Position numbers and translations under genes: made by a program | NCBI RefSeq assembly: GCF_000017565.1 | Contig: NC_009719.1 | Coordinates: forward strand, 1,674,001-1,738,000 | Reading direction: 5' to 3' | DNA length: 64,000 nt | DNA from: Parvibaculum lavamentivorans DS-1 | GTDB taxonomy: Bacteria; Pseudomonadota; Alphaproteobacteria; Parvibaculales; Parvibaculaceae | Notes under the pieces: generated by a model | What the model saw: the letters and a program-made list of their open reading frames with translations, nothing else | Database searches by the model: none | Told to the model about the DNA's origin: nothing | Shown here: positions 1 to 64,000 of the stretch, in pieces | Numbering within the stretch: position 1 is the stretch's first letter | Layout: each line of letters opens with the position of its first letter

Positions 1-1969
1 TCTGAAAGACGCGCAGCACGATCTGGGCGCCGGGATATTTGTTGAATTCGGCGCGCAGCTCGTCCTGCAGGATCGGTGTCCTCTCCTGGTCGAATTCGGC
101 CATCTGCGCGAAGGCTTCGGCCTTGTTGGCGCGCTGCTCGCGGGCGTTCTCGTTGTAGTAGATCTGCGGATTGGAGCGGCCGAGATTGGAGATGACCCAG
201 TCTATTTCCGGCCGGGCGCGCAGCGTCTCGGTCACATAGTCGAGTACTTTTTTGGTTTCCTGAAGGCTCGTCCCCTGCGGCGTTTCGATCTGCACGAGGA
301 ACTGCCGGCTGTCGGCGGGCGGGAACAGGCTGAAGCCGATACGGGGCACAAGCGCCAGGCTTGTGACGCAGACAAGCATGGCGGCGAAGGTTGTCGCACG
401 CGGCCAGCCGAGTGCGATGTGAAGAAGCGGCCGGTAGATCGTGTGAATGCCGCGCATCACAATGCGCAGAAAAATATTGCCCTCCGGGTGGGCCTTGTCG
501 CTGAGGAGCCGGCTGGCGAGAAAGGGAATGATGGTCAGCGCGACAAGCAACGACGCCGAAACGGTGAAGAGAACGGAAACGGGCAGCGAGCGCGTGAACT
601 TTCCGGCGCCGCCCGGCAGAAAGAGCAAGGGCAGGAAGGCGAGGATCAGCACCACCGTGCAGCCGACCACCGCAAGCGAGATTTGCGAAGTCGCGGCGAT
701 TGCCGCTTCATAGCGTTTCTTGCCTTCGCGCAAATGGCGCTCGATGTTCTCGACCACGACGATGGAATCGTCGACCAAAAGGCCGAGCGCGAGCACCAGC
801 CCCGCAATCGATAGCTGGTTCAGCGAAAAGCCGAAGAAATCGAGCAGCGCCACGCCCATGGCAAGCGATAGCGGGATCGAAACCATCACGATACCGGCGG
901 CGCGGAAGCCGAGCGGCAGCAGGGTAATGGCGACAAGGCTTACCGCGATGGCAAAATCGAGATAGAGGCGGCTCAGCCGGTGCGACACGGAGACCGTCTG
1001 GTCGAAGGCGCGTTCCATTCGTACATCCGCCGGCAGGTGCGGTTCGAATTCGTCCAGCACCTCGTAGATGCCATTGCGCACGTCGAAAACGTTCTGCGCT
1101 TCCTTCTGGTTCGCGGTCACGAAGACGGCGCGCTCGCCGTTGTACCAGCCGAGATAGGTTGCCTCTTCGGTCGCCCAGCTCACCTCGGCGACATCGCGCA
1201 CCCGCACGATGTTGCCGCCAAAATAGCCGATCACCGTATTGCGAATATCCTCGATACTGTCATAGCCGCCAGCCGTCTTGAGGTTGAAGCGCCGGGCGCC
1301 GGCGTGAATGGGACCGCCGGGCAATTCGGAGGCGTCGGCGCCGACCGCGTTTGCCACCGCCGTCACGGGAATGCCGAGATTGGCGAGACGTCCGAAATTG
1401 ATGGATACGCGCACTTCCGAACGCGGCAAGCCCCAGGCCTCGGCGTCGCGGACGCCGGGCACGCGGTAGATTTCATCGGTGAGATCGTCCGCGAGGTCTT
1501 CCAGCACGCGGTTCGGTGCCGTCTCCGAAACAAGCGCCACCTGTACGACATTGGTAAGCGACGTGCGGAACTTGTTGATGTCGAGGCGGCGGATACCTGC
1601 GGGAAGCGTCGGCCGGAGTGCGTTTATCTCGCGCACCACGTCGTCATACTTCTTGTCCGGATCGGTCGACCAGTCGAACTGCACCTGAATGATCGCGAGC
1701 CCGTCCTCGGCACGGCTCTTGATTTCGTCGAGATCGTCGAGCCGGTTTATCGCGTCCTCGATGGGCCGGATCACGAGCTTCTCGATATCGGCGGGGTCCG
1801 CGCCAGGCAAGGCCACGTTGACGATGGCGAAAGGCCCCTTCATATCGGGATCTTCGGCGCGCGGAATGGAATTGAAGGCGCTGAGGCCGACCGCTATCAA
1901 CATGCCGAAGACGACAAGCGTGAATTGCCAGTTCCGGACGGAGAAGGCGCTGATGCTGCTGATGTTCAT
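1..1969 (-). CDS. RND efflux transporter permease (AcrB/HAE family), partial
   Basis: Inner-membrane proton-driven pump subunit. The gene runs off the left edge; about 656 N-terminal residues are visible, read by translating the minus strand from the ATG at 1969. It opens with a cytoplasmic stretch and first membrane helix, followed by a porter domain with the usual PGADPADIEKLV-type segment, then helices carrying the family motif LLVDDSIVVVENIERH (TM4 region, acidic pair). The start codon overlaps the stop of the adaptor gene as ATGA, so translation is probably coupled. It forms a two-gene unit with the upstream periplasmic adaptor; no outer-membrane channel gene is in view. Substrate cannot be read from sequence. 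Family is certain, substrate unknown. Confidence 0.93.
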   Translation of the reverse strand, partial: MNISSISAFSVRNWQFTLVVFGMLIAVGLSAFNSIPRAEDPDMKGPFAIVNVALPGADPADIEKLVIRPIEDAINRLDDLDEIKSRAEDGLAIIQVQFDWSTDPDKKYDDVVREINALRPTLPAGIRRLDINKFRTSLTNVVQVALVSETAPNRVLEDLADDLTDEIYRVPGVRDAEAWGLPRSEVRVSINFGRLANLGIPVTAVANAVGADASELPGGPIHAGARRFNLKTAGGYDSIEDIRNTVIGYFGGNIVRVRDVAEVSWATEEATYLGWYNGERAVFVTANQKEAQNVFDVRNGIYEVLDEFEPHLPADVRMERAFDQTVSVSHRLSRLYLDFAIAVSLVAITLLPLGFRAAGIVMVSIPLSLAMGVALLDFFGFSLNQLSIAGLVLALGLLVDDSIVVVENIERHLREGKKRYEAAIAATSQISLAVVGCTVVLILAFLPLLFLPGGAGKFTRSLPVSVLFTVSASLLVALTIIPFLASRLLSDKAHPEGNIFLRIVMRGIHTIYRPLLHIALGWPRATTFAAMLVCVTSLALVPRIGFSLFPPADSRQFLVQIETPQGTSLQETKKVLDYVTETLRARPEIDWVISNLGRSNPQIYYNENAREQRANKAEAFAQMAEFDQERTPILQDELRAEFNKYPGAQIVLRVFQ

Positions 1970-3072
1970 GGACGAGCGGCCTCGTCCTCGGACGCCGTTT
2001 CGGCACGTGCCGCTTTCAGGTCAGTCACCACGCGGACTTTCGCGCCTTCGCGTAAATAGGGCGCCCCCGCGCTCACCACCTGGTCGCCTGCCTTGAGGCC
2101 GTCCGTGACGATTACCTCGTCGCCGCTGATGCGGCCGATGCCGATGCGTTTCTGGCGCACCGTCATGCTTGGCCGGTCGAGCAGATAGACATTGGCGACC
2201 GCGCCATGCCCTTCAAGGATTGCGGTCGCCGGAACGGCGAGAGCCGCCGCATTTTCGTCCGCCGGTTCAATCTGCGCTACGCCGATGAAACCGCTCGCGG
2301 TGCCGGGCGGCGCGTTATCGAGCGCGATCTCGATTTCGAATGTCCCGGTGCGCGCCTCGCTTGCCGCACCAATGCGGCGGACGGTGCCGGCGAGCTTCTC
2401 GCCCGGAAAGGCGTCGAGCGTCACGGAGGCGCGGGCGTCGAGCTGGATGCGTGCCATGTCGCGGTCGGCAAGCCCCGCCTTCAATATGAAGCCGCCGCCG
2501 CCCTGGCTCACAGTCAGGATCGGCTGGCCGGGATTGACGATTTCGTTCGGCTCGGAAAGGCGCGACAGGACCACGCCGTCGGCGGGCGCCACGATCCTTG
2601 AAAGCGAGCGGTTGAAGTCGACGCGGCTGCGCTCGGCCAGCGCCAGGTCGTAGGCGGTCTGCGCGTCCTGCATGCGCTGTCGGCTCACAAAGCCATTTTC
2701 GAGGAGCGGCGCAATCCGGTCGACGTCGCGCTTCGCCTTGATGGCGGCGGCATTGGCGCGCCTCGCATCGGCATCGATCTCGCGCATGTCGAGTTCGGCC
2801 AATGTGTCGCCCTTGCGGACGATGTCGCCGGCATCGACGGCGATGGTCCGCACGAGCCCGGAAATCTTGAAGGAGAGGGCGGCTTCCCGGTCCGGCCGGA
2901 CGAGGCCATAGGCGGTGACGAAGCCCGCTTCGGGAGCCGTCCGCACCTCCGCTACCAGGACGGGGATGGCCGTTTCCGCCTCGGCGGTTTGGCTGGCTTC
3001 CTCGCCGCATCCTGCAAGGGCAAAAGCCCCCAAAACCGCGACAAGTACAAAACGCGGAAACCCAGTCATCAC
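1966..3072 (-). CDS. RND efflux periplasmic adaptor (membrane fusion) lipoprotein
   Basis: HlyD/AcrA-type adaptor linking the RND pump to an outer-membrane channel. The N-terminus is a lipoprotein signal: a hydrophobic core ending in the lipobox LAGC at about residues 19-22. A lipoyl/barrel-sandwich half (about 60-100), a short alpha-hairpin, the second lipoyl half and beta-barrel and membrane-proximal domains follow. The longest frame begins with GTG at 3072, but the next codon is an ATG (3069) that lies five bases after GGGAGG, so ATG 3069 (367 aa) is the more likely start. It is divergent from the TetR gene at 3156; the 80-base gap carries a direct repeat suited to repression. Confidence 0.93.
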   Translation of the reverse strand: MMTGFPRFVLVAVLGAFALAGCGEEASQTAEAETAIPVLVAEVRTAPEAGFVTAYGLVRPDREAALSFKISGLVRTIAVDAGDIVRKGDTLAELDMREIDADARRANAAAIKAKRDVDRIAPLLENGFVSRQRMQDAQTAYDLALAERSRVDFNRSLSRIVAPADGVVLSRLSEPNEIVNPGQPILTVSQGGGGFILKAGLADRDMARIQLDARASVTLDAFPGEKLAGTVRRIGAASEARTGTFEIEIALDNAPPGTASGFIGVAQIEPADENAAALAVPATAILEGHGAVANVYLLDRPSMTVRQKRIGIGRISGDEVIVTDGLKAGDQVVSAGAPYLREGAKVRVVTDLKAARAETASEDEAARP

Positions 3073-3089
3073 AACCTCCCCAACTTACC

Positions 3090-3144
3090 GAACGGTGTTT
3101 ATTTAGGGGGTTCTGATTGCTGGTCAAGGCCGGTGAACGGTGTT
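3090..3144. promoter_or_regulatory. Direct repeat GAACGGTGTT, candidate TetR operator
   Basis: Seen in sequence: GAACGGTGTT occurs at 3090-3099 and again at 3135-3144, each followed by an AT-rich ATTAG or ATTTAG tail, 45 bases apart. Both copies lie in the divergent gap between the efflux adaptor gene and the TetR gene, and each is preceded by ACCG or CCGGT that gives a partial dyad. Divergent TetR-efflux pairs normally place the operator here. Binding is inferred. Confidence 0.45.
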
Positions 3145-3155
3145 AATTAGCGGAA

Positions 3156-3929
3156 ATGGCATCGAAAGACGCAAAAACCGTCAAAAGAGCTTCAGCGAAG
3201 GTCAACTCGCCCGCCAAAGCACAGCGGAAGCGTGCGTCGGCGGCGCGCCAGCGGCTCGCACCCGAAGAGCGGCGAAGACAGATCGTGGCGGCCGCCAAGT
3301 CGCTCTTCCTCGATGATGGAATCGATCATGTCTCCATGCGCAAGATCGCCCGCAAGGTCGGCATCACGCAGGCGGCGATCTACCAGCATTTCGAGAACAA
3401 GGAAGCGATCCTCTTCGTCATTATCGAAGACTTCTTCAGCGACCTCCTCCATGTTTTCGAGGTGGCGGTTTCTCAGGAAACGGAGCCTCTGGCGCAGCTT
3501 CGCCGCGCGATGCGCACCTATATCGATTTCGGCCTGTCGCGGACGGAGGAATACCGCCTCGTCTTCATGACGCCGATGTCCGGGCTGGTGCGTGCCGGCG
3601 TCGCCGTACCGCGCACCGAGGAAGCGAAGCTCACGCCCTCGAAAGGCTCGCTTGCCTTCGACATGCTGGATAGCTGCGTCCATCAGGTGGTCGAAGCGGG
3701 GGCGACACGCGATCTCGACCCGGATCTCGTCTCCGAGGCGATCTGGGCGGCGGGACACGGCATCGTCTCACTCCTCATCACGCATGAGCATTTTCCCTGG
3801 ACCGACAGGGAAGCGCTGATCGATCTGGAGATCGGCCTCCTGCTGGAAGGATTGCTTCCCGCCGGAAGTCCCGCGCGCGGTGAAAACCAGGGCGGCGGCT
3901 CTTCCTGCCCATTCGGCGGCCCGCGCTGA
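3156..3929 (+). CDS. TetR/AcrR family transcriptional regulator (WHG-type C-terminal domain)
   Basis: DNA-binding repressor of 257 aa. A basic, Ala/Lys-rich N-terminal extension (about 1-40) precedes a TetR helix-turn-helix (about 41-88) with the typical IVAAAKSLFLDDG and KVGITQAAIYQHFENKEAIL patterns. The C-terminal ligand domain resembles the WHG family (GHGIVSLL near residue 207). It is transcribed divergently from the RND adaptor-pump pair and is most likely its local repressor. The last 20 residues are low-complexity (Gly/Ser/Pro). No strong Shine-Dalgarno precedes the ATG (only GCGG). Confidence 0.9.
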   Translation: MASKDAKTVKRASAKVNSPAKAQRKRASAARQRLAPEERRRQIVAAAKSLFLDDGIDHVSMRKIARKVGITQAAIYQHFENKEAILFVIIEDFFSDLLHVFEVAVSQETEPLAQLRRAMRTYIDFGLSRTEEYRLVFMTPMSGLVRAGVAVPRTEEAKLTPSKGSLAFDMLDSCVHQVVEAGATRDLDPDLVSEAIWAAGHGIVSLLITHEHFPWTDREALIDLEIGLLLEGLLPAGSPARGENQGGGSSCPFGGPR

Positions 3930-3996
3930 TCTTTACGCCGCGCTTTCTCGTTTTCATGACTTCGCGAACCCGGAAAGCCATTGCGCACGGCCTTGC

Positions 3997-4030
3997 TTGA
4001 CTGTTTAGTCAATTTATGACTATTTAGTCA
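3997..4030 (+). promoter_or_regulatory. Tandem palindromic operator upstream of second TetR gene
   Basis: Two dyads lie side by side: TTGACTGTTTAGTCAA (3997-4012, six-base arms around GTTT) and TGACTATTTAGTCA (4017-4030, five-base arms around ATTT). Their centres are 19 bases apart. They end 21 bases before the TetR start codon at 4052. Paired dyads of this form are typical of TetR repressors that control their own operon. The sequence is direct; the regulator match is inferred from position. Confidence 0.7.
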
Positions 4031-4051
4031 AATCAGCTTCGGGAGACGGCA

Positions 4052-4720
4052 ATGGCGGGCAGGGCGGCGGCGAAAAAGACAGAGGATGCGGGATCGCGCC
4101 GCCGGGCACAGATGCGCTTCATTCTGGTCGAGGCCGCGATGCAGCTCTTCGCGCGGCAGGGCGTGGACGCGACCACGATCGACGAGATCGTCGATCTGGC
4201 GGGCGTCGCCAAAGGCACCTTCTACAATTACTTCACCGACCGGGCCGAGATCGCGCGCGCCGTCGCGTCGGGCATCCGGCATGAGCTGAACGCCGCCGTC
4301 GAAGAGCTCAATCGCGGCATCGACGATCCGGCGGAGCGCATCGCGCGCGGTGTCCGCCTGTTCATGGCCTGCGCCATGCAGAACCCGGTCAAGACAATGC
4401 TTCTCGCGCGTCTCTATGACAGCGGGTCCGGTCTCGACCGGCAGGGCAACGAGCATCTGCTGGGCGATATTCGCGATGGCATCGCCAAGGTCCGCATCCA
4501 TGTACCGAGCGAGGAAGTGGCGCTTCATCTCGTCGTCGGCCTCGGCACCATCGCCATGCGGCATCTGCTCGACAATGTTGCGGGTCCGGAAATCCTGCGC
4601 GGGCAGGGCTATGCGCGCGACATCGCAACCGTGCTGCTGCGCGGCCTCGGCGTTGCCACGGCGGAGATCGAAGACATTCTCGCGCGGCCCTGTGACTTCA
4701 GCACCATCGGCTTCAAATAA
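4052..4720 (+). CDS. TetR/AcrR family regulator of the aromatic catabolic operon
   Basis: A 222-aa regulator. The helix-turn-helix spans about 20-67 with TIDEIVDLAGVAKGTFYNYF, followed by an all-helical ligand-binding domain. GGGAG sits 7 bases before the ATG. The stop is 16 bases before the dioxygenase start, so it is the first gene of the catabolic operon (4052-8080). The double palindrome immediately upstream suggests negative autoregulation together with the downstream genes, relieved by an aromatic substrate or intermediate. The inducer is unknown. Confidence 0.9.
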   Translation: MAGRAAAKKTEDAGSRRRAQMRFILVEAAMQLFARQGVDATTIDEIVDLAGVAKGTFYNYFTDRAEIARAVASGIRHELNAAVEELNRGIDDPAERIARGVRLFMACAMQNPVKTMLLARLYDSGSGLDRQGNEHLLGDIRDGIAKVRIHVPSEEVALHLVVGLGTIAMRHLLDNVAGPEILRGQGYARDIATVLLRGLGVATAEIEDILARPCDFSTIGFK

Positions 4721-4736
4721 AAGCCAGGAGGACATC

Positions 4737-5657
4737 ATGATAAAAGTCACGGATATCGCCTATGTGCGCTTCCGCGCGCCGGATCTCGACGAGATGGAAA
4801 AATTTCTCGTCGAGTTCGGAATGGCGCGCGCCGCGCGCAGCGATACGCATCTTTATATGCGCGGCACCGACGCGCATCCCTTCGTTCACGAAACGGAGAA
4901 GGGCGAGCCCGGCTTTGTCGGCATTGCCTTCTATGCCGAAAGCGTCGCCGATCTCGAGAAGCTTGCTGGCGAGCATGGCCTTGCCGTTGAGGACAATCCG
5001 GCGCCGGGTGGCGGCAGGATCGTCCACTTCACCGATCCGGACGGGTTCCCGATCGATGTCGTTGCAGGCCAGGTCTCGCCGGAGAAGCTCCCCGTCGCCC
5101 GCAAGCTCGTCCATAATGATGGCGATGCGCGGGTGCGCGCCGGCGAACCGCTCCGCGTCGCGCCCGGCCCGTCGCAGGTCAAGCGCCTCGGCCACTGCGT
5201 CATCAACGTCACGGATTTCCGGACGAGCGAAGCCTGGTACAAATCCCGCTTCGGCCTCGTCACATCCGATGAAATCGAGCTTGCGCCCGGCGCGCCGCTC
5301 GGCGCCTTCATGCGTTGCGATCGCGGGCGCACCCATGTCGATCACCACACGCTTTTTCTCGTCGGCACCGGCCAGCCCGGTTTCAATCATGCCGCCTTCG
5401 AGGTCGCGCATTTCGACGACCTGATGGCCGGCCACAATCATCTCGAAAAAGCAGGCCGCCGTCACGAATGGGGCGTCGGCCGTCACATCCTGGGCAGCCA
5501 GATTTTCGACTACTGGCGCGATCCCTGGGGTCACACCGTCGAGCACTGGACAGATGGCGATCTCTTCAACAATGAGACGCCGCCACAAGTTCGCGGGCTC
5601 GGCGATTTGATGGGCAATCAATGGGGCCCCGAAGCCCCGCCCACGATGGGCAGCTAG
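4737..5657 (+). CDS. VOC-family extradiol ring-cleavage dioxygenase (BphC/catechol 2,3-dioxygenase-like)
   Basis: Predicted Fe(II) enzyme that cleaves a catechol-type ring adjacent to the hydroxyls (meta cleavage). It has two VOC domains (about 1-115 and 148-275). The C-terminal domain keeps the 2-His-1-carboxylate set by pattern: H153 in LGHCVINV, H218 in GFNHAAFEV and E269 in DPWGHTVEHW. Its length of 306 aa is normal for type I extradiol enzymes. I chose ATG 4737 because AGGAGGA ends 4 bases before it; the open frame extends further upstream inside the TetR gene. The neighbouring FAH-family hydrolase and FAD hydroxylase complete a hydroxylate-cleave-hydrolyse sequence. The exact catechol is not deducible. 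Confidence 0.88.
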   Translation: MIKVTDIAYVRFRAPDLDEMEKFLVEFGMARAARSDTHLYMRGTDAHPFVHETEKGEPGFVGIAFYAESVADLEKLAGEHGLAVEDNPAPGGGRIVHFTDPDGFPIDVVAGQVSPEKLPVARKLVHNDGDARVRAGEPLRVAPGPSQVKRLGHCVINVTDFRTSEAWYKSRFGLVTSDEIELAPGAPLGAFMRCDRGRTHVDHHTLFLVGTGQPGFNHAAFEVAHFDDLMAGHNHLEKAGRRHEWGVGRHILGSQIFDYWRDPWGHTVEHWTDGDLFNNETPPQVRGLGDLMGNQWGPEAPPTMGS

Positions 5658-5680
5658 AAACAATCCTGAGGGAGACATCC

Positions 5681-6556
5681 ATGAAGCTCGCAACTTTCAG
5701 CGAAGGCGGCTCGGTGCGCATTGGCGTCGTTCGCGACGACGGTATCGTCGACCTTTCCAAAGCCGCGCCGGAGCTGCCGCGCGACATGAAATCGCTGATC
5801 GGCAATGAGGCGGCTCTCGCCCGCGCGCGGGAAGTGGCAAAGGGCGGTGCCGCCCTTCCGCTTTCGGCCGTGAAGCTCCTCGCGCCGATCCCCAATCCCG
5901 GCAAGGTTCTCGCCATCGGTCTCAACTACCGCGACCATGTCGAGGAATCCGGCCAGCCGATGCCCGAGCATCAGGTCTGGTTCAACAAGCAGCACAATTG
6001 CATCACCGGCCCCTATGCCGACATCGCGCTCCCTTCCGTTTCCGCCTTTCTCGATTACGAGGCGGAGATGTGTTTCGTCATCGGCAAGCGTTGCAAGCAT
6101 GTGCCGAAGGAACGCGCGCATGAAGTGATTGCCGGCTATTTCGTCGGCGACGATGTCAGCGTGCGCGACTGGCAGCTCCGCACCAACACATGGCAGATCG
6201 GCAAGAGCTTCGACACGCATGGCCCCATCGGCCCGTGGATCGTGACGCCGGACGAAGTCGGCGATCCGCATGCGCTCGACATCAAATGCTGGGTCAATGG
6301 CGAGCTCCGGCAGAATTCCAACACGAAACATCTCATCTTCGATTGCTTCGACCAGATCGCGCATCTGACGCAGGCTTTCACGCTCGATATCGGCGATGTG
6401 ATCTTCACCGGCACGTCGGGCGGTATCGGCGCGGCGATGAAGCCGATGCAACTCCTGAAGGAAGGCGATGTGGTGCGCGTCGAAGTCGAGAAGCTCGGCT
6501 ACATCGAAAATCGCGTGGTGCCGGAAAAGGCCGAGACGATCATCGAGGCCGCTTAA
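5681..6556 (+). CDS. Fumarylacetoacetate hydrolase (FAH) family protein
   Basis: C-C bond hydrolase or related hydratase/decarboxylase acting on the ring-cleavage product. The FAH domain covers about residues 70-285. Metal ligands by pattern are E127 and E129 in LDYEAEMCFVIGK and D158 in GDDVSVRD; the KSFDTHGPIGPW and GDVIFTGTSGGIG signatures are present. It is 291 aa. The ATG at 5681 follows GAGGGAGA and is 23 bases after the dioxygenase stop, so the two are cotranscribed. It probably takes the role played by MhpC/MhpD in other meta-cleavage pathways; whether it hydrolyses or hydrates cannot be read from sequence. Confidence 0.9.
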   Translation: MKLATFSEGGSVRIGVVRDDGIVDLSKAAPELPRDMKSLIGNEAALARAREVAKGGAALPLSAVKLLAPIPNPGKVLAIGLNYRDHVEESGQPMPEHQVWFNKQHNCITGPYADIALPSVSAFLDYEAEMCFVIGKRCKHVPKERAHEVIAGYFVGDDVSVRDWQLRTNTWQIGKSFDTHGPIGPWIVTPDEVGDPHALDIKCWVNGELRQNSNTKHLIFDCFDQIAHLTQAFTLDIGDVIFTGTSGGIGAAMKPMQLLKEGDVVRVEVEKLGYIENRVVPEKAETIIEAA

Positions 6557-6586
6557 AAAGTTCGATGGCAAAGGGGGAGCATAAAA

Positions 6587-8080
6587 ATGCGTGAGGAAGC
6601 GGATGTTCTGATTGTCGGGCTCGGGCCGGTTGGTGCGGCGCTTGCCGTCTATCTCGGCAGCCGTGGCGTCTCCGTCATCGCCATCGAGCGCGACACCGGC
6701 GTCTATCCCTTGCCCCGCGCCGCGCATCTCGATCACGAAACCATGCGCCTCCTCCATCTCGCGGGCGGCGCGGAAGCCGTCTCAAAGGCGAGCCAGCCGC
6801 TCTCCACCTATGAGTTCCGCAATGGCGCGGGCGAGTTGCTGATGGGCTTCCGTCCCGAGGGCGATCTCGCGCCGACCGGCTGGCCCGCCTCCTCGATGTT
6901 TCACCAGCCGACGCTCGAGCATGCGCTTCGCGACCGTCTCGGCGGCATCTCCTGCGTCTCCGCCCGCCTCGGCCACGCGCTCTCGGCTTATGAGGAAAGC
7001 GGCGGCGGCATCGTCGCCACTGTTGCCGGGCCCGAGGGCGCTTACGAAGTCGCGGCCCGTTTCATTATCGGCTGCGACGGCGGCAACAGCATGGTGCGCC
7101 GCATCGCCGGTATCGCGCTTGACGATCTCGGCTTCGACGAACCATGGCTTGTCATCGACACGGTGCTGAAGAACGGCGTGACGCGCCTCTCCACCATCGG
7201 CATGCAGCATTGCGATCCCGCGCGCCCCGTCACCTCCATGCCGATGGCGCCGGGCCGTCACCGCTGGGAGTTCATGCTGATGCCGGGCGAGACGCCGGAA
7301 GAGGTATCCACCGACGCGAAACTCGCCGAGCTTGTAGCGCCCTTCGCCGATCCGGCCTCGCTCGATATAGAGCGCCGCGCCGTCTACCGCTTTCACGCGC
7401 TTATCGCGAAGACGTGGCGCAAGGGCCCCGTCCTTCTCGCGGGCGATGCGGCGCATCAGATGCCGCCTTTCATGGGGCAGGGGCTCTGCTCGGGCGTGCG
7501 TGATGCGGCGAACCTTGCCTGGAAGATCGAGGCCGTGCTGCGCGGCCGGGCCGAGACCGCATTGCTCGACAGCTACCAGCCGGAGCGCGAGCCGCATGTC
7601 CGCATGATCACCGGCATGGCCGTGATGATGGGGAAACTCGTCTGTACACAGAATGCGGAGGAAGCGGCCGCCCGCGACGCCGGCATGCTCGCCCAGCCGG
7701 AAGCCGCCCGGATGAACCCCATGATCGGGCTCGACGGGCTCAAATCCGGCGTCCTTGCCGGCGGCGGCAGTGTTTGCCCCGAGCCCGGCCATGAAAGCGG
7801 CCGCCGTCTCGACGACGAGGCGGGCTATGCCGCGCTTCTCATTACTCGCGACGCCTGCGCGGCCTCGCGCGCCTTTGGCGATGCCGGTGGCGCCGTTCTT
7901 CTCTCCGCCCTCCTGCCCGATGCCGAAGGCCGTCTCGCCGCCCTCATGCAGGGTGCGCCGGCTCTCCTCGTCCGGCCCGACCGCTATGTTTTCGGCGCGG
8001 GCGAGGCCCCGGCTCTGGTCGCCGCCTGGCAGGCCTATCTGGCAACCGGGCTCGCCGAGGCGCCCTCCGCCGCCGCCTGA
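6587..8080 (+). CDS. FAD-dependent aromatic hydroxylase (PHBH fold, MhpA-like)
   Basis: Class A flavoprotein monooxygenase that probably hydroxylates a phenolic substrate to the catechol used by the dioxygenase two genes upstream. Motifs: GLGPVGA dinucleotide fingerprint (11-17), GCDGGNS (162-168, DG motif) and GDAAHQMPP (286-294, FAD ribityl contact). A thioredoxin-like C-terminal part (about 370-490) is typical of MhpA and phenol hydroxylase relatives. It is 497 aa. It is the last gene of the operon, 30 bases after the FAH gene, with GGGGGA before the start. Placing the hydroxylase after the ring-cleavage genes is unusual for the pathway order but not for operons. Confidence 0.9.
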   Translation: MREEADVLIVGLGPVGAALAVYLGSRGVSVIAIERDTGVYPLPRAAHLDHETMRLLHLAGGAEAVSKASQPLSTYEFRNGAGELLMGFRPEGDLAPTGWPASSMFHQPTLEHALRDRLGGISCVSARLGHALSAYEESGGGIVATVAGPEGAYEVAARFIIGCDGGNSMVRRIAGIALDDLGFDEPWLVIDTVLKNGVTRLSTIGMQHCDPARPVTSMPMAPGRHRWEFMLMPGETPEEVSTDAKLAELVAPFADPASLDIERRAVYRFHALIAKTWRKGPVLLAGDAAHQMPPFMGQGLCSGVRDAANLAWKIEAVLRGRAETALLDSYQPEREPHVRMITGMAVMMGKLVCTQNAEEAAARDAGMLAQPEAARMNPMIGLDGLKSGVLAGGGSVCPEPGHESGRRLDDEAGYAALLITRDACAASRAFGDAGGAVLLSALLPDAEGRLAALMQGAPALLVRPDRYVFGAGEAPALVAAWQAYLATGLAEAPSAAA

Positions 8081-8173
8081 ATTCAGGTTTCCGGCTGAAA
8101 ACCGCCATTCGGGGCTTTTCGGTGCATTTTCCCCGGAAGGCCCCTGCGTCAATTAATCCGCTCGCGACAAAAT

Positions 8174-8216
8174 TAGGGTATTGACCCTAGATTTCATCGC
8201 CGCATGATAGGCTATC
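8174..8216 (+). promoter_or_regulatory. Palindromes at a possible promoter of the Baeyer-Villiger gene
   Basis: TAGGGT-ATTG-ACCCTA (8174-8189) is a perfect six-base dyad that overlaps a TTGACC hexamer (8181-8186). A second dyad, GATAG-G-CTATC, follows at 8206-8216 where a -10 element would lie. Both are in the 182-base gap before the monooxygenase at 8263. The dyads are directly visible; promoter and operator function is inferred, and no good -10 sequence is evident. Confidence 0.4.
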
Positions 8217-8262
8217 GGAAATTCGGCGACATAAAGAAGCGCCACGGAAGAAAGTCAGGGAA

Positions 8263-9771
8263 ATGCCAGATACAGGAACGCTTACCAGGCCGGCTCCAGC
8301 CGCCTCGCAGCAGGTAGAACATTTCGATGTGCTGATCGTCGGTGCGGGCATCTCCGGCATCGGCTCGGCCTATCACCTCCAGCAGCAGTCGCCGGACAAG
8401 AGCTTCGTCATTCTCGAAACGATGGAGACCTTCGGCGGCACCTGGCACACGCATCGCTATCCGGGCATCCGTTCCGACAGCGACCTCTACACGTTCGGCT
8501 ACCGCTTCAAGCCCTGGACGGGCGATCCCATCGCGTCGGCCGACAAGATTCTCAACTACATGAAGGAAGTGATCGAGGAGAACGATCTCGCCCGCCATAT
8601 CCGCTACGGCCACAAGATCGTCTCCGCCGACTGGTCGAAGGAAGACGCGCTCTGGACCGTCCGCGCCGTGCGCGCCGATACCGGCGAGGAGCTTCGCTTC
8701 ACCACCAACTTCCTCTGGATGTGCCAGGGCTATTACCGCCACGATCAGGGCTACACGCCCGAATGGCCGGACATGGACAAGTTCAACGGCAGGATCGTCC
8801 ATCCGCAGACCTGGCCGGAAGACCTCGACCTCAAGGGCAAGAAGGTCATCGTCATCGGGTCGGGTGCCACGGCGGCAACCGTCGTTCCCGCCATCGCCGG
8901 CGACTGCGAACATGTGACGCTCCTGCAGCGCACGCCGACCTATTTCATTCCCGGCCGTAACGAGAACGAACTCGCGAACCGTTTGCGCGAGTTGCAGATC
9001 GACGAGAACTGGATTCACGAAATCACCCGCAAGGAAATCCTGCACAATCAGGATCTGTTCACGCGCCGCTCCTTCGAGGAACCGGAAGTGGTCCGCAAGG
9101 AACTGCTCGACGCGGTGAAGCTCTTCCTGCCGGAAGACTTCGTGGAGAAGCATTTCACACCGAGCTATCGCCCCTGGCGCCAGCGCATCGCCTTCGTGCC
9201 GGATGGCGACATCTTTCAGGGCATCGCGTCGGGCAAGGCCTCCGTCGAGACGGACGAGATCGAACGCTTCACCGAAAAGGGCATCCTGCTCAAATCCGGC
9301 AAGGAGCTTGAAGCCGATATCATCATCACGGCGACGGGCTTCCACCTGTCGGTGCTCGGCGACATCGCCTTCAGCAAGGATGGCGAGCCGATCGACTTCG
9401 CCGACACGGTCACATGGCGCGGCATGATGTTCACCGGCGTGCCGAACATGGCCTGGGTCTTCGGCTATTTCCGCGCAAGCTGGACGCTCCGCGTCGACCT
9501 CATGGGCGATTTCGTCTGCCGCCTGCTGAACCATATGAGCAGCCATCAGGCGAAATCGGTCACGATCGAAATTCCGGAAGCGGACAAGGACATGAAGCGC
9601 CTGCCCTGGATCGATCCGGAAAACTTCAATCCGGGCTATCTCATGCGCAGCATGCATCTCCTGCCGAAGCGCGGCGACAAATATGAGTGGCAGCACACGC
9701 AGGACTACTGGCGCGAAAAGGACGAGCTGCCGCAGATCGACCTCGACGGCCCGGAATTCGTTTACGAATAA
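8263..9771 (+). CDS. Flavin-containing Baeyer-Villiger-type monooxygenase (EthA-like)
   Basis: NADPH/FAD enzyme that inserts oxygen into ketones or oxidises S or N centres. First Rossmann motif GAGISG at 27-32; type I BVMO fingerprint FxGxxxHxxxWP met exactly by FNGRIVHPQTWP (174-185); second Rossmann motif GSGATAA at 199-205; ATGFHL near 340 closes the FAD domain. It is 502 aa, the usual length of the EthA-like subgroup. AGTCAGGGAA precedes the ATG. It stands alone, with its own terminator at 9792-9822. The nearby P450 and thiolase suggest a role in alicyclic or long-chain ketone breakdown; that is inference. Confidence 0.92.
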   Translation: MPDTGTLTRPAPAASQQVEHFDVLIVGAGISGIGSAYHLQQQSPDKSFVILETMETFGGTWHTHRYPGIRSDSDLYTFGYRFKPWTGDPIASADKILNYMKEVIEENDLARHIRYGHKIVSADWSKEDALWTVRAVRADTGEELRFTTNFLWMCQGYYRHDQGYTPEWPDMDKFNGRIVHPQTWPEDLDLKGKKVIVIGSGATAATVVPAIAGDCEHVTLLQRTPTYFIPGRNENELANRLRELQIDENWIHEITRKEILHNQDLFTRRSFEEPEVVRKELLDAVKLFLPEDFVEKHFTPSYRPWRQRIAFVPDGDIFQGIASGKASVETDEIERFTEKGILLKSGKELEADIIITATGFHLSVLGDIAFSKDGEPIDFADTVTWRGMMFTGVPNMAWVFGYFRASWTLRVDLMGDFVCRLLNHMSSHQAKSVTIEIPEADKDMKRLPWIDPENFNPGYLMRSMHLLPKRGDKYEWQHTQDYWREKDELPQIDLDGPEFVYE

Positions 9772-9791
9772 GCGTGGGCTTCACGGCAAAT

Positions 9792-9822
9792 AAAAAGGCG
9801 GCTCGCAGGAGCCGCCTTTTTT
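9792..9822 (+). terminator. Rho-independent terminator after the monooxygenase
   Basis: A 13-base perfect stem (AAAAAGGCGGCTC, 9792-9804, with its complement 9809-9821) around a GCAG loop, ending in a T run. It begins 20 bases after the monooxygenase stop. The A and T flanks make it potentially bidirectional. Confidence 0.93.
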
Positions 9823-9850
9823 ATTTCCGGTGCGGCTCGCCACCCCAACG

Positions 9851-9880
9851 ATGTCATCCCGGCGAAAGCCGGGACCCATG
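9851..9880. repeat. Short palindromic intergenic repeat (CCCGGC-GAAA-GCCGGG type)
   Basis: CCCGGCGAAAGCCGGG at 9858-9873 forms a six-pair hairpin closed by a GAAA tetraloop, within a TGTCATcc...ggACCCATG context common as a dispersed extragenic repeat in proteobacteria. Only one copy is in the window. It lies just upstream of the low-GC orphan gene. Confidence 0.6.
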
Positions 9881-9958
9881 GGCCTTACCTCATTCACCGA
9901 ATATTACCGTTTTACCGATGATGTCGAGGTGCGGCAGGTGCTGCACGGGAGAGCTTCG

Positions 9959-10666
9959 ATGCGAGCATTCGGGAAAGCGATTCTTTACGTCGCTATTGCG
10001 ATTCTGGTCGTGGTGGCGACCTATCGCTTGTTCTATCCCAAGTACTTCTTCAATTACCGGATGACTGTGGAAGTCGAGGTCGACGGCGAGGTGCGCCAAG
10101 CCTCAAACGTTTTCGGTGTCTATTGGGAGAAAACGCCCACATTCCTTTCCGTCGGCACGCATCAACGTCGCGCCTTCGGTCAGGCCCTCTTAGTCGATCT
10201 CGAAGAGCATGGATGCATTCTGATTCCCGTCAACACGAACACCAATGTGCCGGGTGAAAGCACCAGCGTTATTCCGTTTCTCGTCTTCCTCGCAGACGAG
10301 CCGCCGGCCTATCGCGGTCCGCCGCATACAGCCGACCGTGTCCGGAAGACCATGCGGTCACGCGGGCGGGTCAAGTTGAGGGAAGATATTCTTCCCCAAT
10401 TCATATGGTTGCCGGACAAAAATGATTACGCTTCCGCAAGAGTTCTCAGTGCAGAAGAATTTTCAAAGGCAATTGGATCTGCTGTGCAACTCCGGGGCGT
10501 GTGGATCGAGATCACAAAAGATTCCGTTACCTACGGTCTGGAAAAGAAGTTGCCGTGGTTGAACGAAATGTATCCGCCGGCGACCACGCACGTTATGCGC
10601 CTTCCAGGCGCCCCCGCTTTCTACTGGGTGCCTTATGCTTTGTGGCGGGAGAAGAGTGACTTGTAA
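9959..10666 (+). CDS. Hypothetical membrane-anchored protein, low GC
   Basis: I do not recognise a family. It is 235 aa with one N-terminal membrane helix (about 6-22) and the remainder predicted outside the membrane; a beta-rich start (MTVEVEVDGEVRQASNVFGVYW) suggests a folded extracytoplasmic domain. ATG 9959 is chosen because GGGAGAG lies six bases upstream; the frame is open back to 9830, across the palindromic repeat. Base composition is unlike the neighbours: by hand count 83 of 180 bases (46%) are G or C over 10381-10560, against about 65% in adjacent genes. It is a single-gene unit between two terminators and two extragenic repeats, which suggests acquisition by transfer. Confidence 0.7.
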   Translation: MRAFGKAILYVAIAILVVVATYRLFYPKYFFNYRMTVEVEVDGEVRQASNVFGVYWEKTPTFLSVGTHQRRAFGQALLVDLEEHGCILIPVNTNTNVPGESTSVIPFLVFLADEPPAYRGPPHTADRVRKTMRSRGRVKLREDILPQFIWLPDKNDYASARVLSAEEFSKAIGSAVQLRGVWIEITKDSVTYGLEKKLPWLNEMYPPATTHVMRLPGAPAFYWVPYALWREKSDL

Positions 10667-10683
10667 GGTAAGATTTTGAAAAC

Positions 10684-10713
10684 AAAAAGGCGGCCTCAAC
10701 GGGCCGCCTTTTT
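10684..10713. terminator. Bidirectional Rho-independent terminator
   Basis: Perfect 12-pair stem AAAAAGGCGGCC (10684-10695) / GGCCGCCTTTTT (10702-10713) around TCAACG. It lies 17 bases after the orphan gene's stop and, on the other strand, downstream of the P450 gene, so it can serve both convergent units. Confidence 0.92.
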
Positions 10714-10721
10714 CAATGTTT

Positions 10722-10814
10722 CGTCATTGCGAGCGAAGCGAAGCAATCCAGGATCCGCTTGCTCAGGCGCCTGCCGCTCTGGATTGCTTCGTCGCTTCGC
10801 TCCTCGCAATGACG
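10722..10814. repeat. Large inverted extragenic repeat (about 30-36-base arms)
   Basis: Left arm 10722-10751 (CGTCATTGCGAGCGAAGC...) and right arm 10779-10814 (...CTCGCAATGACG) are near-perfect inverted copies around a 27-base centre with its own weak dyad. This ATTGCGAGCGAAGCGAAGCAATCC-type element (split across the arm here) is widespread as an extragenic repeat in proteobacteria. It lies between the convergent orphan and P450 genes, beside their shared terminator. Only this copy is visible here. Confidence 0.75.
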
Positions 10815-10830
10815 ATGAGAGAGAAAACCC

Positions 10831-12087
10831 TCAAGCCGCCTTGCGCTTCATCGAATACCTGATCGGCAGCCGCTTCAGTCCGCTCACAAAACTCGCTTCC
10901 ACCCAGGCCGGGTCGCCCGCGAGTTCGATATGGTCGAGCCGCGCCAGCAGTTCCTTGTAGAGCGCGCGGATTTCCATTTTCGCGAGGTGCTGGCCGAGGC
11001 AGAGATGGGCGCCATAGCCGAAGGCGAGGTGCTTGTTCGGTGAGCGTTCGATCTTGAACGAGAAGGGATCGTCGAAGGCTTCCTCGTCGCGATTGGCGGA
11101 CCAGTAGCACATCAGCAGATTGTCGCCCGCCTTGATCTTCTGCCCGCGCAGTTCGTAATCCACCGCAGCCGTGCGGAAGAAATGCTTCACCGGCGTCGTC
11201 CAGCGGATCATCTCGTCGATGGCGCCGCCGAGCAGCCCTTCGGGGTTCGCTTTCAGCTTCGCAAATTCCTCCGGGTTCTGCATCAGCGCGAGAAGCCCGC
11301 CCGCCGCTGTCGAGCTTGTCGTGTCGTGGCCGGCGGTGGCGACGATGATGTAATAGGAGATCGCCTCCAGATGGCCGATGGGCTCACCGTCGATGGTCGC
11401 GTTTGCGATCACGCTTGCCACGTCGTCCTTCGGGTTCTTGCGGCGGTCCTCGGTCATCGCGGTAAAGTAGTTGAAGAATTCCGTCACCGTATTCACCGTT
11501 TCGGTCGCGTCCGGCCGTTTCATGTCGGGATCGGTCGAACCGAACAGTTCCTGCGTCAGCTTCAGCATGATCGGCTCGTCTTCCGCCGGCACGCCGAGCA
11601 CCGTCATGATGACGCGCAGCGGATACCAGACCGCGACGTCGGAGACGAAATCGCATTCGCCGCCCTTTGCTTCCAGCCGGTCGATATATTTCTCGGCCAG
11701 CGCCTCGACGCGCGCCGAAATCGCCTTCAGGTTGGGCGGCATGAACCAGGCCTGCGTCAGCCCGCGATAATTGCGGTGGTCGGGATTGTCCATGTCGACC
11801 AGCGAGCGGATCAGCTTTGAATTGCCGCCGGTGAATTTCTTCACCTCTTCCTCGACCTCGATCGTCTGCAGCGTCAGGCGCGGATCGTTGAGGAATTTGT
11901 CGTTCTGCCGTTCCACTTCCATGATGTCGGCATGTTTGGAAACGGTCCAGAAGGGGCGGAAGCCGTCCGGCTCCGTCCAGCGCACCGGCTCTTCCTTGCG
12001 GAGCTGTGTGAACAGCCTGTGGAACTCATCCACATGCGCATAGGTCTTCGGATTGACGATCGCATTGTCGATGGTTTTGTCCGTCAT
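10831..12087 (-). CDS. Cytochrome P450
   Basis: Soluble class I bacterial P450 of 418 aa, needing separate ferredoxin and reductase partners (none nearby). Signatures: I-helix AGHDTTSS (252-259), K-helix ExxR as EMIR (292-295) and heme loop FGYGAHLCLG (356-365) with axial Cys363. ATG 12087 is preferred because GGGAGAGAA lies just upstream; the frame extends to 12216 but that part looks non-coding. It is divergent from the thiolase at 12430, so P450 hydroxylation and thiolytic cleavage may belong to one pathway for a lipid, terpenoid or steroid side chain. The substrate and CYP family are not assigned. Confidence 0.93.
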   Translation of the reverse strand: MTDKTIDNAIVNPKTYAHVDEFHRLFTQLRKEEPVRWTEPDGFRPFWTVSKHADIMEVERQNDKFLNDPRLTLQTIEVEEEVKKFTGGNSKLIRSLVDMDNPDHRNYRGLTQAWFMPPNLKAISARVEALAEKYIDRLEAKGGECDFVSDVAVWYPLRVIMTVLGVPAEDEPIMLKLTQELFGSTDPDMKRPDATETVNTVTEFFNYFTAMTEDRRKNPKDDVASVIANATIDGEPIGHLEAISYYIIVATAGHDTTSSTAAGGLLALMQNPEEFAKLKANPEGLLGGAIDEMIRWTTPVKHFFRTAAVDYELRGQKIKAGDNLLMCYWSANRDEEAFDDPFSFKIERSPNKHLAFGYGAHLCLGQHLAKMEIRALYKELLARLDHIELAGDPAWVEASFVSGLKRLPIRYSMKRKAA

Positions 12088-12429
12088 TGCCTTCTCTCCC
12101 TCCGCCCTTTTCCGGGGCTCCGTTCGTTCCGCGCGCCGCACTGTCGAAATCCGGTCAGCCCGGGTGCCGGGCAATGCCGCCGTGACGTTGCGTAAACCGC
12201 TAAATTGTTGCGGCACAAGGCTTTCTCATAACATTGGGCAGAGTTTCGGCGGCTTGCAAGCGGATGTTTCCGGCTGGACAAGAGGCCGCCCATGTACAAG
12301 ATGTGCGCCAGACGCATTGCAAAATGACCGTTGAATCCTAACGTGTATATACATAGAAACTGTCTATACGCATGAACAAGTCGCGGCGCCGCCCTTCGCG
12401 TGCGCCGGTCCAGCACAGGGAGACTGACA
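12088..12429. promoter_or_regulatory. P450/thiolase divergent intergenic region with palindromes
   Basis: The 342-base gap has no convincing gene. Toward the thiolase, TTGAAT (12331-12336) and TAGAAA (12354-12359), 17 bases apart, make a plausible sigma-70 promoter. Its spacer ends in a perfect ten-base palindrome, TGTATATACA (12344-12353), and ATAGA-AACTG-TCTAT (12353-12367) covers the -10 element. On the P450 side GCCCGG-GTG-CCGGGC (12158-12172) is a perfect dyad about 70 bases before the start codon. All dyads are visible; roles are inferred. Confidence 0.5.
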
Positions 12430-13602
12430 ATGGCTGAAGCCTATATCGTCGCCGCCGCGCGCACTGCGGGCGGCCGCAAAGGCGGCAAACTGAAGGATTG
12501 GCACCCGGCCGATATGGGCGGCAAGGTCATCGACGAGCTGGTGAAGCGCACAGGCGCCGATCCCGAGCTCATCGAGGACGTCATTGTCGGCTGCGTCGAC
12601 CAGGCGGGCGAGCAGGGCATGAACATCGCGCGCAACGCGGTGCTCGCGTCCGGCCTTCCGGAGAGCGTTCCGGCAACCTCCGTCGACCGCCAGTGCGGTT
12701 CCTCGCAGCAGGCGCTTCATTTTGGCGCGCAAGCCGTCATGTCGGGCGCGATGGATGTCGTCATCGCGGCGGGCATCGAAAGCATGACGCGTGTGCCGAT
12801 GGGCATGCCGATCTCGCTCCCCTTCAAGAACGGTTTCGGCATCTACAAGAGCCCGAACATCGAGGAGCGTTATCCGAACATCCAGTTCAGCCAGTTCGCC
12901 GGTGCTGAAATGATGGCCAAGAAATACGGCCTCACCAAGGACCAGCTCGACGAGTTTGCCTATAACAGCCACCAGAAGGCGATTGCGGCCACCCAGGCCG
13001 GTCTCTTCGACGAGGAAATCGTGCCGCTCGAAATTGCGCTCGAGGACGGCTCGAAGGACATGCACAAGGTCGACGAAGGCATTCGCTTCGACGCCAATCT
13101 CGAAGCGATCAAGAATGTGAAGCTCCTCGTCGAAGGCGGCGCCATCACGGCCGCTTCCTCCTCGCAGATCTGCGACGGCGCGTCCGGCGTCATGATCGTC
13201 AACGAAAAGGGCCTGAAGGCGCTCGGCGTCGAGCCGCTCGCCCGTATCCACCACATGACGGTGGTCGGCGGCGATCCGGTCATCATGCTCGAGGCGCCGA
13301 TCCCCGGCACCGAGAAGGCGCTGAAAAAGGCCGGCATGAAGATCGAGGATATCGATCTTTATGAAGTGAACGAGGCCTTCGCTTCCGTCCCCGCCGCCTG
13401 GCTCCAGGTGCTCGGTGCGGACCCGGCCCGGCTCAACGTCAATGGCGGCGCCATCTCGCTCGGCCATCCGCTCGGCGCTTCCGGCACCAAGCTCATGACG
13501 ACGCTCGTCCACGCGCTGAAGAACAAGAAAAAGCGCTACGGCCTGCAGACCATGTGCGAAGGCGGCGGCCTCGCCAATGTCACGATTGTCGAGCGTCTCT
13601 GA
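12430..13602 (+). CDS. Thiolase family protein (acetyl-CoA acetyltransferase/3-ketoacyl-CoA thiolase)
   Basis: CoA-dependent thiolytic cleavage of 3-ketoacyl-CoA, or the reverse Claisen condensation. It is 390 aa with both thiolase halves. Catalytic residues by pattern: nucleophile Cys89 (DRQCGSS), His346 in GGAISLGHPLGASG and Cys376 in LQTMCEGGG. The ATG at 12430 follows AGGGAG. A second, distinct thiolase (PhaA) lies at 37773, so this copy is more likely catabolic, acting with the divergent P450. A terminator follows at 13624. Confidence 0.93.
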   Translation: MAEAYIVAAARTAGGRKGGKLKDWHPADMGGKVIDELVKRTGADPELIEDVIVGCVDQAGEQGMNIARNAVLASGLPESVPATSVDRQCGSSQQALHFGAQAVMSGAMDVVIAAGIESMTRVPMGMPISLPFKNGFGIYKSPNIEERYPNIQFSQFAGAEMMAKKYGLTKDQLDEFAYNSHQKAIAATQAGLFDEEIVPLEIALEDGSKDMHKVDEGIRFDANLEAIKNVKLLVEGGAITAASSSQICDGASGVMIVNEKGLKALGVEPLARIHHMTVVGGDPVIMLEAPIPGTEKALKKAGMKIEDIDLYEVNEAFASVPAAWLQVLGADPARLNVNGGAISLGHPLGASGTKLMTTLVHALKNKKKRYGLQTMCEGGGLANVTIVERL

Positions 13603-13623
13603 TATCTTTGGTCTGAAAATACG

Positions 13624-13654
13624 GGCGGTGCAGCGATGCGCCGCCTCTTTTTTA
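13624..13654 (+). terminator. Rho-independent terminator after thiolase
   Basis: Nine-pair stem GGCGGTGCA (13624-13632) / TGCGCCGCC (13637-13645) with one G-U pair and a GCGA loop, followed by TCTTTTTTA. It starts 22 bases after the thiolase stop. Confidence 0.85.
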
Positions 13655-13724
13655 TCCGCCCTCCGCGCCCGTCTTCCCTATACTGAGCAGGCCATACCGA
13701 TCAGGCCAGCGGGGAGCCGCGCCG

Positions 13725-14258
13725 ATGTCGAAACCACATGAGCACGCAGGCGGAGAGCGTCACCATTGCGCGCTTTGCCCGCCGGGAGAGCATCGCGGCG
13801 GGCTCGTGCCCTTCGCCGCCATTCACGAGCCCGTTCTCGATCTCGTTCGGGCCGACCATCCGGACCTGCCGGCCGAGGGTTTTCTCTGCCACCGCCATCT
13901 CGACCATTACCGCGACCTCTATGTCCGCCGCGCCATCGAGGCGGACAAGGGCCAACTCGACGAGCTGGAAAAGGAAGTCCTCCGGAGCCTGGAGGAGAAC
14001 GACATCCTCGCAGAGAATGCCGAGGAGGTTTTCGAGGGAACGCGCACGGTCGGCGAAAGATTGTCGGACGTCATTGCGGATTTCGGCGGCAGCTGGCGTT
14101 TCATCCTCTTTTTCGGGGCGGTCCTGTTCGGCTGGATCGGGCTCAATCTCGCCGGGCTCTTCGCCGATCCGTTCGATCCCTATCCTTTCATCCTGCTCAA
14201 TCTCGTGCTTTCCTGCCTCGCCGCCATCCAGGCGCCGAAAAACTCGACCACCTGCTGA
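13725..14258 (+). CDS. DUF1003 membrane protein, C-terminally truncated by an internal deletion
   Basis: Function unknown. The N-terminal part has a possible metal site (HCALC about 14-18, with C55/H56 in FLCHRHL), then the DUF1003 core: VGERLSDVIADFGGSWRFI, a membrane helix, the FDPYPFILLNLVLSCLAAIQAP signature and a second helix. Family members continue after AIQAP with about 35 polar residues and then a conserved ...KLDHLL..QW.RL.EIQQIQ tail. Here the reading frame leaves the family after AIQAP (KNSTTC, stop), and the tail follows directly in another frame (14237-14353). A frameshifting deletion of roughly 100 bases is the simplest explanation. A 177-aa product could still be made. Confidence 0.75.
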   Translation: MSKPHEHAGGERHHCALCPPGEHRGGLVPFAAIHEPVLDLVRADHPDLPAEGFLCHRHLDHYRDLYVRRAIEADKGQLDELEKEVLRSLEENDILAENAEEVFEGTRTVGERLSDVIADFGGSWRFILFFGAVLFGWIGLNLAGLFADPFDPYPFILLNLVLSCLAAIQAPKNSTTC

Positions 14259-14353
14259 TCCATCAGTGGCAGCGCCTCATGGAGATCCAGCAGATACAGG
14301 TCGAATTGATGAATGAAATCGCCCGCTATGGCGATCGCGGGAGAGACAGATGA
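14237..14353 (+). pseudogene. Out-of-frame C-terminal remnant of the DUF1003 gene
   Basis: From GAA at 14237 a different frame reads EKLDHLLIHQWQRLMEIQQ and on to a stop at 14351-14353. This matches the family's C-terminal helix but cannot be joined in frame to the upstream part. The junction falls inside CGCCGAAAAAC. Either a real deletion or an assembly error is possible. Confidence 0.65.
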
Positions 14354-14471
14354 GCGGCAAGGCACAGAGGTTTGTCCCGAAAGTGCCGGAAAACCGGCGA
14401 TATTCGCCCCCCTGCCTTTCGCCGCGACTCTGTTAGACTGGGTCCAAATCCCGGCGCTCAGACAGGGACCG

Positions 14472-14503
14472 ATGACGAGCCTATGAAAATGCCAAGCCTA
14501 TGA
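14472..14503 (+). promoter_or_regulatory. Two ATGA-coupled mini-ORFs leading into merR
   Basis: ATG 14472 (after AGGGA at 14464-14468) encodes MTSL and stops at 14484-14486, overlapping ATG 14483 as ATGA. That second ORF encodes MKMPSL and stops at 14501-14503, overlapping the MerR start ATG 14500 as another ATGA. The repeat AGCCTATGAA-A/G-ATG (14478-14491 and 14495-14508, 13 of 14 identical) shows that a 17-base duplication made this arrangement. The only good ribosome site is before the first mini-ORF. Confidence 0.5.
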
Positions 14504-15228
14504 AGATGAAAGAACTGGAGGCCGCGACCGGAATCGGCCGTGAGACCATCCGCTACTATATTCGCGAGGGCCTGTTGCCCGAGCCGGTACGGCCGAAGCG
14601 CAATGTCGCGGCTTACGGGCGCGAGCATGTGAAGCGCATCAATCTCATCCGCCGCCTGCAGCAGGAGCGCCATTTGCCGCTCTCCGTCATCAAGGTCATC
14701 GTCAATTCCGAGATGGGTGAGCCGGCGCAGGGCTTCGAGGCGCTGATCGGCCTTGAGGTTGCGATGGGACCGCTTCTCTCGGACGGACGCAACCTTGCGC
14801 CGCAAAAACTCGCCGACGTCGCGAAGGCAACGCGGCTTACGGTCGACGAGATTCGCAAATTCGCCGGAATAGGTCTCATCCATATCGAGACCCGCGACGG
14901 TGGCGAGTGGCTCAACCAGCGCAATGTCCGCATCATGGAAATCATCGCGCAGACAAGGGCAGACGGCTTCACGCCCGATATCGGCTACACCGTCGAGAGC
15001 TATGAAATCTATCCGCAGATGATCGAGCTGCTCGCGCGCCGCGCCGTGGTCGGCTTCTATTCGCGCCTCGGCGACAAGCTCGACCAGCCCGCCGCCGCCA
15101 AGCTCGCCGTCAACGGCATCCGTACGCTGAGCGAAATGGTGCCGCTCATGCTGATCGACAAGATCGTCCGCGATGTCGAAAAGATCAGTGCCAGCGGCGT
15201 TCTGCCGACGGCGGAAGAGGACGTTTGA
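14500..15228 (+). CDS. MerR family transcriptional regulator
   Basis: 242-aa regulator. The winged-helix MerR domain is at about 3-72 (MKELEAATGIGRETIRYYIREGL, then RRLQQERHLPLSVIKVI). A second MerR-like segment (about 100-125: KLADVAKATRLTVDEIRKFAGIGL) follows, then a C-terminal helical effector domain without an obvious metal-binding cysteine cluster. The start could be ATG 14500 or, by family alignment, ATG 14506; neither has its own Shine-Dalgarno, and the two upstream mini-ORFs suggest coupled initiation. It converges on the transporter ATPase gene (7-base gap). Target genes are unknown. Confidence 0.85.
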   Translation: MKMKELEAATGIGRETIRYYIREGLLPEPVRPKRNVAAYGREHVKRINLIRRLQQERHLPLSVIKVIVNSEMGEPAQGFEALIGLEVAMGPLLSDGRNLAPQKLADVAKATRLTVDEIRKFAGIGLIHIETRDGGEWLNQRNVRIMEIIAQTRADGFTPDIGYTVESYEIYPQMIELLARRAVVGFYSRLGDKLDQPAAAKLAVNGIRTLSEMVPLMLIDKIVRDVEKISASGVLPTAEEDV

Positions 15229-15235
15229 GCGCCTC

Positions 15236-16321
15236 TTACCCCAGCACCAGCGTGTCGCTCTTGCGCCAGTAGACCCAGTATTCCTCGCCGGCGGTGAAGA
15301 TGATTTCCTCGATGTCGCTGGAGACGTTCGAGATGTCGGCCTGCAAGGGCTGCGGCAGTCCGATGTCGAAGAAGACGTTGCTGTAGCTGCCGAAATAGGC
15401 CACTTCGCCGACCTTGCCCTTCACCGCGATGACGGCGGGGTCCGTCGGCTGCGTATCGGCGACGAAAATCTTTTCCGGCCGGACAGCGAGCGCCACCTTC
15501 CCCGTTGCCGTGCCCGCCAGCGTTACATCGCCGATGACGGGCGCCGTCACCTTCACCTGGCCGTCGCCTGCCGCCACCGCGTCGCCTTCGATCATGTTGA
15601 TCTTGCCGATGAAGTCGGCGACGAAGCGGTTGGCCGGCATTTCATAAAGCGTCGTCGGCGGCGCCACCTGCTGCACGGTGCCGGCATTCATCACCGCAAT
15701 GCGGTTCGCCATCGACAAGGCTTCCGACTGGTCATGCGTCACGATGACGAAGGTGATGCCGACGGTCTTTTGCAGGCGCACCAGTTCGAGCTGCATCGCC
15801 TCGCGCAGCTTCGCGTCGAGCGCGGAGAGGGGTTCGTCGAGCAGCAGCACCGAAGGCCGCTTCACCAGCGCGCGGGCCAGCGCGACGCGCTGGCGCTGGC
15901 CGCCCGACATTTCGTCCGGCATGCGCTTGCCATAGCCGCCGAGCTTCACGAGGTCGAGAGCCTCCGCCACCCGTTCCTTGATCTCCTTCGCGGGCCGCCG
16001 GTCCATCTTCAATCCATAGGCCACGTTCTGCTCCACCGACATATGCGGGAAAACCGCATAGGACTGGAACACCATGTTGATGGGCCGGTTGTTCGGCTGC
16101 ACCTTCGACATGTCCTGCCCGTCGACGATCACCTGGCCATGGGTCGGCACCTCGAAGCCCGCCAGCATGCGGAGCAGCGTGGTCTTGCCGCAGCCGGAGG
16201 GCCCGAGCAGCGCGAAGAATTCGCCGCGACCCACTTCGAGGTTCACCTCGTCCACCGCCTTGACGGTGCCGCCAAAGACCTTGCTCACGTTCTTGATCTG
16301 GATGATGGGCTGGTCCGTCAT
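15236..16321 (-). CDS. Spermidine/putrescine-type ABC transporter ATP-binding protein (PotA/PotG family)
   Basis: Drives uptake through the two permeases encoded upstream. Walker A GPSGCGKTT (40-48), Q-loop VFQSY (about 84-88), signature SGGQ (139-142) and Walker B VLLLDEP (158-164) are intact, and a TOBE domain occupies the C-terminal third. It is 361 aa, the PotA-typical length. It is the last gene of the minus-strand operon, 53 bases after the preceding permease. Substrate is inferred from the family and from the Pot-like binding protein; polyamine or a related amine. Confidence 0.92.
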   Translation of the reverse strand: MTDQPIIQIKNVSKVFGGTVKAVDEVNLEVGRGEFFALLGPSGCGKTTLLRMLAGFEVPTHGQVIVDGQDMSKVQPNNRPINMVFQSYAVFPHMSVEQNVAYGLKMDRRPAKEIKERVAEALDLVKLGGYGKRMPDEMSGGQRQRVALARALVKRPSVLLLDEPLSALDAKLREAMQLELVRLQKTVGITFVIVTHDQSEALSMANRIAVMNAGTVQQVAPPTTLYEMPANRFVADFIGKINMIEGDAVAAGDGQVKVTAPVIGDVTLAGTATGKVALAVRPEKIFVADTQPTDPAVIAVKGKVGEVAYFGSYSNVFFDIGLPQPLQADISNVSSDIEEIIFTAGEEYWVYWRKSDTLVLG

Positions 16322-16374
16322 GATCTGGTCTCTGGCTCTGGAATTCTGGCTGCGGGTTCAGACGGGGAAGGCGG

Positions 16375-17229
16375 CTAGTGGCCGCTGCTCCCCAGCATGT
16401 TGTTGCGGTTCTGCATGCGGAGCGCGAAGGCGGTGACGACGAGCGTCAGCAGGATCAGCACCGTCGAGGCGGCGTTCACCTCCGGCGTCACCGAGAAGCG
16501 CACCATGGAATAGATCTTCACCGGGAAGGTCACCGTGTCGGGGCCGGCGGTGAAGAAGGTGATGACGAAGTCGTCGAGCGACAGCGTGAAGGCGAGCAGC
16601 GCGCCGGCGATGAGGCCCGGCTTCATGTGCGGCACCACGATGTCGCGGAAGACGCGGTATTCGTTCGCGCCGAGGTCGCGGGCGCATTCGGCCAGTTCCC
16701 GGTTGAAACTTTCCAGCCGCGCCCGGATGACGATGGCCGCAAAGGGGAACGAGAAGGCGATATGCGCGATGGTGATGGCGGACAGGTTGAGCGGCCAGGG
16801 CATGCCGGACGGCCAGCCGATCCGCGCGAAGAACACCATCATCGCGACGCCCATGCAGATTTCGGGAATGACGATCGGCAGCGCCATGCCGCCTTCATAG
16901 ATCGCCTTGCCGGGAAAGCGGTAGCGCCACAGCACATAGGCGGTCAGCGCGCCGAGCAAGGTCGAGAAGAAGGTCGTGAAGAGCGCGATGGTCAGCGAGT
17001 TGCCGAAGGCGAGCATCAGCCCGTCATTGTTGAACAGCTTCACATAATAGTCGGTCGTGAAGCCGCGCCAGACGACGTTGCGGCGGCTGTCGTTGAAGCT
17101 GAAGGCGATGAGGCCGATGATCGGCGCATAAAGGAAGAACAGCGTGAGGCCGACGATGGCGCGCAGCCAGAAGCGCCGCGCATAATCGAGCGGGCCGATG
17201 GGGTCGGGGTTGCGGCGGAAGATGTTCAT
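16375..17229 (-). CDS. Polyamine-type ABC transporter permease (PotC/PotI family)
   Basis: Inner-membrane permease of 284 aa with six predicted helices. The EAA loop that docks on the ATPase is visible as ECARDLGANEYRVFRDIVVP (about 190-209). Its start overlaps the stop of the other permease gene (17226) as ATGA. It pairs with that permease to make the heterodimeric channel. Charged N-terminus and the order of helices are as in PotI. Confidence 0.92.
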   Translation of the reverse strand: MNIFRRNPDPIGPLDYARRFWLRAIVGLTLFFLYAPIIGLIAFSFNDSRRNVVWRGFTTDYYVKLFNNDGLMLAFGNSLTIALFTTFFSTLLGALTAYVLWRYRFPGKAIYEGGMALPIVIPEICMGVAMMVFFARIGWPSGMPWPLNLSAITIAHIAFSFPFAAIVIRARLESFNRELAECARDLGANEYRVFRDIVVPHMKPGLIAGALLAFTLSLDDFVITFFTAGPDTVTFPVKIYSMVRFSVTPEVNAASTVLILLTLVVTAFALRMQNRNNMLGSSGH

Positions 17230-18143
17230 CGCTTGTCTCCCCGTCCTTCTTTCCTCATCAGCACGGCGCGAATGGCCAGCGCGAAGAAGGTCGCATACAT
17301 GAGAAGGAAGCTCAGCGCCGCGCCGAAGGGCCAGTTATTGGCCTGCTTGAACTGGCTCGCGATCACGTTGGCGATCATGTAGCTGTCCGTCCCGCCGAGC
17401 AGGTCGGGCGTGAGATAGGAGCCCATGGCCGGAATGAAGGTGATGACGATGCCGCTCGCGATGCCCGGCAGCGCCAGCGGCACGACGATGGAAAAGAAGG
17501 TGCGTGTGTGCCCGGCGCCGAGATCGAGGCTCGCCTCGAGATAGGAGCGGTCGAGCCGGTCGAGCGCGGCATAGAGCGGCAGCACCATGAAGGGCAGGCT
17601 CACATAGACAAGGCCGAAAATAACGGCGGTGTTGTTGTAGAGCAGCTTCAGCGGCGTGAAGGGGCCGATGATGGTGTTGTCGCCAAGGCCGATGAAGGAG
17701 AGCGCCCAGTCCGCGTTCACCACGATCCATTCAAGCCCGTTATTGATGAAGCCGTTGGTGCGCAGCACCGCGATCAGCGCATAGGTGCGGATCAGCAGGT
17801 TGGTCCAGAAGGGCAGGATGACGAGCAGCAGCAGCCACATCCGCATCTGCGGCTTTGAAAAGACGATGGCGATGGCGACGGGAAAGGAAACGACGAGGCA
17901 GATGAAGGTCGTTGCCGCCGCCATCCATATCGACTTCCAGAAAATGCCGAGATAGAGCGGCTCAAGCGCGCGGGCATATTGCTGGAGATTCCAGTCCAGC
18001 GTGATGTCGAGAATGCCGGTCTTGGAGCTGAAGCTGTAAAGCCAGATCAGCGACAGCGGAAGGATGAAGAAAGCGGCAAGCCAGAATGTAGGTGGCGCAA
18101 AGGCCACCCAGAAGGCGCGCGCTGAGTTCTTCCAGTTTTCCAT
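17226..18143 (-). CDS. Polyamine-type ABC transporter permease (PotB/PotH family)
   Basis: 305-aa inner-membrane permease with six helices and an EAA-type loop (YLEASLDLGAGHTRTFFSIV, about 208-227). I chose ATG 18143 (MENWKNSARAFW); the open frame reaches 18203, but a G-rich element lies just upstream of the ATG and the extra residues are not permease-like. It is separated from the binding-protein gene by 200 bases containing a terminator, so its expression probably depends on read-through or on a second promoter. Confidence 0.9.
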   Translation of the reverse strand: MENWKNSARAFWVAFAPPTFWLAAFFILPLSLIWLYSFSSKTGILDITLDWNLQQYARALEPLYLGIFWKSIWMAAATTFICLVVSFPVAIAIVFSKPQMRMWLLLLVILPFWTNLLIRTYALIAVLRTNGFINNGLEWIVVNADWALSFIGLGDNTIIGPFTPLKLLYNNTAVIFGLVYVSLPFMVLPLYAALDRLDRSYLEASLDLGAGHTRTFFSIVVPLALPGIASGIVITFIPAMGSYLTPDLLGGTDSYMIANVIASQFKQANNWPFGAALSFLLMYATFFALAIRAVLMRKEGRGDKR

Positions 18144-18252
18144 GCAGGCCAAGCCCCCCCGAAGGGCAAACGAACAAGCGTAGCGAACAAAGGCACAAGG
18201 CAAGACCGGGACGGCGCGGCGCCTCCGCCTTTCCGCCGGTCTCCCTTTCCGC

Positions 18253-18282
18253 TTCCGCCATCAGAAAAGCACAATGGCGGAA
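18253..18282 (-). repeat. Inverted repeat in the binding protein-permease spacer
   Basis: TTCCGCCAT (18253-18261) and ATGGCGGAA (18274-18282) form a nine-pair stem with a 12-base loop in the mRNA between the terminator at 18309 and the permease start. No T run follows, so it is not a terminator; it may be a processing or stabilising hairpin. Confidence 0.45.
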
Positions 18283-18301
18283 AAGGAAAAAGAGAGAAGA
18301 A

Positions 18302-18330
18302 AGAAAAAGGCGGGCAATTTCCTGCCCGCC
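18302..18330 (-). terminator. Intra-operon Rho-independent terminator after the binding-protein gene
   Basis: On the minus strand GGCGGGCA (18330-18323), loop GGAAAT, TGCCCGCC (18316-18309), then TTTTTCTTTC. It lies 14 bases after the binding-protein stop. Partial termination here would give more binding protein than permease, as is common in ABC uptake operons. Confidence 0.88.
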
Positions 18331-18343
18331 TTTCCGGTTCCGC

Positions 18344-19435
18344 CTATGCGGCGTTGATCTTGGTGCAGAGTGCCTCGCGCATCTGCGTCACCTCTTCGCC
18401 CAGATAGCTCGCCACTTCGGAGACGGCCACCACATCTTCCGGCGGGAAGGTCACTTCGCTCGTCTGGTACTCTTCCGGCATCAGGTCGAAGCCGGCCTTG
18501 TTCGGCGTCGCGAACTGGATGTAGTCCGTGATGAGCTGGTTCGGCTCGGGCGAGTGGATGTAGTTGATGAAGGCGTGCGCGTTTTCGGGATGCGGCGCGC
18601 TGGCGGGGATCGCCAGAACGTCTTCCCAGATGATGCCGCCTTCCTTCGGGACGACATAGCCGATGTCGTCATCCTCGGACATCAGCTGCGCGATGTCGCC
18701 GCTATACTCCATCGTGACGTCGACTTCGCCGGCGGCGAGCAGGTCCTGGCCGTTATCCTCGGCAAAGGCCTTGATCTTCCCCTTCTGCTTGATGATGAGT
18801 TCGGCGGCCGCTTCGTTCTCGGCCTTGTCGGTCGAGTTCAGCGAATAGCCGAGATATTTCAGCGCGCAGCCGATCATGGTGCCGCAATCGGACAAGAGCG
18901 CGCTGCGGCCCGCATATTCGTCGCTGTCGTAAAGCGCGCCCCAGCTGTCCGGCACCGCGCTTACTTTCGACTTGCGATAGCCGATGCCCACCGTGCCCCA
19001 CATATAGGGCAGGGAGTATTTGCGGCCCGGATCGAAAGGTTCGTCCATGAAGCGCGGATAGATATTCTTGATGTTCGGGATCTTGGAATGATCGAGTTCC
19101 TGCAGCATGCCCGCCTGGATCATGCGCTGCACCCAGTCGTTCGACGGCACGATCACGTCGTAGCCGGGATTGCCGCCGCGCATCTTGGCGAAAAGCTCCG
19201 ACACGTCGGCGAAAAGGTCCATCGTCACTTCGATGCCCGTCTCGGCCTTGAAGTCGTCCAGCGTCGTCTCGCCGATATAGGTGTCCCAGTTGGCGAAAGT
19301 CAGCTTCTTCTCTTCGGCCGCGGAAACGAATTTCGGCATCGCGGTGATGCTCAGGCCGACAGCGGCGGCTCCCGTCATGAACTGCCGGCGCGATAGCGCC
19401 CCCAGCAGTCCGGCCATGCCTCTTTTACGGTTCAT
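18344..19435 (-). CDS. Polyamine-type ABC transporter substrate-binding protein (PotD/PotF family), Tat signal
   Basis: Periplasmic receptor of 363 aa for the ABC transporter encoded downstream. The signal is twin-arginine type, SRRQFMTGAAAVGLS at about 15-29, with an AxA-like cleavage region near VSAA. The mature part starts KKLTFANWDTYIGETTLDDF, the PotD/PotF pattern, and contains YDVIVPSNDWVQ and YMWGTVGIGY. GGAGGAC precedes the ATG. First gene of the operon; a terminator follows its stop. Exact ligand (putrescine, spermidine or another amine) is not determined. Confidence 0.92.
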   Translation of the reverse strand: MNRKRGMAGLLGALSRRQFMTGAAAVGLSITAMPKFVSAAEEKKLTFANWDTYIGETTLDDFKAETGIEVTMDLFADVSELFAKMRGGNPGYDVIVPSNDWVQRMIQAGMLQELDHSKIPNIKNIYPRFMDEPFDPGRKYSLPYMWGTVGIGYRKSKVSAVPDSWGALYDSDEYAGRSALLSDCGTMIGCALKYLGYSLNSTDKAENEAAAELIIKQKGKIKAFAEDNGQDLLAAGEVDVTMEYSGDIAQLMSEDDDIGYVVPKEGGIIWEDVLAIPASAPHPENAHAFINYIHSPEPNQLITDYIQFATPNKAGFDLMPEEYQTSEVTFPPEDVVAVSEVASYLGEEVTQMREALCTKINAA

Positions 19436-19762
19436 TGAATTCTGTCCTCCGTTTTAGATGTATGTGCCCCGCCCCCTGCCAGAGGTCGTACGGCCGAGAG
19501 ATCGTCAGTGTTCATTGGTTTTTACGTCAGCGCAAGCGAAGGGGCCGCCTGCGGGGGCTCCGGCGTCGAAAATTTTAAACGGAACGGTGCAGACTGGCCA
19601 GCGGGCCGATGTGCGATGCAAAAAATTCGGGCAGCCTGCTTCCGCATGGGCCGGAACAGGCGCCCGATTGCCTCTCCGGCGGTCTTTCGGGGTTCCGGGC
19701 GGCGGGTTCCGCGATCCTCATTTTTCCAAGCCTCGTTGCCGCCGCCGCGCTAGACTGCCGCC
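19436..19762. other. Intergenic region between transporter operon and map
   Basis: 327 bases between two divergent genes. The short open frames here lack ribosome sites and family resemblance, so I see no gene. It must contain the promoters of both units, but I could not pick a clear -35/-10 pair or operator. Confidence 0.5.
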
Positions 19763-20509
19763 ATGACCATATCCTCCGAAGCCGAACTGGAAGGCCTCCG
19801 CGCCATCGGCCGCATCGTGGCCGAGGTGCTGAAGGCGATGGGCGCCGCCCTCGAGCCGGGCATGACGACGCGCGAGCTCGACGATCTCGGCCGCGCCCTG
19901 CTCGAGCGCGAGGGCGCGCGCTCCGCGCCGGAACTTGCCTATGGCTTTCCGGGCGCCACCTGTATCAGCGTCAATGAGCAGATCGCGCATGGCATTCCGG
20001 GTGAGCGCATCATCCGCGCCGGCGATCTCGTCAACATAGATGTCTCGGCGGAGAAGGGCGGTTTCTTCGGCGACACCGGCGCGAGCTTCGCCGTGCCGCC
20101 CGTCCGTACACAGATCGAAAATCTCTGCCGCGACGGCAGGAAGGCCATGTGGGAAGGCATCCGTGCCGTCCGTCCCGGCGCGAAGCTCAACATGATCGGC
20201 GAGCGCATCGAGAGCTTCGCCGAAAAACGCGGCTACTCCCTCATCCGCAACCTTGCCAGCCACGGCATCGGCCGCTCCCTCCATGAGGAGCCCGAAGCCA
20301 TCTCCACCTGGCGCGACCCCTCCGACCGCCGCCGCATGGATGAAGGCCTCGTCTTCACCATCGAACCCTTCCTCTCGATGGGCGGCGACTACGCCGCGGA
20401 GGCAGCCGACGGCTGGACCCTCCTCGCCGACCCCGTTGCGCCGACGGTGCAATATGAGCACTCGCTGGTGGTGACAAAAAACGGCCCGGTGATCTTGACG
20501 CTGGCGTGA
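19763..20509 (+). CDS. map: Methionine aminopeptidase, type I
   Basis: Removes N-terminal methionine from nascent proteins in the cytoplasm. It is 248 aa, the type I length. Metal ligands by pattern: D93 and D104 (NIDVSAEKGGFFGDTG), H167 (ASHGIGRSLH), E201 (FTIEPF) and E232 (QYEHSLVV); substrate His76 in IAHGIP is present. ATG 19763 is the first in frame, with GCCGCC rather than a clear Shine-Dalgarno upstream. Surface loops differ from the essential housekeeping form, so this may be an accessory copy; that cannot be settled within the window. Confidence 0.93.
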   Translation: MTISSEAELEGLRAIGRIVAEVLKAMGAALEPGMTTRELDDLGRALLEREGARSAPELAYGFPGATCISVNEQIAHGIPGERIIRAGDLVNIDVSAEKGGFFGDTGASFAVPPVRTQIENLCRDGRKAMWEGIRAVRPGAKLNMIGERIESFAEKRGYSLIRNLASHGIGRSLHEEPEAISTWRDPSDRRRMDEGLVFTIEPFLSMGGDYAAEAADGWTLLADPVAPTVQYEHSLVVTKNGPVILTLA

Positions 20510-20540
20510 TGCTTTGTAGTTGGAGCAGAGAGGCGACATA

Positions 20541-20610
20541 GTTTCCCTCTCCCCTCGGGGAGAGGGAGGGAGCGGCCTAAAGGCCGCGGAAGGGTGAGGG
20601 GGAGCCGCAA
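20541..20610. repeat. Left inverted copy of a repeat bracketing the DUF559 gene
   Basis: The block contains CCCTCTCCCCTCGGGGAGAGGG (split: 20545-20566), then GGGAGCGGCC..., GGAAGGGTGAGGGGGAGCCG and CAA. The same elements occur in reverse orientation at 20982-21047 on the far side of the DUF559 gene. It also encodes the first residues of that ORF. Confidence 0.7.
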
Positions 20611-20965
20611 ATTGAAGCGCCAGAATATTCCCCGCGCCCGCCAGCTGCGTGTCGACGCGACAGACGCCGAAGCCCGCCTCTGGCTGCACCTCCGCAATCG
20701 CATGCTGGGCGGCTTCAGGTTCCGCCGACAGTTCTCCGTCGGCCCCTATATCGCCGATTTTGTCTGCGCCGAACGCAAGTTGATCGTCGAACTCGATGGA
20801 AGTCAGCATGCGGACAATCCTGCCGATGAACGCCGCACGCGTTTTCTTGAGTTGCGCGGCTACCGCGTCATCCGCTTCTGGAATCCCGACGTGCTCGCGA
20901 ATACGGAAGGCGTGCTTGAGATGATCCTCCTCGAACTGCAGAAGGCCCCTCACCCTTCCCGTTGA
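20594..20965 (+). CDS. DUF559 domain protein (Vsr/REase-like fold)
   Basis: 123-aa protein of the DUF559 family, whose fold is related to very-short-patch-repair and restriction endonucleases. Visible family features: ARQLRVDATDAEARLWLHLR, the core FRRQFSVGPYIADFVCAERKLIVELDGSQH (acidic and Q-x-H catalytic-type residues; quoted in two blocks of the family pattern), and GYRVIRFWNPDVLANTEGV. The GTG at 20594 lies inside the left repeat copy; TTG 20612 is an alternative. The last residues (KAPHPSR) come from repeat-like DNA. No methyltransferase partner is nearby. Nuclease activity is not shown for the family as a whole. Confidence 0.85.
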   Translation: MRGSRKLKRQNIPRARQLRVDATDAEARLWLHLRNRMLGGFRFRRQFSVGPYIADFVCAERKLIVELDGSQHADNPADERRTRFLELRGYRVIRFWNPDVLANTEGVLEMILLELQKAPHPSR

Positions 20966-21195
20966 CCCGGCTCCGCCATCCTTGCGGCTCCCCCTCACCC
21001 TTCCGCCGTCTGACGACGGCTCCCTCCCTCTCCCCGAGGGGAGAGGGTAAGAAAAGGCGACGAACGTCTCCCTCTCCCCTTGGGGAGAGGGGTGAGAGGC
21101 ATCTTGGAAAAGGTCCGGTGGACCTTTTCTAGCCTCGAACGCCCGCCGAAGGCGGGAAGGGTGAGGGGGAGCGGCAACCGCCACCCTCACCCCCT
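20942..21195. repeat. Cluster of GC-rich palindromic repeats downstream of DUF559
   Basis: Contains the right inverted copy (20982-21047: TTGCGGCTCCCCCTCACCC ... CTCCCCGAGGGGAGAGGG split), and a further partial copy at about 21066-21190 with CCCTCTCCCCTTGGGGAGAG, a CCGAAGGCGGG hairpin and GAAAAGGTCC-GGTGGACCTTTTC (about 21107-21129). CCTCACCC and its complement GGGTGAGG recur at least five times in and around the block. No coding sense is evident except the end of DUF559. Confidence 0.7.
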
Positions 21196-21381
21196 TCCTC
21201 CCAACGCCTCCAGCCGGTCAAGCAGCGCCTCGAACTGCACGGGCGGCACGGCGTAGAACTCCACCCGGTTGTGCGAGAGGACGGCGAGCGTGTCGCCTTT
21301 CGCGTCGCCGAGATGGCGGACGGGGTTCTTGCGGAAGTCGGTTACGGAAATGGTGCGGCGGGCGCGCATTTCAGAAAGCAT
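21187..21381 (-). CDS. Phd/YefM-type antitoxin-like protein (orphan)
   Basis: 64-aa protein with the Phd/YefM N-terminal DNA-binding pattern: ISVTDFRKNPVRHLGDAKGDTLAVLSHNR (about 11-39), followed by YAVPPVQFEALLDRLEAL. GGAGGAGA lies eight bases before the ATG. Such antitoxins are normally followed by a ParE, RelE or Doc toxin; here the gene runs straight into the repeat block and no toxin frame is present on either side. It may be an orphan regulator or the remnant of a TA pair. Confidence 0.75.
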   Translation of the reverse strand: MLSEMRARRTISVTDFRKNPVRHLGDAKGDTLAVLSHNRVEFYAVPPVQFEALLDRLEALGGRG

Positions 21382-21548
21382 GGGCGGTCTCCTCCAGAGG
21401 TAAGCGGAAGGAGACGGCGGCTTACCGCTTTGGCGGTTTCGTACATCCGTGCGTATCGCGGCCGTCTTCCGTTTTCGTCTTCTAATGGCGCCGCGCGTGC
21501 CGGGGACAAGTCAGCTGCGGTCGCTCCGGCACCCTCCAAAATTCTCCA

Positions 21549-21580
21549 TGACAGTTTCGTGACAGTTCGATGACGGTCGG
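21549..21580 (-). promoter_or_regulatory. Pho-box-like triple repeat with 11-base period
   Basis: On the minus strand CCGTCAT-CGAA-CTGTCAC-GAAA-CTGTCAT, that is three 7-mers at 11-base spacing. This is the known PhoB-box layout (CTGTCAT-N4-CTGTCAT). No good -10 element sits the usual ten bases downstream on the minus strand, so the target gene is uncertain: the antitoxin gene (minus) or DUF2061 (plus). Confidence 0.5.
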
Positions 21581-21597
21581 CTCTTTTTCCGCACCCC

Positions 21598-21639
21598 TTG
21601 ACATGTGAGCCTCCTTCTCTTAAATGAGAATAAGTCGCA
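21598..21639 (+). promoter_or_regulatory. Promoter of the DUF2061 gene with an overlapping Fur-box-like sequence
   Basis: TTGACA (21598-21603) is a perfect -35, with TTAAAT (21620-21625) 16 bases on as -10. Directly over the -10 end and start site is TGAGAAT-A-AGTCGCA (21625-21639), which matches the 7-1-7 Fur consensus TGANAATNATTNTCA at 12 of 14 specified or mirrored positions. Promoter call is good; Fur control is a guess from motif only. Confidence 0.55.
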
Positions 21640-21665
21640 AGAGCGGCTTTGGAAGGTTCAGGATC

Positions 21666-21902
21666 ATGCGCGACATATTGAAGACCATCAGCTACGGCTC
21701 GCTCCACTTTTCGGTGGGTTTCGGCGTCGTCTATCTGCTGACCGGCGAGGTCACGATCGCGGCGGGCGTCGCGCTGATCGAGCCTGCGGTCAACACGGTG
21801 GTCTTTTATTTCCATGAAAAGGCATGGGCGCGATTTCCGGCCAAGGCCTTGAAAGGGTTCGGTTTTCCGGGGCGCCGGCAGGGCCCGCTCCAGGCCGCCT
21901 GA
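21666..21902 (+). CDS. DUF2061 small membrane protein
   Basis: 78-aa protein with the DUF2061 pattern: RDILKTISYGSLHFSVGFGVVYLLTG, then GVALIEPAVNTVVFYFHEKAW (the YxHExxW end is diagnostic). Two membrane helices are predicted. Function is unknown. ATG 21666 is chosen because AGGTTCAGGA lies just upstream; the frame is open back to 21624, inside the promoter. A strong promoter and a Fur-like box precede it. It converges on the NUDIX gene, three bases away. Confidence 0.8.
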   Translation: MRDILKTISYGSLHFSVGFGVVYLLTGEVTIAAGVALIEPAVNTVVFYFHEKAWARFPAKALKGFGFPGRRQGPLQAA

Positions 21903-21905
21903 GGC

Positions 21906-22541
21906 TCAGCGCCAGGCCCAGACGGGCTGCTCCATATGGGCGACGCGGGTCGCGCGTCCGGCCAGTCCCACCTCGGCGAACTGATGCAGCACCGCCGCCG
22001 TCGGCGCATGGACATGGCTTTCGCCGAGCAGCAGGCGGATCACCGGCCGCTCGCTTTCCGGGATGGTGAGAAAGAGGGGCGAGCCCTCGCGCTCGAGCTC
22101 CGAGAGCGGGAAGGGATGGATCGACGCCACCTCGTCGGCATTGGGCGCCATCGCGGCAAGGTCCGCCGCCCAGACCACGACAGGGGTGATGAGATAGCCG
22201 GAGCGCGTCGGATAATCGTCAAGCATTCCAAGGACTTCGGACGGCGGAAGGTCGAGCGCCACCTCCTCGCGCAGCTCCCGCAGCGCCGCCTCCACGGGGC
22301 CCTCGCCCTCATCGAGCCGGCCGCCCGGCAGCGCCCATTGGCCGGCATGGGAGGTCAGTTTCGCCACCCGCCGCGTCAGCAGAAAGCCCGCCTTCTCCTC
22401 ATGCGGCACCACGGCGATCGCCACCGCCGCGCGTTTCAATGCGCCCTGATGCAGCGCCTCGCGGGGGAAGAGATCGAGCCGCGTCCTGATCGCGGTTCTG
22501 AGGGCATTGTCGAAAAAATAGCTCATGCCGTTTCCTAGCAT
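21906..22541 (-). CDS. NUDIX hydrolase, CoA pyrophosphatase-like (NudL)
   Basis: Hydrolyses a nucleoside diphosphate linked to another moiety; CoA is the usual substrate of this subgroup. The Nudix box is read as G-x5-E-x7-RELREE (GRLDEGEGPVEAALRELREE, about residues 74-93), with AL in place of the usual GU at its end. The upstream LLTRR...HAGQWALPGG region matches CoA-type members (LTxRSxxxxxHxGQ-like). Longest frame is 211 aa; ATG 22526 (MSYFFDNALR) is an alternative start. Divergent from ald. Confidence 0.88.
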   Translation of the reverse strand: MLGNGMSYFFDNALRTAIRTRLDLFPREALHQGALKRAAVAIAVVPHEEKAGFLLTRRVAKLTSHAGQWALPGGRLDEGEGPVEAALRELREEVALDLPPSEVLGMLDDYPTRSGYLITPVVVWAADLAAMAPNADEVASIHPFPLSELEREGSPLFLTIPESERPVIRLLLGESHVHAPTAAVLHQFAEVGLAGRATRVAHMEQPVWAWR

Positions 22542-22802
22542 GAGAGGCGGGGCGGCGGCGCCTCTTCATGCCGGTGTTTAAGATAACGTCCTCCCGCCAT
22601 CCAGCCTCCGTGCGGCGTGCGCCATTAAATGCCGATGTTCAAGCTATTCATGGAGATAGCGCCTTGCGCGCCGCTCTTTCCGGGGGCGGCGGATGCTTAG
22701 GATAATAGACGCTGGTCCTCGATTGGACAGGCCGCTCGTCTTGGAGACGTCTCGCGCCCGCGTTACACTTTTCGCAGTTTCCCTCCCCCTCACGAGGCCC
22801 CT
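22542..22802. promoter_or_regulatory. NUDIX/ald divergent intergenic region with imperfect direct repeat
   Basis: 261 bases without a gene. ATGCCGGTGTTTAAGATA (22568-22585) and ATGCCGATGTTCAAGCTA (22629-22646) agree at 15 of 18 positions, 61 bases apart. Lrp-type regulators often control ald from spaced sites, so these could be binding sites, but they match no consensus I can name. Confidence 0.3.
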
Positions 22803-23921
22803 ATGCGCATCGGCGTTCCCAAGGAAATCAAGATCCATGAATACCGCGTCGGCATGACGCCGCCCGCCGTCCGCGAGGCCGTGCATCACGGTCACGAGGT
22901 TCTGGTGCAGAAGGGCGCGGGCTTCGGCATCGGGCTTTTCGACGAGCAATATGTGGCCGCCGGCGCGCGGATCGCCGATACGGCAGCCGAGATTTTCGCC
23001 GCCGCCGACATGATCGTGAAGGTGAAGGAGCCGCAGACGGCCGAGTGGAAAATGCTGCGGGAGGGCCAGATTCTCTTCACTTATCTGCATCTCGCGCCGG
23101 ACCCTGAGCAGGCGCGCGGCCTGCTGGATTCGGGCTGCGTCGCCATCGCCTATGAGACGGTGACGGACAGCCGCGGCGGGCTTCCCCTTCTCGCGCCGAT
23201 GTCGGAAGTGGCGGGCCGCATGTCGATCCAGGCCGGCGCCCATTGCCTCGAGATCGCTCAAGGGGGACGCGGCATGTTGCTCGGCGGCGTTCCGGGCGTT
23301 CCCGCCGCCAAGGTCGTCATTCTCGGCGGCGGCGTGTCGGGCACCAATGCGGCGCGCATGGCGATGGGCCTCGAAGCCCATGTCACCGTCATCGACCTCA
23401 ACCTGCATCGCCTCTACGAGCTCGACATGCAATTCGGTCCAAGCCTCAACACCATCTATTCGACGGTCGATGCGATCGAGGAAAGCGTGCTGGGCGCGGA
23501 TCTCGTCATCGGCGCCGTGCTTGTTCCCGGTGCCGCCGCGCCGAAGCTCGTCACGGAAGATATGGTGAAGCGGATGAAAAAGGGCTCGGTCCTTGTCGAT
23601 ATCGCCATCGACCAGGGCGGCTGCTTCGCCACTTCCCACGCGACCACCCATGCCGACCCGACCTATGTGATGCATGATGTGGTTCACTATTGCGTCGCGA
23701 ACATGCCGGGTGCCGTCGCCCGCACCTCCACCTTCGCCCTCAACAACGCCACGCTGCCCTTCACGCTGGCGCTCGCCGACAAGGGCTACAAGGAGGCGCT
23801 GCTCGGCAATCCGCATCTCATGGCCGGTCTCAACATCCACAAGGGTCAGCTCACCTACAAGGCGGTCTCCGACGCCTTGGGGGTCGATTACCGCGACGCG
23901 AAGACCGTTTTGGCGGCCTGA
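22803..23921 (+). CDS. ald: Alanine dehydrogenase
   Basis: NAD-dependent oxidative deamination of L-alanine to pyruvate and ammonia, or the reverse; cytoplasmic hexamer. It is 372 aa. Seen: N-terminal [20 protein letters not shown] with the substrate-site residues (R15, K-type pattern around KVKEPQ at 73-78), the Rossmann motif [10 protein letters not shown] (about 174-183), and [24 protein letters not shown]-like region (quoted from residues about 280-305; the start reads [10 protein letters not shown] here). No regulator gene is adjacent. Family assignment is firm. Confidence 0.95.
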
Positions 23922-24062
23922 TTAACCCGCTGATTTTGTTGTATATTTTCTCGTTTCGTACAATTTTCTGTGCCAAATCGAGCCGCTTTAAGTGTGAGTT
24001 AACCATGGCCGGGCCACCCTTTCCCCGTCGCGGCTTTGCGCGGCGAGGGAATGGGGGTTCTC

Positions 24063-24656
24063 ATGTTCGACAAGGTTCAGCGGGACCGTTTCTGGCTGGT
24101 GCTCGGCGCCATTCTGATCGGTCTCTTCGTCATGCAGAAGGAACGCGGGCTCGTCGAGCCGAGCCAGGCTTCCGCCTATGATCGCGGCGGCATGACCTAT
24201 CTGGTCGAGCAGACAAGGGCGATCCCCACCGTGTCGCGAACCGCCGCAAAGCCTGTGGCGCGGCCACAGGTCCAGATGGCGTCCTGGAGCGACGATCCCT
24301 ATGCCGGCCTTGTCACCGGCTCGATTTCCGCCACGCCGCCGAAGCCGCTTGTCCGTCCGGGGCGCGACAGTTCGATACGCGTCGCCTCGCTCGCGCCGGT
24401 GGCGTCCGGCTCTTACTACGTGCAGCTCGGCGCCTATAGCGGCATAGACCGCGCCAGCCGCCGCTATTTCGACATTCTGGGCCGCGAGCCCGATCTCAAG
24501 GGCGATCAGCGCGTCTCGATCGACACCGCCCACATATCGGGCGAGCAGGTTCACCGCGTCCGCATGGGGCCCTTTGCCAGCGAGGCGAGCGCGCGTGCCG
24601 CTTGCGCGCGTGCCGTCGTCCCTGCGGATGAATGCGCGGTTGTGGCCCTTAACTGA
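24063..24656 (+). CDS. SPOR domain-containing membrane-anchored protein
   Basis: About 197 aa from ATG 24063. A cytoplasmic N-terminus and one membrane helix (FWLVLGAILIGLFVMQ, about 8-23) lead to a periplasmic linker rich in Pro and Ala, and a C-terminal SPOR domain (about 120-195: YYVQLGAYSGIDRASRRYFD ... VHRVRMGPFASEASARAAC). SPOR domains bind denuded septal peptidoglycan, so the protein probably acts at the division site. Starts at ATG 24051 and TTG 24036 are also in frame; GGGGG before 24063 favours it. Stands between ald and rpmF as its own unit. Confidence 0.85.
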   Translation: MFDKVQRDRFWLVLGAILIGLFVMQKERGLVEPSQASAYDRGGMTYLVEQTRAIPTVSRTAAKPVARPQVQMASWSDDPYAGLVTGSISATPPKPLVRPGRDSSIRVASLAPVASGSYYVQLGAYSGIDRASRRYFDILGREPDLKGDQRVSIDTAHISGEQVHRVRMGPFASEASARAACARAVVPADECAVVALN

Positions 24657-24675
24657 CGGATTTCCGCTGCCCTTA

Positions 24676-24705
24676 TGGACTTCCGGGCCAATTTCACTGT
24701 ATAAG
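24676..24705 (+). promoter_or_regulatory. Candidate promoter of rpmF
   Basis: TGGACT (24676-24681) and TATAAG (24700-24705) are 18 bases apart, 141 bases before the rpmF start codon. The -10 is strong (five of six consensus positions); the -35 is weaker. Confidence 0.5.
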
Positions 24706-24845
24706 GCCCGCCAAAGGCCGTGGGCTCAGGGCGATCTTCGTCCCGCCGCAGCCAATATCTTGTTTTCAAAGCCTTTTTCGTGAGGGCAGGGCCCCGGGCA
24801 TTTCCGGCCGGACCGTTCCCGCGATGCAATCGGAGCCTGAAGCAT

Positions 24846-25028
24846 ATGGCCGTCCCCAAGAGGAAAACCACCCCGTCGAAGCGCGGCATGCGCCGTTCGG
24901 CCGATGCGCTGAAGCAGCCGGCCTATGTCGAGAACCCGGATTCGGGCGAGTTGCATCGTCCGCATCATGTCGACCTGAAGAGCGGCATGTATCGCGGCAA
25001 GCAAATCCTGAAGCCGAAGGGCGAATAA
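24846..25028 (+). CDS. rpmF: 50S ribosomal protein L32
   Basis: 60-aa structural protein of the large ribosomal subunit. The start [18 protein letters not shown] is the family signature. The four-cysteine zinc ribbon of some L32 forms is absent, as in most alphaproteobacterial L32. ATG 24846 has GGAG ten bases upstream. A strong terminator follows at 25055. In many relatives rpmF follows a DUF177 gene and precedes plsX; here neither is adjacent. Confidence 0.97.
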
Positions 25029-25054
25029 GCCTTACTGGCTTTGCCGATGTTTTG

Positions 25055-25080
25055 AACGCCGCCTTTCGGGGCGGCGTTTT
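25055..25080. terminator. Rho-independent terminator after rpmF
   Basis: Nine-pair perfect stem AACGCCGCC (25055-25063) / GGCGGCGTT (25070-25078), loop TTTCGG, followed by TTCATTTT. It ends 12 bases before the stop of the convergent DUF2817 gene. Confidence 0.92.
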
Positions 25081-25091
25081 CATTTTCCGGG

Positions 25092-26183
25092 TCAGGCTTC
25101 GAGCGCCTTCAGCGCCGCCGCGCAGACATCGCGCGACTGCGCTGTCACCATGTCCTTCCAGTCGGCCTCATCGACATAGAAGGCGTCGCGGGTCTTCTTC
25201 GCGATTTCCGCTGCTTTCGGGTTCTTGTGGCCGCCATTCTGGTGCAGCCAGTTGTCGGATTGCAGCGCCACCGTCACTTCGCGGATCGGCACCGTTCCGA
25301 ATTCGAGGCCGCCCGACGTCACTTCGCGCCCGGCGAGCTCCTCGGCAAAGCAGACGGGGATCGAGCCCGGCACATCGGAAGAGACGGAGCCGCCGCCCAC
25401 CGTCGAGCGGACGATCGGTCCCCACCAGGCTTTCATCCGTTTGAAAGTGTCCGCCGTTTCGGGGTCCGTGCAGATCATCTCACCGGCGCCGCGCGCGCCG
25501 AGGCCGGTATGGATATCCACGAATATCACGCGCTCCGCCGCGCCCATTTCCTCGCGGATGATCTTCCTCAGCGTGCGGTTCGACCAGACCGGTTCGCGCC
25601 CGCCGAACTGCACTCCGTCGGCATGCGTATACTGGCCGGCGCTCAGCGCGTGCTGCATCGCCGGGTGTCCGTGCTTCTCGGCATAGGCTTTCATTTTGTC
25701 CCGGCTTTCAGCCATCGTTTCCGGCGACAGGTCGGGCGGGTTGATCGCGCTTGCCAGTTCCTCGTAGCCGGGGTTTTCCGGATGCGGTTTGGAGTGATCG
25801 AGGAAGTTGCGGTTGAGGTCGACATTGTCCTCGTTCACCCGCCGATTCCATGCAAAGCCGTAAGGGTTGATCGCATGGATGAAGATGATGGCCGTGTCCG
25901 GCGGCAGGTTGCGTCCGAAGCCCTCGCTCAAGAGCGCCGTCTGTACGCCTGAGCCGCAATAGCCTTCGACGCCATGCGTCCCCGAACCGATCCCGAGAAC
26001 AAATCTCGCATCATCCGGCCCCAGCCGCGCCACATCCGTCGCCAGCTTTTCCCCGTCCGGTCCCGCCATCGGATGTTCGTGATGGTTAACGCGCGCCCCC
26101 GCCGCCTCCGCCGCCGCCAAAAATCGCCGCCGCGCCTCCGCATAGCTCTGTGAGAAATGCGCCGCAGCGTTGGTCATGCTCAT
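25092..26183 (-). CDS. DUF2817 family, M14-like zinc carboxypeptidase
   Basis: 363 aa. DUF2817 proteins share the carboxypeptidase A-type fold. Zn ligands by pattern: H and E in GTHGVEG (about residues 69-75), and H in VDIHTGLG (about 235); INPYGFAWNRRVNEDNVDLNRNF (about 108-130, split) carries the substrate Arg typical of M14. A distal Glu in GGLEFGT matches the general base position. No signal peptide, so probably cytoplasmic. Substrate unknown. Confidence 0.87.
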   Translation of the reverse strand: MSMTNAAAHFSQSYAEARRRFLAAAEAAGARVNHHEHPMAGPDGEKLATDVARLGPDDARFVLGIGSGTHGVEGYCGSGVQTALLSEGFGRNLPPDTAIIFIHAINPYGFAWNRRVNEDNVDLNRNFLDHSKPHPENPGYEELASAINPPDLSPETMAESRDKMKAYAEKHGHPAMQHALSAGQYTHADGVQFGGREPVWSNRTLRKIIREEMGAAERVIFVDIHTGLGARGAGEMICTDPETADTFKRMKAWWGPIVRSTVGGGSVSSDVPGSIPVCFAEELAGREVTSGGLEFGTVPIREVTVALQSDNWLHQNGGHKNPKAAEIAKKTRDAFYVDEADWKDMVTAQSRDVCAAALKALEA

Positions 26184-26274
26184 CCGGAAGCTCCGTTTGA
26201 TAGCGGATTATGGTGCGATTGTGCTAGAGTGGCACATGTAGAGCCGGTTTGTGGGGCAAAAAGAGGGATATGAC

Positions 26275-26667
26275 ATGCTAGGCACGTTGCCGCTGATGGC
26301 CATCGCCATCATTGCTTACAACATCATCGTCTACCTAACCGGCCTGACGATGGATTCGCAGATCACGACCATCACCCTCATTTCCGGAGCAATGTGGACG
26401 ATCACCGTCGGCGATCTGCTTCTTTTCCTCGGATTGATGTTGCTCTTCCTCGAACTCATCAATTCGACGAAGACCGGGGCATCGACCATCGTCAATCACG
26501 CGCTTTCCATGCTTGTGCTGCTGATTGCGCTGGTGCAGTTCATTGTACTGCCGCAGTTCGGCACCTCGACATTCTTCATGCTGGTCCTGTTGGCTTTGTT
26601 CGACGTGGTTGCCGGCTTTACCGTCACCATCACCGCCGCCCGCCGCGACTTCACGGTTGGCGAATAG
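26275..26667 (+). CDS. Hypothetical integral membrane protein
   Basis: 130 aa, not recognised. Four predicted membrane helices (about 5-25, 34-68, 72-94, 99-121) with little soluble sequence. ATG 26275 follows GAGGG with seven bases spacing; a GTG at 26251 in frame is less likely. It converges on pabC with a three-base gap. Base composition is somewhat lower in GC than its neighbours. Confidence 0.7.
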   Translation: MLGTLPLMAIAIIAYNIIVYLTGLTMDSQITTITLISGAMWTITVGDLLLFLGLMLLFLELINSTKTGASTIVNHALSMLVLLIALVQFIVLPQFGTSTFFMLVLLALFDVVAGFTVTITAARRDFTVGE

Positions 26668-26670
26668 ATC

Positions 26671-27519
26671 TCAGTCGTTCTCGTCCGCGGCATCGAGCAG
26701 GAGCTCGTAGGCCGCGGCGAGACGCGCGGTCATCGGGTGCGCGGGGATAACCCGTCCGTCAATCCGCGCCAGCGGCACCAGCCCCATCAGGCAATTGGTG
26801 AGAAAGGCGCCCGATGCATGAGCGATGCGGGCCGGTGCAATTTCGTCTTCGCTTGTTTCTATCCCCATATCGGGCGCGAGTTCGAGCAGCGCCGCCCGCG
26901 TAATGCCGGGCAGTATGCCGCAGCGCTCCGAGGGGGTGATAAGTCTCTCGCCTTCCCACAAAAAAATATTGGCCGCGCTGGCGCAGGCCAGGTTGCCGCT
27001 TGTTTCGAGCATCAATGCTTCATCCGCACCCTTCATCCGCGCTTCTTCCTTCGCGAGCACATTGTCGAGATAGGGCAAGGCTTTCAGCCGCGCGGCGGGC
27101 GACCAGGGGTTACGGCGCGGCGTGGCGATAATCGCGTTCAGACGCTCCGGCGGATTGGGCGCCGCCGCACAGGAAATCATGACGGTCGGCGATGCGTTTG
27201 CAGGCAGGGCGAGGCCGCGCGGGCCGGGACCGCGGGTCAGCGTCAGCCGCAGCGACGCGCGCGGCGCCGAGTCGAGTTTATTCTCCTCGAGCAATGCCTT
27301 GCAGGCTTCCTCGACATGCACGGGTCCGAACGGCATTTCGATGCCGATCATGTCGGCGCCGCTCACCAGCCGCATCAGGTGCTCTTCGAAGAACGAGATA
27401 TGCCCGTTCCGCGCCAGCATCGTTTCGAAAAGCCCGTCGCCGAGCAGAAAGCCACGGTCCGCGGGATCTATGCGCGCTGCTTCCGCTTCCATTATTGCGC
27501 CGCTGAGCCAGATTTTCAT
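26671..27519 (-). CDS. pabC: Aminodeoxychorismate lyase / class IV aminotransferase
   Basis: PLP enzyme of the branched-chain aminotransferase fold; converts 4-amino-4-deoxychorismate to p-aminobenzoate plus pyruvate. 282 aa. Seen: DPADRGFLLGDGLFETML (18-35), the catalytic Lys146 in ARLKALPYLDNV, and the ETSGNLACASAANIFLW pattern of class IV enzymes. It follows pabA with an ATGA overlap (27516-27519), completing the pabB-pabA-pabC order. D-amino-acid transaminase is the main alternative, but the context favours PabC. Confidence 0.9.
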   Translation of the reverse strand: MKIWLSGAIMEAEAARIDPADRGFLLGDGLFETMLARNGHISFFEEHLMRLVSGADMIGIEMPFGPVHVEEACKALLEENKLDSAPRASLRLTLTRGPGPRGLALPANASPTVMISCAAAPNPPERLNAIIATPRRNPWSPAARLKALPYLDNVLAKEEARMKGADEALMLETSGNLACASAANIFLWEGERLITPSERCGILPGITRAALLELAPDMGIETSEDEIAPARIAHASGAFLTNCLMGLVPLARIDGRVIPAHPMTARLAAAYELLLDAADEND

Positions 27520-28115
27520 GCTGTGCGCCTCACTTCGCCAGGCGTCGCACCCGCGAGCTTCAGGAAGTTCGCGAGGAGTGCATGGCCATGTTCGGTCAGC
27601 ACCGATTCCGGGTGAAACTGTACGCCGAAAATCGGCAGGCTCTGATGTGCGAGCGCCATTGGAATCCCGTCTTCCGTGCGGGCGGTTTCGCGGAGGGGGC
27701 CTTTTTCGGCAATTTCTGCGATCAGCGAATGGTAGCGGCCGGCAGTGAACGGGCTCGGCAATCCGCTGAAGATATCCCCACCCTCATGCAGAATGCGCGA
27801 GGGTTTGCCATGCACCGGCTTCGGCGCGCGATGGATGCGCCCGCCAAACGCGGCTGCAATGGCCTGGTGGCCAAGGCAAACACCGAGTAGCGGGATCTCA
27901 TGTTCGGCTGCGGCCGTGACCAGCGGAATGGAAATCCCTGCCTCCTCCGGTCCGCAAGGGCCCGGCGAGAGAATGATCGCCTCAGGCTTCAGCGCCAGCG
28001 CTTCCGCAACGCCGATCTCGTCCGTCCGGATCGTCCGCCGCTGATAGCCGAGCTCGCCGACATAACGCGCGAGGTTGTGAACGAAGCTGTCGAAATTGTC
28101 GATGACGAGGATCAT
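27516..28115 (-). CDS. pabA: Aminodeoxychorismate/anthranilate synthase glutamine amidotransferase
   Basis: 199-aa class I amidotransferase that supplies ammonia to PabB. Triad: Cys80 in GVCLGHQ, His167 and Glu169 in FHPES. MILVIDNFDSFVHNLARY is the standard N-terminus. Its ATG overlaps the pabB stop as ATGA and its stop overlaps pabC the same way, so all three are coupled. It could also serve TrpE if no separate trpG exists elsewhere. Confidence 0.93.
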   Translation of the reverse strand: MILVIDNFDSFVHNLARYVGELGYQRRTIRTDEIGVAEALALKPEAIILSPGPCGPEEAGISIPLVTAAAEHEIPLLGVCLGHQAIAAAFGGRIHRAPKPVHGKPSRILHEGGDIFSGLPSPFTAGRYHSLIAEIAEKGPLRETARTEDGIPMALAHQSLPIFGVQFHPESVLTEHGHALLANFLKLAGATPGEVRRTA

Positions 28116-29536
28116 GCATGCGCTCCGGACAAGGCGGGGCTTTCAGCTTCTTCGGGTGCGGCGCCGAGCGCGCGCCGCATATCGCGCGCCTTGGCAAGTG
28201 TTTCCTCATACTCCGAGGCGGGATCGGAATCCGCCACAATTCCTCCTCCGGCCTGAAAGGTAACGCGGTCTCCCTTCACGACCAAGGTGCGGATCGAGAT
28301 GGCGGTGTCCATGCCGCCATTCGCGCCGAGATAACCGACGGCGCCGCAATAAGGTCCGCGCGTCGTCGGCTCAAGCTCCGCGATGATCTCCATCGCGCGT
28401 TTTTTCGGTGCGCCGGTGACGGAGCCGCCAGGGAAGCAGGCCGCAAGGAGATCGGCCGGCGTTTCGCCCTCTCTCAATTGTCCCCGCACCGTCGATACGA
28501 GATGATGCACATTGGCAAAGCTTTCGAGTTCGCAGAGCTTCTCGACAACCACGGAATGATCGGCGCAAACGCGGGATATATCATGCCGCAAGAGATCGAC
28601 GATCATCACGTTTTCCGCGCGATCTTTCTCCGATTTCAGGAGTTCGGCCGCGAGGCGGCGGTCTTCCTCCGGTGTTTGTCCGCGCGGCCGCGTGCCCTTG
28701 ATGGGCTTTGTCTCGACGGCGCCGCCGCTGCAGGCGAGGAAGCGTTCCGGCGACGAAGACACGATCGCTCCCTCTCCAAAATTGAAGAAGGATGAGAAAG
28801 GCGCGGGGCTTGCGGCTCGCAGCCGCAGGTAGAGCGAATAAGCATCATCCTCCGGCGACAGCCGTGCCTCGAAGCGTTGCGAGAGGTTTGCCTGAAAAAT
28901 ATCCCCGGCATGGATGTAGTCGATGACGCGCGACACGGCTTTTTCATAAGCCTGCCGCGAGAAATTCGAGACTATTTGCCCAGTACCGGCCGACGCCGCG
29001 CGGCTAATGCTCGGCAGTTCCTCGATGCGGGAGCGGATTTCGGTCAGGCGCCGTTTTGCCCGGTCCGGTTCGCCTCCCGGCAAACCGGATGAGATGATGA
29101 AGGCGCGACGTGCGCAAAGATCGAAAGCCAGGACGACGTCGTAGAAACCGAGCGCCATGTCCGGAAGGTGCTGGTCGTCGATCGCGAAGGGCTTTTCCTC
29201 AGGCGGCAGGCGCTCCAGCGTGCGTCCGAGCCCGTAGCCGAAGAAACCGGCTGCCCCGCCGGAAAACGGCGGCAAGGAGGGCGAGGGCGCCTGTGCGGCG
29301 AAACCCGCGAGCTTGGTCTTCAGCGCCGCGAAAGGATTGGCGATCTCGCCTGGACGCAGAACCAGCCGGTCGAAGGGATCGAATGCGATAAAGCTCCAGC
29401 GGCCATGCAATGCAGGGTCGCGGTCCGGCCCGGCTGTCGCGCTGTCGAGAAGCAGGGCGAAAGGCTCCGCCGCCAGCGCATGAAAGAGTTCATGCGGCGC
29501 GCGCCATCCGATCTCTGTCACGAGCGGTTCGTTCAC
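28112..29536 (-). CDS. pabB: Aminodeoxychorismate synthase component I
   Basis: 474-aa chorismate-binding enzyme that aminates chorismate for folate synthesis. The C-terminal two thirds carry the family signatures: YIHAGDIFQANLSQRF, KPIKGTRPRG (PIKGT places it with PabB, Lys as in 4-amino forms), ENVMIVDLLRHDISRV, GGSVTGAPKKRAMEII and GPYCGAVGYLGANG. First gene of the pab operon, 27 bases downstream of the alpha/beta hydrolase gene on the same strand, so that gene may be cotranscribed. Confidence 0.93.
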   Translation of the reverse strand: MNEPLVTEIGWRAPHELFHALAAEPFALLLDSATAGPDRDPALHGRWSFIAFDPFDRLVLRPGEIANPFAALKTKLAGFAAQAPSPSLPPFSGGAAGFFGYGLGRTLERLPPEEKPFAIDDQHLPDMALGFYDVVLAFDLCARRAFIISSGLPGGEPDRAKRRLTEIRSRIEELPSISRAASAGTGQIVSNFSRQAYEKAVSRVIDYIHAGDIFQANLSQRFEARLSPEDDAYSLYLRLRAASPAPFSSFFNFGEGAIVSSSPERFLACSGGAVETKPIKGTRPRGQTPEEDRRLAAELLKSEKDRAENVMIVDLLRHDISRVCADHSVVVEKLCELESFANVHHLVSTVRGQLREGETPADLLAACFPGGSVTGAPKKRAMEIIAELEPTTRGPYCGAVGYLGANGGMDTAISIRTLVVKGDRVTFQAGGGIVADSDPASEYEETLAKARDMRRALGAAPEEAESPALSGAHA

Positions 29537-29563
29537 CTTTTGCTACCTTCCCGGCTGACGAAC

Positions 29564-30655
29564 TCAGTTCGAAGGCGGCTCGATGGTCATGTCGCCTGCG
29601 GTATCTGCGGAATCCTTGGAGCAGCTTCCGCATTTTCGCGGTTCGAGCCGGGCGAGCGGCCCTCTCGGTTTTCCGCCGGCGCCTGCCGATGTCACCTTCA
29701 TGTCCTGCACGCGCAGGAAATCCAGCAGAAGCCCGCTGACAAGTTCAGGCTGCGCGAAGGTGATGTTATGCCCGGCGGCGGGATAGGACCGAAGCTGTGC
29801 CTCCGGCATGAGTTCCATCAGCCTTGTCGAATATTCATACGGCACGATTTCATCGGCTTCACCCCAGATCACCAGAACGGGCACTGCCGAGCGGCCGACT
29901 TTCGCGAAGGAAGCTTCCGAAGCTGCCAGGGGATAATGCCGCATGGTCGACAGCAACGCATCGCCATAGCCGCGATATTCCAGTTGCCGGTTGAAGCCTT
30001 CCAGGAAGGCGCCGGGGTTCGGCGCGCTTTTGGCTTCCTGTGCGGCGGCGCTGTAGAACAGGCGCGTGCCGAAAAGCCGGACGATCCAGTCTCCCAGCAG
30101 CGGCCGCTTCAGCAGTTCCACATTGTCATCCATCGCAACGCCGAGGCCTGCGGGCGCTATCAGCGTCAAGGAGCGCACGCGTTCCGTGTGGCGGGCAGTG
30201 AATATGGTGGCGATGGCGCCGCCCATCGAATAGCCGACGAGATCGATGCGCCTGTCGACCTTCAATGCGTCAAGCAGGTTCACGAGTTGCCGGTCCAGAA
30301 GCTCGGCATCATAGACCGCGCGGGGGCGGTCTGAGAGGCCGCGGCCGAAATTGTCATAGGCGAGCACGCGGTAGCCGCTTTCCGTCAGCGGTTTGAAATA
30401 GTTGTCCCAGACGAAAGAGGGGGTCGAGAAGCCGTGGACAAGCACGACCAGCGGTGCGTCCTCAGGGCCTTCCAGCCGGTAATGCACGGTGCCGTCGGCG
30501 GTTTCGATGAAGCTGTAAGCCAGGCCCTTGGCGGCGAGAGAGGAGCGGGCTGCTTCGTCGAGGATCGGCCGGGCGCGGCCGGCGGCCCAGAAACTCACCA
30601 GCATGATGAGAAGCAGCGCCGCCGTGAGTATCCCAACGCCCTTCAAAATTGCCAT
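29564..30655 (-). CDS. Membrane-anchored alpha/beta hydrolase
   Basis: 363 aa. An N-terminal signal anchor (about 6-26) leads to an alpha/beta-hydrolase domain (about 45-315): oxyanion HG at VLVHGF (72-77), nucleophile Ser143 in GYSMGG, Asp in WGEADEIVP and His in AAGHNITF. The last 45 residues (rich in Pro, Ser, Cys: RKCGSCSKDSADTAGD) are an unusual tail beyond the fold. Substrate unknown; esterase or C-C hydrolase activity are both possible. It stands upstream of pabB on the same strand. Confidence 0.88.
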   Translation of the reverse strand: MAILKGVGILTAALLLIMLVSFWAAGRARPILDEAARSSLAAKGLAYSFIETADGTVHYRLEGPEDAPLVVLVHGFSTPSFVWDNYFKPLTESGYRVLAYDNFGRGLSDRPRAVYDAELLDRQLVNLLDALKVDRRIDLVGYSMGGAIATIFTARHTERVRSLTLIAPAGLGVAMDDNVELLKRPLLGDWIVRLFGTRLFYSAAAQEAKSAPNPGAFLEGFNRQLEYRGYGDALLSTMRHYPLAASEASFAKVGRSAVPVLVIWGEADEIVPYEYSTRLMELMPEAQLRSYPAAGHNITFAQPELVSGLLLDFLRVQDMKVTSAGAGGKPRGPLARLEPRKCGSCSKDSADTAGDMTIEPPSN

Positions 30656-30881
30656 TGTGTCGCTACCGTTTGTTACGCGCGGTCACTGTCAGTCTTCCCT
30701 TGCGGAAGGCTGAAGAGCCCGCAGTCTAGTGCGTCGGCGGAGCGTCTACAAATGCCGCAAGCGGGCCGGGGCAGGGTTGCAGCATGGCAGAAATGCGGGC
30801 TTGATGCGGGCGAAACGGCAGGCAGACGCTCGTCCCTCGCGCGCCGCCGATCTCAATCGACGGGACTTCAGGGAGATCGAT

Positions 30882-31685
30882 ATGACCAGTGCTTTCAAGG
30901 ACCAGGTGCTCGCCGGCAAGACAGCTTTCGTCGCCGGCGCATCGAGCGGGATCAATCTCGGCATTGCGCAGCATTTCGCGCGCGCCGGCGCGAAGATCGC
31001 GCTTATCAGCCGCAGCCACGAAAAGATCACCGCAGCGGCAAAGACGATCAGCGACGAAGGCTTTGAAGCGATCGGGATGGCCGCCGATGTGCGGGATTTC
31101 AATTCGGTCGACACAGCGATGAAACAGGCGAACGACAGGTTCGGCAATTTCGATATCGTGATTTCCGGTGCGGCGGGCAATTTCGTGGCGCCGGCGCTCG
31201 GCATGTCGTCCAATGGCTTCAAGACGGTCGTGGATATCGACCTCATCGGTACATTCAACGTGCTGCGGGCTTCCTTTCAGTATCTGACGCGGCCCGGCGC
31301 TTCGCTCATCTCGATCACGGCACCGCAGGCGGTCAACCCGTCGCTTTTCCAGGCGCATGTCTGCGCCGCGAAGGCGGGCATCAACATGCTGACGAAATGC
31401 CTTGCGATGGAGTGGGGCCCGGCCGGTGTACGGGTGAATGCAATATCCCCGGGTCCGATTGCCGATACCGAGGGCATGGCGCGCCTTGCGCCGACGCCTG
31501 AAATGGAAAAGGCGATCAAATCCCGCATCGCGCTGCGCGATTATGGCACCAAGACGGATATCGGCGACATGGCGCTGTTTCTCTCCACCGATAACGCCAA
31601 ATATATCACCGGCACCATTGTCGATTGCGACGGCGGGTCGAAACTCGGCGATGCCGGTACGGATGCGCTTGGCGAATTCAAGTAG
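30882..31685 (+). CDS. SDR oxidoreductase, 2,4-dienoyl-CoA reductase (DECR2)-like
   Basis: 267-aa NAD(P)-dependent reductase, probably of unsaturated acyl-CoA. The cofactor loop GASSGINLG (19-27) has Asn25 where Gly is usual. The usual catalytic Tyr of YxxxK is replaced: the segment reads HVCAAK with Val160 at the Tyr place and Lys164 retained. Mitochondrial/peroxisomal dienoyl-CoA reductases show the same loss, and the following EWGPAGVRVN...SPGPIADTEGM matches them well. GGGAGATCGAT precedes ATG 30882. It heads an operon with an enoyl-CoA hydratase (29 bases downstream), consistent with oxidation of unsaturated acyl chains. Confidence 0.87.
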   Translation: MTSAFKDQVLAGKTAFVAGASSGINLGIAQHFARAGAKIALISRSHEKITAAAKTISDEGFEAIGMAADVRDFNSVDTAMKQANDRFGNFDIVISGAAGNFVAPALGMSSNGFKTVVDIDLIGTFNVLRASFQYLTRPGASLISITAPQAVNPSLFQAHVCAAKAGINMLTKCLAMEWGPAGVRVNAISPGPIADTEGMARLAPTPEMEKAIKSRIALRDYGTKTDIGDMALFLSTDNAKYITGTIVDCDGGSKLGDAGTDALGEFK

Positions 31686-31714
31686 TTCAAAAAAGTATGG
31701 GAGGAGGAAAACAG

Positions 31715-32536
31715 ATGGCGAAAGCGGAAAGGATATCCCCGGCGGACTTCACCTGCGTTCTCTATGAAGTGCGCAATCATGTCGCCATTATCACCATCAA
31801 TCGCCCGGAACGGCGCAATGCGCTCAATCGCCGTGCCTATGATGAAGTGGAGGCGGCGTTCCGCGCGGCTTCCGCCGATACGGATGTCCGCTGCGTGGTT
31901 GTCACCGGTTCCGACCCTGCTTTCTGCTCTGGCGAAGACGTGAAGGAGATGATGACGGGCGAGGAACACGGAAAAAGCGTTCAGCGCCTCACCGCTGTCC
32001 GGCCGGAGCCTACCCCTGCGGCCGTCGCCGCGCTTGAATGCGACAGGCCAGTCATTGCGGCCGTCAACGGCGCCGCTGTCGGGTGGGGCATGGAGCTCAC
32101 GCTCTTCGCCGATATTCGCATTGCCTCGGAACAGGCGAAGTTCGGTGAGATATTCATCAAGCGGGGGCTTATCACGGATGTCGGCGGCCTCTGGCGGCTG
32201 CCGGCCATCGTAGGACCGGCAAAAGCGGCGGAGCTACTCTTTACAGGCGATGTCATCGGCGCGAGAGAAGCCGAGCGTATCGGCCTCGTAACGGAGGTAA
32301 CGCCGCATGACCAGCTCATGGAGCGGGCGCTTGCGATGGCCGATCGCATTGCGGTCAATGCGCCGCTGGCACTCCGCTTCATGAAGGAAGGGCTCCGCCG
32401 CACCGCCTATGGCGACCTCCGCGAAATCGGAAGCTGGGTCAGCGGCACGCTGGGCAAGCTTTTCGAAACAGAGGATCATCGGGAAGGCGTAAAAAGCTTC
32501 CTGGAGAAACGTGCTCCGGTTTTCAAAGGACGATGA
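31715..32536 (+). CDS. Enoyl-CoA hydratase/isomerase family protein
   Basis: 273-aa crotonase-fold enzyme. Oxyanion loops: CSGEDVKEM (about 72-80) and AVNGAAVGWGMELTLFADIR (about 111-130), with KFGEIFIKRGL (about 137-147) at the catalytic Glu region. Start 31715 follows GGAGGAAAA; an ATG at 31697 is less likely. It lies between the dienoyl-CoA reductase and an HTH protein in one operon. Hydratase versus isomerase cannot be separated by eye. Confidence 0.92.
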   Translation: MAKAERISPADFTCVLYEVRNHVAIITINRPERRNALNRRAYDEVEAAFRAASADTDVRCVVVTGSDPAFCSGEDVKEMMTGEEHGKSVQRLTAVRPEPTPAAVAALECDRPVIAAVNGAAVGWGMELTLFADIRIASEQAKFGEIFIKRGLITDVGGLWRLPAIVGPAKAAELLFTGDVIGAREAERIGLVTEVTPHDQLMERALAMADRIAVNAPLALRFMKEGLRRTAYGDLREIGSWVSGTLGKLFETEDHREGVKSFLEKRAPVFKGR

Positions 32537-32545
32537 GGGAAGGGC

Positions 32546-32902
32546 ATGGCGCTTTTCTTCGATCAGGAATGGTTCGATACGAAGCTGAAGGCGTCGGGCC
32601 TTACCCGAGACGATTTGGCGGCGGCGCTTCTGCTCACCAGAAGCGAGATCGATGAAATATGGAAGGATCAGCGCGAGCTGAAGCCGAATGAGGTGGCGAT
32701 GCTTGCCCGCGTTCTCGGGGCTCCTGCCGCGGATGTGGTGACGCGGGCGGGCATTGCAACGCCATCGCCCGCTCCGGCGAAGGCCGGTCCTTCCGATGCC
32801 GCGCTCATGGAGAAACTCGAGGAGATGGAAGCGCGGCTGGTGAGGATCGAGCGTGCCATCGCCGACTTGCAATCGCTTATCCTCGCGACACGACAAAACT
32901 GA
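32546..32902 (+). CDS. Small HTH (Cro/CI-like) protein with C-terminal coiled coil
   Basis: 118 aa. Residues about 18-66 (GLTRDDLAAALLLTRSEIDE ... ELKPNEVAMLARVLGAPAADV) fit an XRE-type helix-turn-helix. A Pro/Ala linker leads to a heptad-like helix (ALMEKLEEMEARLVRIERAIADLQSL, about 85-112; split when read) suited to oligomerisation. It is nine bases after the hydratase and seven bases before the GGT gene, so it is an internal operon gene; local regulation is plausible but unproven. Confidence 0.72.
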   Translation: MALFFDQEWFDTKLKASGLTRDDLAAALLLTRSEIDEIWKDQRELKPNEVAMLARVLGAPAADVVTRAGIATPSPAPAKAGPSDAALMEKLEEMEARLVRIERAIADLQSLILATRQN

Positions 32903-32909
32903 GGTTCTC

Positions 32910-34499
32910 ATGCGTGATTTTCACCTGCCCGGCCGTTCCACCGTTCACAGCGTCAACGGCATGTGCGCGACTTCGCAACCGCTGGCGGCGGAAGCGGCCA
33001 TTTCCATTCTGAGGGCGGGCGGCAATGCCGTGGATGCAGCCATTGCTGCAAGCGCGGTTCTCTGTGTGGTCGAACCCTACAATACCGGCATAGGCGGGGA
33101 TTGTTTTGCGCTGCTGTCGAAGAAGGGAAGCGGGGATATTGTCGGCCTCAACGGCTCCGGCCGTTCACCGAAGGCAATCTCGCTTGAAAAACTCAAATCG
33201 GCCGGTGTCGACGCGCTGACACTCAACAGTGTCCATTCCGTCACCATACCCGGTGCAATCGATGCATGGGCAAGACTTCTCGCCGATCATGGCACGATGG
33301 AGCTCGGCCGTGTTTTTGAACCTGCAATCCGTCTCGCGGAGGAAGGCTTCGCGGTCGCGCCGCGGATTTCCCTCGAATGGAATTTTCTGAAAGGCCATAT
33401 CGCGAAGGATGCAGATGCGCTTGCACAGTATACCGTCAACGGTAACGCGCCATCACCCGGGGACAAGTATCGTCTGCCGGCCCTCGCGAAGACACTCCGC
33501 CTCATCGGCGAGAAAGGCCGCGATGCGTTTTACGAAGGTCCCGTTGCCGAAGACATGGTGAAGAAGCTCAATGCGTTGGGCGGCTTTCATACGCTTGAGG
33601 ATTTCGCAGCGACGAAATCCGACTATGTGACGCCGATCAAGACGAGCTATCGCGGCCGCGACATCTATGAAATTCCGCCGAACGGGCAGGGCATCACCGC
33701 GCTTGTCATGCTGAACATTCTGTCGCGCACAGGTCTCGATGGTCTCGATCCGAAAGGCGCGCTCCGTTTTCATTACGACATGGAGGCCGCCCGTCTCGCT
33801 TACGACATGCGGGATAAGTATGTCGCCGACCCTTCATTTCGCGAGGTTCCCGTCGATCATCTTCTGTCGGAGCAGGTCGCGGCGGAACTTGCCGCGCGCA
33901 TCGATCCCGATCGGCGGATCGCCGACCTGTCGTCGCTGCGGGATCCCCTCAATCGCGAGACGGTCTATCTCACCGTGGTCGACAAGGATCGCAACGCCGT
34001 CTCCTTCATCAACTCGCTTTTCTTCGGCTTCGGCGCGGGCATTCTCGCTCCCGGCTCCGGCGTCATGTTCCAGAACCGGGGATCGGGTTTCGTCATGCAG
34101 GAGGGGCATCCCAACTGTGTTGAAGGCGGCAAGCGCCCGCTTCACACGATCATTCCAGGCATGATGGTGGAGAACGGAAAAGCGGTGATGCCGTTCGGCG
34201 TGATGGGGGGCGCCTATCAGGCAGTGGGGCATGTCTATCTTGTCACCAACATGCTGGACTACGGGATGGATGTGCAGGAGGCGCTGGATTGTCCCCGGGC
34301 TTTCCCCGGGGCGAACTGGCTCGATCTTGAACATCCTGTCTCGGCGGAAGCGCGGGAGGGCTTGCTTGCGCGGGGCCACGAAATCCGGGACACATTCCTG
34401 CCGCATGGCGGCGGTCAGGCGATTGTAATCGACCATGAACGCGGCACGCTGACGGGCGGCTCCGATCCTCGCAAGGACGGGGCGGCGATCGGCTACTGA
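32910..34499 (+). CDS. Gamma-glutamyltransferase family protein (GGT/YwrD-like)
   Basis: 529-aa Ntn-hydrolase that self-cleaves into two chains. By pattern the nucleophile is Thr351 (NRETVYLTVVDKDRNAVSF), the first residue of the small subunit. GGNAVDAAIAASAVLCVVEPYN (38-59, split) and GTGIGGD-like NTGIGGD (58-64) are family marks; GVMGGAYQAVGH replaces the GSPGG loop seen in classic GGT. No signal peptide, which argues for a cytoplasmic acylase or glutamyl hydrolase. ATG 32910 follows GAGG. Last gene of the operon begun at 30882. Confidence 0.88.
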   Translation: MRDFHLPGRSTVHSVNGMCATSQPLAAEAAISILRAGGNAVDAAIAASAVLCVVEPYNTGIGGDCFALLSKKGSGDIVGLNGSGRSPKAISLEKLKSAGVDALTLNSVHSVTIPGAIDAWARLLADHGTMELGRVFEPAIRLAEEGFAVAPRISLEWNFLKGHIAKDADALAQYTVNGNAPSPGDKYRLPALAKTLRLIGEKGRDAFYEGPVAEDMVKKLNALGGFHTLEDFAATKSDYVTPIKTSYRGRDIYEIPPNGQGITALVMLNILSRTGLDGLDPKGALRFHYDMEAARLAYDMRDKYVADPSFREVPVDHLLSEQVAAELAARIDPDRRIADLSSLRDPLNRETVYLTVVDKDRNAVSFINSLFFGFGAGILAPGSGVMFQNRGSGFVMQEGHPNCVEGGKRPLHTIIPGMMVENGKAVMPFGVMGGAYQAVGHVYLVTNMLDYGMDVQEALDCPRAFPGANWLDLEHPVSAEAREGLLARGHEIRDTFLPHGGGQAIVIDHERGTLTGGSDPRKDGAAIGY

Positions 34500-34510
34500 T
34501 TTTCAGAAGT

Positions 34511-34849
34511 TCAGAGTTTGCGGTCGTGATGGCCGGTGCGGAGCGTTTCCGCCAGAAGATCCGGCAGCATGTCGGCGCCGATGTAAGCGCTTGTCGCCTG
34601 ATGGCGTTCTTCCGCCTTGCGGGCCGGGGAACGCGGCCACGGCCAATGCTGGTCGACATATTGCGCGAGAAAGGCGGCGACGGGGCGTGTTCCGGTGAGA
34701 GGAACATGACCGAGGCCGGCGTGACTTGCGATCTCACGCTGCGCCATGGGGGCCGGTTCGATGCGCTTTGCGCGCGGCGCGTCTTCCGCCCGCCGGGACG
34801 GCCCCGGCAGCGCGCGCTGCGTTCCTCTTATGCGCTCAATCCCCGACAT
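34511..34849 (-). CDS. Hypothetical protein, small basic alphaproteobacterial type
   Basis: 112 aa. The C-terminal half (RPVAAFLAQYVDQHWPWPRSPARKAEERHQATSAYIGADMLPD, 57-99; split) has the look of a small conserved alphaproteobacterial protein with a FLAQ...R.R..AYR/AY-type core. I do not know a function. It converges on GGT (12-base gap). The overlapping plus-strand frame is less convincing, since its composition looks non-coding. Confidence 0.5.
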   Translation of the reverse strand: MSGIERIRGTQRALPGPSRRAEDAPRAKRIEPAPMAQREIASHAGLGHVPLTGTRPVAAFLAQYVDQHWPWPRSPARKAEERHQATSAYIGADMLPDLLAETLRTGHHDRKL

Positions 34850-35139
34850 TCAGTCTCACTTAACTTTAACCGCAAGCCCGCGCGTGGCCGGGCAACTCAC
34901 CTGCGGTATGGAACGCAAGAAACCTGCCATGAATTGGGGGAGCGCGGGAGGGGCCGGAACCGCCATAAACGTTTCAGATCGGTACGTTGTGCCGAATTAA
35001 CGAGATTTATTAAAGCTTTAGTCGTTATGACGCTTTTCTAAATTTTAACGGCTGCCGCGCAATTATCACCGCAACGGACGCAGAAGTGTTCGTCATGGGC
35101 GAAGTGCCTGAGTAACGAGATTACGGCAGGAGCGGTGTT
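34850..35139. promoter_or_regulatory. AT-rich upstream region of the PAS-GGDEF-EAL gene
   Basis: 290 bases. The stretch 34993-35063 is strikingly AT-rich (TTTATTAAAGCTTTAGTCG and TTCTAAATTTTAACGG) for this genome and probably carries the promoter. A 30-codon frame at 34908-35000 (MERKKPAMNWGS...) has no ribosome site worth the name. I see no clear gene. Confidence 0.4.
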
Positions 35140-36891
35140 TTGGACTCGAAGACGCAGGATGCGCGCAGAGTCGGTGGGCCTGACGACCTAAACCCAACGG
35201 GAGCGCAAACAGACGATTTGTTGATGAACGCGGTGAAAGCCGTGGGCGATGCTGCTTATCGCTGGTCCATCGACGATGACCTCTTGTACTGGGGACCGGG
35301 CTCCGAAATTCTCCTCGGCATTTCCGAGATCTCAAAAATATCCACACATAGGGATTTCACGTCGCGTCTCGTGACGGACGGGCCGAGCCGTTATGAAAGC
35401 ATTTGTCGCTCGCGCGAAAGCGACGCAGGTTCTGGTGTTCCCTACAATCTCGAATACAGAATTCGCGACGATTTTGGCGGCATGCGCTGGGTCGAGGATC
35501 GTGGCCGCTGGTTTGGCGGCCCGGATGGGGCGCCCGCCTTCGCGGTGGGAGTGCTACGTGCGATCGACGAGCGGCACAAGCGCGAAGAAGAACTCGTGCG
35601 TCTTTCCACTTATGACGAGCTGACGGGGCTATTGAACCGCGTTCGTCTCAAGGAAGCCCTCACAGACGCGATGATCGCGGCGCAGCGCGGCCGTCAGAAT
35701 TCCGCTTTTCTGCTCGTTGCCGTGGATAATCTTGCACTCGTCAACGACGCCTTCGGCTTCGATGTGGCCGATGAGGTGATTGTCTGTGTCGGCGAGCGCC
35801 TGCGCGGCCTGGCGCGGCGCGGCGACTCGCTCGGCCGCTATGCGGGTAACAAGTTCGGACTCGTTCTGCCCAACTGCAATGAAGAGCGGCTCAGTGCGGT
35901 CTGCGACCGTCTTCTGGCAGAGGTGCGCGACAAGGTCGTGATGACGGCGCGCGGTCCCGTCGCCGTTACCGTGTCGGCGGGCTCGATCGCGCTTCCCGGT
36001 CATGCATCCAGCGTCGATCAGGCATTGGCGCGCGCGGAAGAGGCTCTCGTTTCCGCCAAGCAAAGGCTTCGCGACAGCCATGTTGTCTATGCGCCGTCAC
36101 GCGAGCGCGAGAAGACAAGGCTTCGCAACATCAACGTCGCGGATGAACTTATCACCGCTCTCAACGACAAGCGTATTCGTATCGCCTACCAGCCCATCGT
36201 CGATGCAACGACCTGTGAGCCCATGATGTACGAGTGTCTCGTGCGCATGGAGCAGCCGGATGGGAACATTGCGGCGGCGGGCCATTTTGTGCCGGTGGCG
36301 GAAAAGCTCGGCCTGATCGGCTTGATCGACTACCGCGTGATGGAGCTTGCGGTGGAGACGCTTCGCGCGCGTCCCGACGTCAAGCTTTCGCTCAACGTGT
36401 CCGGGCGCACGACAGGCGATCGTCTGTGGCGGGACACGCTCGCTTCGCATCTGGACAGGGACAAGCACCTCGCCGAACGGCTCGTCATCGAGATTACCGA
36501 GACGGTTGCCATTCACGAGGTCTCGGAACTGACCGATTTCGTAGCAACGTTTCGCGAGCTTGGATGTCAGATCGCCATCGACGATTTCGGCGCCGGTTAC
36601 ACCTCGTTCCGCAACCTGAAGACGCTCGATGTCGACATGGTGAAGATCGACGGCTCATTCGTCATCGATCTGGCGACCAATCCCGATAACCAGTTTTTTG
36701 TTCGGACGCTCGTCGACCTTGCGCGCAATTTCAATCTGCCGACCGTGGCGGAATGGGTGAGCAACGAGGAAGAAGTGGTGATGCTGAGGAATCTCGGCGT
36801 CGAGTATCTGCAGGGTTTCTATCTCGGCGAGCCGCGCATGACCCTGCCGCGTCCATTGGCCGGCATCGACACAAAGCGGACGGTGGCCTGA
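35140..36891 (+). CDS. PAS-GGDEF-EAL protein with degenerate GGDEF (c-di-GMP phosphodiesterase candidate)
   Basis: 583 aa. A PAS-like sensor (about 33-143) leads to a GGDEF domain (155-318) whose signature is AGNKF (235-239), so cyclase activity is unlikely. The EAL domain (330-575) reads ECL at 365-367 but keeps the metal and catalytic residues by pattern: E365, N419, E451, D481/D482 (DDFGAGYTS), K502 (KIDGS), E538 and Q558. Hydrolysis of c-di-GMP is therefore likely, perhaps gated by PAS and GTP binding. Start is TTG 35140: AGGAG lies seven bases upstream and no ATG or GTG fits. Soluble; monocistronic. Confidence 0.92.
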   Translation: MDSKTQDARRVGGPDDLNPTGAQTDDLLMNAVKAVGDAAYRWSIDDDLLYWGPGSEILLGISEISKISTHRDFTSRLVTDGPSRYESICRSRESDAGSGVPYNLEYRIRDDFGGMRWVEDRGRWFGGPDGAPAFAVGVLRAIDERHKREEELVRLSTYDELTGLLNRVRLKEALTDAMIAAQRGRQNSAFLLVAVDNLALVNDAFGFDVADEVIVCVGERLRGLARRGDSLGRYAGNKFGLVLPNCNEERLSAVCDRLLAEVRDKVVMTARGPVAVTVSAGSIALPGHASSVDQALARAEEALVSAKQRLRDSHVVYAPSREREKTRLRNINVADELITALNDKRIRIAYQPIVDATTCEPMMYECLVRMEQPDGNIAAAGHFVPVAEKLGLIGLIDYRVMELAVETLRARPDVKLSLNVSGRTTGDRLWRDTLASHLDRDKHLAERLVIEITETVAIHEVSELTDFVATFRELGCQIAIDDFGAGYTSFRNLKTLDVDMVKIDGSFVIDLATNPDNQFFVRTLVDLARNFNLPTVAEWVSNEEEVVMLRNLGVEYLQGFYLGEPRMTLPRPLAGIDTKRTVA

Positions 36892-36898
36892 GGGCTAG

Positions 36899-37519
36899 CT
36901 ATTTCTTCGACAGGGCCTCGAGCTGCGCCTGCATTTGCGCTATCTGGCGACGAAGTTCATCCAGTTCGCTATCGCGAGGCTCGGCTGCCGGCGTTTCCGT
37001 CGGCTTTGCGCCCTTGGCCTCTTCCTTCGCTTCGCGCGAAGAGGCGCTGCCCCGCCCGAAGGGCGTGAACATGCGCATGGCGTTGTCGAACATTTCGAGA
37101 TTGTGGCGGATCTGATCCTCGAACTGGGTCAGGCGCTCACGCCCCCCAAGAACATTCGTCACACGATTGCGCAGCTTCTCCTGCTCCTTGGAGAAGCTGT
37201 TCATGCTCATTTCGAGATAGGAGGGGATAAAGCTCTGGAGGCTGTCGCCATAGAAGCGGATCAGCTGCCTGAGGAAATTGATCGGCAACAGGTTCTGGCC
37301 TTTGCCCTCTTCCTCGAAAATGATCTGCGTGAGGACGGAGCGGGTAATGTCCTCGCTCGTCTTGGCGTCCCGAACCACGAACTCCTGGCCCTTTTTCACC
37401 ATTTCGCACAGATGGTCGAGCGTCACATAGCTCGACGTCGCTGTGTTGTAGAGACGGCGGTTCGCGTATTTCTTGATAACGATGACGTCATCGTCCGTGG
37501 ATGAAGTCTTTTTTGCCAC
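36899..37519 (-). CDS. phaR: Polyhydroxyalkanoate synthesis repressor PhaR
   Basis: 206 aa. The N-terminal PHB accumulation regulatory domain (about 12-75) carries VIVIKKYANRRLYNTATSSY and the EDITRSVLTQIIFEEE segment; a PHB_acc helical segment (about 75-150) and a C-terminal coiled coil (about 185-205) follow. PhaR represses phasin and pha genes and is titrated off DNA by PHB granules. It is divergent from phaA, with TGC-rich inverted repeats in the 253-base gap. Confidence 0.95.
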   Translation of the reverse strand: MAKKTSSTDDDVIVIKKYANRRLYNTATSSYVTLDHLCEMVKKGQEFVVRDAKTSEDITRSVLTQIIFEEEGKGQNLLPINFLRQLIRFYGDSLQSFIPSYLEMSMNSFSKEQEKLRNRVTNVLGGRERLTQFEDQIRHNLEMFDNAMRMFTPFGRGSASSREAKEEAKGAKPTETPAAEPRDSELDELRRQIAQMQAQLEALSKK

Positions 37520-37636
37520 GGCTTTCCCAATCTCTCGCTAGCGATGTTGCTGCATCGGGGCCCGCATTCTAAAACTGCGGCAAATTGCGGCCGCCGAGGC
37601 CCCTTGCCCCCTGTCTTTTGGCATTGTGACGCGGTA

Positions 37637-37670
37637 TTGTTGCACTGCGCAAGTCCCGCATTGCGATGCA
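37637..37670. promoter_or_regulatory. Candidate PhaR operator (TGC-rich inverted repeats)
   Basis: TTGCACTGCGCAA (37640-37652) has TTGC/GCAA arms, and GCATTGCGATGCA (37658-37670) follows at 18 bases. PhaR proteins are known to bind TGC-rich dyads of this kind. A further TTGCTGCAT is at 37547-37555. All lie between phaR and phaA. Confidence 0.5.
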
Positions 37671-37772
37671 CAGAAAAAGACGGCCTGAGGGCATGCCGCC
37701 CTGCCGGCTGGAGCATCCCTTGCGCTGAAGACACAACCGAACGGCCTGCTGGGCCGGGCCAGGGAGCAAGCC

Positions 37773-38963
37773 ATGAGCAAATCCGGAACTGAAGTGGTTA
37801 TTGTTGGCGCGGCGCGAACGCCTGTCGGCGCGTTCAACGGCACGCTGTCCAGCCTTCCTGCGCATGAACTCGGACGGGTGGCCATTTCAGCCGCCATCGA
37901 GCGGGCCGGGATCGACAAAGCCGAGGTCTCGGAAGTGGTTATGGGGCAAATCCTGCAAGCCGGCCAAGGGCAAAACCCGGCGCGGCAGGCCTCCGTCAAT
38001 GCCGGACTTCCGGTGGAGGTGCCCGCCTGGGGCGTCAACCAGCTCTGCGGTTCCGGCCTTCGCGCGGTCGCCCTCGGTTATCAGGCGATCGTTAATGGCG
38101 ACAGCGAGATTGTGGTGGCCGGCGGGCAGGAAAGCATGAGCCAGGCCCAGCACTCCGCCTATTTGCGGGCCGGCCAGAAGATGGGCGCGCTCGAATTTGC
38201 CGACACGATGATCAAGGACGGGTTGTGGGATGCTTTCAACGGCTACCACATGGGCCAGACGGCGGAGAACATCGCCGCGCGATGGCAATTGACCCGCGAC
38301 GAGCAGGACGCTTTTGCCGTCGCCTCGCAGAACAAGGCCGAAGCCGCGCAGAAGGCCGGAAAATTCAAGGACGAGATCGCAGCTGTCACGATCAAGGGGC
38401 GCAAGGGCGACACCGTTATCGACATCGACGAATACATCAAGTCGGGCGTAACGCTTGATGGCATCAAGGGCCTGAAACCGGCCTTTCAAAAAGACGGCGG
38501 TACGGTTACGGCCGCCAATGCTTCCGGCATCAATGACGGGGCCGCGGCCGTCGTGCTGATGGGCGCCGACAGGGCGGCAAAAGAGGGCCGCAAGGTTCTG
38601 GGCCGTATCGTTTCCTGGGCGCATGCGGGCGTCGATCCGGCGGTCATGGGCACGGGGCCGATCCCGGCTTCCCGCGCGGCGCTGAAGCGCGCCGGATGGA
38701 CCATTGACGATCTTGACCTCGTGGAAGCGAACGAGGCCTTTGCCGCACAGGCGCTCGCCGTCAACAAGGATCTCGGCTGGAACCCCGATATCGTCAACGT
38801 CAATGGCGGTGCCATTGCCATCGGCCATCCGATCGGCGCCTCGGGCGCCCGCGTCTTCGTCACGCTGCTCCACGAGATGGAGAAGCGGAACGCGAAGAAG
38901 GGTCTTGCCACGCTGTGCATCGGCGGCGGTATGGGCATCGCTCTCTGCGTGGAGCGCGACTGA
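37773..38963 (+). CDS. phaA: Acetyl-CoA C-acetyltransferase (beta-ketothiolase)
   Basis: Condenses two acetyl-CoA to acetoacetyl-CoA, the first step of PHB synthesis. 396 aa; Cys92 (NQLCGSG), His352 ([11 protein letters not shown]) and Cys382 (LATLCIGGG) are the catalytic residues by pattern. VDVMEAF-type NEAFAAQ motif is present as [10 protein letters not shown]. It starts 83 bases before phaB ends the pathway pair (phaB starts at 39047). The PHB synthase gene phaC is not in the window. Confidence 0.95.
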
Positions 38964-39046
38964 CGCGACTGGGAAATATTGCAAGGGCGCGATTGAGATC
39001 GCCGTCCGAGCGGAACGCTGGCTATTCAGAACAGGGACATTCCACA

Positions 39047-39772
39047 ATGAGCAAAGTAGCGCTTGTAACCGGCGGTACGCGAGGCATCGGTCATGCAATC
39101 TCGCTGGCGCTCCGCGACGTAGGCTACACCGTTGCCGCGAATTATGCGGGCAATGAAGAGGCGGCTGCTGCCTTCACCAAGGAAACCGGCATAAAAAGCT
39201 ACAAGTGGAATGTTGGCGACTATGATGCTTGCGTCCAAGGCATTGCCTCGGTCGAGGCCGAGCTGGGCCCGGTCGATGTGCTTGTCAACAATGCGGGGAT
39301 AACGCGCGACGGCATGCTGCACAAGATGACGCTGGCGCAATGGCGCGAGGTTATGAGCGTCGATCTCGATTCCATGTTCAATATGTGCCAACCGCTGATC
39401 GCCGGCATGCGTGACCGTGGTTTCGGGCGCATCATCAATATTTCGTCGATCAATGGCCAGAAAGGCCAGATGGGGCAGACGAATTATTCGGCGGCCAAGG
39501 CCGGCGTCATCGGCTTCACCAAGGCGCTGGCGCAGGAAGTGGCGAAGAAAGGCGTGACGGTGAACTGTATCGCGCCCGGTTATGTCGACACGGATATGGT
39601 GTCCGCCGTGCCGGAAAAGGTGCTTGAGGGCATTATCTCGACAATTCCAGTCGGGCGGCTCGGCAAGTGCAACGAGATCGCGCATTGTGTGAAATTTCTT
39701 GCCGACGAGAATGCCTGCTTCGTTACCGGTGCAACCATCACCGTCAACGGCGCGCAATATATCGCGGGCTGA
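39047..39772 (+). CDS. phaB: Acetoacetyl-CoA reductase
   Basis: NADPH-dependent SDR that reduces acetoacetyl-CoA to (R)-3-hydroxybutyryl-CoA. 241 aa. TGGTRGIG (8-15), NNAG (81-84), Ser134 (NISSINGQ), Tyr147 and Lys151 (YSAAK) are intact. INGQKGQMGQTNYSAAKAG is the PhaB-type active-site stretch. ATG 39047 has AGGGACATT upstream. Cotranscribed with phaA (83-base gap) and followed by a terminator. Confidence 0.95.
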   Translation: MSKVALVTGGTRGIGHAISLALRDVGYTVAANYAGNEEAAAAFTKETGIKSYKWNVGDYDACVQGIASVEAELGPVDVLVNNAGITRDGMLHKMTLAQWREVMSVDLDSMFNMCQPLIAGMRDRGFGRIINISSINGQKGQMGQTNYSAAKAGVIGFTKALAQEVAKKGVTVNCIAPGYVDTDMVSAVPEKVLEGIISTIPVGRLGKCNEIAHCVKFLADENACFVTGATITVNGAQYIAG

Positions 39773-39792
39773 AGTCTCTCGCCGTAAAGCAT

Positions 39793-39820
39793 AAAGGCCG
39801 GTCCTCAGGATCGGCCTTTT
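39793..39820 (+). terminator. Rho-independent terminator after phaB
   Basis: AAAGGCCGGTCC (39793-39804), loop TCA, GGATCGGCCTTT (39808-39819): twelve pairs with one G-U, then a T and GGTT. Starts 20 bases after the phaB stop and can also serve the convergent DUF882 gene. Confidence 0.85.
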
Positions 39821-39844
39821 GGTTCATCCGTATCGCTTGTGCGG

Positions 39845-40483
39845 TCAACCCGTACCGGATTCCGCCGCCATCAGCTCGTCATATTCCTGATCGCGGCCGG
39901 GCCGTCCGGGTGTCGGGTAGACCCAGGCGTCGACCGGGCCGACATCCACATGAACATAAGGCGTCTTTGTGGGATAGAAGCCCGCGCCGCCGCGTCCGAG
40001 CTTCCTTGCCACGCGATAGACTTCCTCGGGGTCGAGAAAGTCCTGCGTGATGTCCATCGCCATGCCGCGCATATGGAAGCTGCCGGGATCGACACCATTG
40101 CCGCGCGCATCGAGCCAGGCATTGGTCTTTTCGGTGCGATAGCCCGACATGGTGTAGATCGGATTTTTCGAGCGCGTGTTCTGGTCGATTTCCCAGAGAA
40201 GGTCGAGGAGGCGGGGGTCTGTCGGAGCGGATTTGTTTTCACGCAGGTCGCGCATGAACCATTCGACGCGTTTCAGTGCCTCCGGCAGATAGTCGCCATC
40301 GGCCCAGTAGACGAGATCGAGCTTCTCCCCGGAGTTCAGGCTTTGCATCCTCAGCGTGCGTTTATACGGCGCGTCCGCTCGCAAGATCGAAGGTGCCGCG
40401 AGCAAAACGGCAGCTCCAGCGCCCAATGCGAGCACGTCGCGGCGCGAAAGCAGTGAGTTTCTCGATCGGGCACGATTTTTCAT
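39845..40483 (-). CDS. DUF882 / YcbK-like peptidase M15 family, Tat signal
   Basis: 212-aa exported protein. A twin-arginine signal (LSRRDVLALGAGAAVLLAAP, about 12-31) precedes the DUF882 fold: EWFMRDLRENK, SGYRTEKTNAWL, SFHMRGMAMDI (HxxGxAxD metal motif with H and D) and YVHVDVGPVDAW (second His). These match the D-Ala-D-Ala metallopeptidase fold used in cell wall maturation. The polysaccharide deacetylase gene is nine bases upstream on the same strand, so both may act on the envelope. Confidence 0.88.
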   Translation of the reverse strand: MKNRARSRNSLLSRRDVLALGAGAAVLLAAPSILRADAPYKRTLRMQSLNSGEKLDLVYWADGDYLPEALKRVEWFMRDLRENKSAPTDPRLLDLLWEIDQNTRSKNPIYTMSGYRTEKTNAWLDARGNGVDPGSFHMRGMAMDITQDFLDPEEVYRVARKLGRGGAGFYPTKTPYVHVDVGPVDAWVYPTPGRPGRDQEYDELMAAESGTG

Positions 40484-40492
40484 AAGAGAAGG

Positions 40493-41416
40493 CTAGCGGA
40501 GAGGCGCCGGGGGTTCAAGCGACGGCTCGATGATGGTACCGAGAAGGACCGAGGCGGCATCCGCTCGCCGGACGGGCCCGATCAGAGGGTCCTGAGCGCC
40601 TGCCGCCATTTCGCGCCCGCCCGGTTCCGGCACCATCTGCACAAAGCTGTAGCCCTGCTGCCGCATCGCCATGATGAAATCGGAGAGCATTTCGGCCGTC
40701 CGGGGCTTGGTGTCGTGAAGGATCAGAATGCCCCTGCCGACGGAAGCGATGTTGCGGATCGCGCGGATGCGCACCTGTGCCGAGCTGATGGACTTCCAGT
40801 CATCGGCGCCGAATTCACAGGAGAAGGTCGCCACGTTGCGCTGCCCAAGCCATTCGATCAGGGATTTACTGTCATTGAGGCCAGGAAAGCGAAAAAAAGG
40901 GGCCAGCCTGTTCCGGTCTTCTTCCGGTGCCCGCGAAAGCGCGGCCTCGACGGCGGCAAACCCCCGTCTGATTTCCCGCTGCGCTTGCGTGGCCGAGAAG
41001 GGGCGCAAATTGTTTGGGTGGGACCATGTATGGGTGCCGATCGTATGACCGCGCGCCGCAACCTCGCGCACGATCTCAGGATGACGTTCGGCATAGATAC
41101 CGACCATGAAGAATGTCGCCTTGACGCAGTGCCGGTCCAGAATATCGAGAATGCGCCGCGTGGTTTTGGGATCTGGCCCATCGTCGAAGGTAAGCGCGAC
41201 CTCCTTGGGGCCGAGGCCGACCATGCGCGGATACTGCATGCCGCCATAGGCGGGTCCGCCTTTTGTCGGTACGCCAATGACCGGCGTTTCCGTCTGACAT
41301 GTGTGTGCGGCGGCCGCTGCTGCCGGCGGCGCCGTCCAAAGTGCTGCGGCTGTCGCAGTCAGGATCATCAAAAGAAATTTCAACTGGCGCCCCCATCTTC
41401 TCGGCCGGTCCGCCAA
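40493..41416 (-). CDS. Polysaccharide deacetylase (NodB homology domain)
   Basis: 307 aa. A Sec-type signal (about 12-37, ending AAAAAAH) is followed by a CE4 domain: TFDDG (76-80), the zinc pair in THTWSHP (about 126-132), RFPG and ILHD at the C-terminal end. The likely target is an N-acetylated polysaccharide or peptidoglycan in the periplasm. Cotranscribed with the DUF882 peptidase. The C-terminal 40 residues lie outside the domain. Confidence 0.9.
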   Translation of the reverse strand: MADRPRRWGRQLKFLLMILTATAAALWTAPPAAAAAAHTCQTETPVIGVPTKGGPAYGGMQYPRMVGLGPKEVALTFDDGPDPKTTRRILDILDRHCVKATFFMVGIYAERHPEIVREVAARGHTIGTHTWSHPNNLRPFSATQAQREIRRGFAAVEAALSRAPEEDRNRLAPFFRFPGLNDSKSLIEWLGQRNVATFSCEFGADDWKSISSAQVRIRAIRNIASVGRGILILHDTKPRTAEMLSDFIMAMRQQGYSFVQMVPEPGGREMAAGAQDPLIGPVRRADAASVLLGTIIEPSLEPPAPLR

Positions 41417-41503
41417 GGCTCGCCGCCCCGTCGCCAGGTTCAGTCTAGCCGGAGCTGGACAAGTAGACAGGGCAAAGCCGCAACAGTCGGGAGGCGAACG
41501 CGG

Positions 41504-41938
41504 TTAACCCGGCTGCCAGCCCGGCTCCGCCATCTCGAATCCGCCAAATTCAAAGCCCGGCGCGACGGTGCAGCCGACAAGTGTCCAGAGGCCAAGCGGC
41601 TCGGCCGCTTGCCAGATGCCTGCGGGCACCACGAGTTGCGGGCGCTCCCCCGCATCGAGGTTGCTGCCGAGAATGCGCGTCTCTGCCTCGCGGCCTTCTT
41701 CGTAGAAGGAAAGAGCCAGAGGTCCGCCTCCATACCAGTGCCAGATTTCGGCGGCGTCCACGCGGTGCCAGTGCGAGCGCTCTCCTTCCTTCAGCAGATA
41801 ATAGATGGCAGTTGAATAGGCACGGGTGCCGCCCGCCGGATCGCGAAAGGTTTCGGCGAAATAGCCGCCTTCAGGATGAGGCTTCAACTGGAGAAGTTCG
41901 ATGATGCCGTCGGCGTCGAGGCCGGTATCCAATGTCAT
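41504..41938 (-). CDS. Cupin, DUF985 family
   Basis: 144 aa. Single cupin barrel of the DUF985 type: LKPHPEGGYFAETFRD (19-34), STAIYYLLKEGERSHWHRVDAAEIWHWYGG (44-73; split), and the GCTVAPGFEFGGFEM end. The function of the family is not established. Start 41938 lies one base after the gloB stop (41940), so the two are coupled. Confidence 0.87.
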   Translation of the reverse strand: MTLDTGLDADGIIELLQLKPHPEGGYFAETFRDPAGGTRAYSTAIYYLLKEGERSHWHRVDAAEIWHWYGGGPLALSFYEEGREAETRILGSNLDAGERPQLVVPAGIWQAAEPLGLWTLVGCTVAPGFEFGGFEMAEPGWQPG

Positions 41939-41939
41939 G

Positions 41940-42710
41940 TCAGAAATTGTCCTTCCGTTTGCGGGTTTCGGCGAACACATCGACGTCAGCGGCGGTCTCA
42001 AGCCCGATTGTCCGGCGCAAATCGGCGCTTGCGGCGCGCAGGAAGGGGTTGGTCGCCTTCTCGAGACCGATGGTCGTCGGCACGGTCCACTCGCCTCGCG
42101 CCCGCTTAGCGTCGATTTCTTTCGCGCGGGCAATCAGCGCTTCGTTCTGCGGTTCGACGGAGAGTGCGAAGCGGGCGTTCGATTGCGTATATTCATGGGC
42201 GCAATAGACGACCGTGTCGTCCGGCAGGGCCATCAATTTGCCGAGCGACGTCCACATTTGCTGCGCCGTCCCCTCGAAAAGGCGGCCGCAGCCCAGCGCA
42301 AACAATGTGTCGCCGACAAAGGCAATGTGATCGTCGTCGAAGCTGTAGGCGATGTGGCCGCGCGTGTGCCCCGGCACGTCGAGAACGCGGGCCCGGGCGG
42401 CGCCGAGCTCAACTATATCGCCTTCCTGTACAGCGCGGTCGATGCCGGGGATAGCTCCCTCTTCGCCCTTCGGCCCGATGATTGTGCAGCCCGTCTTCTC
42501 CTTCAGCTCCGCATTGCCGCCGGCATGGTCGAAATGATGGTGCGTATTGAGGATATGGGTGAGTTTCCATCCCTTTTCCGCCAGTGCATCAAGGATCGGC
42601 TTCACCTCCGGCGTATCGATGGCCGCAGTCATTCCCGATGAAGGTTCGTGAACAAGATAGCCGTAATTGTCACTCAGGCAGGGAAACTGGTGGATCTGGA
42701 GCTTTGTCAT
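41940..42710 (-). CDS. gloB: Hydroxyacylglutathione hydrolase (glyoxalase II)
   Basis: Hydrolyses S-D-lactoylglutathione to D-lactate and glutathione. 256 aa; binuclear metal motif THHHFDH (56-62), later His in VPGHTRGHIAY and D in FVGDTLFALGCGR, then HEYT. The C-terminal GloB helical domain is present (NPFLR near 230). ATG 42710 follows GGGAGGAAAA; the longer frame adds seven residues. First of a gloB-cupin pair and divergent from a methyltransferase, an arrangement common in this class. Confidence 0.93.
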   Translation of the reverse strand: MTKLQIHQFPCLSDNYGYLVHEPSSGMTAAIDTPEVKPILDALAEKGWKLTHILNTHHHFDHAGGNAELKEKTGCTIIGPKGEEGAIPGIDRAVQEGDIVELGAARARVLDVPGHTRGHIAYSFDDDHIAFVGDTLFALGCGRLFEGTAQQMWTSLGKLMALPDDTVVYCAHEYTQSNARFALSVEPQNEALIARAKEIDAKRARGEWTVPTTIGLEKATNPFLRAASADLRRTIGLETAADVDVFAETRKRKDNF

Positions 42711-42858
42711 TTTTCCTCCCAGCGCCGCCAATGGGCTGGCTGTTTCAGGTGCTTTTGCATCCTGTTAGCGCGATCTGATGTAGCCTTCCTGCAAGGTAAT
42801 GCGCCCGGCCCCTTACGTGAACCCGTTGCGGCGGGGTGAAATTTGATAGGCTTCCGCA

Positions 42859-43617
42859 ATGAATATGGATGTGATCGATCTGCGCGACTTTTATGGGCGC
42901 CCGCTCGGACGAGCCGCGCAGTACCATATATCAAGGCGTATCAGGCAGATTTGGCCGGATGTGCGGGGTCTGAATATGCTCGGCCTTGGCTTTGCCACAC
43001 CCTATCTCGCCCCTTTTCTATCTGAAGCGCAGCGCGTTGTCGGTCTGATGCCTGCCCGTCAGGGCGTGTTGCACTGGCCGCCGGAGGGAAAATCGCTCAC
43101 CGGGCTGGTGGATGAGCGTGAATTGCCACTTGAAGACGAGAGCATGGACCGCGTGCTGGTCGTTCACGGTCTTGAGGCCAGTGAGTCGATGCGGGGCATG
43201 CTCCGTCAGATATGGCGGGTGCTGGCGCCCGGCGGTCGCGTCCTGATAGTGGTTCCGAACCGCCGGGGGCTTTGGGCGCGGCGCGAGGCGACGCCGTTCG
43301 GCCATGGCCAACCCTTTTCGCGGGTACAGCTCACGCAACTTCTCCGGGAGTCGATGTTCAGCCCATCCGCCTGGGAAGTCGCGCTCTTCGCGCCGCCGTT
43401 CGACTGGCGGCCGCTGCTGCGCTCCGCTTCCGCCTGGGAACGGGCGGGACATATCCTCTGGCCGCGCTTTTCAGGTGTTATCATCGTCGAGGCGACGAAA
43501 CAGATTTATGCCGCGACACCTCTTCCCGTCAGCCGGAAGGTGAAAGCCCGCGTTCGCGCGATTGCGCCCATCCCGTCGCCCGCGCGGTCCATGACATCGC
43601 GGCAGGAAGAAGGCTGA
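42859..43617 (+). CDS. SAM-dependent methyltransferase domain protein
   Basis: 252 aa. Class I fold: motif I is degenerate (NMLGLGFATPYLAPF rather than a DxGxGxG), motif II-like RVLVVHGLEA and motif III GGRVLIVVPNRRGLWARRE are clear. MRQIWRVLAPGGRVLIV is typical of the UbiE/Methyltransf_11 group. Divergent from gloB; converges on metW with a seven-base gap. Substrate unknown; the altered motif I may weaken SAM binding. Confidence 0.85.
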   Translation: MNMDVIDLRDFYGRPLGRAAQYHISRRIRQIWPDVRGLNMLGLGFATPYLAPFLSEAQRVVGLMPARQGVLHWPPEGKSLTGLVDERELPLEDESMDRVLVVHGLEASESMRGMLRQIWRVLAPGGRVLIVVPNRRGLWARREATPFGHGQPFSRVQLTQLLRESMFSPSAWEVALFAPPFDWRPLLRSASAWERAGHILWPRFSGVIIVEATKQIYAATPLPVSRKVKARVRAIAPIPSPARSMTSRQEEG

Positions 43618-43624
43618 GCAGCCG

Positions 43625-44251
43625 TCAGTCGCGGCGCGATAGCAGAAAGACGGCGTCGCTTGCCAGCAGATTGGCGATTGCTCCCGGCCTTGAAATGCGG
43701 CGCGCCCGGTTGCCGGTTACCGTCACCGCATCCTCGATCTTGAGCCCAAGATCTTCGCAGAGCTCGGCGAAATCTAGCAGCGTACAAAGGTGGATATTCG
43801 GCGTGTCGTACCAGGAATAACCAAGCGACCGCGTCTCCGGCATGCGCCCGCTGAAGAGCAGTTTCAGCCGCACGCGCCAGTTACCGAAATTCGGAAATGA
43901 CACGACGACGCAACGGCCGATGCGCTTCAGCGCCCGCATGACTTCCTTCGGGTTACGTGTCGCCTGGATCGTCTGGCTCAGGATCACATAGTCGAACGCC
44001 CCGTCCGGATAAGCTGCAAGGTCCGTATCGGCATCGCCCTGAACGACGGAGAGCCCGCGCGCGACACAGGCATTCACGCCTTCCTGGCTCAGCTCAACGC
44101 CGCGTCCGTCGACATTCTTCTTGCTTTGCAGCAACGCCAGCAGGTCGCCGTCGCCGCAGCCGACATCGAGCACGCGGCTACCCGGCGCAATCATCTGCGC
44201 AATGAGGTCGAGGTCGATGCGGCTGGCGGCCTGGCTATTGCCCGTACTCAT
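43625..44251 (-). CDS. metW: Methionine biosynthesis protein MetW
   Basis: 208-aa Rossmann methyltransferase-like partner of MetX. Motif [13 protein letters not shown] (26-37), then [23 protein letters not shown] and [15 protein letters not shown] are MetW marks. Its ATG overlaps the metX stop as ATGA (44248-44251), the conserved metX-metW arrangement of proteobacteria. MetW assists MetX activity or homoserine acylation. Confidence 0.94.
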
Positions 44252-45453
44252 GCGACAAGGCCCCGCGTGCGCGCGGCGCTGTCGATAAAGCCCCGCAGCG
44301 TTGCAAACATTTCGGGTTCATCGAGCAGGAAGGCGTCGTGGCCTTTGTCGGTCCTGATTTCGACGAAGCTTACATTTGCAGCCACAGCGTTCAGCGCGTG
44401 GACGATCTGCCGGTTGTCGGAGGTAGGAAACAGCCAGTCGCTTGTGAAGGACACGACACAGAAGCGCGATGTTGTGCCTCTGAAAGCGTTGGCGAGGACA
44501 CCGCCGTAGTCGGCTGCCAGATCGAAATAGTCCATCGCGCGCGTGAGGTAGAGATAGGAGTTCGCATCGAAGCGGTCGACAAAGGTCGAGCCTTGATGGC
44601 GCAAATAGCTTTCGATCTGGAAATCCGCGTCGAAACCATAGGTGACACTGTCCCGGTCTTGCAGATTGCGGCCGAACTTCCGGTGCAAGGCGGTTTCGGA
44701 CAGATAGGTGATATGCGCGGCCATGCGCGCGACCGCCAGCCCTTTGCCGGGTGTGGTGCCATTCGAAAGATAGCCGCCCTGCTTCCATTCCGGATCGGCC
44801 ATGATCGCCTGACGGCCGACCTCGTGGAAGGCGATGTTCTGCGCGGAATGGCGCGCAGCGGTCGCGATTGGAATGGCGGAAAACACGCGATCGGGATAAG
44901 CAGCCGCCCATTGAAGGACCTGCATCCCGCCCATCGAGCCGCCGATTACGCAAAACAGGTCTCCGATGCCGAGCTTGTCAAGCAGCATCGCCTGCGCGCG
45001 CACCATGTCGCCGATGGTGATGACGGGAAAATTGAGGCCATAGGGCTTGCCGGTCTTCGGGTCGTTGTCCTTCGGCCCGGTGGTGCCCATGCAGCCGCCA
45101 ACAACGTTCTGGCAGATGACGAAAAAGCGGTCCGTATCGATGGGAAGACCGGGGCCGACCATGAAGGGCCACCAGCCCGGCTTGCCGGTGAGCGGGTGTG
45201 TGCTCGCTGCATACTGGTCGAGCGTCAGGGCGTGGCAGATCAATACCACGTTCGACTTATCGGCGTTCAGGGTGCCGTAGGTCTCGTAGGCAATGGTAAA
45301 CGGGCTGAGGCTGACGCCCGAATCGAGGGCGAGCGGCTCGTCGGCCCCGAAGGTCATAACGGCGCTATGCGCGTTGACCCGGTCGCCAGTATCTGCCGCT
45401 TTGCCGGGGTTTCCGGCCTCGGGCCGGCCTCCCGCCTTCTCGATCGTGTTCAT
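44248..45453 (-). CDS. metX: Homoserine O-acetyltransferase (MetX)
   Basis: Acylates homoserine for methionine synthesis; alpha/beta hydrolase fold. 401 aa from ATG 45453 (AGAGGC upstream; the frame extends to 45516). Ser173 in GGSMGG is the nucleophile, the Asp is in FTSDWLFPT and the His in [22 protein letters not shown] is diagnostic of MetX. The promoter region shared with chorismate mutase contains a strong palindrome (45520-45543). Confidence 0.94.
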
Positions 45454-45519
45454 TGCGCCTCTGCGCTGTTTTTGTGGCTTAGGCGCCTTGGAAAAAGGCT
45501 CTGCGGCCCCCGCCAAACA

Positions 45520-45556
45520 GGGTGCATAGCTAGGGATGCACCCCCCAAAATGTCAA
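45520..45556 (-). promoter_or_regulatory. metX promoter with perfect palindrome
   Basis: Minus-strand TTGACA (45556-45551) is an ideal -35 for metX. The following 16-24 bases hold GGGTGCAT-CCCTAGCT-ATGCACCC (45543-45520 on that strand): an eight-base perfect dyad that covers the place of the -10. It is also 115 bases before the chorismate mutase start on the other strand. An operator or a strong leader hairpin would both fit. Confidence 0.6.
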
Positions 45557-45658
45557 TGTTTTCTTTGATTTTAGCAGGTTGCCCTCGTATGAATACCGCT
45601 CTTGCGGACCGGGGAGAGGGGCTCCGCCGCGAGCCCGTTTCCCCGCCGAGTAGCAGAA

Positions 45659-46558
45659 ATGACGATCGAGACGACCAGCCCTGAAAAAGCGCTTGCCGAG
45701 GTCCGCAAGGAAATCGACGCGCTGGATGATGCGCTTCACGATTTGCTGATGAAGCGGACGGAACTCGTCGTCGAGGTCGCGGAAGCGAAAGCGCGTGCGG
45801 CGAGCGCGGCGGGGGAGGGCAGCTTTGTCGCTTTCCGCCCGGCCCGCGAGGCGCAGGTTCTCAGGCGCCTTGCCGAGCGGCATCGGGGAAGCCTCCCTGT
45901 CCGCGTCATTTTCCGGCTCTGGCGGGAAATAATAGCGGCCATGACGCGCATTCAGGGCCCCTTCCGCGTGGATGTTTTCGGAGGCCAGGATGGCAGCGCG
46001 CTCAGTTTCTGGGACCTCGCGCGCAGCTATTACGGTTCGTCGACACCGATGGAGCTGCATGACAATGCGCGCGACGTCTTGCGCCGTGTTGTTCAGGACA
46101 GGTCTGTGGTCGGTATCTTGCCGGAGCCTGGAACTCATGCCGCCGCCGACTGGTGGGTGATGTTTGCTGCCGGTGGCCAGTCTGAGGCGCGCGTTGTCGC
46201 CTGCCTGCCTTTCATCGACGTGGCGGAAGGCGAAAATCATGTACGGGCGCTTGTGGTGGCGCAGACCGGTTTCGAGCCGACGGGCGACGATACGAGCCTC
46301 GTTGCCATTTCGTCGTCGGAAAGCCTGAGCGACAGCCGCGTCACCTCTCTGGTCGCAGCGGCCGGATTTTCAGGCCAGCGGATCGCTGACGCTAAACTTG
46401 CGGATGGACCTTCCAGTCACATCTACCTGATTTCCATGCCGTTCCATGTGGCGGAGGATGACAAGCGTCTCGCGGCGCTGGAAGGCGGCCCGATTTTGGA
46501 GGCACGGCTTCTGGGCGGCTACGCGAATCCGATCGAGCGAGCGACCGATGGCGAATGA
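45659..46558 (+). CDS. Chorismate mutase (AroQ class) with C-terminal domain
   Basis: 299 aa from ATG 45659. The AroQ helical domain (about 5-100: [29 protein letters not shown] ... [13 protein letters not shown] ... [16 protein letters not shown]; split) converts chorismate to prephenate. The C-terminal 190 residues resemble a dehydratase-like or ACT-like extension found in alphaproteobacterial chorismate mutases, not a full prephenate dehydratase. hisC and tyrC overlap or follow directly, so the operon makes tyrosine (and phenylalanine precursors). The frame also runs back to TTG 45602. Confidence 0.88.
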
Positions 46559-47669
46559 AAAGATGAGCAATCGTCCGACGCCCCAGCCCGGCATTCTCGA
46601 GATTGAAGCCTATGTCGGCGGCCGCGCGGGGGCCGAGGGCGCCGGCAAGGTTTTCAAGCTGTCCGCCAATGAGACGCCGCTTGGTGCGAGCCCGAGTGCG
46701 AAGGAGGCTTTCATGGCGGCGGCCGATGCCATGGCTCTCTATCCGGATGGCGGTGCGGATGAGCTGCGGCAGGCGATTGCTTCACGGTACGGGCTGAATG
46801 CCGGCCGCATCGTATGCGGCGCGGGCTCGGACGAGCTGCTGCATCTTCTTGCCCAGGCCTATCTCGGCGAAGGAGATGAAGCGATCTCGACCGAGCACGG
46901 ATTTCTCGTCTACCCGATCGTGACCAAGGCTGCGGGCGCGAAGATCGTTCAGGTGAGGGAGAAAAACCTCCGCGCCGATGGGGATGCGATCCTCGCGGCC
47001 GTTACGCCGAAGACGAAGATCGTTTTTCTCGCCAATCCGAACAATCCGACCGGCAGCTATTTGCCGGCCGATGAGGTTCGCCGGCTTCAGGCGGGCCTGC
47101 GTCCCGATATTCTCCTGATCATCGATGCGGCCTACAGCGAATATGTGAGCCGCAACGACTATGAGGCGGGAATTGAACTGGTTGCCACATCCGAGAATGT
47201 CGTCATGACACGCACCTTCTCCAAGATTTACGGCCTTGCGGCGCTGCGTCTCGGTTGGATGTATGCGCCCGCCCATGTCTGCGATGTGATCAACCGTATC
47301 CGCGGGCCGTTCAATGTATCGATCCCGGCGATGAAGGCAGGCATTGCCTCTCTTTTCGACACGGCCCATCTTGAGAAGTCTCGCGCGCATAATGACAAAT
47401 GGCTCGCCTGGCTCACGGAAGAGATCTCAAAACTGGGGCTCGATGTTGCGCCAAGCGTCGCCAATTTCCTCCTCATCCATTTTCCTCCTCAAGCGGGGCA
47501 GACGGCAAAGGATGCTGACGCCTTCCTGATAAAGCGGGGCCTCATCCTGCGCCAGATGGTGTCTTATGGGTTGCCGGAATATCTGCGGCTCTCGGTCGGC
47601 TCGGAGGAGGCGAACCGTCTGGTCGTCGCCGCGCTTGCCGAATTCGTCGGCAAGGCACGCGCGTCATGA
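46548..47669 (+). CDS. hisC: Histidinol-phosphate/aromatic aminotransferase
   Basis: PLP class I/II aminotransferase of 373 aa; in this operon position it probably transaminates prephenate or 4-hydroxyphenylpyruvate besides histidinol phosphate. Lys226 in [16 protein letters not shown] binds PLP; NPNNPTG (163-169), DAAYSEY (193-199) and R in [11 protein letters not shown] are the usual ligands. ATG 46548 overlaps the chorismate mutase end by 11 bases. ATG 46563 is an alternative. Confidence 0.93.
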
Positions 47670-48619
47670 GTGCGAAGCCGCATTTCGAGCGTGTGGCGCT
47701 GATGGGGCTTGGTCTGATCGGCGGCTCGCTGGGCCATGCCATGAAGCGCGCGGGGCTTGCCGGCCATGTGAGCGGCTATGCGCGCTCCGTCGAGACACGC
47801 GCACGTGCGCTGGAAATCGGGTTCATCGACAGCGCCCATGAAACGGCGGCGGAAGCGGCGAAGAATGCCGACCTCGTCGTCATCTGTACGCCTGTGGGCG
47901 CACTTGGAAGTGTTGCAGCCGAAATCGAGCCGGTGCTAAAAAAAGGCGCGATCCTGACCGATGTCGGTTCGGTCAAGATGGCGGTGGTGCGCGATGTCGG
48001 GCCGCATGTGCCGGAGGGTGTGCACTTTATCCCCGGGCATCCGATAGCAGGCACCGAGGAGTCAGGGCCCGATGCGGGTTTTGCCGAACTTTTCGATGGC
48101 CGCTGGTGCATCCTGACCCCGGTTCCCGGCACGGAACCGCAAGCACTTGAGAAACTCAGCGCCTTCTGGACGGCATGCGGCTCCAATGTCGATGTGATGG
48201 AGCCGCGCCATCATGATCTCGTCCTCGCGATTGTGAGCCATCTGCCGCATATCATCGCCTATAACATTGTCGGCACGGCGAGCGATCTCGAAGCGGTTAC
48301 ACAGTCGGAAGTCATCAAATATTCCGCCTCCGGCTTTCGCGATTTTACGCGCCTTGCCGCCTCGGACCCGACCATGTGGCGCGACGTCTGTCTCAACAAC
48401 AAGGAACCGATCCTTGAAATGCTGGGCCGGTTCTCCGAGGACCTGACGGCACTCCAGCGTGCTATCCGCTGGGGCGATGGCGATGCGCTGTTCGATCTCT
48501 TCACGCGCACGCGGGCAATCCGCCGGTCGATCATCGATGCAGGCCAGGATATCGCCGCGCCGAATTTCGGCCGTAACCCCACTCATGCCAAAGCCGCCGA
48601 CGAGGACGACGTTCAGTAG
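47666..48619 (+). CDS. tyrC: Prephenate/arogenate dehydrogenase
   Basis: NAD-dependent oxidative decarboxylation of prephenate or arogenate to tyrosine precursors. 317 aa. Rossmann GLGLIGGS (14-21), catalytic His in [11 protein letters not shown] (about 124-134), and the C-terminal helical domain with [14 protein letters not shown] are present. Start overlaps the hisC stop as ATGA. Name tyrC follows its cyclohexadienyl-dehydrogenase type; tyrA is an equal choice. It ends by overlapping the convergent DUF2125 gene by 7 bases. Confidence 0.93.
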
Positions 48620-49713
48620 AGCGGCTCGAGCCTGGCAACCGCAAGCGGCCCGAGATAGAGAAGGCCTTCGCGCATCATCACCGGGATGCGGACTTCATTC
48701 GTCTTTTTTCCCTGAAACTGTGAAACAAGAACGAGCCCGGCCAGCGCTACGTTTGCCTCACGTTCTTTGACGAGGCCGTCTCGAACCATCGCATCGAGCA
48801 AGGTTTCGAAGCCGGTGATCTTTGCGTCGAACTGGCCTTCGAGCCTGCGCCGTGCATCGAGCTTGAATTCGCCATGTGCGGCAAGATCGAGCGGCCCCCA
48901 TTTCACGATCAGCTCCGAGATCGACAGCACGCCGCCTGTCCGCTGCCATTCACGCAGGAGTTCGATGGCGCTCACATGCGGCGTCTGCGGCAGATCGCGC
49001 AGCCGCGCCTGGGCGACGATCTGCTTGATATTGGGCCCCAGTGCCAAAATCTTTTCTTCGCTTTCGAGCACCACGCCATCGGCCTGAATGGCAACATCAT
49101 AGCTGCCATTTATGAGGCCATTGGCTTCGTCGATGGCGGCGCGGGTGTGGAATTGCAGGCGCTCGGCGGTCAAGCGGTCGTTCAGCCCGGTTGCGCCCCG
49201 GCGGTGCCGCGCATCCAGTTCCTCGATGTCTATCGCGATGCGGCCGAAAGGGGCATCCGCCACATCGACATAGCTGCCCCAGGCCTTGGCGGCCGTGGCG
49301 CGTGCTTCGTTTCGCGCGGGCGCGGATGCCGTTACGTCGCGATAGCTGAATGTCTGCTCGCCTTCGAGATTGACGATGACGTGCCGCAAATTGTAGGGCA
49401 GCAATGCGAACGCCGCCCCTTCGCCGTGCCATGCCCACTCCTCGGGGGCGTCCGGCGCGCTGGCACCAGGGGCGGTGAAGTCTGCCTCGATCCGGTATGG
49501 GTATCCGGTGATGGCAAGATCGTCCCAGCTCACGACGAGGCCGTTATCGCGCCGCGCCGCAAAGGCTTCCACGCCCTCGCGCAGTTCTCCCGCGATTGTG
49601 AACCAGTAGACGGTGTAGACCGCCACGAGCAGCAGCAGGGCCGCAGCCGGCAGAAAGAGGCCCCAGCGCCTTTTGGGAGGGGCGGGCCTTATGTCGGTTA
49701 CAGGATCTGTCAT
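48613..49713 (-). CDS. DUF2125 domain protein
   Basis: 366 aa. One N-terminal membrane helix (about 16-37) leads to a large extracytoplasmic beta-rich domain of the DUF2125 family (LVVSWDDLAITGYPYRIEADF, about 59-79; split). The family is confined mainly to Alphaproteobacteria and has no assigned role; AsmA-like lipid-linked folds are a possible relation. Divergent from ChaC (86-base gap). Confidence 0.88.
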   Translation of the reverse strand: MTDPVTDIRPAPPKRRWGLFLPAAALLLLVAVYTVYWFTIAGELREGVEAFAARRDNGLVVSWDDLAITGYPYRIEADFTAPGASAPDAPEEWAWHGEGAAFALLPYNLRHVIVNLEGEQTFSYRDVTASAPARNEARATAAKAWGSYVDVADAPFGRIAIDIEELDARHRRGATGLNDRLTAERLQFHTRAAIDEANGLINGSYDVAIQADGVVLESEEKILALGPNIKQIVAQARLRDLPQTPHVSAIELLREWQRTGGVLSISELIVKWGPLDLAAHGEFKLDARRRLEGQFDAKITGFETLLDAMVRDGLVKEREANVALAGLVLVSQFQGKKTNEVRIPVMMREGLLYLGPLAVARLEPLY

Positions 49714-49799
49714 CCGCTACTCACTCATCATCTGCGACTACCGGCTTTGCTTCCTGTCGCGCCGCAATTCTATAGTCTCCTCGCAACGAGAGAGACAGC

Positions 49800-50348
49800 A
49801 TGCAGGATTTGTGGGTTTTTGGATATGGTTCGCTCATGTGGCGGCCCGGCTTCGAGCATGAGGAGCGCCGCCCCGCCCGGCTGCGCGGATATCACCGTTC
49901 CTTCTGCGTCTATAGCCATGTCCATCGCGGAACGCCGGAAAAGCCCGGGCTGGTGTTCGGCCTCGATGCAGGCGGCTCCTGCCGGGGCGTCGCCTTTCGC
50001 GTGGCGGGCGAACGCGCGGATGAGACGCGGCGCTATCTTCAGGCACGGGAACAGGTGACGCTTGTGTATCGCGATGTAGTGAAACAGGTGGAGCTCGTCG
50101 ATACTGGCGCGCGCGTTGATGCCCTCTGCTTTGTTGTCGACCGCGCCCACAAGCAATATGCAGGGCGTCTGTCCTTTGAGGAGCAGGTCTGCCTGATTGC
50201 GGCGGGGGAAGGGCGGTCGGGCCCCAATCCCGATTACCTCGAAAGCACTGTCCGTCATCTCGACGAAGCGGGTCTTCCCGACAAAGGCCTCAGCCGGCTT
50301 TGGTGCGCCGTAGAGCAGCGTCTGCATCGATCTCTGGAGTTCCGGTGA
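49800..50348 (+). CDS. chaC: ChaC-like gamma-glutamylcyclotransferase
   Basis: Degrades glutathione to 5-oxoproline and Cys-Gly. 182 aa. The YGSL motif is FGYGSLMWRPGF (7-18) and the catalytic Glu is in the C-terminal YLESTVRHL by family pattern. The ATG at 49800 follows GAGAGAC. Its last 59 bases overlap the tail of the convergent YcaQ-like gene, so the C-terminus (CAVEQRLHRSLEFR) may have drifted. Confidence 0.9.
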   Translation: MQDLWVFGYGSLMWRPGFEHEERRPARLRGYHRSFCVYSHVHRGTPEKPGLVFGLDAGGSCRGVAFRVAGERADETRRYLQAREQVTLVYRDVVKQVELVDTGARVDALCFVVDRAHKQYAGRLSFEEQVCLIAAGEGRSGPNPDYLESTVRHLDEAGLPDKGLSRLWCAVEQRLHRSLEFR

Positions 50349-51498
50349 AGCTGCCCAGGTCCGTCAACGCGCGCAACACGGCACGCTCACGTGATTTGGC
50401 AAGCTTCATTCCCGGTTCGAGCCAGATGCCTTTGACTTCAAGCCGCCCTTCGCCGCGATGCGCCTTCACGTCGGCGCGGCCGATAAATCTGTCTCCCTCG
50501 ATCAGCGGCAAGACGTAATAGCCATAGCGCCGCTTCGCCTCGGGTACGAAAACCTCGATCCGGTAGTCAAAGCCGAAAAGCCGCTCCGCGCGTTTGCGGT
50601 CGCGGATCGCCGGGTCGAAGGGCGAGAGAAATCGCATCTCCTCCGGCGGAGGCGGCGCGGCGTGGAGGCAATCTTCAATGTCCGCCGGCGCGAGGGCGGG
50701 GCGAAGGGTGCCATCGGCGCCTTCCACCAGTACATCGACGATTTCCTTTCGTTTCAGCGCCGCGACCGCCCATGCCTTGGCGCGGTCGATGGACACAAGC
50801 TTCCAGAAGGCCGCCAGTTCCTGCGGGGTTGCAAGGCCAAGACGTGTCATTGCCTCGCGGCAGGCCCAATCCGTTGTCGCGGTCCGGCTCGGCCGTTCGC
50901 CGCGTATCGGCTCGGGAATGACGCGTTCAGCGAGATCGTAGACTTTCTCGAAGCCCTCGCGCCGCGCGATTGCAAGCTCGCCCGTCCGCCACAGCGTTTC
51001 CAGTGCCGTTTTCGATGGGCCCCAGCCCCACCAGGCGCCTTTTCCCTTGTCCTCGAAATCGCGCGCCATCAGGCCGCCTTCGCGACGGATGCGCGCTCTC
51101 ACGTTACGGATGACCTTTGCACCATCCGGGCCGATGCGGTCCTGCCAGCGCGGGTTCTCCTTTATTCGCGCCTTCGCCGCCTGGAAGCGGTGGCGCCAAT
51201 GTGGATAGAACTCGATGGGAATGAGCGAGGCATCATGCGTCCAATGTTCGAACAGCGCGGTCTCGTCATGATGCAGCATCTCCAGATGCTCGCGGCGGTA
51301 ATGCGGGGTGCGAGAAAAAAGGATCAGGTGATGCGCGCGTTCGACGGTATTGATCGAGTCGAGCTGAACGAAACCAAGCCGCCGCACAAGCGTCAGCGTA
51401 TCCTCGGCCGCGTGCGGCTCCGCATGCGGACCCGACAGCGCATGGCTGTGGAGAAAGAGCCGTCGCGCATCCGCATTGGAAATTGTCAGTGGCGTCAT
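50290..51498 (-). CDS. Winged-helix protein, YcaQ-like DNA glycosylase family
   Basis: 402 aa, DUF1006/YcaQ family. The family protein in E. coli unhooks interstrand DNA crosslinks. Visible: LGFVQLDSINTVERAHHLILFSR (41-63; split; the QxDxx stretch replaces the QxQ of E. coli), and the conserved P-RG-KG-W-GWGPSK pattern. C-terminal FLSPFDPAIRDRKRAERLFGFDYRIE and RRYGYYVLPLI are typical. Overlaps chaC tail-to-tail by 59 bases. A VOC gene lies 33 bases upstream on the same strand. Confidence 0.85.
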   Translation of the reverse strand: MTPLTISNADARRLFLHSHALSGPHAEPHAAEDTLTLVRRLGFVQLDSINTVERAHHLILFSRTPHYRREHLEMLHHDETALFEHWTHDASLIPIEFYPHWRHRFQAAKARIKENPRWQDRIGPDGAKVIRNVRARIRREGGLMARDFEDKGKGAWWGWGPSKTALETLWRTGELAIARREGFEKVYDLAERVIPEPIRGERPSRTATTDWACREAMTRLGLATPQELAAFWKLVSIDRAKAWAVAALKRKEIVDVLVEGADGTLRPALAPADIEDCLHAAPPPPEEMRFLSPFDPAIRDRKRAERLFGFDYRIEVFVPEAKRRYGYYVLPLIEGDRFIGRADVKAHRGEGRLEVKGIWLEPGMKLAKSRERAVLRALTDLGSFTGTPEIDADAALRRTKAG

Positions 51499-51531
51499 GG
51501 TGCGATCATAGGCCGAGTCGCGCCTTCGCGC

Positions 51532-51945
51532 TCAGCGCGGTTCATAGACGAATTCGAGTTTCAGCCCGTCCGGGTCCGCGAACATGAGGGCGTAATAGCC
51601 ATCGCCATATTCGGGATAATCCGTTGGCGGATCGAGCACGAGCGCCTCATTTTCGACAAGCAGCCGGTAGAGCCCGTCGACATCCTCGCGGCTTTCGGCG
51701 ATCCAGGCAATGTGATGAAGGCCGGGCGAATAACGATCATGTTGCCTTGCAGCGTTCGGCCCCTTGGCCTTGAAGATGCCGATGGTCGGCAGCCGGTCCG
51801 GTGAGGTTGCGTGCTCCCAGTCGATACCATGTTCGTCTTCCGACCAGCGCCTGTAGCCCATATAGCCGAGCACCGTATCGTAGAAAGGCGCTGACGCCCA
51901 AGGGTCCGTCACCGTCAAATCGATGTGATGTGCAAAGCCCCGCAT
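51532..51945 (-). CDS. VOC family protein (glyoxalase/bleomycin-resistance fold)
   Basis: 137-aa single-subunit VOC protein. HHIDLTVTDPWASAPFYDTVLG is the first strand-helix unit, HHIAWIAESREDVDGLYRLL the second, and FADPDGLKLEFVY the C-terminal metal-side strand with Glu. His6 or 7, His76 and Glu133 could bind a metal. Substrate unknown. It lies 15 bases after the DUF2383-like gene and before YcaQ on the same strand. Confidence 0.85.
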   Translation of the reverse strand: MRGFAHHIDLTVTDPWASAPFYDTVLGYMGYRRWSEDEHGIDWEHATSPDRLPTIGIFKAKGPNAARQHDRYSPGLHHIAWIAESREDVDGLYRLLVENEALVLDPPTDYPEYGDGYYALMFADPDGLKLEFVYEPR

Positions 51946-51960
51946 GCCCTTCCCCCGGAT

Positions 51961-52425
51961 CTATTCGCCGCGTTCCTTCAGGAAAACCTCTTTCTCTTCT
52001 CCAAGCCAGAGAAAACCTTCCATCGCCGTATTGGCAAGCGAGTTTGCAATCTCAGCGCAGCCGGGCGCGATCCCCGCAGCGCCGAATTCGCCGAGCGCGT
52101 CCCATATCCTGCGTTCGGCGCGGGTGAAACTCTTCAGCAGTGTCCCCGCCTCATCGCCCGAAAGCGCGGCCTGGGCGCGCAATGCGAGTTGCTTCAGCCA
52201 TTCCATGTCCTCGTCGGGCGTGCCGGGCAACAGCTCGTCGCGCTGCAGAAGTTCTGCAATGCGAAGCGCGGCCGCCGCATATATCCCGGTGCGGCGTTTC
52301 GCGAAATCCTGCCAATGACCATGGGTCACATCTGCGGCCGTTTCGTAAAAGCGGCTGGCCGACTGGCAGGCCACGCCCAGAGCCTTCAGGCCGGCTTCTT
52401 CCGGCGTCAGCATGACGGTGTTCAT
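51961..52425 (-). CDS. Helical-bundle protein, DUF2383/PA2169-like
   Basis: 154 aa from ATG 52425 (GGGAGAGAA upstream). Helical, with ALGVACQSASRFYETAADVTHGHWQDFAKRR, ALSGDEAGTLLKSFTRAERRIWDALGEF in the spacing expected for PA2169-type four-helix proteins. Resemblance is by pattern only and weak. Its ATG overlaps the lipid kinase stop as ATGA, suggesting cotranslation. Function unknown. Confidence 0.6.
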   Translation of the reverse strand: MNTVMLTPEEAGLKALGVACQSASRFYETAADVTHGHWQDFAKRRTGIYAAAALRIAELLQRDELLPGTPDEDMEWLKQLALRAQAALSGDEAGTLLKSFTRAERRIWDALGEFGAAGIAPGCAEIANSLANTAMEGFLWLGEEKEVFLKERGE

Positions 52426-53327
52426 GACGTTCTCTCCCTTGGAACGATCACAGTGAGCGCAGCCCGGGCAACGCGAAACCGCACCGGCGTTTCCGTGATC
52501 TCTTCGCCATCGGCAAAGACATGGCGCTTCGGATGGGTGGTAATCGAGATTTCCGCTCCCTCCTCGCAAAATACCTCAGGCGCAAGATCGGTCCGCCCGA
52601 AGCGGAGGAAGGGAAGAAGCGCGGCCATCCCGAAAATAGAACGCGGCACCGCGGCATAAAGGTGCAGTGTTCCGTCGGTCAGCGTCGCATCGGTATGCAC
52701 AGTCATGCCGCCGCCATAGAAGCGGCCATTGCCGACGAGAAGCTGGATGCAGCGCATCTCGCGGCGGCTGTATCCATCTTCAAATATTGCCCTGAAGGAA
52801 CGTGACTTCAGTCCCGCCTCAATGGCGCTGATCGCGTAGCTCAGCACGCCCCACCTTCTCTTCCGCTCCTTTGTCTGCAAGCGGCTGATCGTGTTGGTCA
52901 TGCCGATGCTGGCGGCATTGAGAAAGGGCTTGTCGTTCGCATAGCCCACATCGACCTCGGAAATCCGTCCTTCGCGAAGCAGCGCCGCCAGCTGAAAGAC
53001 ATTTTCCGGCATTCCTAGTGAACGTGCGAAGTCGTTTGCGGTTCCTGCCGGCAGTACGAGAAGGGGCAGTTTCCGTTCGACAAGGCATTCGATCAGCGGG
53101 CTCAAGGTACCGTCGCCACCGGCCACGCCCACCGCATCCACCTCTTGCGCCTCCCGCAAAAGCCGGACGCAAATGGCAGGATCGTCCGGCCGTTCGTGCC
53201 GGACCTCAATGCCCAGTTCTCGCGCCGCCGCAAGGAAAGAATCCGTGTCCCAGCCGCCTCCGCCGCCGCTGTTCGGATTCTGAAGCAGCAGGAATTTGCG
53301 GACAGAAAGTTGAGCCGGCCTCTGCAT
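52422..53327 (-). CDS. Diacylglycerol/lipid kinase family protein (YegS-like)
   Basis: 301 aa. Nucleotide-binding GGDGT at 70-74, then LPLLVLPAGTANDFARSLGM (substrate-side GTANDFAR), and the C-terminal beta-sandwich with FYGGGMTVHTDATLTDG and FADGEE. These mark the DagK catalytic family (YegS, DgkB, BmrU). Phosphorylates a lipid alcohol or sphingoid base; membrane-associated by analogy. First of two coupled genes on the minus strand. Confidence 0.9.
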   Translation of the reverse strand: MQRPAQLSVRKFLLLQNPNSGGGGGWDTDSFLAAARELGIEVRHERPDDPAICVRLLREAQEVDAVGVAGGDGTLSPLIECLVERKLPLLVLPAGTANDFARSLGMPENVFQLAALLREGRISEVDVGYANDKPFLNAASIGMTNTISRLQTKERKRRWGVLSYAISAIEAGLKSRSFRAIFEDGYSRREMRCIQLLVGNGRFYGGGMTVHTDATLTDGTLHLYAAVPRSIFGMAALLPFLRFGRTDLAPEVFCEEGAEISITTHPKRHVFADGEEITETPVRFRVARAALTVIVPRERTS

Positions 53328-53403
53328 CCGGTTCCTTCCGATGGTCGGGGTGCGGAATGTATCTAGAGGGATTTTGCGTCAGGAAAAGGGCGGTGGCCGA
53401 AAC

Positions 53404-55719
53404 TCAGCTGCACTTCGAGTAACCGCAGGCGGTGCAGGTTTCACAGCCTTCCTGGCGCACCATGCCGCGCTCGCCGCAGCGCGGGCACCCCTTGAGGCCG
53501 GTTATGACCGGGTTTTGCAGCGGCGGCGGGCCTCCGGCGACCGCACGCAGGGCTTCCGTCACCGGGCGTCCGTCCTTCGCGGCAATGAAGCCGGTGTCGA
53601 TCATATGCTGCTCGATCACCTCGCCAATGGCGGCAAGCAGGCTCGGCACATAGCGGCCTTTCATCCATGAGCCACCGCGCGGATCGAACACCGCCTTCAG
53701 CTCTTCCACCACGAAGGTCACATCGCCGCCGCGCCGGAAGACGGCCGAGATCATCCGCGTCAGCGCCACCGTCCATGCGTAGTGCTCCATGTTCTTCGAG
53801 TTGATGAAAATCTCGAAGGGGCGGCGCCTGCCATCCTGCAGAATATCATTGATGGTTATGTAGATCGCGTGGTCGCTTTCCGGCCATTGCAGCTTGTAGG
53901 TGAAACCCGGCAGTACTGTCTCGCGTTCGAGCGGCTTCGACATATAGACGACGCCGTCCTTTTCATACCGCTCGCCGGCGGCGGGTGCGTCAAGCGGCAG
54001 CGCGGCTTGCGGCGCTTCGGCGGGTGCCTCCTCAAGCGACAGCACGGAGCCCCGCACATCGCTCGGCCGATAGGTCGTGCAGCCCTTCAGGCCCTTCTCG
54101 TAAGCGTCCATATAGACGCTCTTGAAATCGTCGAAGGAAATATCCGCAGGTACATTGATCGTCTTCGAGATCGAGCTGTCGATATAGTCCTGCACGGCGG
54201 CCTGCACCGCGATGTGTGCTGCGGGCGAAAGGTCCTGGGCGTTGACGAAATAGTCCGGCAACGCCGCTTCGGCGCCGAACATTTCGCGGAATTTCTCCAC
54301 CGCCTGGTCGCGCACATGTTCCTCGCGCCGCGTGCCGTCCGGCATCAGTACCTTGCGCTTGTAGCCATAGGCGAAGACGGGCTCGATACCCGAAGAGACG
54401 TTTCCCGCGAAGAGCGAAATCGTGCCGGTCGGCGCAATCGACGTCACGAGCGCATTGCGGATGCCGTGTTCGGCAATGGCGTCGCGAATATCCTTGTCGA
54501 GCGCCGAGATTGTTTCGCCCGCGAGATAGGCGTCGGCGACGAAAAGGAGGAAAGGGCCCTTCTCCTTCGCAATGTCGACAGAGGCGAGATAGGCCGCGCG
54601 CGAGAGCACCTTCATCCATTTGCGGATAAGCGTGACGGAGGCTTCCGAGCCATAGCGCGCGCGGCACATGATGAGCGCGTCGGCGAGGCCGGTCACGCCG
54701 AGGCCGATGCGGCGCTTCGCCGTGGCCTCATGGCGCTGCTCGGGCAGCGGAAAGCGCGATACGTCGATCGTGTTGTCCATCGCGCGCACGGCAACATGCA
54801 CGAGTTCCGACAATTCGCTTTCGTCGATATGCGCGTTTTCGGTGAAGGGTTCCTTCACCAGCGCCGCGAGATTGATCGAGCCGAGAAGGCAGGCGCCATA
54901 GGGAGGAAGCGGTTGTTCGCCGCAGGGGTTCGTCGCGTGGATCGTCTCCGCGTAATAGAGATTGTTCCGCGCATTGATGCGGTCGATGAAGATGACGCCG
55001 GGCTCGGCATAGGCATAGGTCGCGGCGATGATCCGGTCCCAGAGCGCGCGCGCCTTCAGTGTCTTGAACACGGTGCCGCCAAAAGTCAGTTCCCAGTCGG
55101 CATCCGCCTTCACCGCCGCCATGAAGGCGTCGGTCGCGAGCACCGAGAGGTTGAACATGGTGAGGCGGCCCGGCTCCTGCTTCGCCTCGATAAAGGCTTC
55201 GATGTCGGGATGGTCGCAGCGCATGGTCGCCATCATGGCGCCGCGGCGCGAGCCTGCCGACATGATGGTGCGGCACATCGCGTCCCAGACATCCATGAAG
55301 GAGAGGGGGCCGGACGCGTCCGCGCCCACGCCCTTCACCGGCGCGCCCTTCGGGCGCAATGTCGAGAAGTCGTAGCCGATGCCGCCGCCCTGCTGCATGG
55401 TCAGCGCGGCTTCCTTCAGGTTCTGGAAAATGCCTTCCATCGTGTCGGGGATTTCGCCCATCACGAAGCAATTGAAGAGCGTCACGTCGCGCCCCGTACC
55501 TGCGCCCGCGAGAATGCGGCCGGCGGGCAGGAAGCGGTAGCCCGCCATCGCCTCATGAAAACGCTTTGCCCAGTGCGCGCGCGCCTCGGGGGCTTCCGCC
55601 TCCGCCAGCGCGTTGGCCACGCGCCGCCAGCTATCGTCCACGGTCAGGTCGACGGGGGTGCCGTCCGGCCCGTGCAGGCGGTATTTCATATCCCAAATCT
55701 GTTCGGCGATCGCTTTCAT
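53404..55719 (-). CDS. nrdJ: Adenosylcobalamin-dependent (class II) ribonucleoside-diphosphate reductase
   Basis: 771 aa. Reduces ribonucleotides with a thiyl radical generated from coenzyme B12; oxygen-independent. Radical and redox residues by pattern: C84 (FNCFVMG), NxCxE at 264-268 (NPCGEQ) and the partner Cys near C277. Residues 106-125 hold QQGGGIGYDFSTLRPKG. The C-terminal zinc ribbon (CPRCGERGMVRQEGCETCTACGYSKCS, quoted split: CPRC, CETCTAC, KCS) is the NrdJ reductant tail. No class I partner (nrdB) is nearby. A dyad lies upstream at 55769-55789. Confidence 0.95.
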   Translation of the reverse strand: MKAIAEQIWDMKYRLHGPDGTPVDLTVDDSWRRVANALAEAEAPEARAHWAKRFHEAMAGYRFLPAGRILAGAGTGRDVTLFNCFVMGEIPDTMEGIFQNLKEAALTMQQGGGIGYDFSTLRPKGAPVKGVGADASGPLSFMDVWDAMCRTIMSAGSRRGAMMATMRCDHPDIEAFIEAKQEPGRLTMFNLSVLATDAFMAAVKADADWELTFGGTVFKTLKARALWDRIIAATYAYAEPGVIFIDRINARNNLYYAETIHATNPCGEQPLPPYGACLLGSINLAALVKEPFTENAHIDESELSELVHVAVRAMDNTIDVSRFPLPEQRHEATAKRRIGLGVTGLADALIMCRARYGSEASVTLIRKWMKVLSRAAYLASVDIAKEKGPFLLFVADAYLAGETISALDKDIRDAIAEHGIRNALVTSIAPTGTISLFAGNVSSGIEPVFAYGYKRKVLMPDGTRREEHVRDQAVEKFREMFGAEAALPDYFVNAQDLSPAAHIAVQAAVQDYIDSSISKTINVPADISFDDFKSVYMDAYEKGLKGCTTYRPSDVRGSVLSLEEAPAEAPQAALPLDAPAAGERYEKDGVVYMSKPLERETVLPGFTYKLQWPESDHAIYITINDILQDGRRRPFEIFINSKNMEHYAWTVALTRMISAVFRRGGDVTFVVEELKAVFDPRGGSWMKGRYVPSLLAAIGEVIEQHMIDTGFIAAKDGRPVTEALRAVAGGPPPLQNPVITGLKGCPRCGERGMVRQEGCETCTACGYSKCS

Positions 55720-55768
55720 GAGGGCAGCCTAGGCGCGCATCGGGCGCAAATCAACGTTCTGGTTTTGT

Positions 55769-55789
55769 CCGCTTTCTGTCACAAAGCGG
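55769..55789 (-). promoter_or_regulatory. Inverted repeat upstream of nrdJ
   Basis: CCGCTTT-CTGTCAC-AAAGCGG: seven-base perfect arms around a seven-base centre, 50 bases before the nrdJ start, 51 bases after the PlsC gene stop. No T run follows, so an operator is as likely as a terminator remnant. No B12 riboswitch core is recognisable in this 120-base gap. Confidence 0.4.
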
Positions 55790-55839
55790 GCCCTATTAAA
55801 TGGTTGTAGAGATTAAGAAATTCCAGATATCCCCGGATT

Positions 55840-56613
55840 TCACAGAGAGGCTTGGGGCTGATTTTCCACAGGCTGGGCGTTGCCGCCCGTCTCCGCCAGC
55901 AGACGTCCGGTCGCGGTCTCTATCCGCGTTTCGAGTTCGGCCATGAAGCTCTTTCGGTCGAGCCCGGCCGGGATCGGCTCCAGAAACTCCAGCAGGATGG
56001 TGCCGGGCTTTCGCGCGAAGCCGCGCCGTCCCCAGAAGAGGCCTGAATTCACGGCGGCCGGCACGCAAGGCACGCCGAGCTGCCGATAGAGCGCGGCGAC
56101 GCCGGGCTTGTATTCGAGCTTGCTGCCCGGCGCCGAGCGCGTTCCCTCCGGGAAGATCACGATCGGCCGTCCTTCGGCGATTGCCGCCTTCCCTTGTGAG
56201 ACGAGCCGGCGGATGGCGTTCGAGCCCGCGCCCCTGTCGATGGCGATCATGCGCGCCTTCTGCGCATACCAGCCGTAAAAGGGAATCCAGAGCAGCTCGC
56301 GCTTCAGCACCATGGCGGGGTTGTTCAGGATCGCGGTCATCACGATCGTGTCCCACATGGACTGGTGTTTGGATGCGACCAGCACGCCGCCTTCAGGCAG
56401 GCTGCCGCGCACCTCATAGCGCGTGCCGGCCAGAACGCGCAGCAGCCACAGCGTCATATGCGACCATGCGGCCATCGCGCGGATGGTGTAGCGTCGCGGC
56501 AGCAGGAAGCAGGGGGTTGCGGCGATCACGATAACCACCGAAGCAGCATAAAAGACCAGGTTGAAGGCAGCGGAGCGGAGCCAGAGCAAGGGAGCGCGGT
56601 CCTTTCCGTTCAA
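55840..56613 (-). CDS. 1-acylglycerol-3-phosphate O-acyltransferase (PlsC family)
   Basis: 257 aa from TTG 56613. Membrane helices at about 13-35 and 45-61; the acyltransferase block HX4D is KHQSMWD (H and D of HQSMWD), then the FPEGTRS motif. This converts lysophosphatidic acid to phosphatidic acid in phospholipid synthesis. The start TTG overlaps the YdcF stop as TTGA (56610-56613); frames further upstream are read through YdcF and not protein-like. It follows DUF218 in a widely conserved order. Confidence 0.88.
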   Translation of the reverse strand: MNGKDRAPLLWLRSAAFNLVFYAASVVIVIAATPCFLLPRRYTIRAMAAWSHMTLWLLRVLAGTRYEVRGSLPEGGVLVASKHQSMWDTIVMTAILNNPAMVLKRELLWIPFYGWYAQKARMIAIDRGAGSNAIRRLVSQGKAAIAEGRPIVIFPEGTRSAPGSKLEYKPGVAALYRQLGVPCVPAAVNSGLFWGRRGFARKPGTILLEFLEPIPAGLDRKSFMAELETRIETATGRLLAETGGNAQPVENQPQASL

Positions 56614-57236
56614 GACTGCATGGACGACTGGCGCCCATAGGTCAGCGTCAGCAGATATTTCGTATATTCGGAAATCAGCAGCCGTGTGGTGCCGGGATAA
56701 GCCCACCAGCCATCCAGATGAAGCGTATCCTGGAAGACAGGAAAGGCGCTGATTTCGACATCGGGCATGGCGCGGGCAAGTTCGAGCCGCGCGCGCGGCA
56801 GGTGATAGGTGCTCGTCACCAGGATGATCGAGCGGTAATTCCTTTCGCGCACCCATTCGGCGGTCTCGGTCGCATTGCCGATGGTGTTCTCGGCCATATG
56901 GCCGAGATCGACGCAACAATCGAACTTGGCCGAGCCGCCTGGCACCATCTCCTTCAGCGACGCGACGCTCACATCGGGATGAACGCCTGTAATCAGCAGC
57001 CGGTTACCCTTGCCTTCCTGCAGCAGCTTGTAGGCGGCGGTAATGCGGTCGGGGCCGCCCGTCAGCGCGACAATGCCGTCCGCCACGGGCACGCGAACAG
57101 GGGGTATCCGTTCCAGTTCGGCGGTAAAGAGGAAAAAGCCGGCGACATAGGCCGCCGCGAGCAGCGCCGTGAAGCCCACGAGAATGCGGAGAGTGCGCCG
57201 CCCTGTTCTGTGCCGCAGCGTTTCGCTGGCCGCCAT
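56610..57236 (-). CDS. DUF218 (YdcF/ElyC-like) membrane protein
   Basis: 208 aa. One N-terminal membrane helix (about 15-37), then the DUF218 fold: GIVALTGGPDRITAAYKLLQEG, LLITGVHP, ENTIGNATETAEWVRER and LVTSTYHLPRARLEL (about 145-159). ElyC-type members act in envelope biogenesis and undecaprenyl-phosphate metabolism. Overlaps PlsC as TTGA. Cotranscription with ftsX (112 bases upstream) is possible. Confidence 0.87.
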   Translation of the reverse strand: MAASETLRHRTGRRTLRILVGFTALLAAAYVAGFFLFTAELERIPPVRVPVADGIVALTGGPDRITAAYKLLQEGKGNRLLITGVHPDVSVASLKEMVPGGSAKFDCCVDLGHMAENTIGNATETAEWVRERNYRSIILVTSTYHLPRARLELARAMPDVEISAFPVFQDTLHLDGWWAYPGTTRLLISEYTKYLLTLTYGRQSSMQS

Positions 57237-57348
57237 TGTCCGCTCTCGCCTGTTGCCGGGCCCGTCTACCCGCTTTTCATTCTATCATAGCCCGGTCGGC
57301 GCACATGATATGGGCGGCGCGCCTTAAGTAAAGCGCCGTTCCCGGGCC

Positions 57349-58332
57349 CTAAAGCATGCGCTCCAGTGTGCTGAAGACGGTTAATCGGGCTGTCATCACG
57401 GTGACAAGGGCGGCGGCGAAGGGGATAGCGAGGAGAAAGGGATAGTGCTCCGGCGCGAGGCCCGAGGCGGCGATCAGGAACATGTCCCCCGCGCCGCCCA
57501 CCAGATTGAGGGCAAGGAATGTCAGGGCCCCGATGGCCGTGCCGATCAATCCGCCGCGAAATCCGAGGTGCAGGAAATGGCGTTGCACTTCCGCCGCGAT
57601 GAAACGGTCACGCGCGCCGATCAGATGCAGCACCTCCACCACCTCGCGGTTGGCGGAGAGGCCAGCTCGAGTCGCGAAAACCACGATGGCGATGGTCGTG
57701 CCGGCCACGACGGCGAGAATGCCGAAAGCCAGCCATTCGGCGGAGCGCGCCGCACTCATCAGTTCGGACCGCCATTGCCGGTGCGTGTCGAGCGATGCGC
57801 CGGGTGCGGCGGCGGCCGTGTCGATGGCGAGGGCGGAAAGGTCGGGAGGTGCGTCTGTGTCGATCCGGATGTCGATCAGGCGGGGCAGCGGCAGGTCGTT
57901 CGTTACCATGCCCCGGCCGAGCCAGGGTTCGAGCAGCGCCGCCGTGTCGTCGAGCGACAGGGGCGAGGCGGAGATGACGCCCGGCGTCTGCGCCAGCACC
58001 GTCATCACGGCGTCAACCTGCTCATCGGGCGCCATGTTGCGCGAAGGGCGGATTTCGATGGTGAGGGCGCCTGAAAGGTCGCTCGACCATTCGTTTGTCT
58101 TCGCGCCCACGGAGAGAGCGGCGCCAAGTGCGAGGCTTGCAAGAAAGCCCATGGCGGCGACCACCAGCATCAGCGATGCGCCGGTGGCGCCCGCCGCCGG
58201 CATCACGCTTCGCGTCTCAACCAGAAGGGCCGCGAGCGTTCTGCCGAACCCGCGCTCCTCGTCATGGAAGGTCGGCGCCGGGTCGGCGCGGCCTGTGCCC
58301 GTGCGGGCCTTATGGCGAAGCGGGTCAGCCAC
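57349..58332 (-). CDS. ftsX: Cell division protein FtsX
   Basis: 327-aa ABC permease-like subunit of FtsEX, which activates septal peptidoglycan amidases through a periplasmic partner. Four membrane helices (about 50-75, 206-230, 256-282, 294-315) flank an extracytoplasmic loop of about 125 residues. Start overlaps the ftsE stop by 8 bases (58325-58332). Confidence 0.92.
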   Translation of the reverse strand: MADPLRHKARTGTGRADPAPTFHDEERGFGRTLAALLVETRSVMPAAGATGASLMLVVAAMGFLASLALGAALSVGAKTNEWSSDLSGALTIEIRPSRNMAPDEQVDAVMTVLAQTPGVISASPLSLDDTAALLEPWLGRGMVTNDLPLPRLIDIRIDTDAPPDLSALAIDTAAAAPGASLDTHRQWRSELMSAARSAEWLAFGILAVVAGTTIAIVVFATRAGLSANREVVEVLHLIGARDRFIAAEVQRHFLHLGFRGGLIGTAIGALTFLALNLVGGAGDMFLIAASGLAPEHYPFLLAIPFAAALVTVMTARLTVFSTLERML

Positions 58333-58984
58333 GGACGGTCAGCCCCCCGTTGCGCAGCACCAGTTCCGGCGCGCCGGCCGCCTCTACCAGCGCGCGATCA
58401 TGCGTCGCGATGAGGACGCAGGTGCCGAGCCGGTTCAGCTCCACAAAAAGCCGCAACAGGCGCTGGCCCATTTCCGGGTCGACATTGCCCGTCGGTTCGT
58501 CGGCAAGCAGCACGTCCGGCTGCGCGACGACGGCGCGCGCAATGGCGGCGCGCTGCTTCTCGCCGCCCGAAAGCGTCGGCGGTTTTGCGTTCATGCGGTC
58601 GCCAAGGCCGACCCAGGCGAGCAGCTCCTCCACATCGGCGCGGTAGCTCTCTTCCTTCCTGCCCTGAATTTTCAATGGCAGGGCGATGTTCTCATATGTC
58701 GTCAGATGGTCGATCAGCCGGAACTCCTGGAACACCACGCCGATGCGGCGGCGGAGCGGCGGCAGGTCGGCGCGGGGCAGGGTGGCAATGTCCTGGCCGA
58801 ACATGGTGATGAGGCCGCGCGAGGGCCGGTTTGCAAGAAACATCAGCTTCAGCAGCGATGTCTTGCCGGCGCCCGAGGGGCCGGTCAAAAAGTGGAAAGA
58901 GGCCGGCGCGAGGTGGAAATTCACGTCGCGCAGCACTTCCGGCCCCATGCCATAGCGCAGGCCCACATTCTCGAAGCGAATCAT
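58325..58984 (-). CDS. ftsE: Cell division ATP-binding protein FtsE
   Basis: 219-aa ABC ATPase partner of FtsX. Walker A GPSGAGKTS (35-43), signature LSGGE (about 138-142), Walker B VLLADEPTGNVDP. MIRFENVGLRYGMGPEVLRDV is the FtsE start. The strong AT-run leader of the divergent zinc-ribbon gene begins 222 bases away. Functions at the divisome inner face. Confidence 0.94.
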   Translation of the reverse strand: MIRFENVGLRYGMGPEVLRDVNFHLAPASFHFLTGPSGAGKTSLLKLMFLANRPSRGLITMFGQDIATLPRADLPPLRRRIGVVFQEFRLIDHLTTYENIALPLKIQGRKEESYRADVEELLAWVGLGDRMNAKPPTLSGGEKQRAAIARAVVAQPDVLLADEPTGNVDPEMGQRLLRLFVELNRLGTCVLIATHDRALVEAAGAPELVLRNGGLTVRG

Positions 58985-59115
58985 GGTTGCGACGGTATCA
59001 TGGAACCGGCCATGCGATGGAGGCCGGACGGCGCGGAAGCCGCTTGTTTCCGCGAAATACCGGCCATCGCCGCGAGGTTTTTAACGCGCCTTTAACCATG
59101 CGCGATCTTTCAATA

Positions 59116-59156
59116 GGCTCCTTCGGGAGCCCGGTCCCGTGCCCCTGTTCAGGGGC
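59116..59156 (+). promoter_or_regulatory. Two stable stem-loops in the leader of the zinc-ribbon gene
   Basis: GGCTCC-TTCG-GGAGCC (59116-59131) is a six-pair stem with the stable UUCG loop. GCCCCTG-TT-CAGGGGC (59141-59156) follows ten bases later with seven pairs and a two-base loop. No T run follows either. They lie 51-91 bases before the ATG at 59207, so they would be in its 5' leader if the promoter is upstream. Confidence 0.5.
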
Positions 59157-59206
59157 CGTGCCGGGGTTCCGTTTCGGCTGTCCATATACCAGATCGATTG
59201 CCCCGG

Positions 59207-60163
59207 ATGATCATCACCTGCCCGTCCTGCTCGTCGCGCTACCCGGTGGATGCTGCGTCCTTCGCACCGGCGGGCCGGAAGGTGCGCTGCGCCAAGTGCG
59301 GCCATAGCTGGCACCAGTCGCCGCCCTCGGATATCGAAGCAGCCGCCACGCAGCGCGTCGATCCGCAAGGCGCCGTGGAAGCGCCCGCACCGGTCGTCGC
59401 GGCGCTGGCGGGCCGTAAAAAAATCTTTGGCGAGAAATCGGCAGCGGACACCCGTGCCGCCGGCGATGTCGCGGCTCCCAGGCCGGCGCCCGAGGAAGAC
59501 GACATTGTCTTTGGCGACAAGGTTTCCGACGAGAAAGAGCCGGAAGCGAAGAGTGGACGCAGCGTCGCCGATATCGGCAACAGGTTCAGGGCCGAGGTTC
59601 GCCGCGCCGCCACCATGCGCCGGGGCAAGACGCTCACGGCGGCGGGCTGGGTGGTGCTCGCGCTCTTTGTCGGCGCGACGCTCGGCGCGGGATATTTCTA
59701 CCGGATGGAAATAGCAGCCGCCTGGCCCGCGACCACGAAGGTCTATGCGGCGCTCGGCGAGCCGATCAATCTGCGCGGTCTCGAATTCCGCAATGTCTCC
59801 TATGAGCGGCAGACGGAAGAAGGCTTGCCGGTGCTCGCGGTGCGCGGCGAGGTGGTCAATGTAAGCGGCGAGCGTGTTGCGCTGCCCCGCCTTCGTGTCG
59901 CCCTGCTCGATGAAAAGCAGCAGGAGCTTTACCACTGGACCTTTGCGATCGCGGAAACGCAATTGCCGCCGAACGAGGCCGCGCCCTTCATCACGCGCCT
60001 GTCGAGCCCGCCGCCCGAGGCGCGCGATATCGAGGTGCGCTTTGCCGAAAAGACGGCACCTCTGCCACCGGAAGAAGCGATGCTTCCCGCCGAAGAAGAA
60101 GCGGCGCCCCTGGATGTGCCGGCGGAAGACGGGCCGGACGCTGCGCCGGCGGTGGACGAGTAG
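59207..60163 (+). CDS. Zinc-ribbon membrane protein (MJ0042/DUF3426-type)
   Basis: 318 aa. The N-terminal zinc finger has CPSC (5-8) and CAKC (about 28-31; RKVRCAKCGHSW), the MJ0042 type. A long acidic linker leads to one membrane helix (about 146-165), followed by an extracytoplasmic DUF3426 beta domain (LEFRNVSYERQTEEGLPVLAVRGEVVNVSG). The tail is Pro/Glu-rich. A TTG start at 59198 adds three residues. hpt starts five bases after its stop. Role unknown, perhaps in division-related regulation given the ftsEX context. Confidence 0.87.
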   Translation: MIITCPSCSSRYPVDAASFAPAGRKVRCAKCGHSWHQSPPSDIEAAATQRVDPQGAVEAPAPVVAALAGRKKIFGEKSAADTRAAGDVAAPRPAPEEDDIVFGDKVSDEKEPEAKSGRSVADIGNRFRAEVRRAATMRRGKTLTAAGWVVLALFVGATLGAGYFYRMEIAAAWPATTKVYAALGEPINLRGLEFRNVSYERQTEEGLPVLAVRGEVVNVSGERVALPRLRVALLDEKQQELYHWTFAIAETQLPPNEAAPFITRLSSPPPEARDIEVRFAEKTAPLPPEEAMLPAEEEAAPLDVPAEDGPDAAPAVDE

Positions 60164-60167
60164 ACGA

Positions 60168-60713
60168 ATGAGCAGCCTCGCGCCGAAGGGTGCCCGCATC
60201 AAGGTGCTTTATCCGGCGGAGGAGATTGCGGCGAGGGTGCGGGCGCTCGCGGCGGATGTGTCGGCTGCGGCTGGTGCCGATCCGCTCGTCATTCCGATCC
60301 TCAAGGGAAGTTTCATTTTCGCCGCCGATCTTCTGCGCGCGCTGCATGAGGCGGGCGTCGAGCCGGACATGGATTTCATCAGCCTTTCGAGCTACGGCGC
60401 GGGCACCACGTCGCTCGGCGAAGTCCGCATTGTGCGCGACACGGAAGCCGTGGTCTCCGGGCGCGATGTTCTCATCGTCGACGATATCCTCGAATCGGGC
60501 CGCACGCTTGCCTTCGCCAAGGATCTGATGGCGGCGCGTGGCGCGCGCAGCGTCAGGACATGCGTTCTCTTGCGCAAGCCGGGCAAGCTCGCGGTCGATA
60601 TCGAGGCGGATTTCGTCGGCTTCGACTGTCCGGATCGTTTTGTCGTGGGCTACGGCATGGATGTGGCGCATGCTTTTAGACAGTTGCCCTTTGTCGGCTA
60701 TGTGGAGCCTTGA
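60168..60713 (+). CDS. hpt: Hypoxanthine phosphoribosyltransferase
   Basis: Purine salvage: hypoxanthine (or guanine) plus PRPP gives IMP (or GMP). 181 aa. PRPP loop VLIVDDILESGRTL (about 100-113), the LKGSF loop near 45-49 and the hydrophobic YVVGYG-type stretch FVVGYGMDVAH are present. Start 60168 overlaps no gene; GTAGACGA is upstream. Stop overlaps the response-regulator region as TTGA, but its ATG is six bases further on. Confidence 0.92.
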   Translation: MSSLAPKGARIKVLYPAEEIAARVRALAADVSAAAGADPLVIPILKGSFIFAADLLRALHEAGVEPDMDFISLSSYGAGTTSLGEVRIVRDTEAVVSGRDVLIVDDILESGRTLAFAKDLMAARGARSVRTCVLLRKPGKLAVDIEADFVGFDCPDRFVVGYGMDVAHAFRQLPFVGYVEP

Positions 60714-60718
60714 CCTCA

Positions 60719-61102
60719 ATGGCGCGCATTCTCGTTGCGGAAGATGAACCCGATGTCAGAACCTTCGTCGTCCGCGCGCTTGGCGGCGCGGGACATGAGG
60801 TCTCCGGTGTCGGCGATGGCAGCGATGCGCTGGAAGCGTTGACCCGCGCGCGGGAGGCGAACCGGCCGCATGATCTTCTGTTGACGGATATTCTCATGCC
60901 GGTGATGGACGGTGTCTCGCTGGCGCTGCTCGCATCGCGCGATGCGCCGGCGCTTCGTATCATGCTGATGACGGGCTATTCAGGCCAGCGCGAACGCGCC
61001 CATGGGCTCGACGCGATCATCCACGACATTCTGCTGAAGCCCTTCACGCTCGATGAACTGGTGACGCGCGTTGCGGCAGTGCTTGAGGGCAAGACCGCCT
61101 AG
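60719..61102 (+). CDS. Single-domain response regulator (CheY-like)
   Basis: 127-aa stand-alone receiver. Acidic pair E8/D9, phospho-acceptor D57 (LLLTDILMP), T85 (LMTGYS) and K107 (LKPFT) are all in place, so it should accept phosphate. No output domain. Receivers of this kind next to hpt in Alphaproteobacteria include CpdR-like regulators of ClpXP proteolysis; that parallel is by position and not proven. ATG 60719 is nine bases after an in-frame TTG. Convergent overlap of 4 bases with the TIGR02302 gene. Confidence 0.9.
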   Translation: MARILVAEDEPDVRTFVVRALGGAGHEVSGVGDGSDALEALTRAREANRPHDLLLTDILMPVMDGVSLALLASRDAPALRIMLMTGYSGQRERAHGLDAIIHDILLKPFTLDELVTRVAAVLEGKTA

Positions 61103-63597
61103 AACCGCTGCAGCAGCCGGTCGAGATAATCGAGTTCGATTTGCGGCCGGCCCAGTTCCGCCGCGCGCTTGCGAAGCTCCTCGAGGATCTGCCGCGCGCG
61201 CTGCATGTCGATCTTGTCCGGTACGGTGACTTCATTGCCGGATGCGGTGCCGGATTGAGGCATCGGGCGTCCGAAGGGGTCGGTGCCCGCCTGGCCCTGT
61301 CCTCGACCGCGTCCGCCTTTTCCTTCCATCAGCTTGTCGGCAAGCGCCTGGGCACCCGCCTGCATGCGTTCGATTGCCTGTCCCTGCGATCCTGTGGCGC
61401 GGTCTGCGCGGCCGTCGCCGAGGCGGTCTTCGGCGCTCTTCATCGAGTTTCCGGCTTCCGCCAGCGCGTCCGGCGCTTCGGCGCCCGCTTCGCCGAGCTT
61501 GCTCAAAATATCGTTCAACTGTTCGCTCAATGCGTGTTGTTCGGCCGCCAGCCCGTCGAGCGAGGGCTGCTGCCTGCCATCCGGCATGCCGAGCGGCGTT
61601 CCCTGATCGCCATCGGCGCGCTGCCGCTCCATTTCGCGGAAGGTGCGGTCCATCAATTCGCGCTGCTTGCCAATCAACTGGCCCATCTCGTCGATGGCTT
61701 CGCTCATCGCCCTGTCGCCGGGGCTCATCTGTGCGTTTTGTTGCGGCACTTGCAGGTTTTCGAGAATGTTCTGCAATTGCTCCAGCATCGCGCTTGCCTG
61801 TTCGCGGGCGCCATTTTGCGCCAGTTCGGCAATGGCATTCATCATGTCTTCGAGTTCGCCGCGATCGATGGTCTGCGCATTGCCATCCGGCATCTCGCTC
61901 ATCATCGGCATCTCGCCCTGTTGCGCGGCAAGCGCCTGCATATAGCGGTCGAAGGCGGATTTGAGGTCGTTCATTAGCTTTGCGATTTCGTCGTTGCCGG
62001 CGCCTTCCGCCAGCGCATCGGCAAGCGCCTTGCGGGCATCGCGCAGGTCGCGCTCGGCAAGGGAGAGGTCGCCATCCTCGATCCTCAGCGCAATCGACCA
62101 TAGAAGGTCGTAGATGCCGGTCAGGTCGGTGTCGCGCCGCGCTTCGGTCAGCCGCCAATAGGCCGCGCGTAGCGAGAGAAAAACGGATTTGTCTTCGATA
62201 TAGCGGTCGGCATCCTGCGTGAAATTGTCGATGAAGCGCGCCACGCTGGCGCCCGAGCGCGGATCGAGGGCGAGGCGGCGGCGCTGCTCGATAATGGCGC
62301 GCGCGAGCGGGTCGGTGAACTGGCGTGCGGGCAGCACGATATGCAGCGGTTCGGAAAGCCCGGTCTGCTCCTTGTCGTCCGTCGCGGCGAGGGTGATGGT
62401 GACGGGGAGCCCCGCCCAGGGATGCGCCGTCAATTCCGCATAGGTCGCGCCCTCGGCCTCGCGCGGCCGCGCCGAGGGTAGCGTCAGCTTTACATCCGGT
62501 GCCGTCACGCGCGGTTGCGGCACATCCATTTTAGGTGCGTCCGGCTTTTCCTTCCGGGTGAGCGCGATGCGCGCTTCGGCGGAGACGACGCCGTAATCAT
62601 CCGTCACCTTGTAGACAAGGCGCAGCGCATTCGAGGCCGATTGTTCGAGGGGGCCGGCAAAGGCGATCTGTGGCGCCTTGTCCGGCGTCACCTCGATGTG
62701 CCAGGCGCGGATCATGCGTCCGCCTTCCGTCAGCGCGACATCGGCACTCTCCGTCAAGGGTGCGTCTATCGCGTAATTGCCGTCGCTCACCGTGTTCAGC
62801 GGCTGCGGCTTGGCGCGCTCGTCGCCATGGCTTTCGAGCAGCGGCGCGTTTTTCAACCCGTGGACGCGCAGAGACAATGTCGCGCCTTCCGGCACCGTCA
62901 GCGATGCCATGGCTTCGGTGTCGGCGCGGCGCTCAAGATAGACAGGCGGTTTGCCGGTATAGCCCGGCGGCGTCACCCAGGCTTCGATGCTTGCCGCCCG
63001 TGCGCCGCTCGCGCCGGGCACAAGCGCATCGGCGATGCGGTCGAGATGGCCGGGGCCCGTTCCCGCCACGCCCACCACGAGCAGCAGCAGCACGATGGCG
63101 CGCAGCGCGAAGGGATCGCGCGCCGCAAGCAGCGATGCGGGTAGCCCGAGGCGAAGCCGTTTCAGCCGGTCGGCGATCCAGCGGCGATGCGCGGCCCAGA
63201 GCGCCGGGTCGCCGGTATTCTCCGCCGCCACATCTTCATAGGCCGAGAGCGGCGCATGCGGTAGGCCGGATGATTTTTCGAGATGGCGCAGCGCCTCGTC
63301 GCGGCTCGGCCAATGGAAGTCGCGAAAGCCGCGCCACAGGAGCCAGACGATGGCTGCGCCGAAGACTGCCAGCAAAAGCCAGTGCGGCAGCGGCGACAAG
63401 CCGGAGAAGAGGCCGAACAAGGCGAGCGCAATGAAAAATCCGGCCACGCCCGTTGCCGGCCACAGGGCGGGCAGCAGGGCTTCGAGAACCAGCAATGCGC
63501 GGGAAACGCGCACGCGCCGCTCCACGCGGGCAGGCAGCATCGTGCCGCGCGCCGCTTTCTCTTTCCGTTCCGGATTATCGTTTCTGCGGCCGAACAA
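61099..63597 (-). CDS. TIGR02302 / DUF4175 family membrane protein
   Basis: 832 aa. Three membrane helices near the N-terminus (about 33-64, 71-90, 166-182) are followed by a large extracytoplasmic part: immunoglobulin-like beta region (about 195-420), then a Gln-, Met- and Ala-rich helical tail with MSEMPDGNAQTIDRGELEDM, LEQLQNILENLQVPQQNAQM and a GKGGRGRGQGQAG linker near 785. The family is conserved in Alphaproteobacteria near lysA and ftsEX; function unknown. It starts 51 bases after the lysA stop on the same strand. Confidence 0.9.
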   Translation of the reverse strand: MFGRRNDNPERKEKAARGTMLPARVERRVRVSRALLVLEALLPALWPATGVAGFFIALALFGLFSGLSPLPHWLLLAVFGAAIVWLLWRGFRDFHWPSRDEALRHLEKSSGLPHAPLSAYEDVAAENTGDPALWAAHRRWIADRLKRLRLGLPASLLAARDPFALRAIVLLLLVVGVAGTGPGHLDRIADALVPGASGARAASIEAWVTPPGYTGKPPVYLERRADTEAMASLTVPEGATLSLRVHGLKNAPLLESHGDERAKPQPLNTVSDGNYAIDAPLTESADVALTEGGRMIRAWHIEVTPDKAPQIAFAGPLEQSASNALRLVYKVTDDYGVVSAEARIALTRKEKPDAPKMDVPQPRVTAPDVKLTLPSARPREAEGATYAELTAHPWAGLPVTITLAATDDKEQTGLSEPLHIVLPARQFTDPLARAIIEQRRRLALDPRSGASVARFIDNFTQDADRYIEDKSVFLSLRAAYWRLTEARRDTDLTGIYDLLWSIALRIEDGDLSLAERDLRDARKALADALAEGAGNDEIAKLMNDLKSAFDRYMQALAAQQGEMPMMSEMPDGNAQTIDRGELEDMMNAIAELAQNGAREQASAMLEQLQNILENLQVPQQNAQMSPGDRAMSEAIDEMGQLIGKQRELMDRTFREMERQRADGDQGTPLGMPDGRQQPSLDGLAAEQHALSEQLNDILSKLGEAGAEAPDALAEAGNSMKSAEDRLGDGRADRATGSQGQAIERMQAGAQALADKLMEGKGGRGRGQGQAGTDPFGRPMPQSGTASGNEVTVPDKIDMQRARQILEELRKRAAELGRPQIELDYLDRLLQRF

Positions 63598-63647
63598 TGC
63601 CTGAAGCCCTCAACCTGTCCGTTGCGGCTCCGGGCGCTTGCTGCGAC

Positions 63648-64000
63648 CTATTCGAGCCAGGAGGGAATAATATCCTGTTTCAGCATTGCGTCATAACTGG
63701 GGCGCGCACGCACTTCCTGGAAGGTTGCGCCCTTCACCATCACTTCGGGCACCAGCGGCCTTGTATTGTAGGTCGAGGCCTGCACCGCGCTATAAGCGCC
63801 CGCCGACATGATGGCGACGAGATCACCGCTCTTCAGGCGCGGCAATTCGCGTGCCTTGGCGAAAAAATCACCCGTTTCGCAGACGGGGCCGACAACGTCA
63901 TAGCTCACGCGCGCCGCGCCTTCCGCCGGTTCCGTCACCGGGCGGATGTCGTGGAAGGCGTCATAAAGCGTCGGCCGGATCAGGTCGTTCATCGCGGCAT
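63648..64000 (-). CDS. lysA: Diaminopimelate decarboxylase, C-terminal part (partial)
   Basis: Last step of lysine synthesis: meso-diaminopimelate to lysine; PLP enzyme. The window holds only the C-terminal 117 codons, and the frame stays open past 64000 (AA before MNDLIRPTLYDAFH). LIRPTLYDAFH, GPVCETGDFFAKAREL (CESxD-type active-site Cys and Asp region) and AYSAVQASTYNTRPLVPEV are diagnostic. The methionine at 63992 is internal, not a start. Confidence 0.93.
   Translation of the reverse strand, partial: AAMNDLIRPTLYDAFHDIRPVTEPAEGAARVSYDVVGPVCETGDFFAKARELPRLKSGDLVAIMSAGAYSAVQASTYNTRPLVPEVMVKGATFQEVRARPSYDAMLKQDIIPSWLE

Follow-up and report, generated by a model that had tools for sequence, protein, structure and literature searches.

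The window analysed here is a 64,000-nt stretch of the genome of Parvibaculum lavamentivorans DS-1 (NC_009719.1, nt 1674001 – 1738000; genome G000), and positions at the locus are counted from its first nucleotide. An intact DUF559 gene lies between two arms (nt 20542 – 20610 and 20982 – 21050), 371 nt apart, which are inverted repeats of 69 nt with 88% complementarity. The bracketing of this ORF by inverted repeats, as given in a preliminary description, is thereby confirmed, while a third repeat unit (nt 21070 – 21168) was absent from that description. The features of the locus are as follows.

20542 – 20604, + strand: left repeat unit (palindrome, inner hairpin and tail); two hairpins by folding, z -3.2
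20545 – 20566: palindrome of the left unit, CCCTCTCCCCTCGGGGAGAGGG
20572 – 20587: inner hairpin of the left unit, GCGGCC-TAAA-GGCCGC
20588 – 20601: tail of the left unit, GGAAGGGTGAGGGG
20612 – 20965, + strand: DUF559 nuclease gene (PF04480 profile; conserved D49, E60, D62, H66, D72 and R75)
20946 – 20959, - strand: further tail copy inside the DUF559 gene, encoding a C-terminal part of the protein (PHPSR)
20991 – 21047, - strand: right repeat unit, inverted (from repeat comparison, shuffles and folding); tail 20991 – 21004, inner hairpin GCCGTC/GACGGC 21005 – 21020, palindrome 21026 – 21047
21070 – 21168, + strand: third unit, with a longer spacer; palindrome 21070 – 21091, hairpins, and tail GGGAAGGGTGAGGGG ending at 21168

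The units share one plan, in which a palindrome is followed by a short inner hairpin and then by a tail, GGGTGAGGGG. Inner hairpins vary in sequence and keep their pairing (GCGGCC/GGCCGC, GCCGTC/GACGGC and others), and folding of the unit strands gives two hairpins with z about -3. The core palindrome, CCCTCTCCCCNNGGGGAGAGGG, has three copies in the window (nt 20545, 21026 and 21070) and appeared in none of 100 shuffles with up to 3 mismatches allowed. With up to 2 mismatches allowed, the 3.91-Mb genome contains it just 12 times, three of these copies flanking the DUF559 gene. The right and third units form a head-to-head pair, similar to the gene-less pairs found elsewhere (compare locus L070). 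A hairpin inside the third unit, GAAAAGGTCCGGTGGACCTTTTC (nt 21107 – 21130), recurs in long spacers near other units in the same genus.

The gene probably starts with TTG at nt 20612, directly after the repeat tail, a position at which the orthologue L028 has ATG; GTG at nt 20594 is a possible alternative. To judge from its sequence, the GAGGGGGAG of the tail could act as the ribosome-binding site of the gene, which ends at nt 20965, past the further tail copy. Only one other DUF559 gene is present in G000. It has an internal TAG, and inverted palindromes enclose it as well; they are of another type (CCACCCTCCCC..GGGGAGGGT) that is scattered over dozens of places in this genome.

The DUF559 protein

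The encoded protein scores 134.8 bits against PF04480 (cut-off 20.6), which places it in the DUF559 family, and residues D49, E60, D62 and H66 are invariant across 34–37 homologues. The structure model (pLDDT 86.9) has a nuclease fold, matching the DUF559 structure 3hrl, the homing endonuclease I-Bth0305I (3r3p) and Vsr (1vsr, 1cw0). Among nucleases of known activity the EDxHD enzyme I-Bth0305I is the closest by fold (catalytic domain against the model, Foldseek E 3e-4, TM 0.61/0.71) and by profile (E 4e-4). The DUF559 gene, too, could be one that spreads by cutting. I-Bth0305I, however, is long, has several domains and dimerises on its target of about 60 bp (PMC3943268), whereas the DUF559 protein is a single domain of about 117 aa accompanied by dispersed repeats. 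The Vsr mismatch endonuclease has a related fold, but its profile, TIGR00632, gives the window protein only 15.8 bits against a cut-off of 97.85. Modelling predicts a small nuclease of the PD-(D/E)XK/EDxHD fold. Values of dN/dS are 0.06–0.25 in the four pairs computed, a sign of purifying selection, and the protein is therefore selected for function. A defence system was considered and set aside, there being no convincing PADLOC match. In phages only four relatives were found, all weak. Several mitoribosomal proteins of Toxoplasma and Tetrahymena also match the DUF559 fold; they are probably RAP-type domains.

Flanking repeats across genomes

DUF559 loci were taken from relatives, from 80 named genomes and from a phylum sample, the last two sets making up 107 loci. 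Inverted repeats between the 300 bp to the left and the 300 bp to the right of each gene were scored, and the best one was compared with a threshold of at least 18. Of the 107 loci, 84 reached it, vs 2 among 606 control windows drawn from these loci (Fisher p = 6e-85 with loci treated as independent, which they are not fully). About one fifth of loci have no repeat shared between the flanks, some having repeats on one side only, and many carry several units. In 45 of 107 cases (about 1 expected) no right flank matched the left flank of a locus better than its own, and in 74 its own was among the top five. In the relatives, 34 of 46 loci exceed the 95th percentile of controls. The effect is seen in alpha-, beta- and gammaproteobacteria, Desulfobacterales and Syntrophales; in Deinococcus and cyanobacteria, a handful of plasmid loci, but not all of those read, are flanked by repeats of other sequence. 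The preliminary description would have been refuted by DUF559 loci lacking such repeats, but the association is far above chance and spans many genera.

The gene itself is patchy, being found in 32 of 61 relatives and in 46 of the 150 genomes of the phylum sample (about one third, at a search threshold that counts weak matches). The same hpa gene cluster holds a repeat-flanked DUF559 gene in three Deinococcus plasmids (L267, L268, L269), at a different point in each. One complete 3.4-Mb genome (G047) has 10 DUF559 matches, one of them weak, and 70 type-A palindromes (repeat types are described below).

The repeats are dispersed, mostly intergenic and GC-rich, and are found as single units and as inverted pairs. 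Hairpins of an ordinary kind, resembling terminators or attenuators and accumulated by replication slippage or recombination, could look much the same, with the link to DUF559 a coincidence of GC-rich intergenic sequence, and pairs do flank unrelated genes as well: in G000, two complete type-B pairs lie on either side of a NUDIX-like gene, identified by eye (G000:C1:970696-971606). This explanation is contradicted by the counts at loci and controls given above, and we consider it extremely improbable. Because flanks match within loci and repeat types map onto DUF559 clades, base composition cannot be the source; a base-composition artefact was rejected by the control windows and the flank matching.

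Repeat types A–D were assigned from the flanking DNA alone, using our own regular expressions, and mapped on the DUF559 tree. Among the relatives, the four types fall in four clades with three changes, the minimum, whereas shuffled labels gave a mean of 18.2 and were as low in 0 of 200 trials. Support is fair to good for clades B, C and D and weak for A. Two or more DUF559 clades are present in each of G000, G001, G004, G005, G009, G015, G016, G017, G022 and G023. Shared ancestry of the hosts does not account for the pattern, as many of them have two or three clades and a separate repeat type for each. Type-B repeats are more numerous in genomes with a type-B DUF559 gene (14–135 vs 0–44, p = 1e-4); for type A, counted with a loose pattern, the two are only weakly correlated (p = 0.02). 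Repeats can also be numerous in genomes that lack DUF559, such as G003, with 43 type-A pattern matches.

Individual sites differ between genomes. After map, the DUF559 gene lies between type-A units in G000, G005 and G023. It is absent from G025, which has a single unit, and from G021, which has a gene-less pair; G024 and G004 have nothing at the site. Gene-less type-B pairs occupy the same site in G002, G012 and G016 (G016 read from L071). A nearby GST site is occupied in G001 and G009 and empty in G023, G016, G012 and G002. In the genus of G121, the element is present at one site in seven genomes and lacking in four, with flanks of 88–95% identity, and gene-less pairs are polymorphic too. 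Empty sites, one of the signs to look for in a mobile unit, were found at the map site, at the GST site and in the genus of G121. Clean target duplications, the other such sign, were not seen: comparison of occupied with empty sites in this densely sampled genus and in E. coli revealed neither a clean duplication nor a clean junction, the flanks being alignable and the intergenic junctions too diverged.

The majority of repeats are solo units or pairs without a gene. For this reason, and because many loci are one-sided or multi-unit, no duplication was seen and no transposase accompanies the gene, a simple transposon with terminal inverted repeats is not supported; a classic transposon with target duplication drew no support from the comparison of sites, with its diverged junctions. 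The earlier notion of a small mobile unit, or of a gene spreading with its repeats, therefore stands in part: the repeat association, the agreement of repeat type with clade and the polymorphism of the gene favour it, and the simple terminal-inverted-repeat transposon is not supported. Its central idea is largely supported and right in direction, the system being wider than a local mobile unit. At locus L035, a whole gene-less repeat pair of about 150 bp, unique spacer included, is present in two direct copies with the DUF559 gene between them, an arrangement reminiscent of a circle inserted by recombination into a pair already in place.

The same distribution bears on whether DUF559 is instead a housekeeping or repair enzyme, similar to Vsr, that deals with breaks or mismatches at repeats, the copies at the gene being autoregulatory sites and not parts of a spreading unit. 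The Vsr-like fold would agree with such a role, as would the ability of the repeat tail to supply a ribosome-binding site and the tie to DNA damage of a Caulobacter DUF559 protein, VsrA, on which the SOS response of methylase-deficient cells depends (PMC12907096). The patchy occurrence among relatives, the different sites in congeners and the empty sites argue against it, as do paralogues that each have their own repeat type, and autoregulation would not need inverted repeats on both sides. On balance we regard a repair role as unlikely.

Triplex-type repeats and E. coli ycjD

The tail of a unit mirrors the 3' arm of the palindrome and is not a direct copy of it (82 vs 16 asymmetric units, p = 4e-12). 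Compact units were used for this count; a mirror test that took every palindrome in both orientations had given a noisy result (133 vs 92). An A of the arm is faced by A or T in the tail, and a G by G; read from the sequence, this is the pairing code of a reverse-Hoogsteen intrastrand triplex. With a pyrimidine head, a purine arm and a third purine stretch mirroring the arm, the units agree in sequence with the intrastrand triplex motif (TM), which Holder et al. 2015 (PMC4666352) found abundant in over 260 genomes (for earlier work see Hoyne et al. 2000, as cited in PMC4666352). These authors linked TMs to local genome variability by a mechanism they called 'unclear', proposed replication-linked instability, and reported no link to mobile elements or gene functions. 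TMs and the present repeats belong to the same sequence class (CCCTCTCCC..GGGAGAGGG..GGGTGAGGG), are intergenic, form inverted pairs and vary between strains, and the repeat next to ycjD is itself one of the E. coli TMs. The TM report differs in naming no enzyme or DUF559, and the terms DUF, Vsr, nuclease and ycjD are absent from its main text. In the open-access literature searched, no prior report of a DUF559–repeat pairing was found.

In MG1655, ycjD is a DUF559 gene, and TM no. 9 of the 23 copies in Table 1 of Holder et al. lies 168 bp downstream of its stop codon. By reading of the sequence, a decayed second DUF559 C-terminus is present between the two. In strain A287 (L232), the 3' end of ycjD runs into an inverted TM. 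This TM is complete there, whereas K-12 and R1 have lost part of it. Precise excision at an E. coli TM (SW071611) was considered and rejected, the event being a microhomology deletion (CCTTGGGGA). The full ycjD locus occurs in 3333 of 5426 genomes, and where ycjD is absent eefRABCD is found at the site (PMC12817139). Sampled genomes with ycjD have a mean of 4.3 TM places (39 genomes) vs 1.8 in those without (21 genomes; p = 1e-9), a correlation that tracks deep lineages in E. coli and is weak evidence. Upstream of ycjD (L232, L231), a perfect palindrome of 18 bp, CACCTCATTCTGACAAGA-n7-TCTTGTCAGAATGAGGTG, extends to the start codon; it is unrelated to the TM.

A candidate nuclease for the repeats

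The arrangement resembles the REP/REPIN-RAYT systems, in which short dispersed palindromes, solo or in inverted pairs, co-evolve with a cognate single-gene enzyme encoded between its own repeats, and the co-segregation of DUF559 clade with repeat type is a trait of the same kind. RAYTs, however, are HUH/Y1 transposases with GTAG-tagged repeats (PMC3733652), whereas DUF559 is a PD-(D/E)XK-type nuclease whose repeats have a triplex-type mirror tail; no GTAG tag was seen by inspection at the repeat ends of the units read. The resemblance raises the question of whether another enzyme (a RAYT, IS200/605 or other transposase acting in trans) moves the repeats, with DUF559 as cargo. The repeats are indeed REP-like in size and dispersal, and Y1 transposases are present in E. 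coli and Caulobacter, which served as the search control. Yet a search for Y1/RAYT proteins (PF01797) gave no match in G000 or in 26 of 27 members of the genus (one had a match), where repeats are abundant, and a passenger would not be expected to be tracked by repeat type. These results weaken the cargo explanation to the point where we think it quite improbable; a RAYT as mover was rejected, none having been found in G000.

The reading we favour, and consider reasonably probable, is that DUF559 is the cognate nuclease of dispersed palindrome and mirror-tail (TM) repeats, in a REP/RAYT-like partnership with an unrelated enzyme. In its favour are the association with repeats, the matched flanks, the agreement of clade and repeat type, the mirror code of the tails, the polymorphic sites, the selection on the protein and its fold, as well as the part of VsrA in the Caulobacter SOS response. 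Against it stand the genomes rich in repeats but lacking DUF559, the loci whose flanks share no repeat, the weak type-A correlation, the lineage effect in E. coli and the lack of a clean target duplication or junction. We infer that the protein would bind and cut the repeats. Each DUF559 would target the matching repeat type, which it would nick or cut. The repeat is probably recognised in a structured form that replication exposes: a folded single strand, a cruciform or a hairpin-triplex. Repair of the break, with template switching, might then copy the repeat unit or unit pair to new sites, and where the gene lies between units it would move too. Whether this extends to a new cross-phylum class of repeat systems, selfish or domesticated, in which structure-specific DUF559 nucleases recognise their cognate intrastrand-triplex repeats and propagate them, is, in our judgement, evenly balanced.

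The results connect two orphans that are both common: an uncharacterised nuclease family and triplex-type repeats reported to destabilise genomes. If the proposed partnership is correct, DUF559 would be the first enzyme assigned to TM repeats and would explain their instability. YcjD of E. coli would be a ready laboratory model, the presence of ycjD in K-12 allowing a direct test. It would also mean that REP-like repeat partnerships have evolved with an enzyme unrelated to the RAYT transposases.
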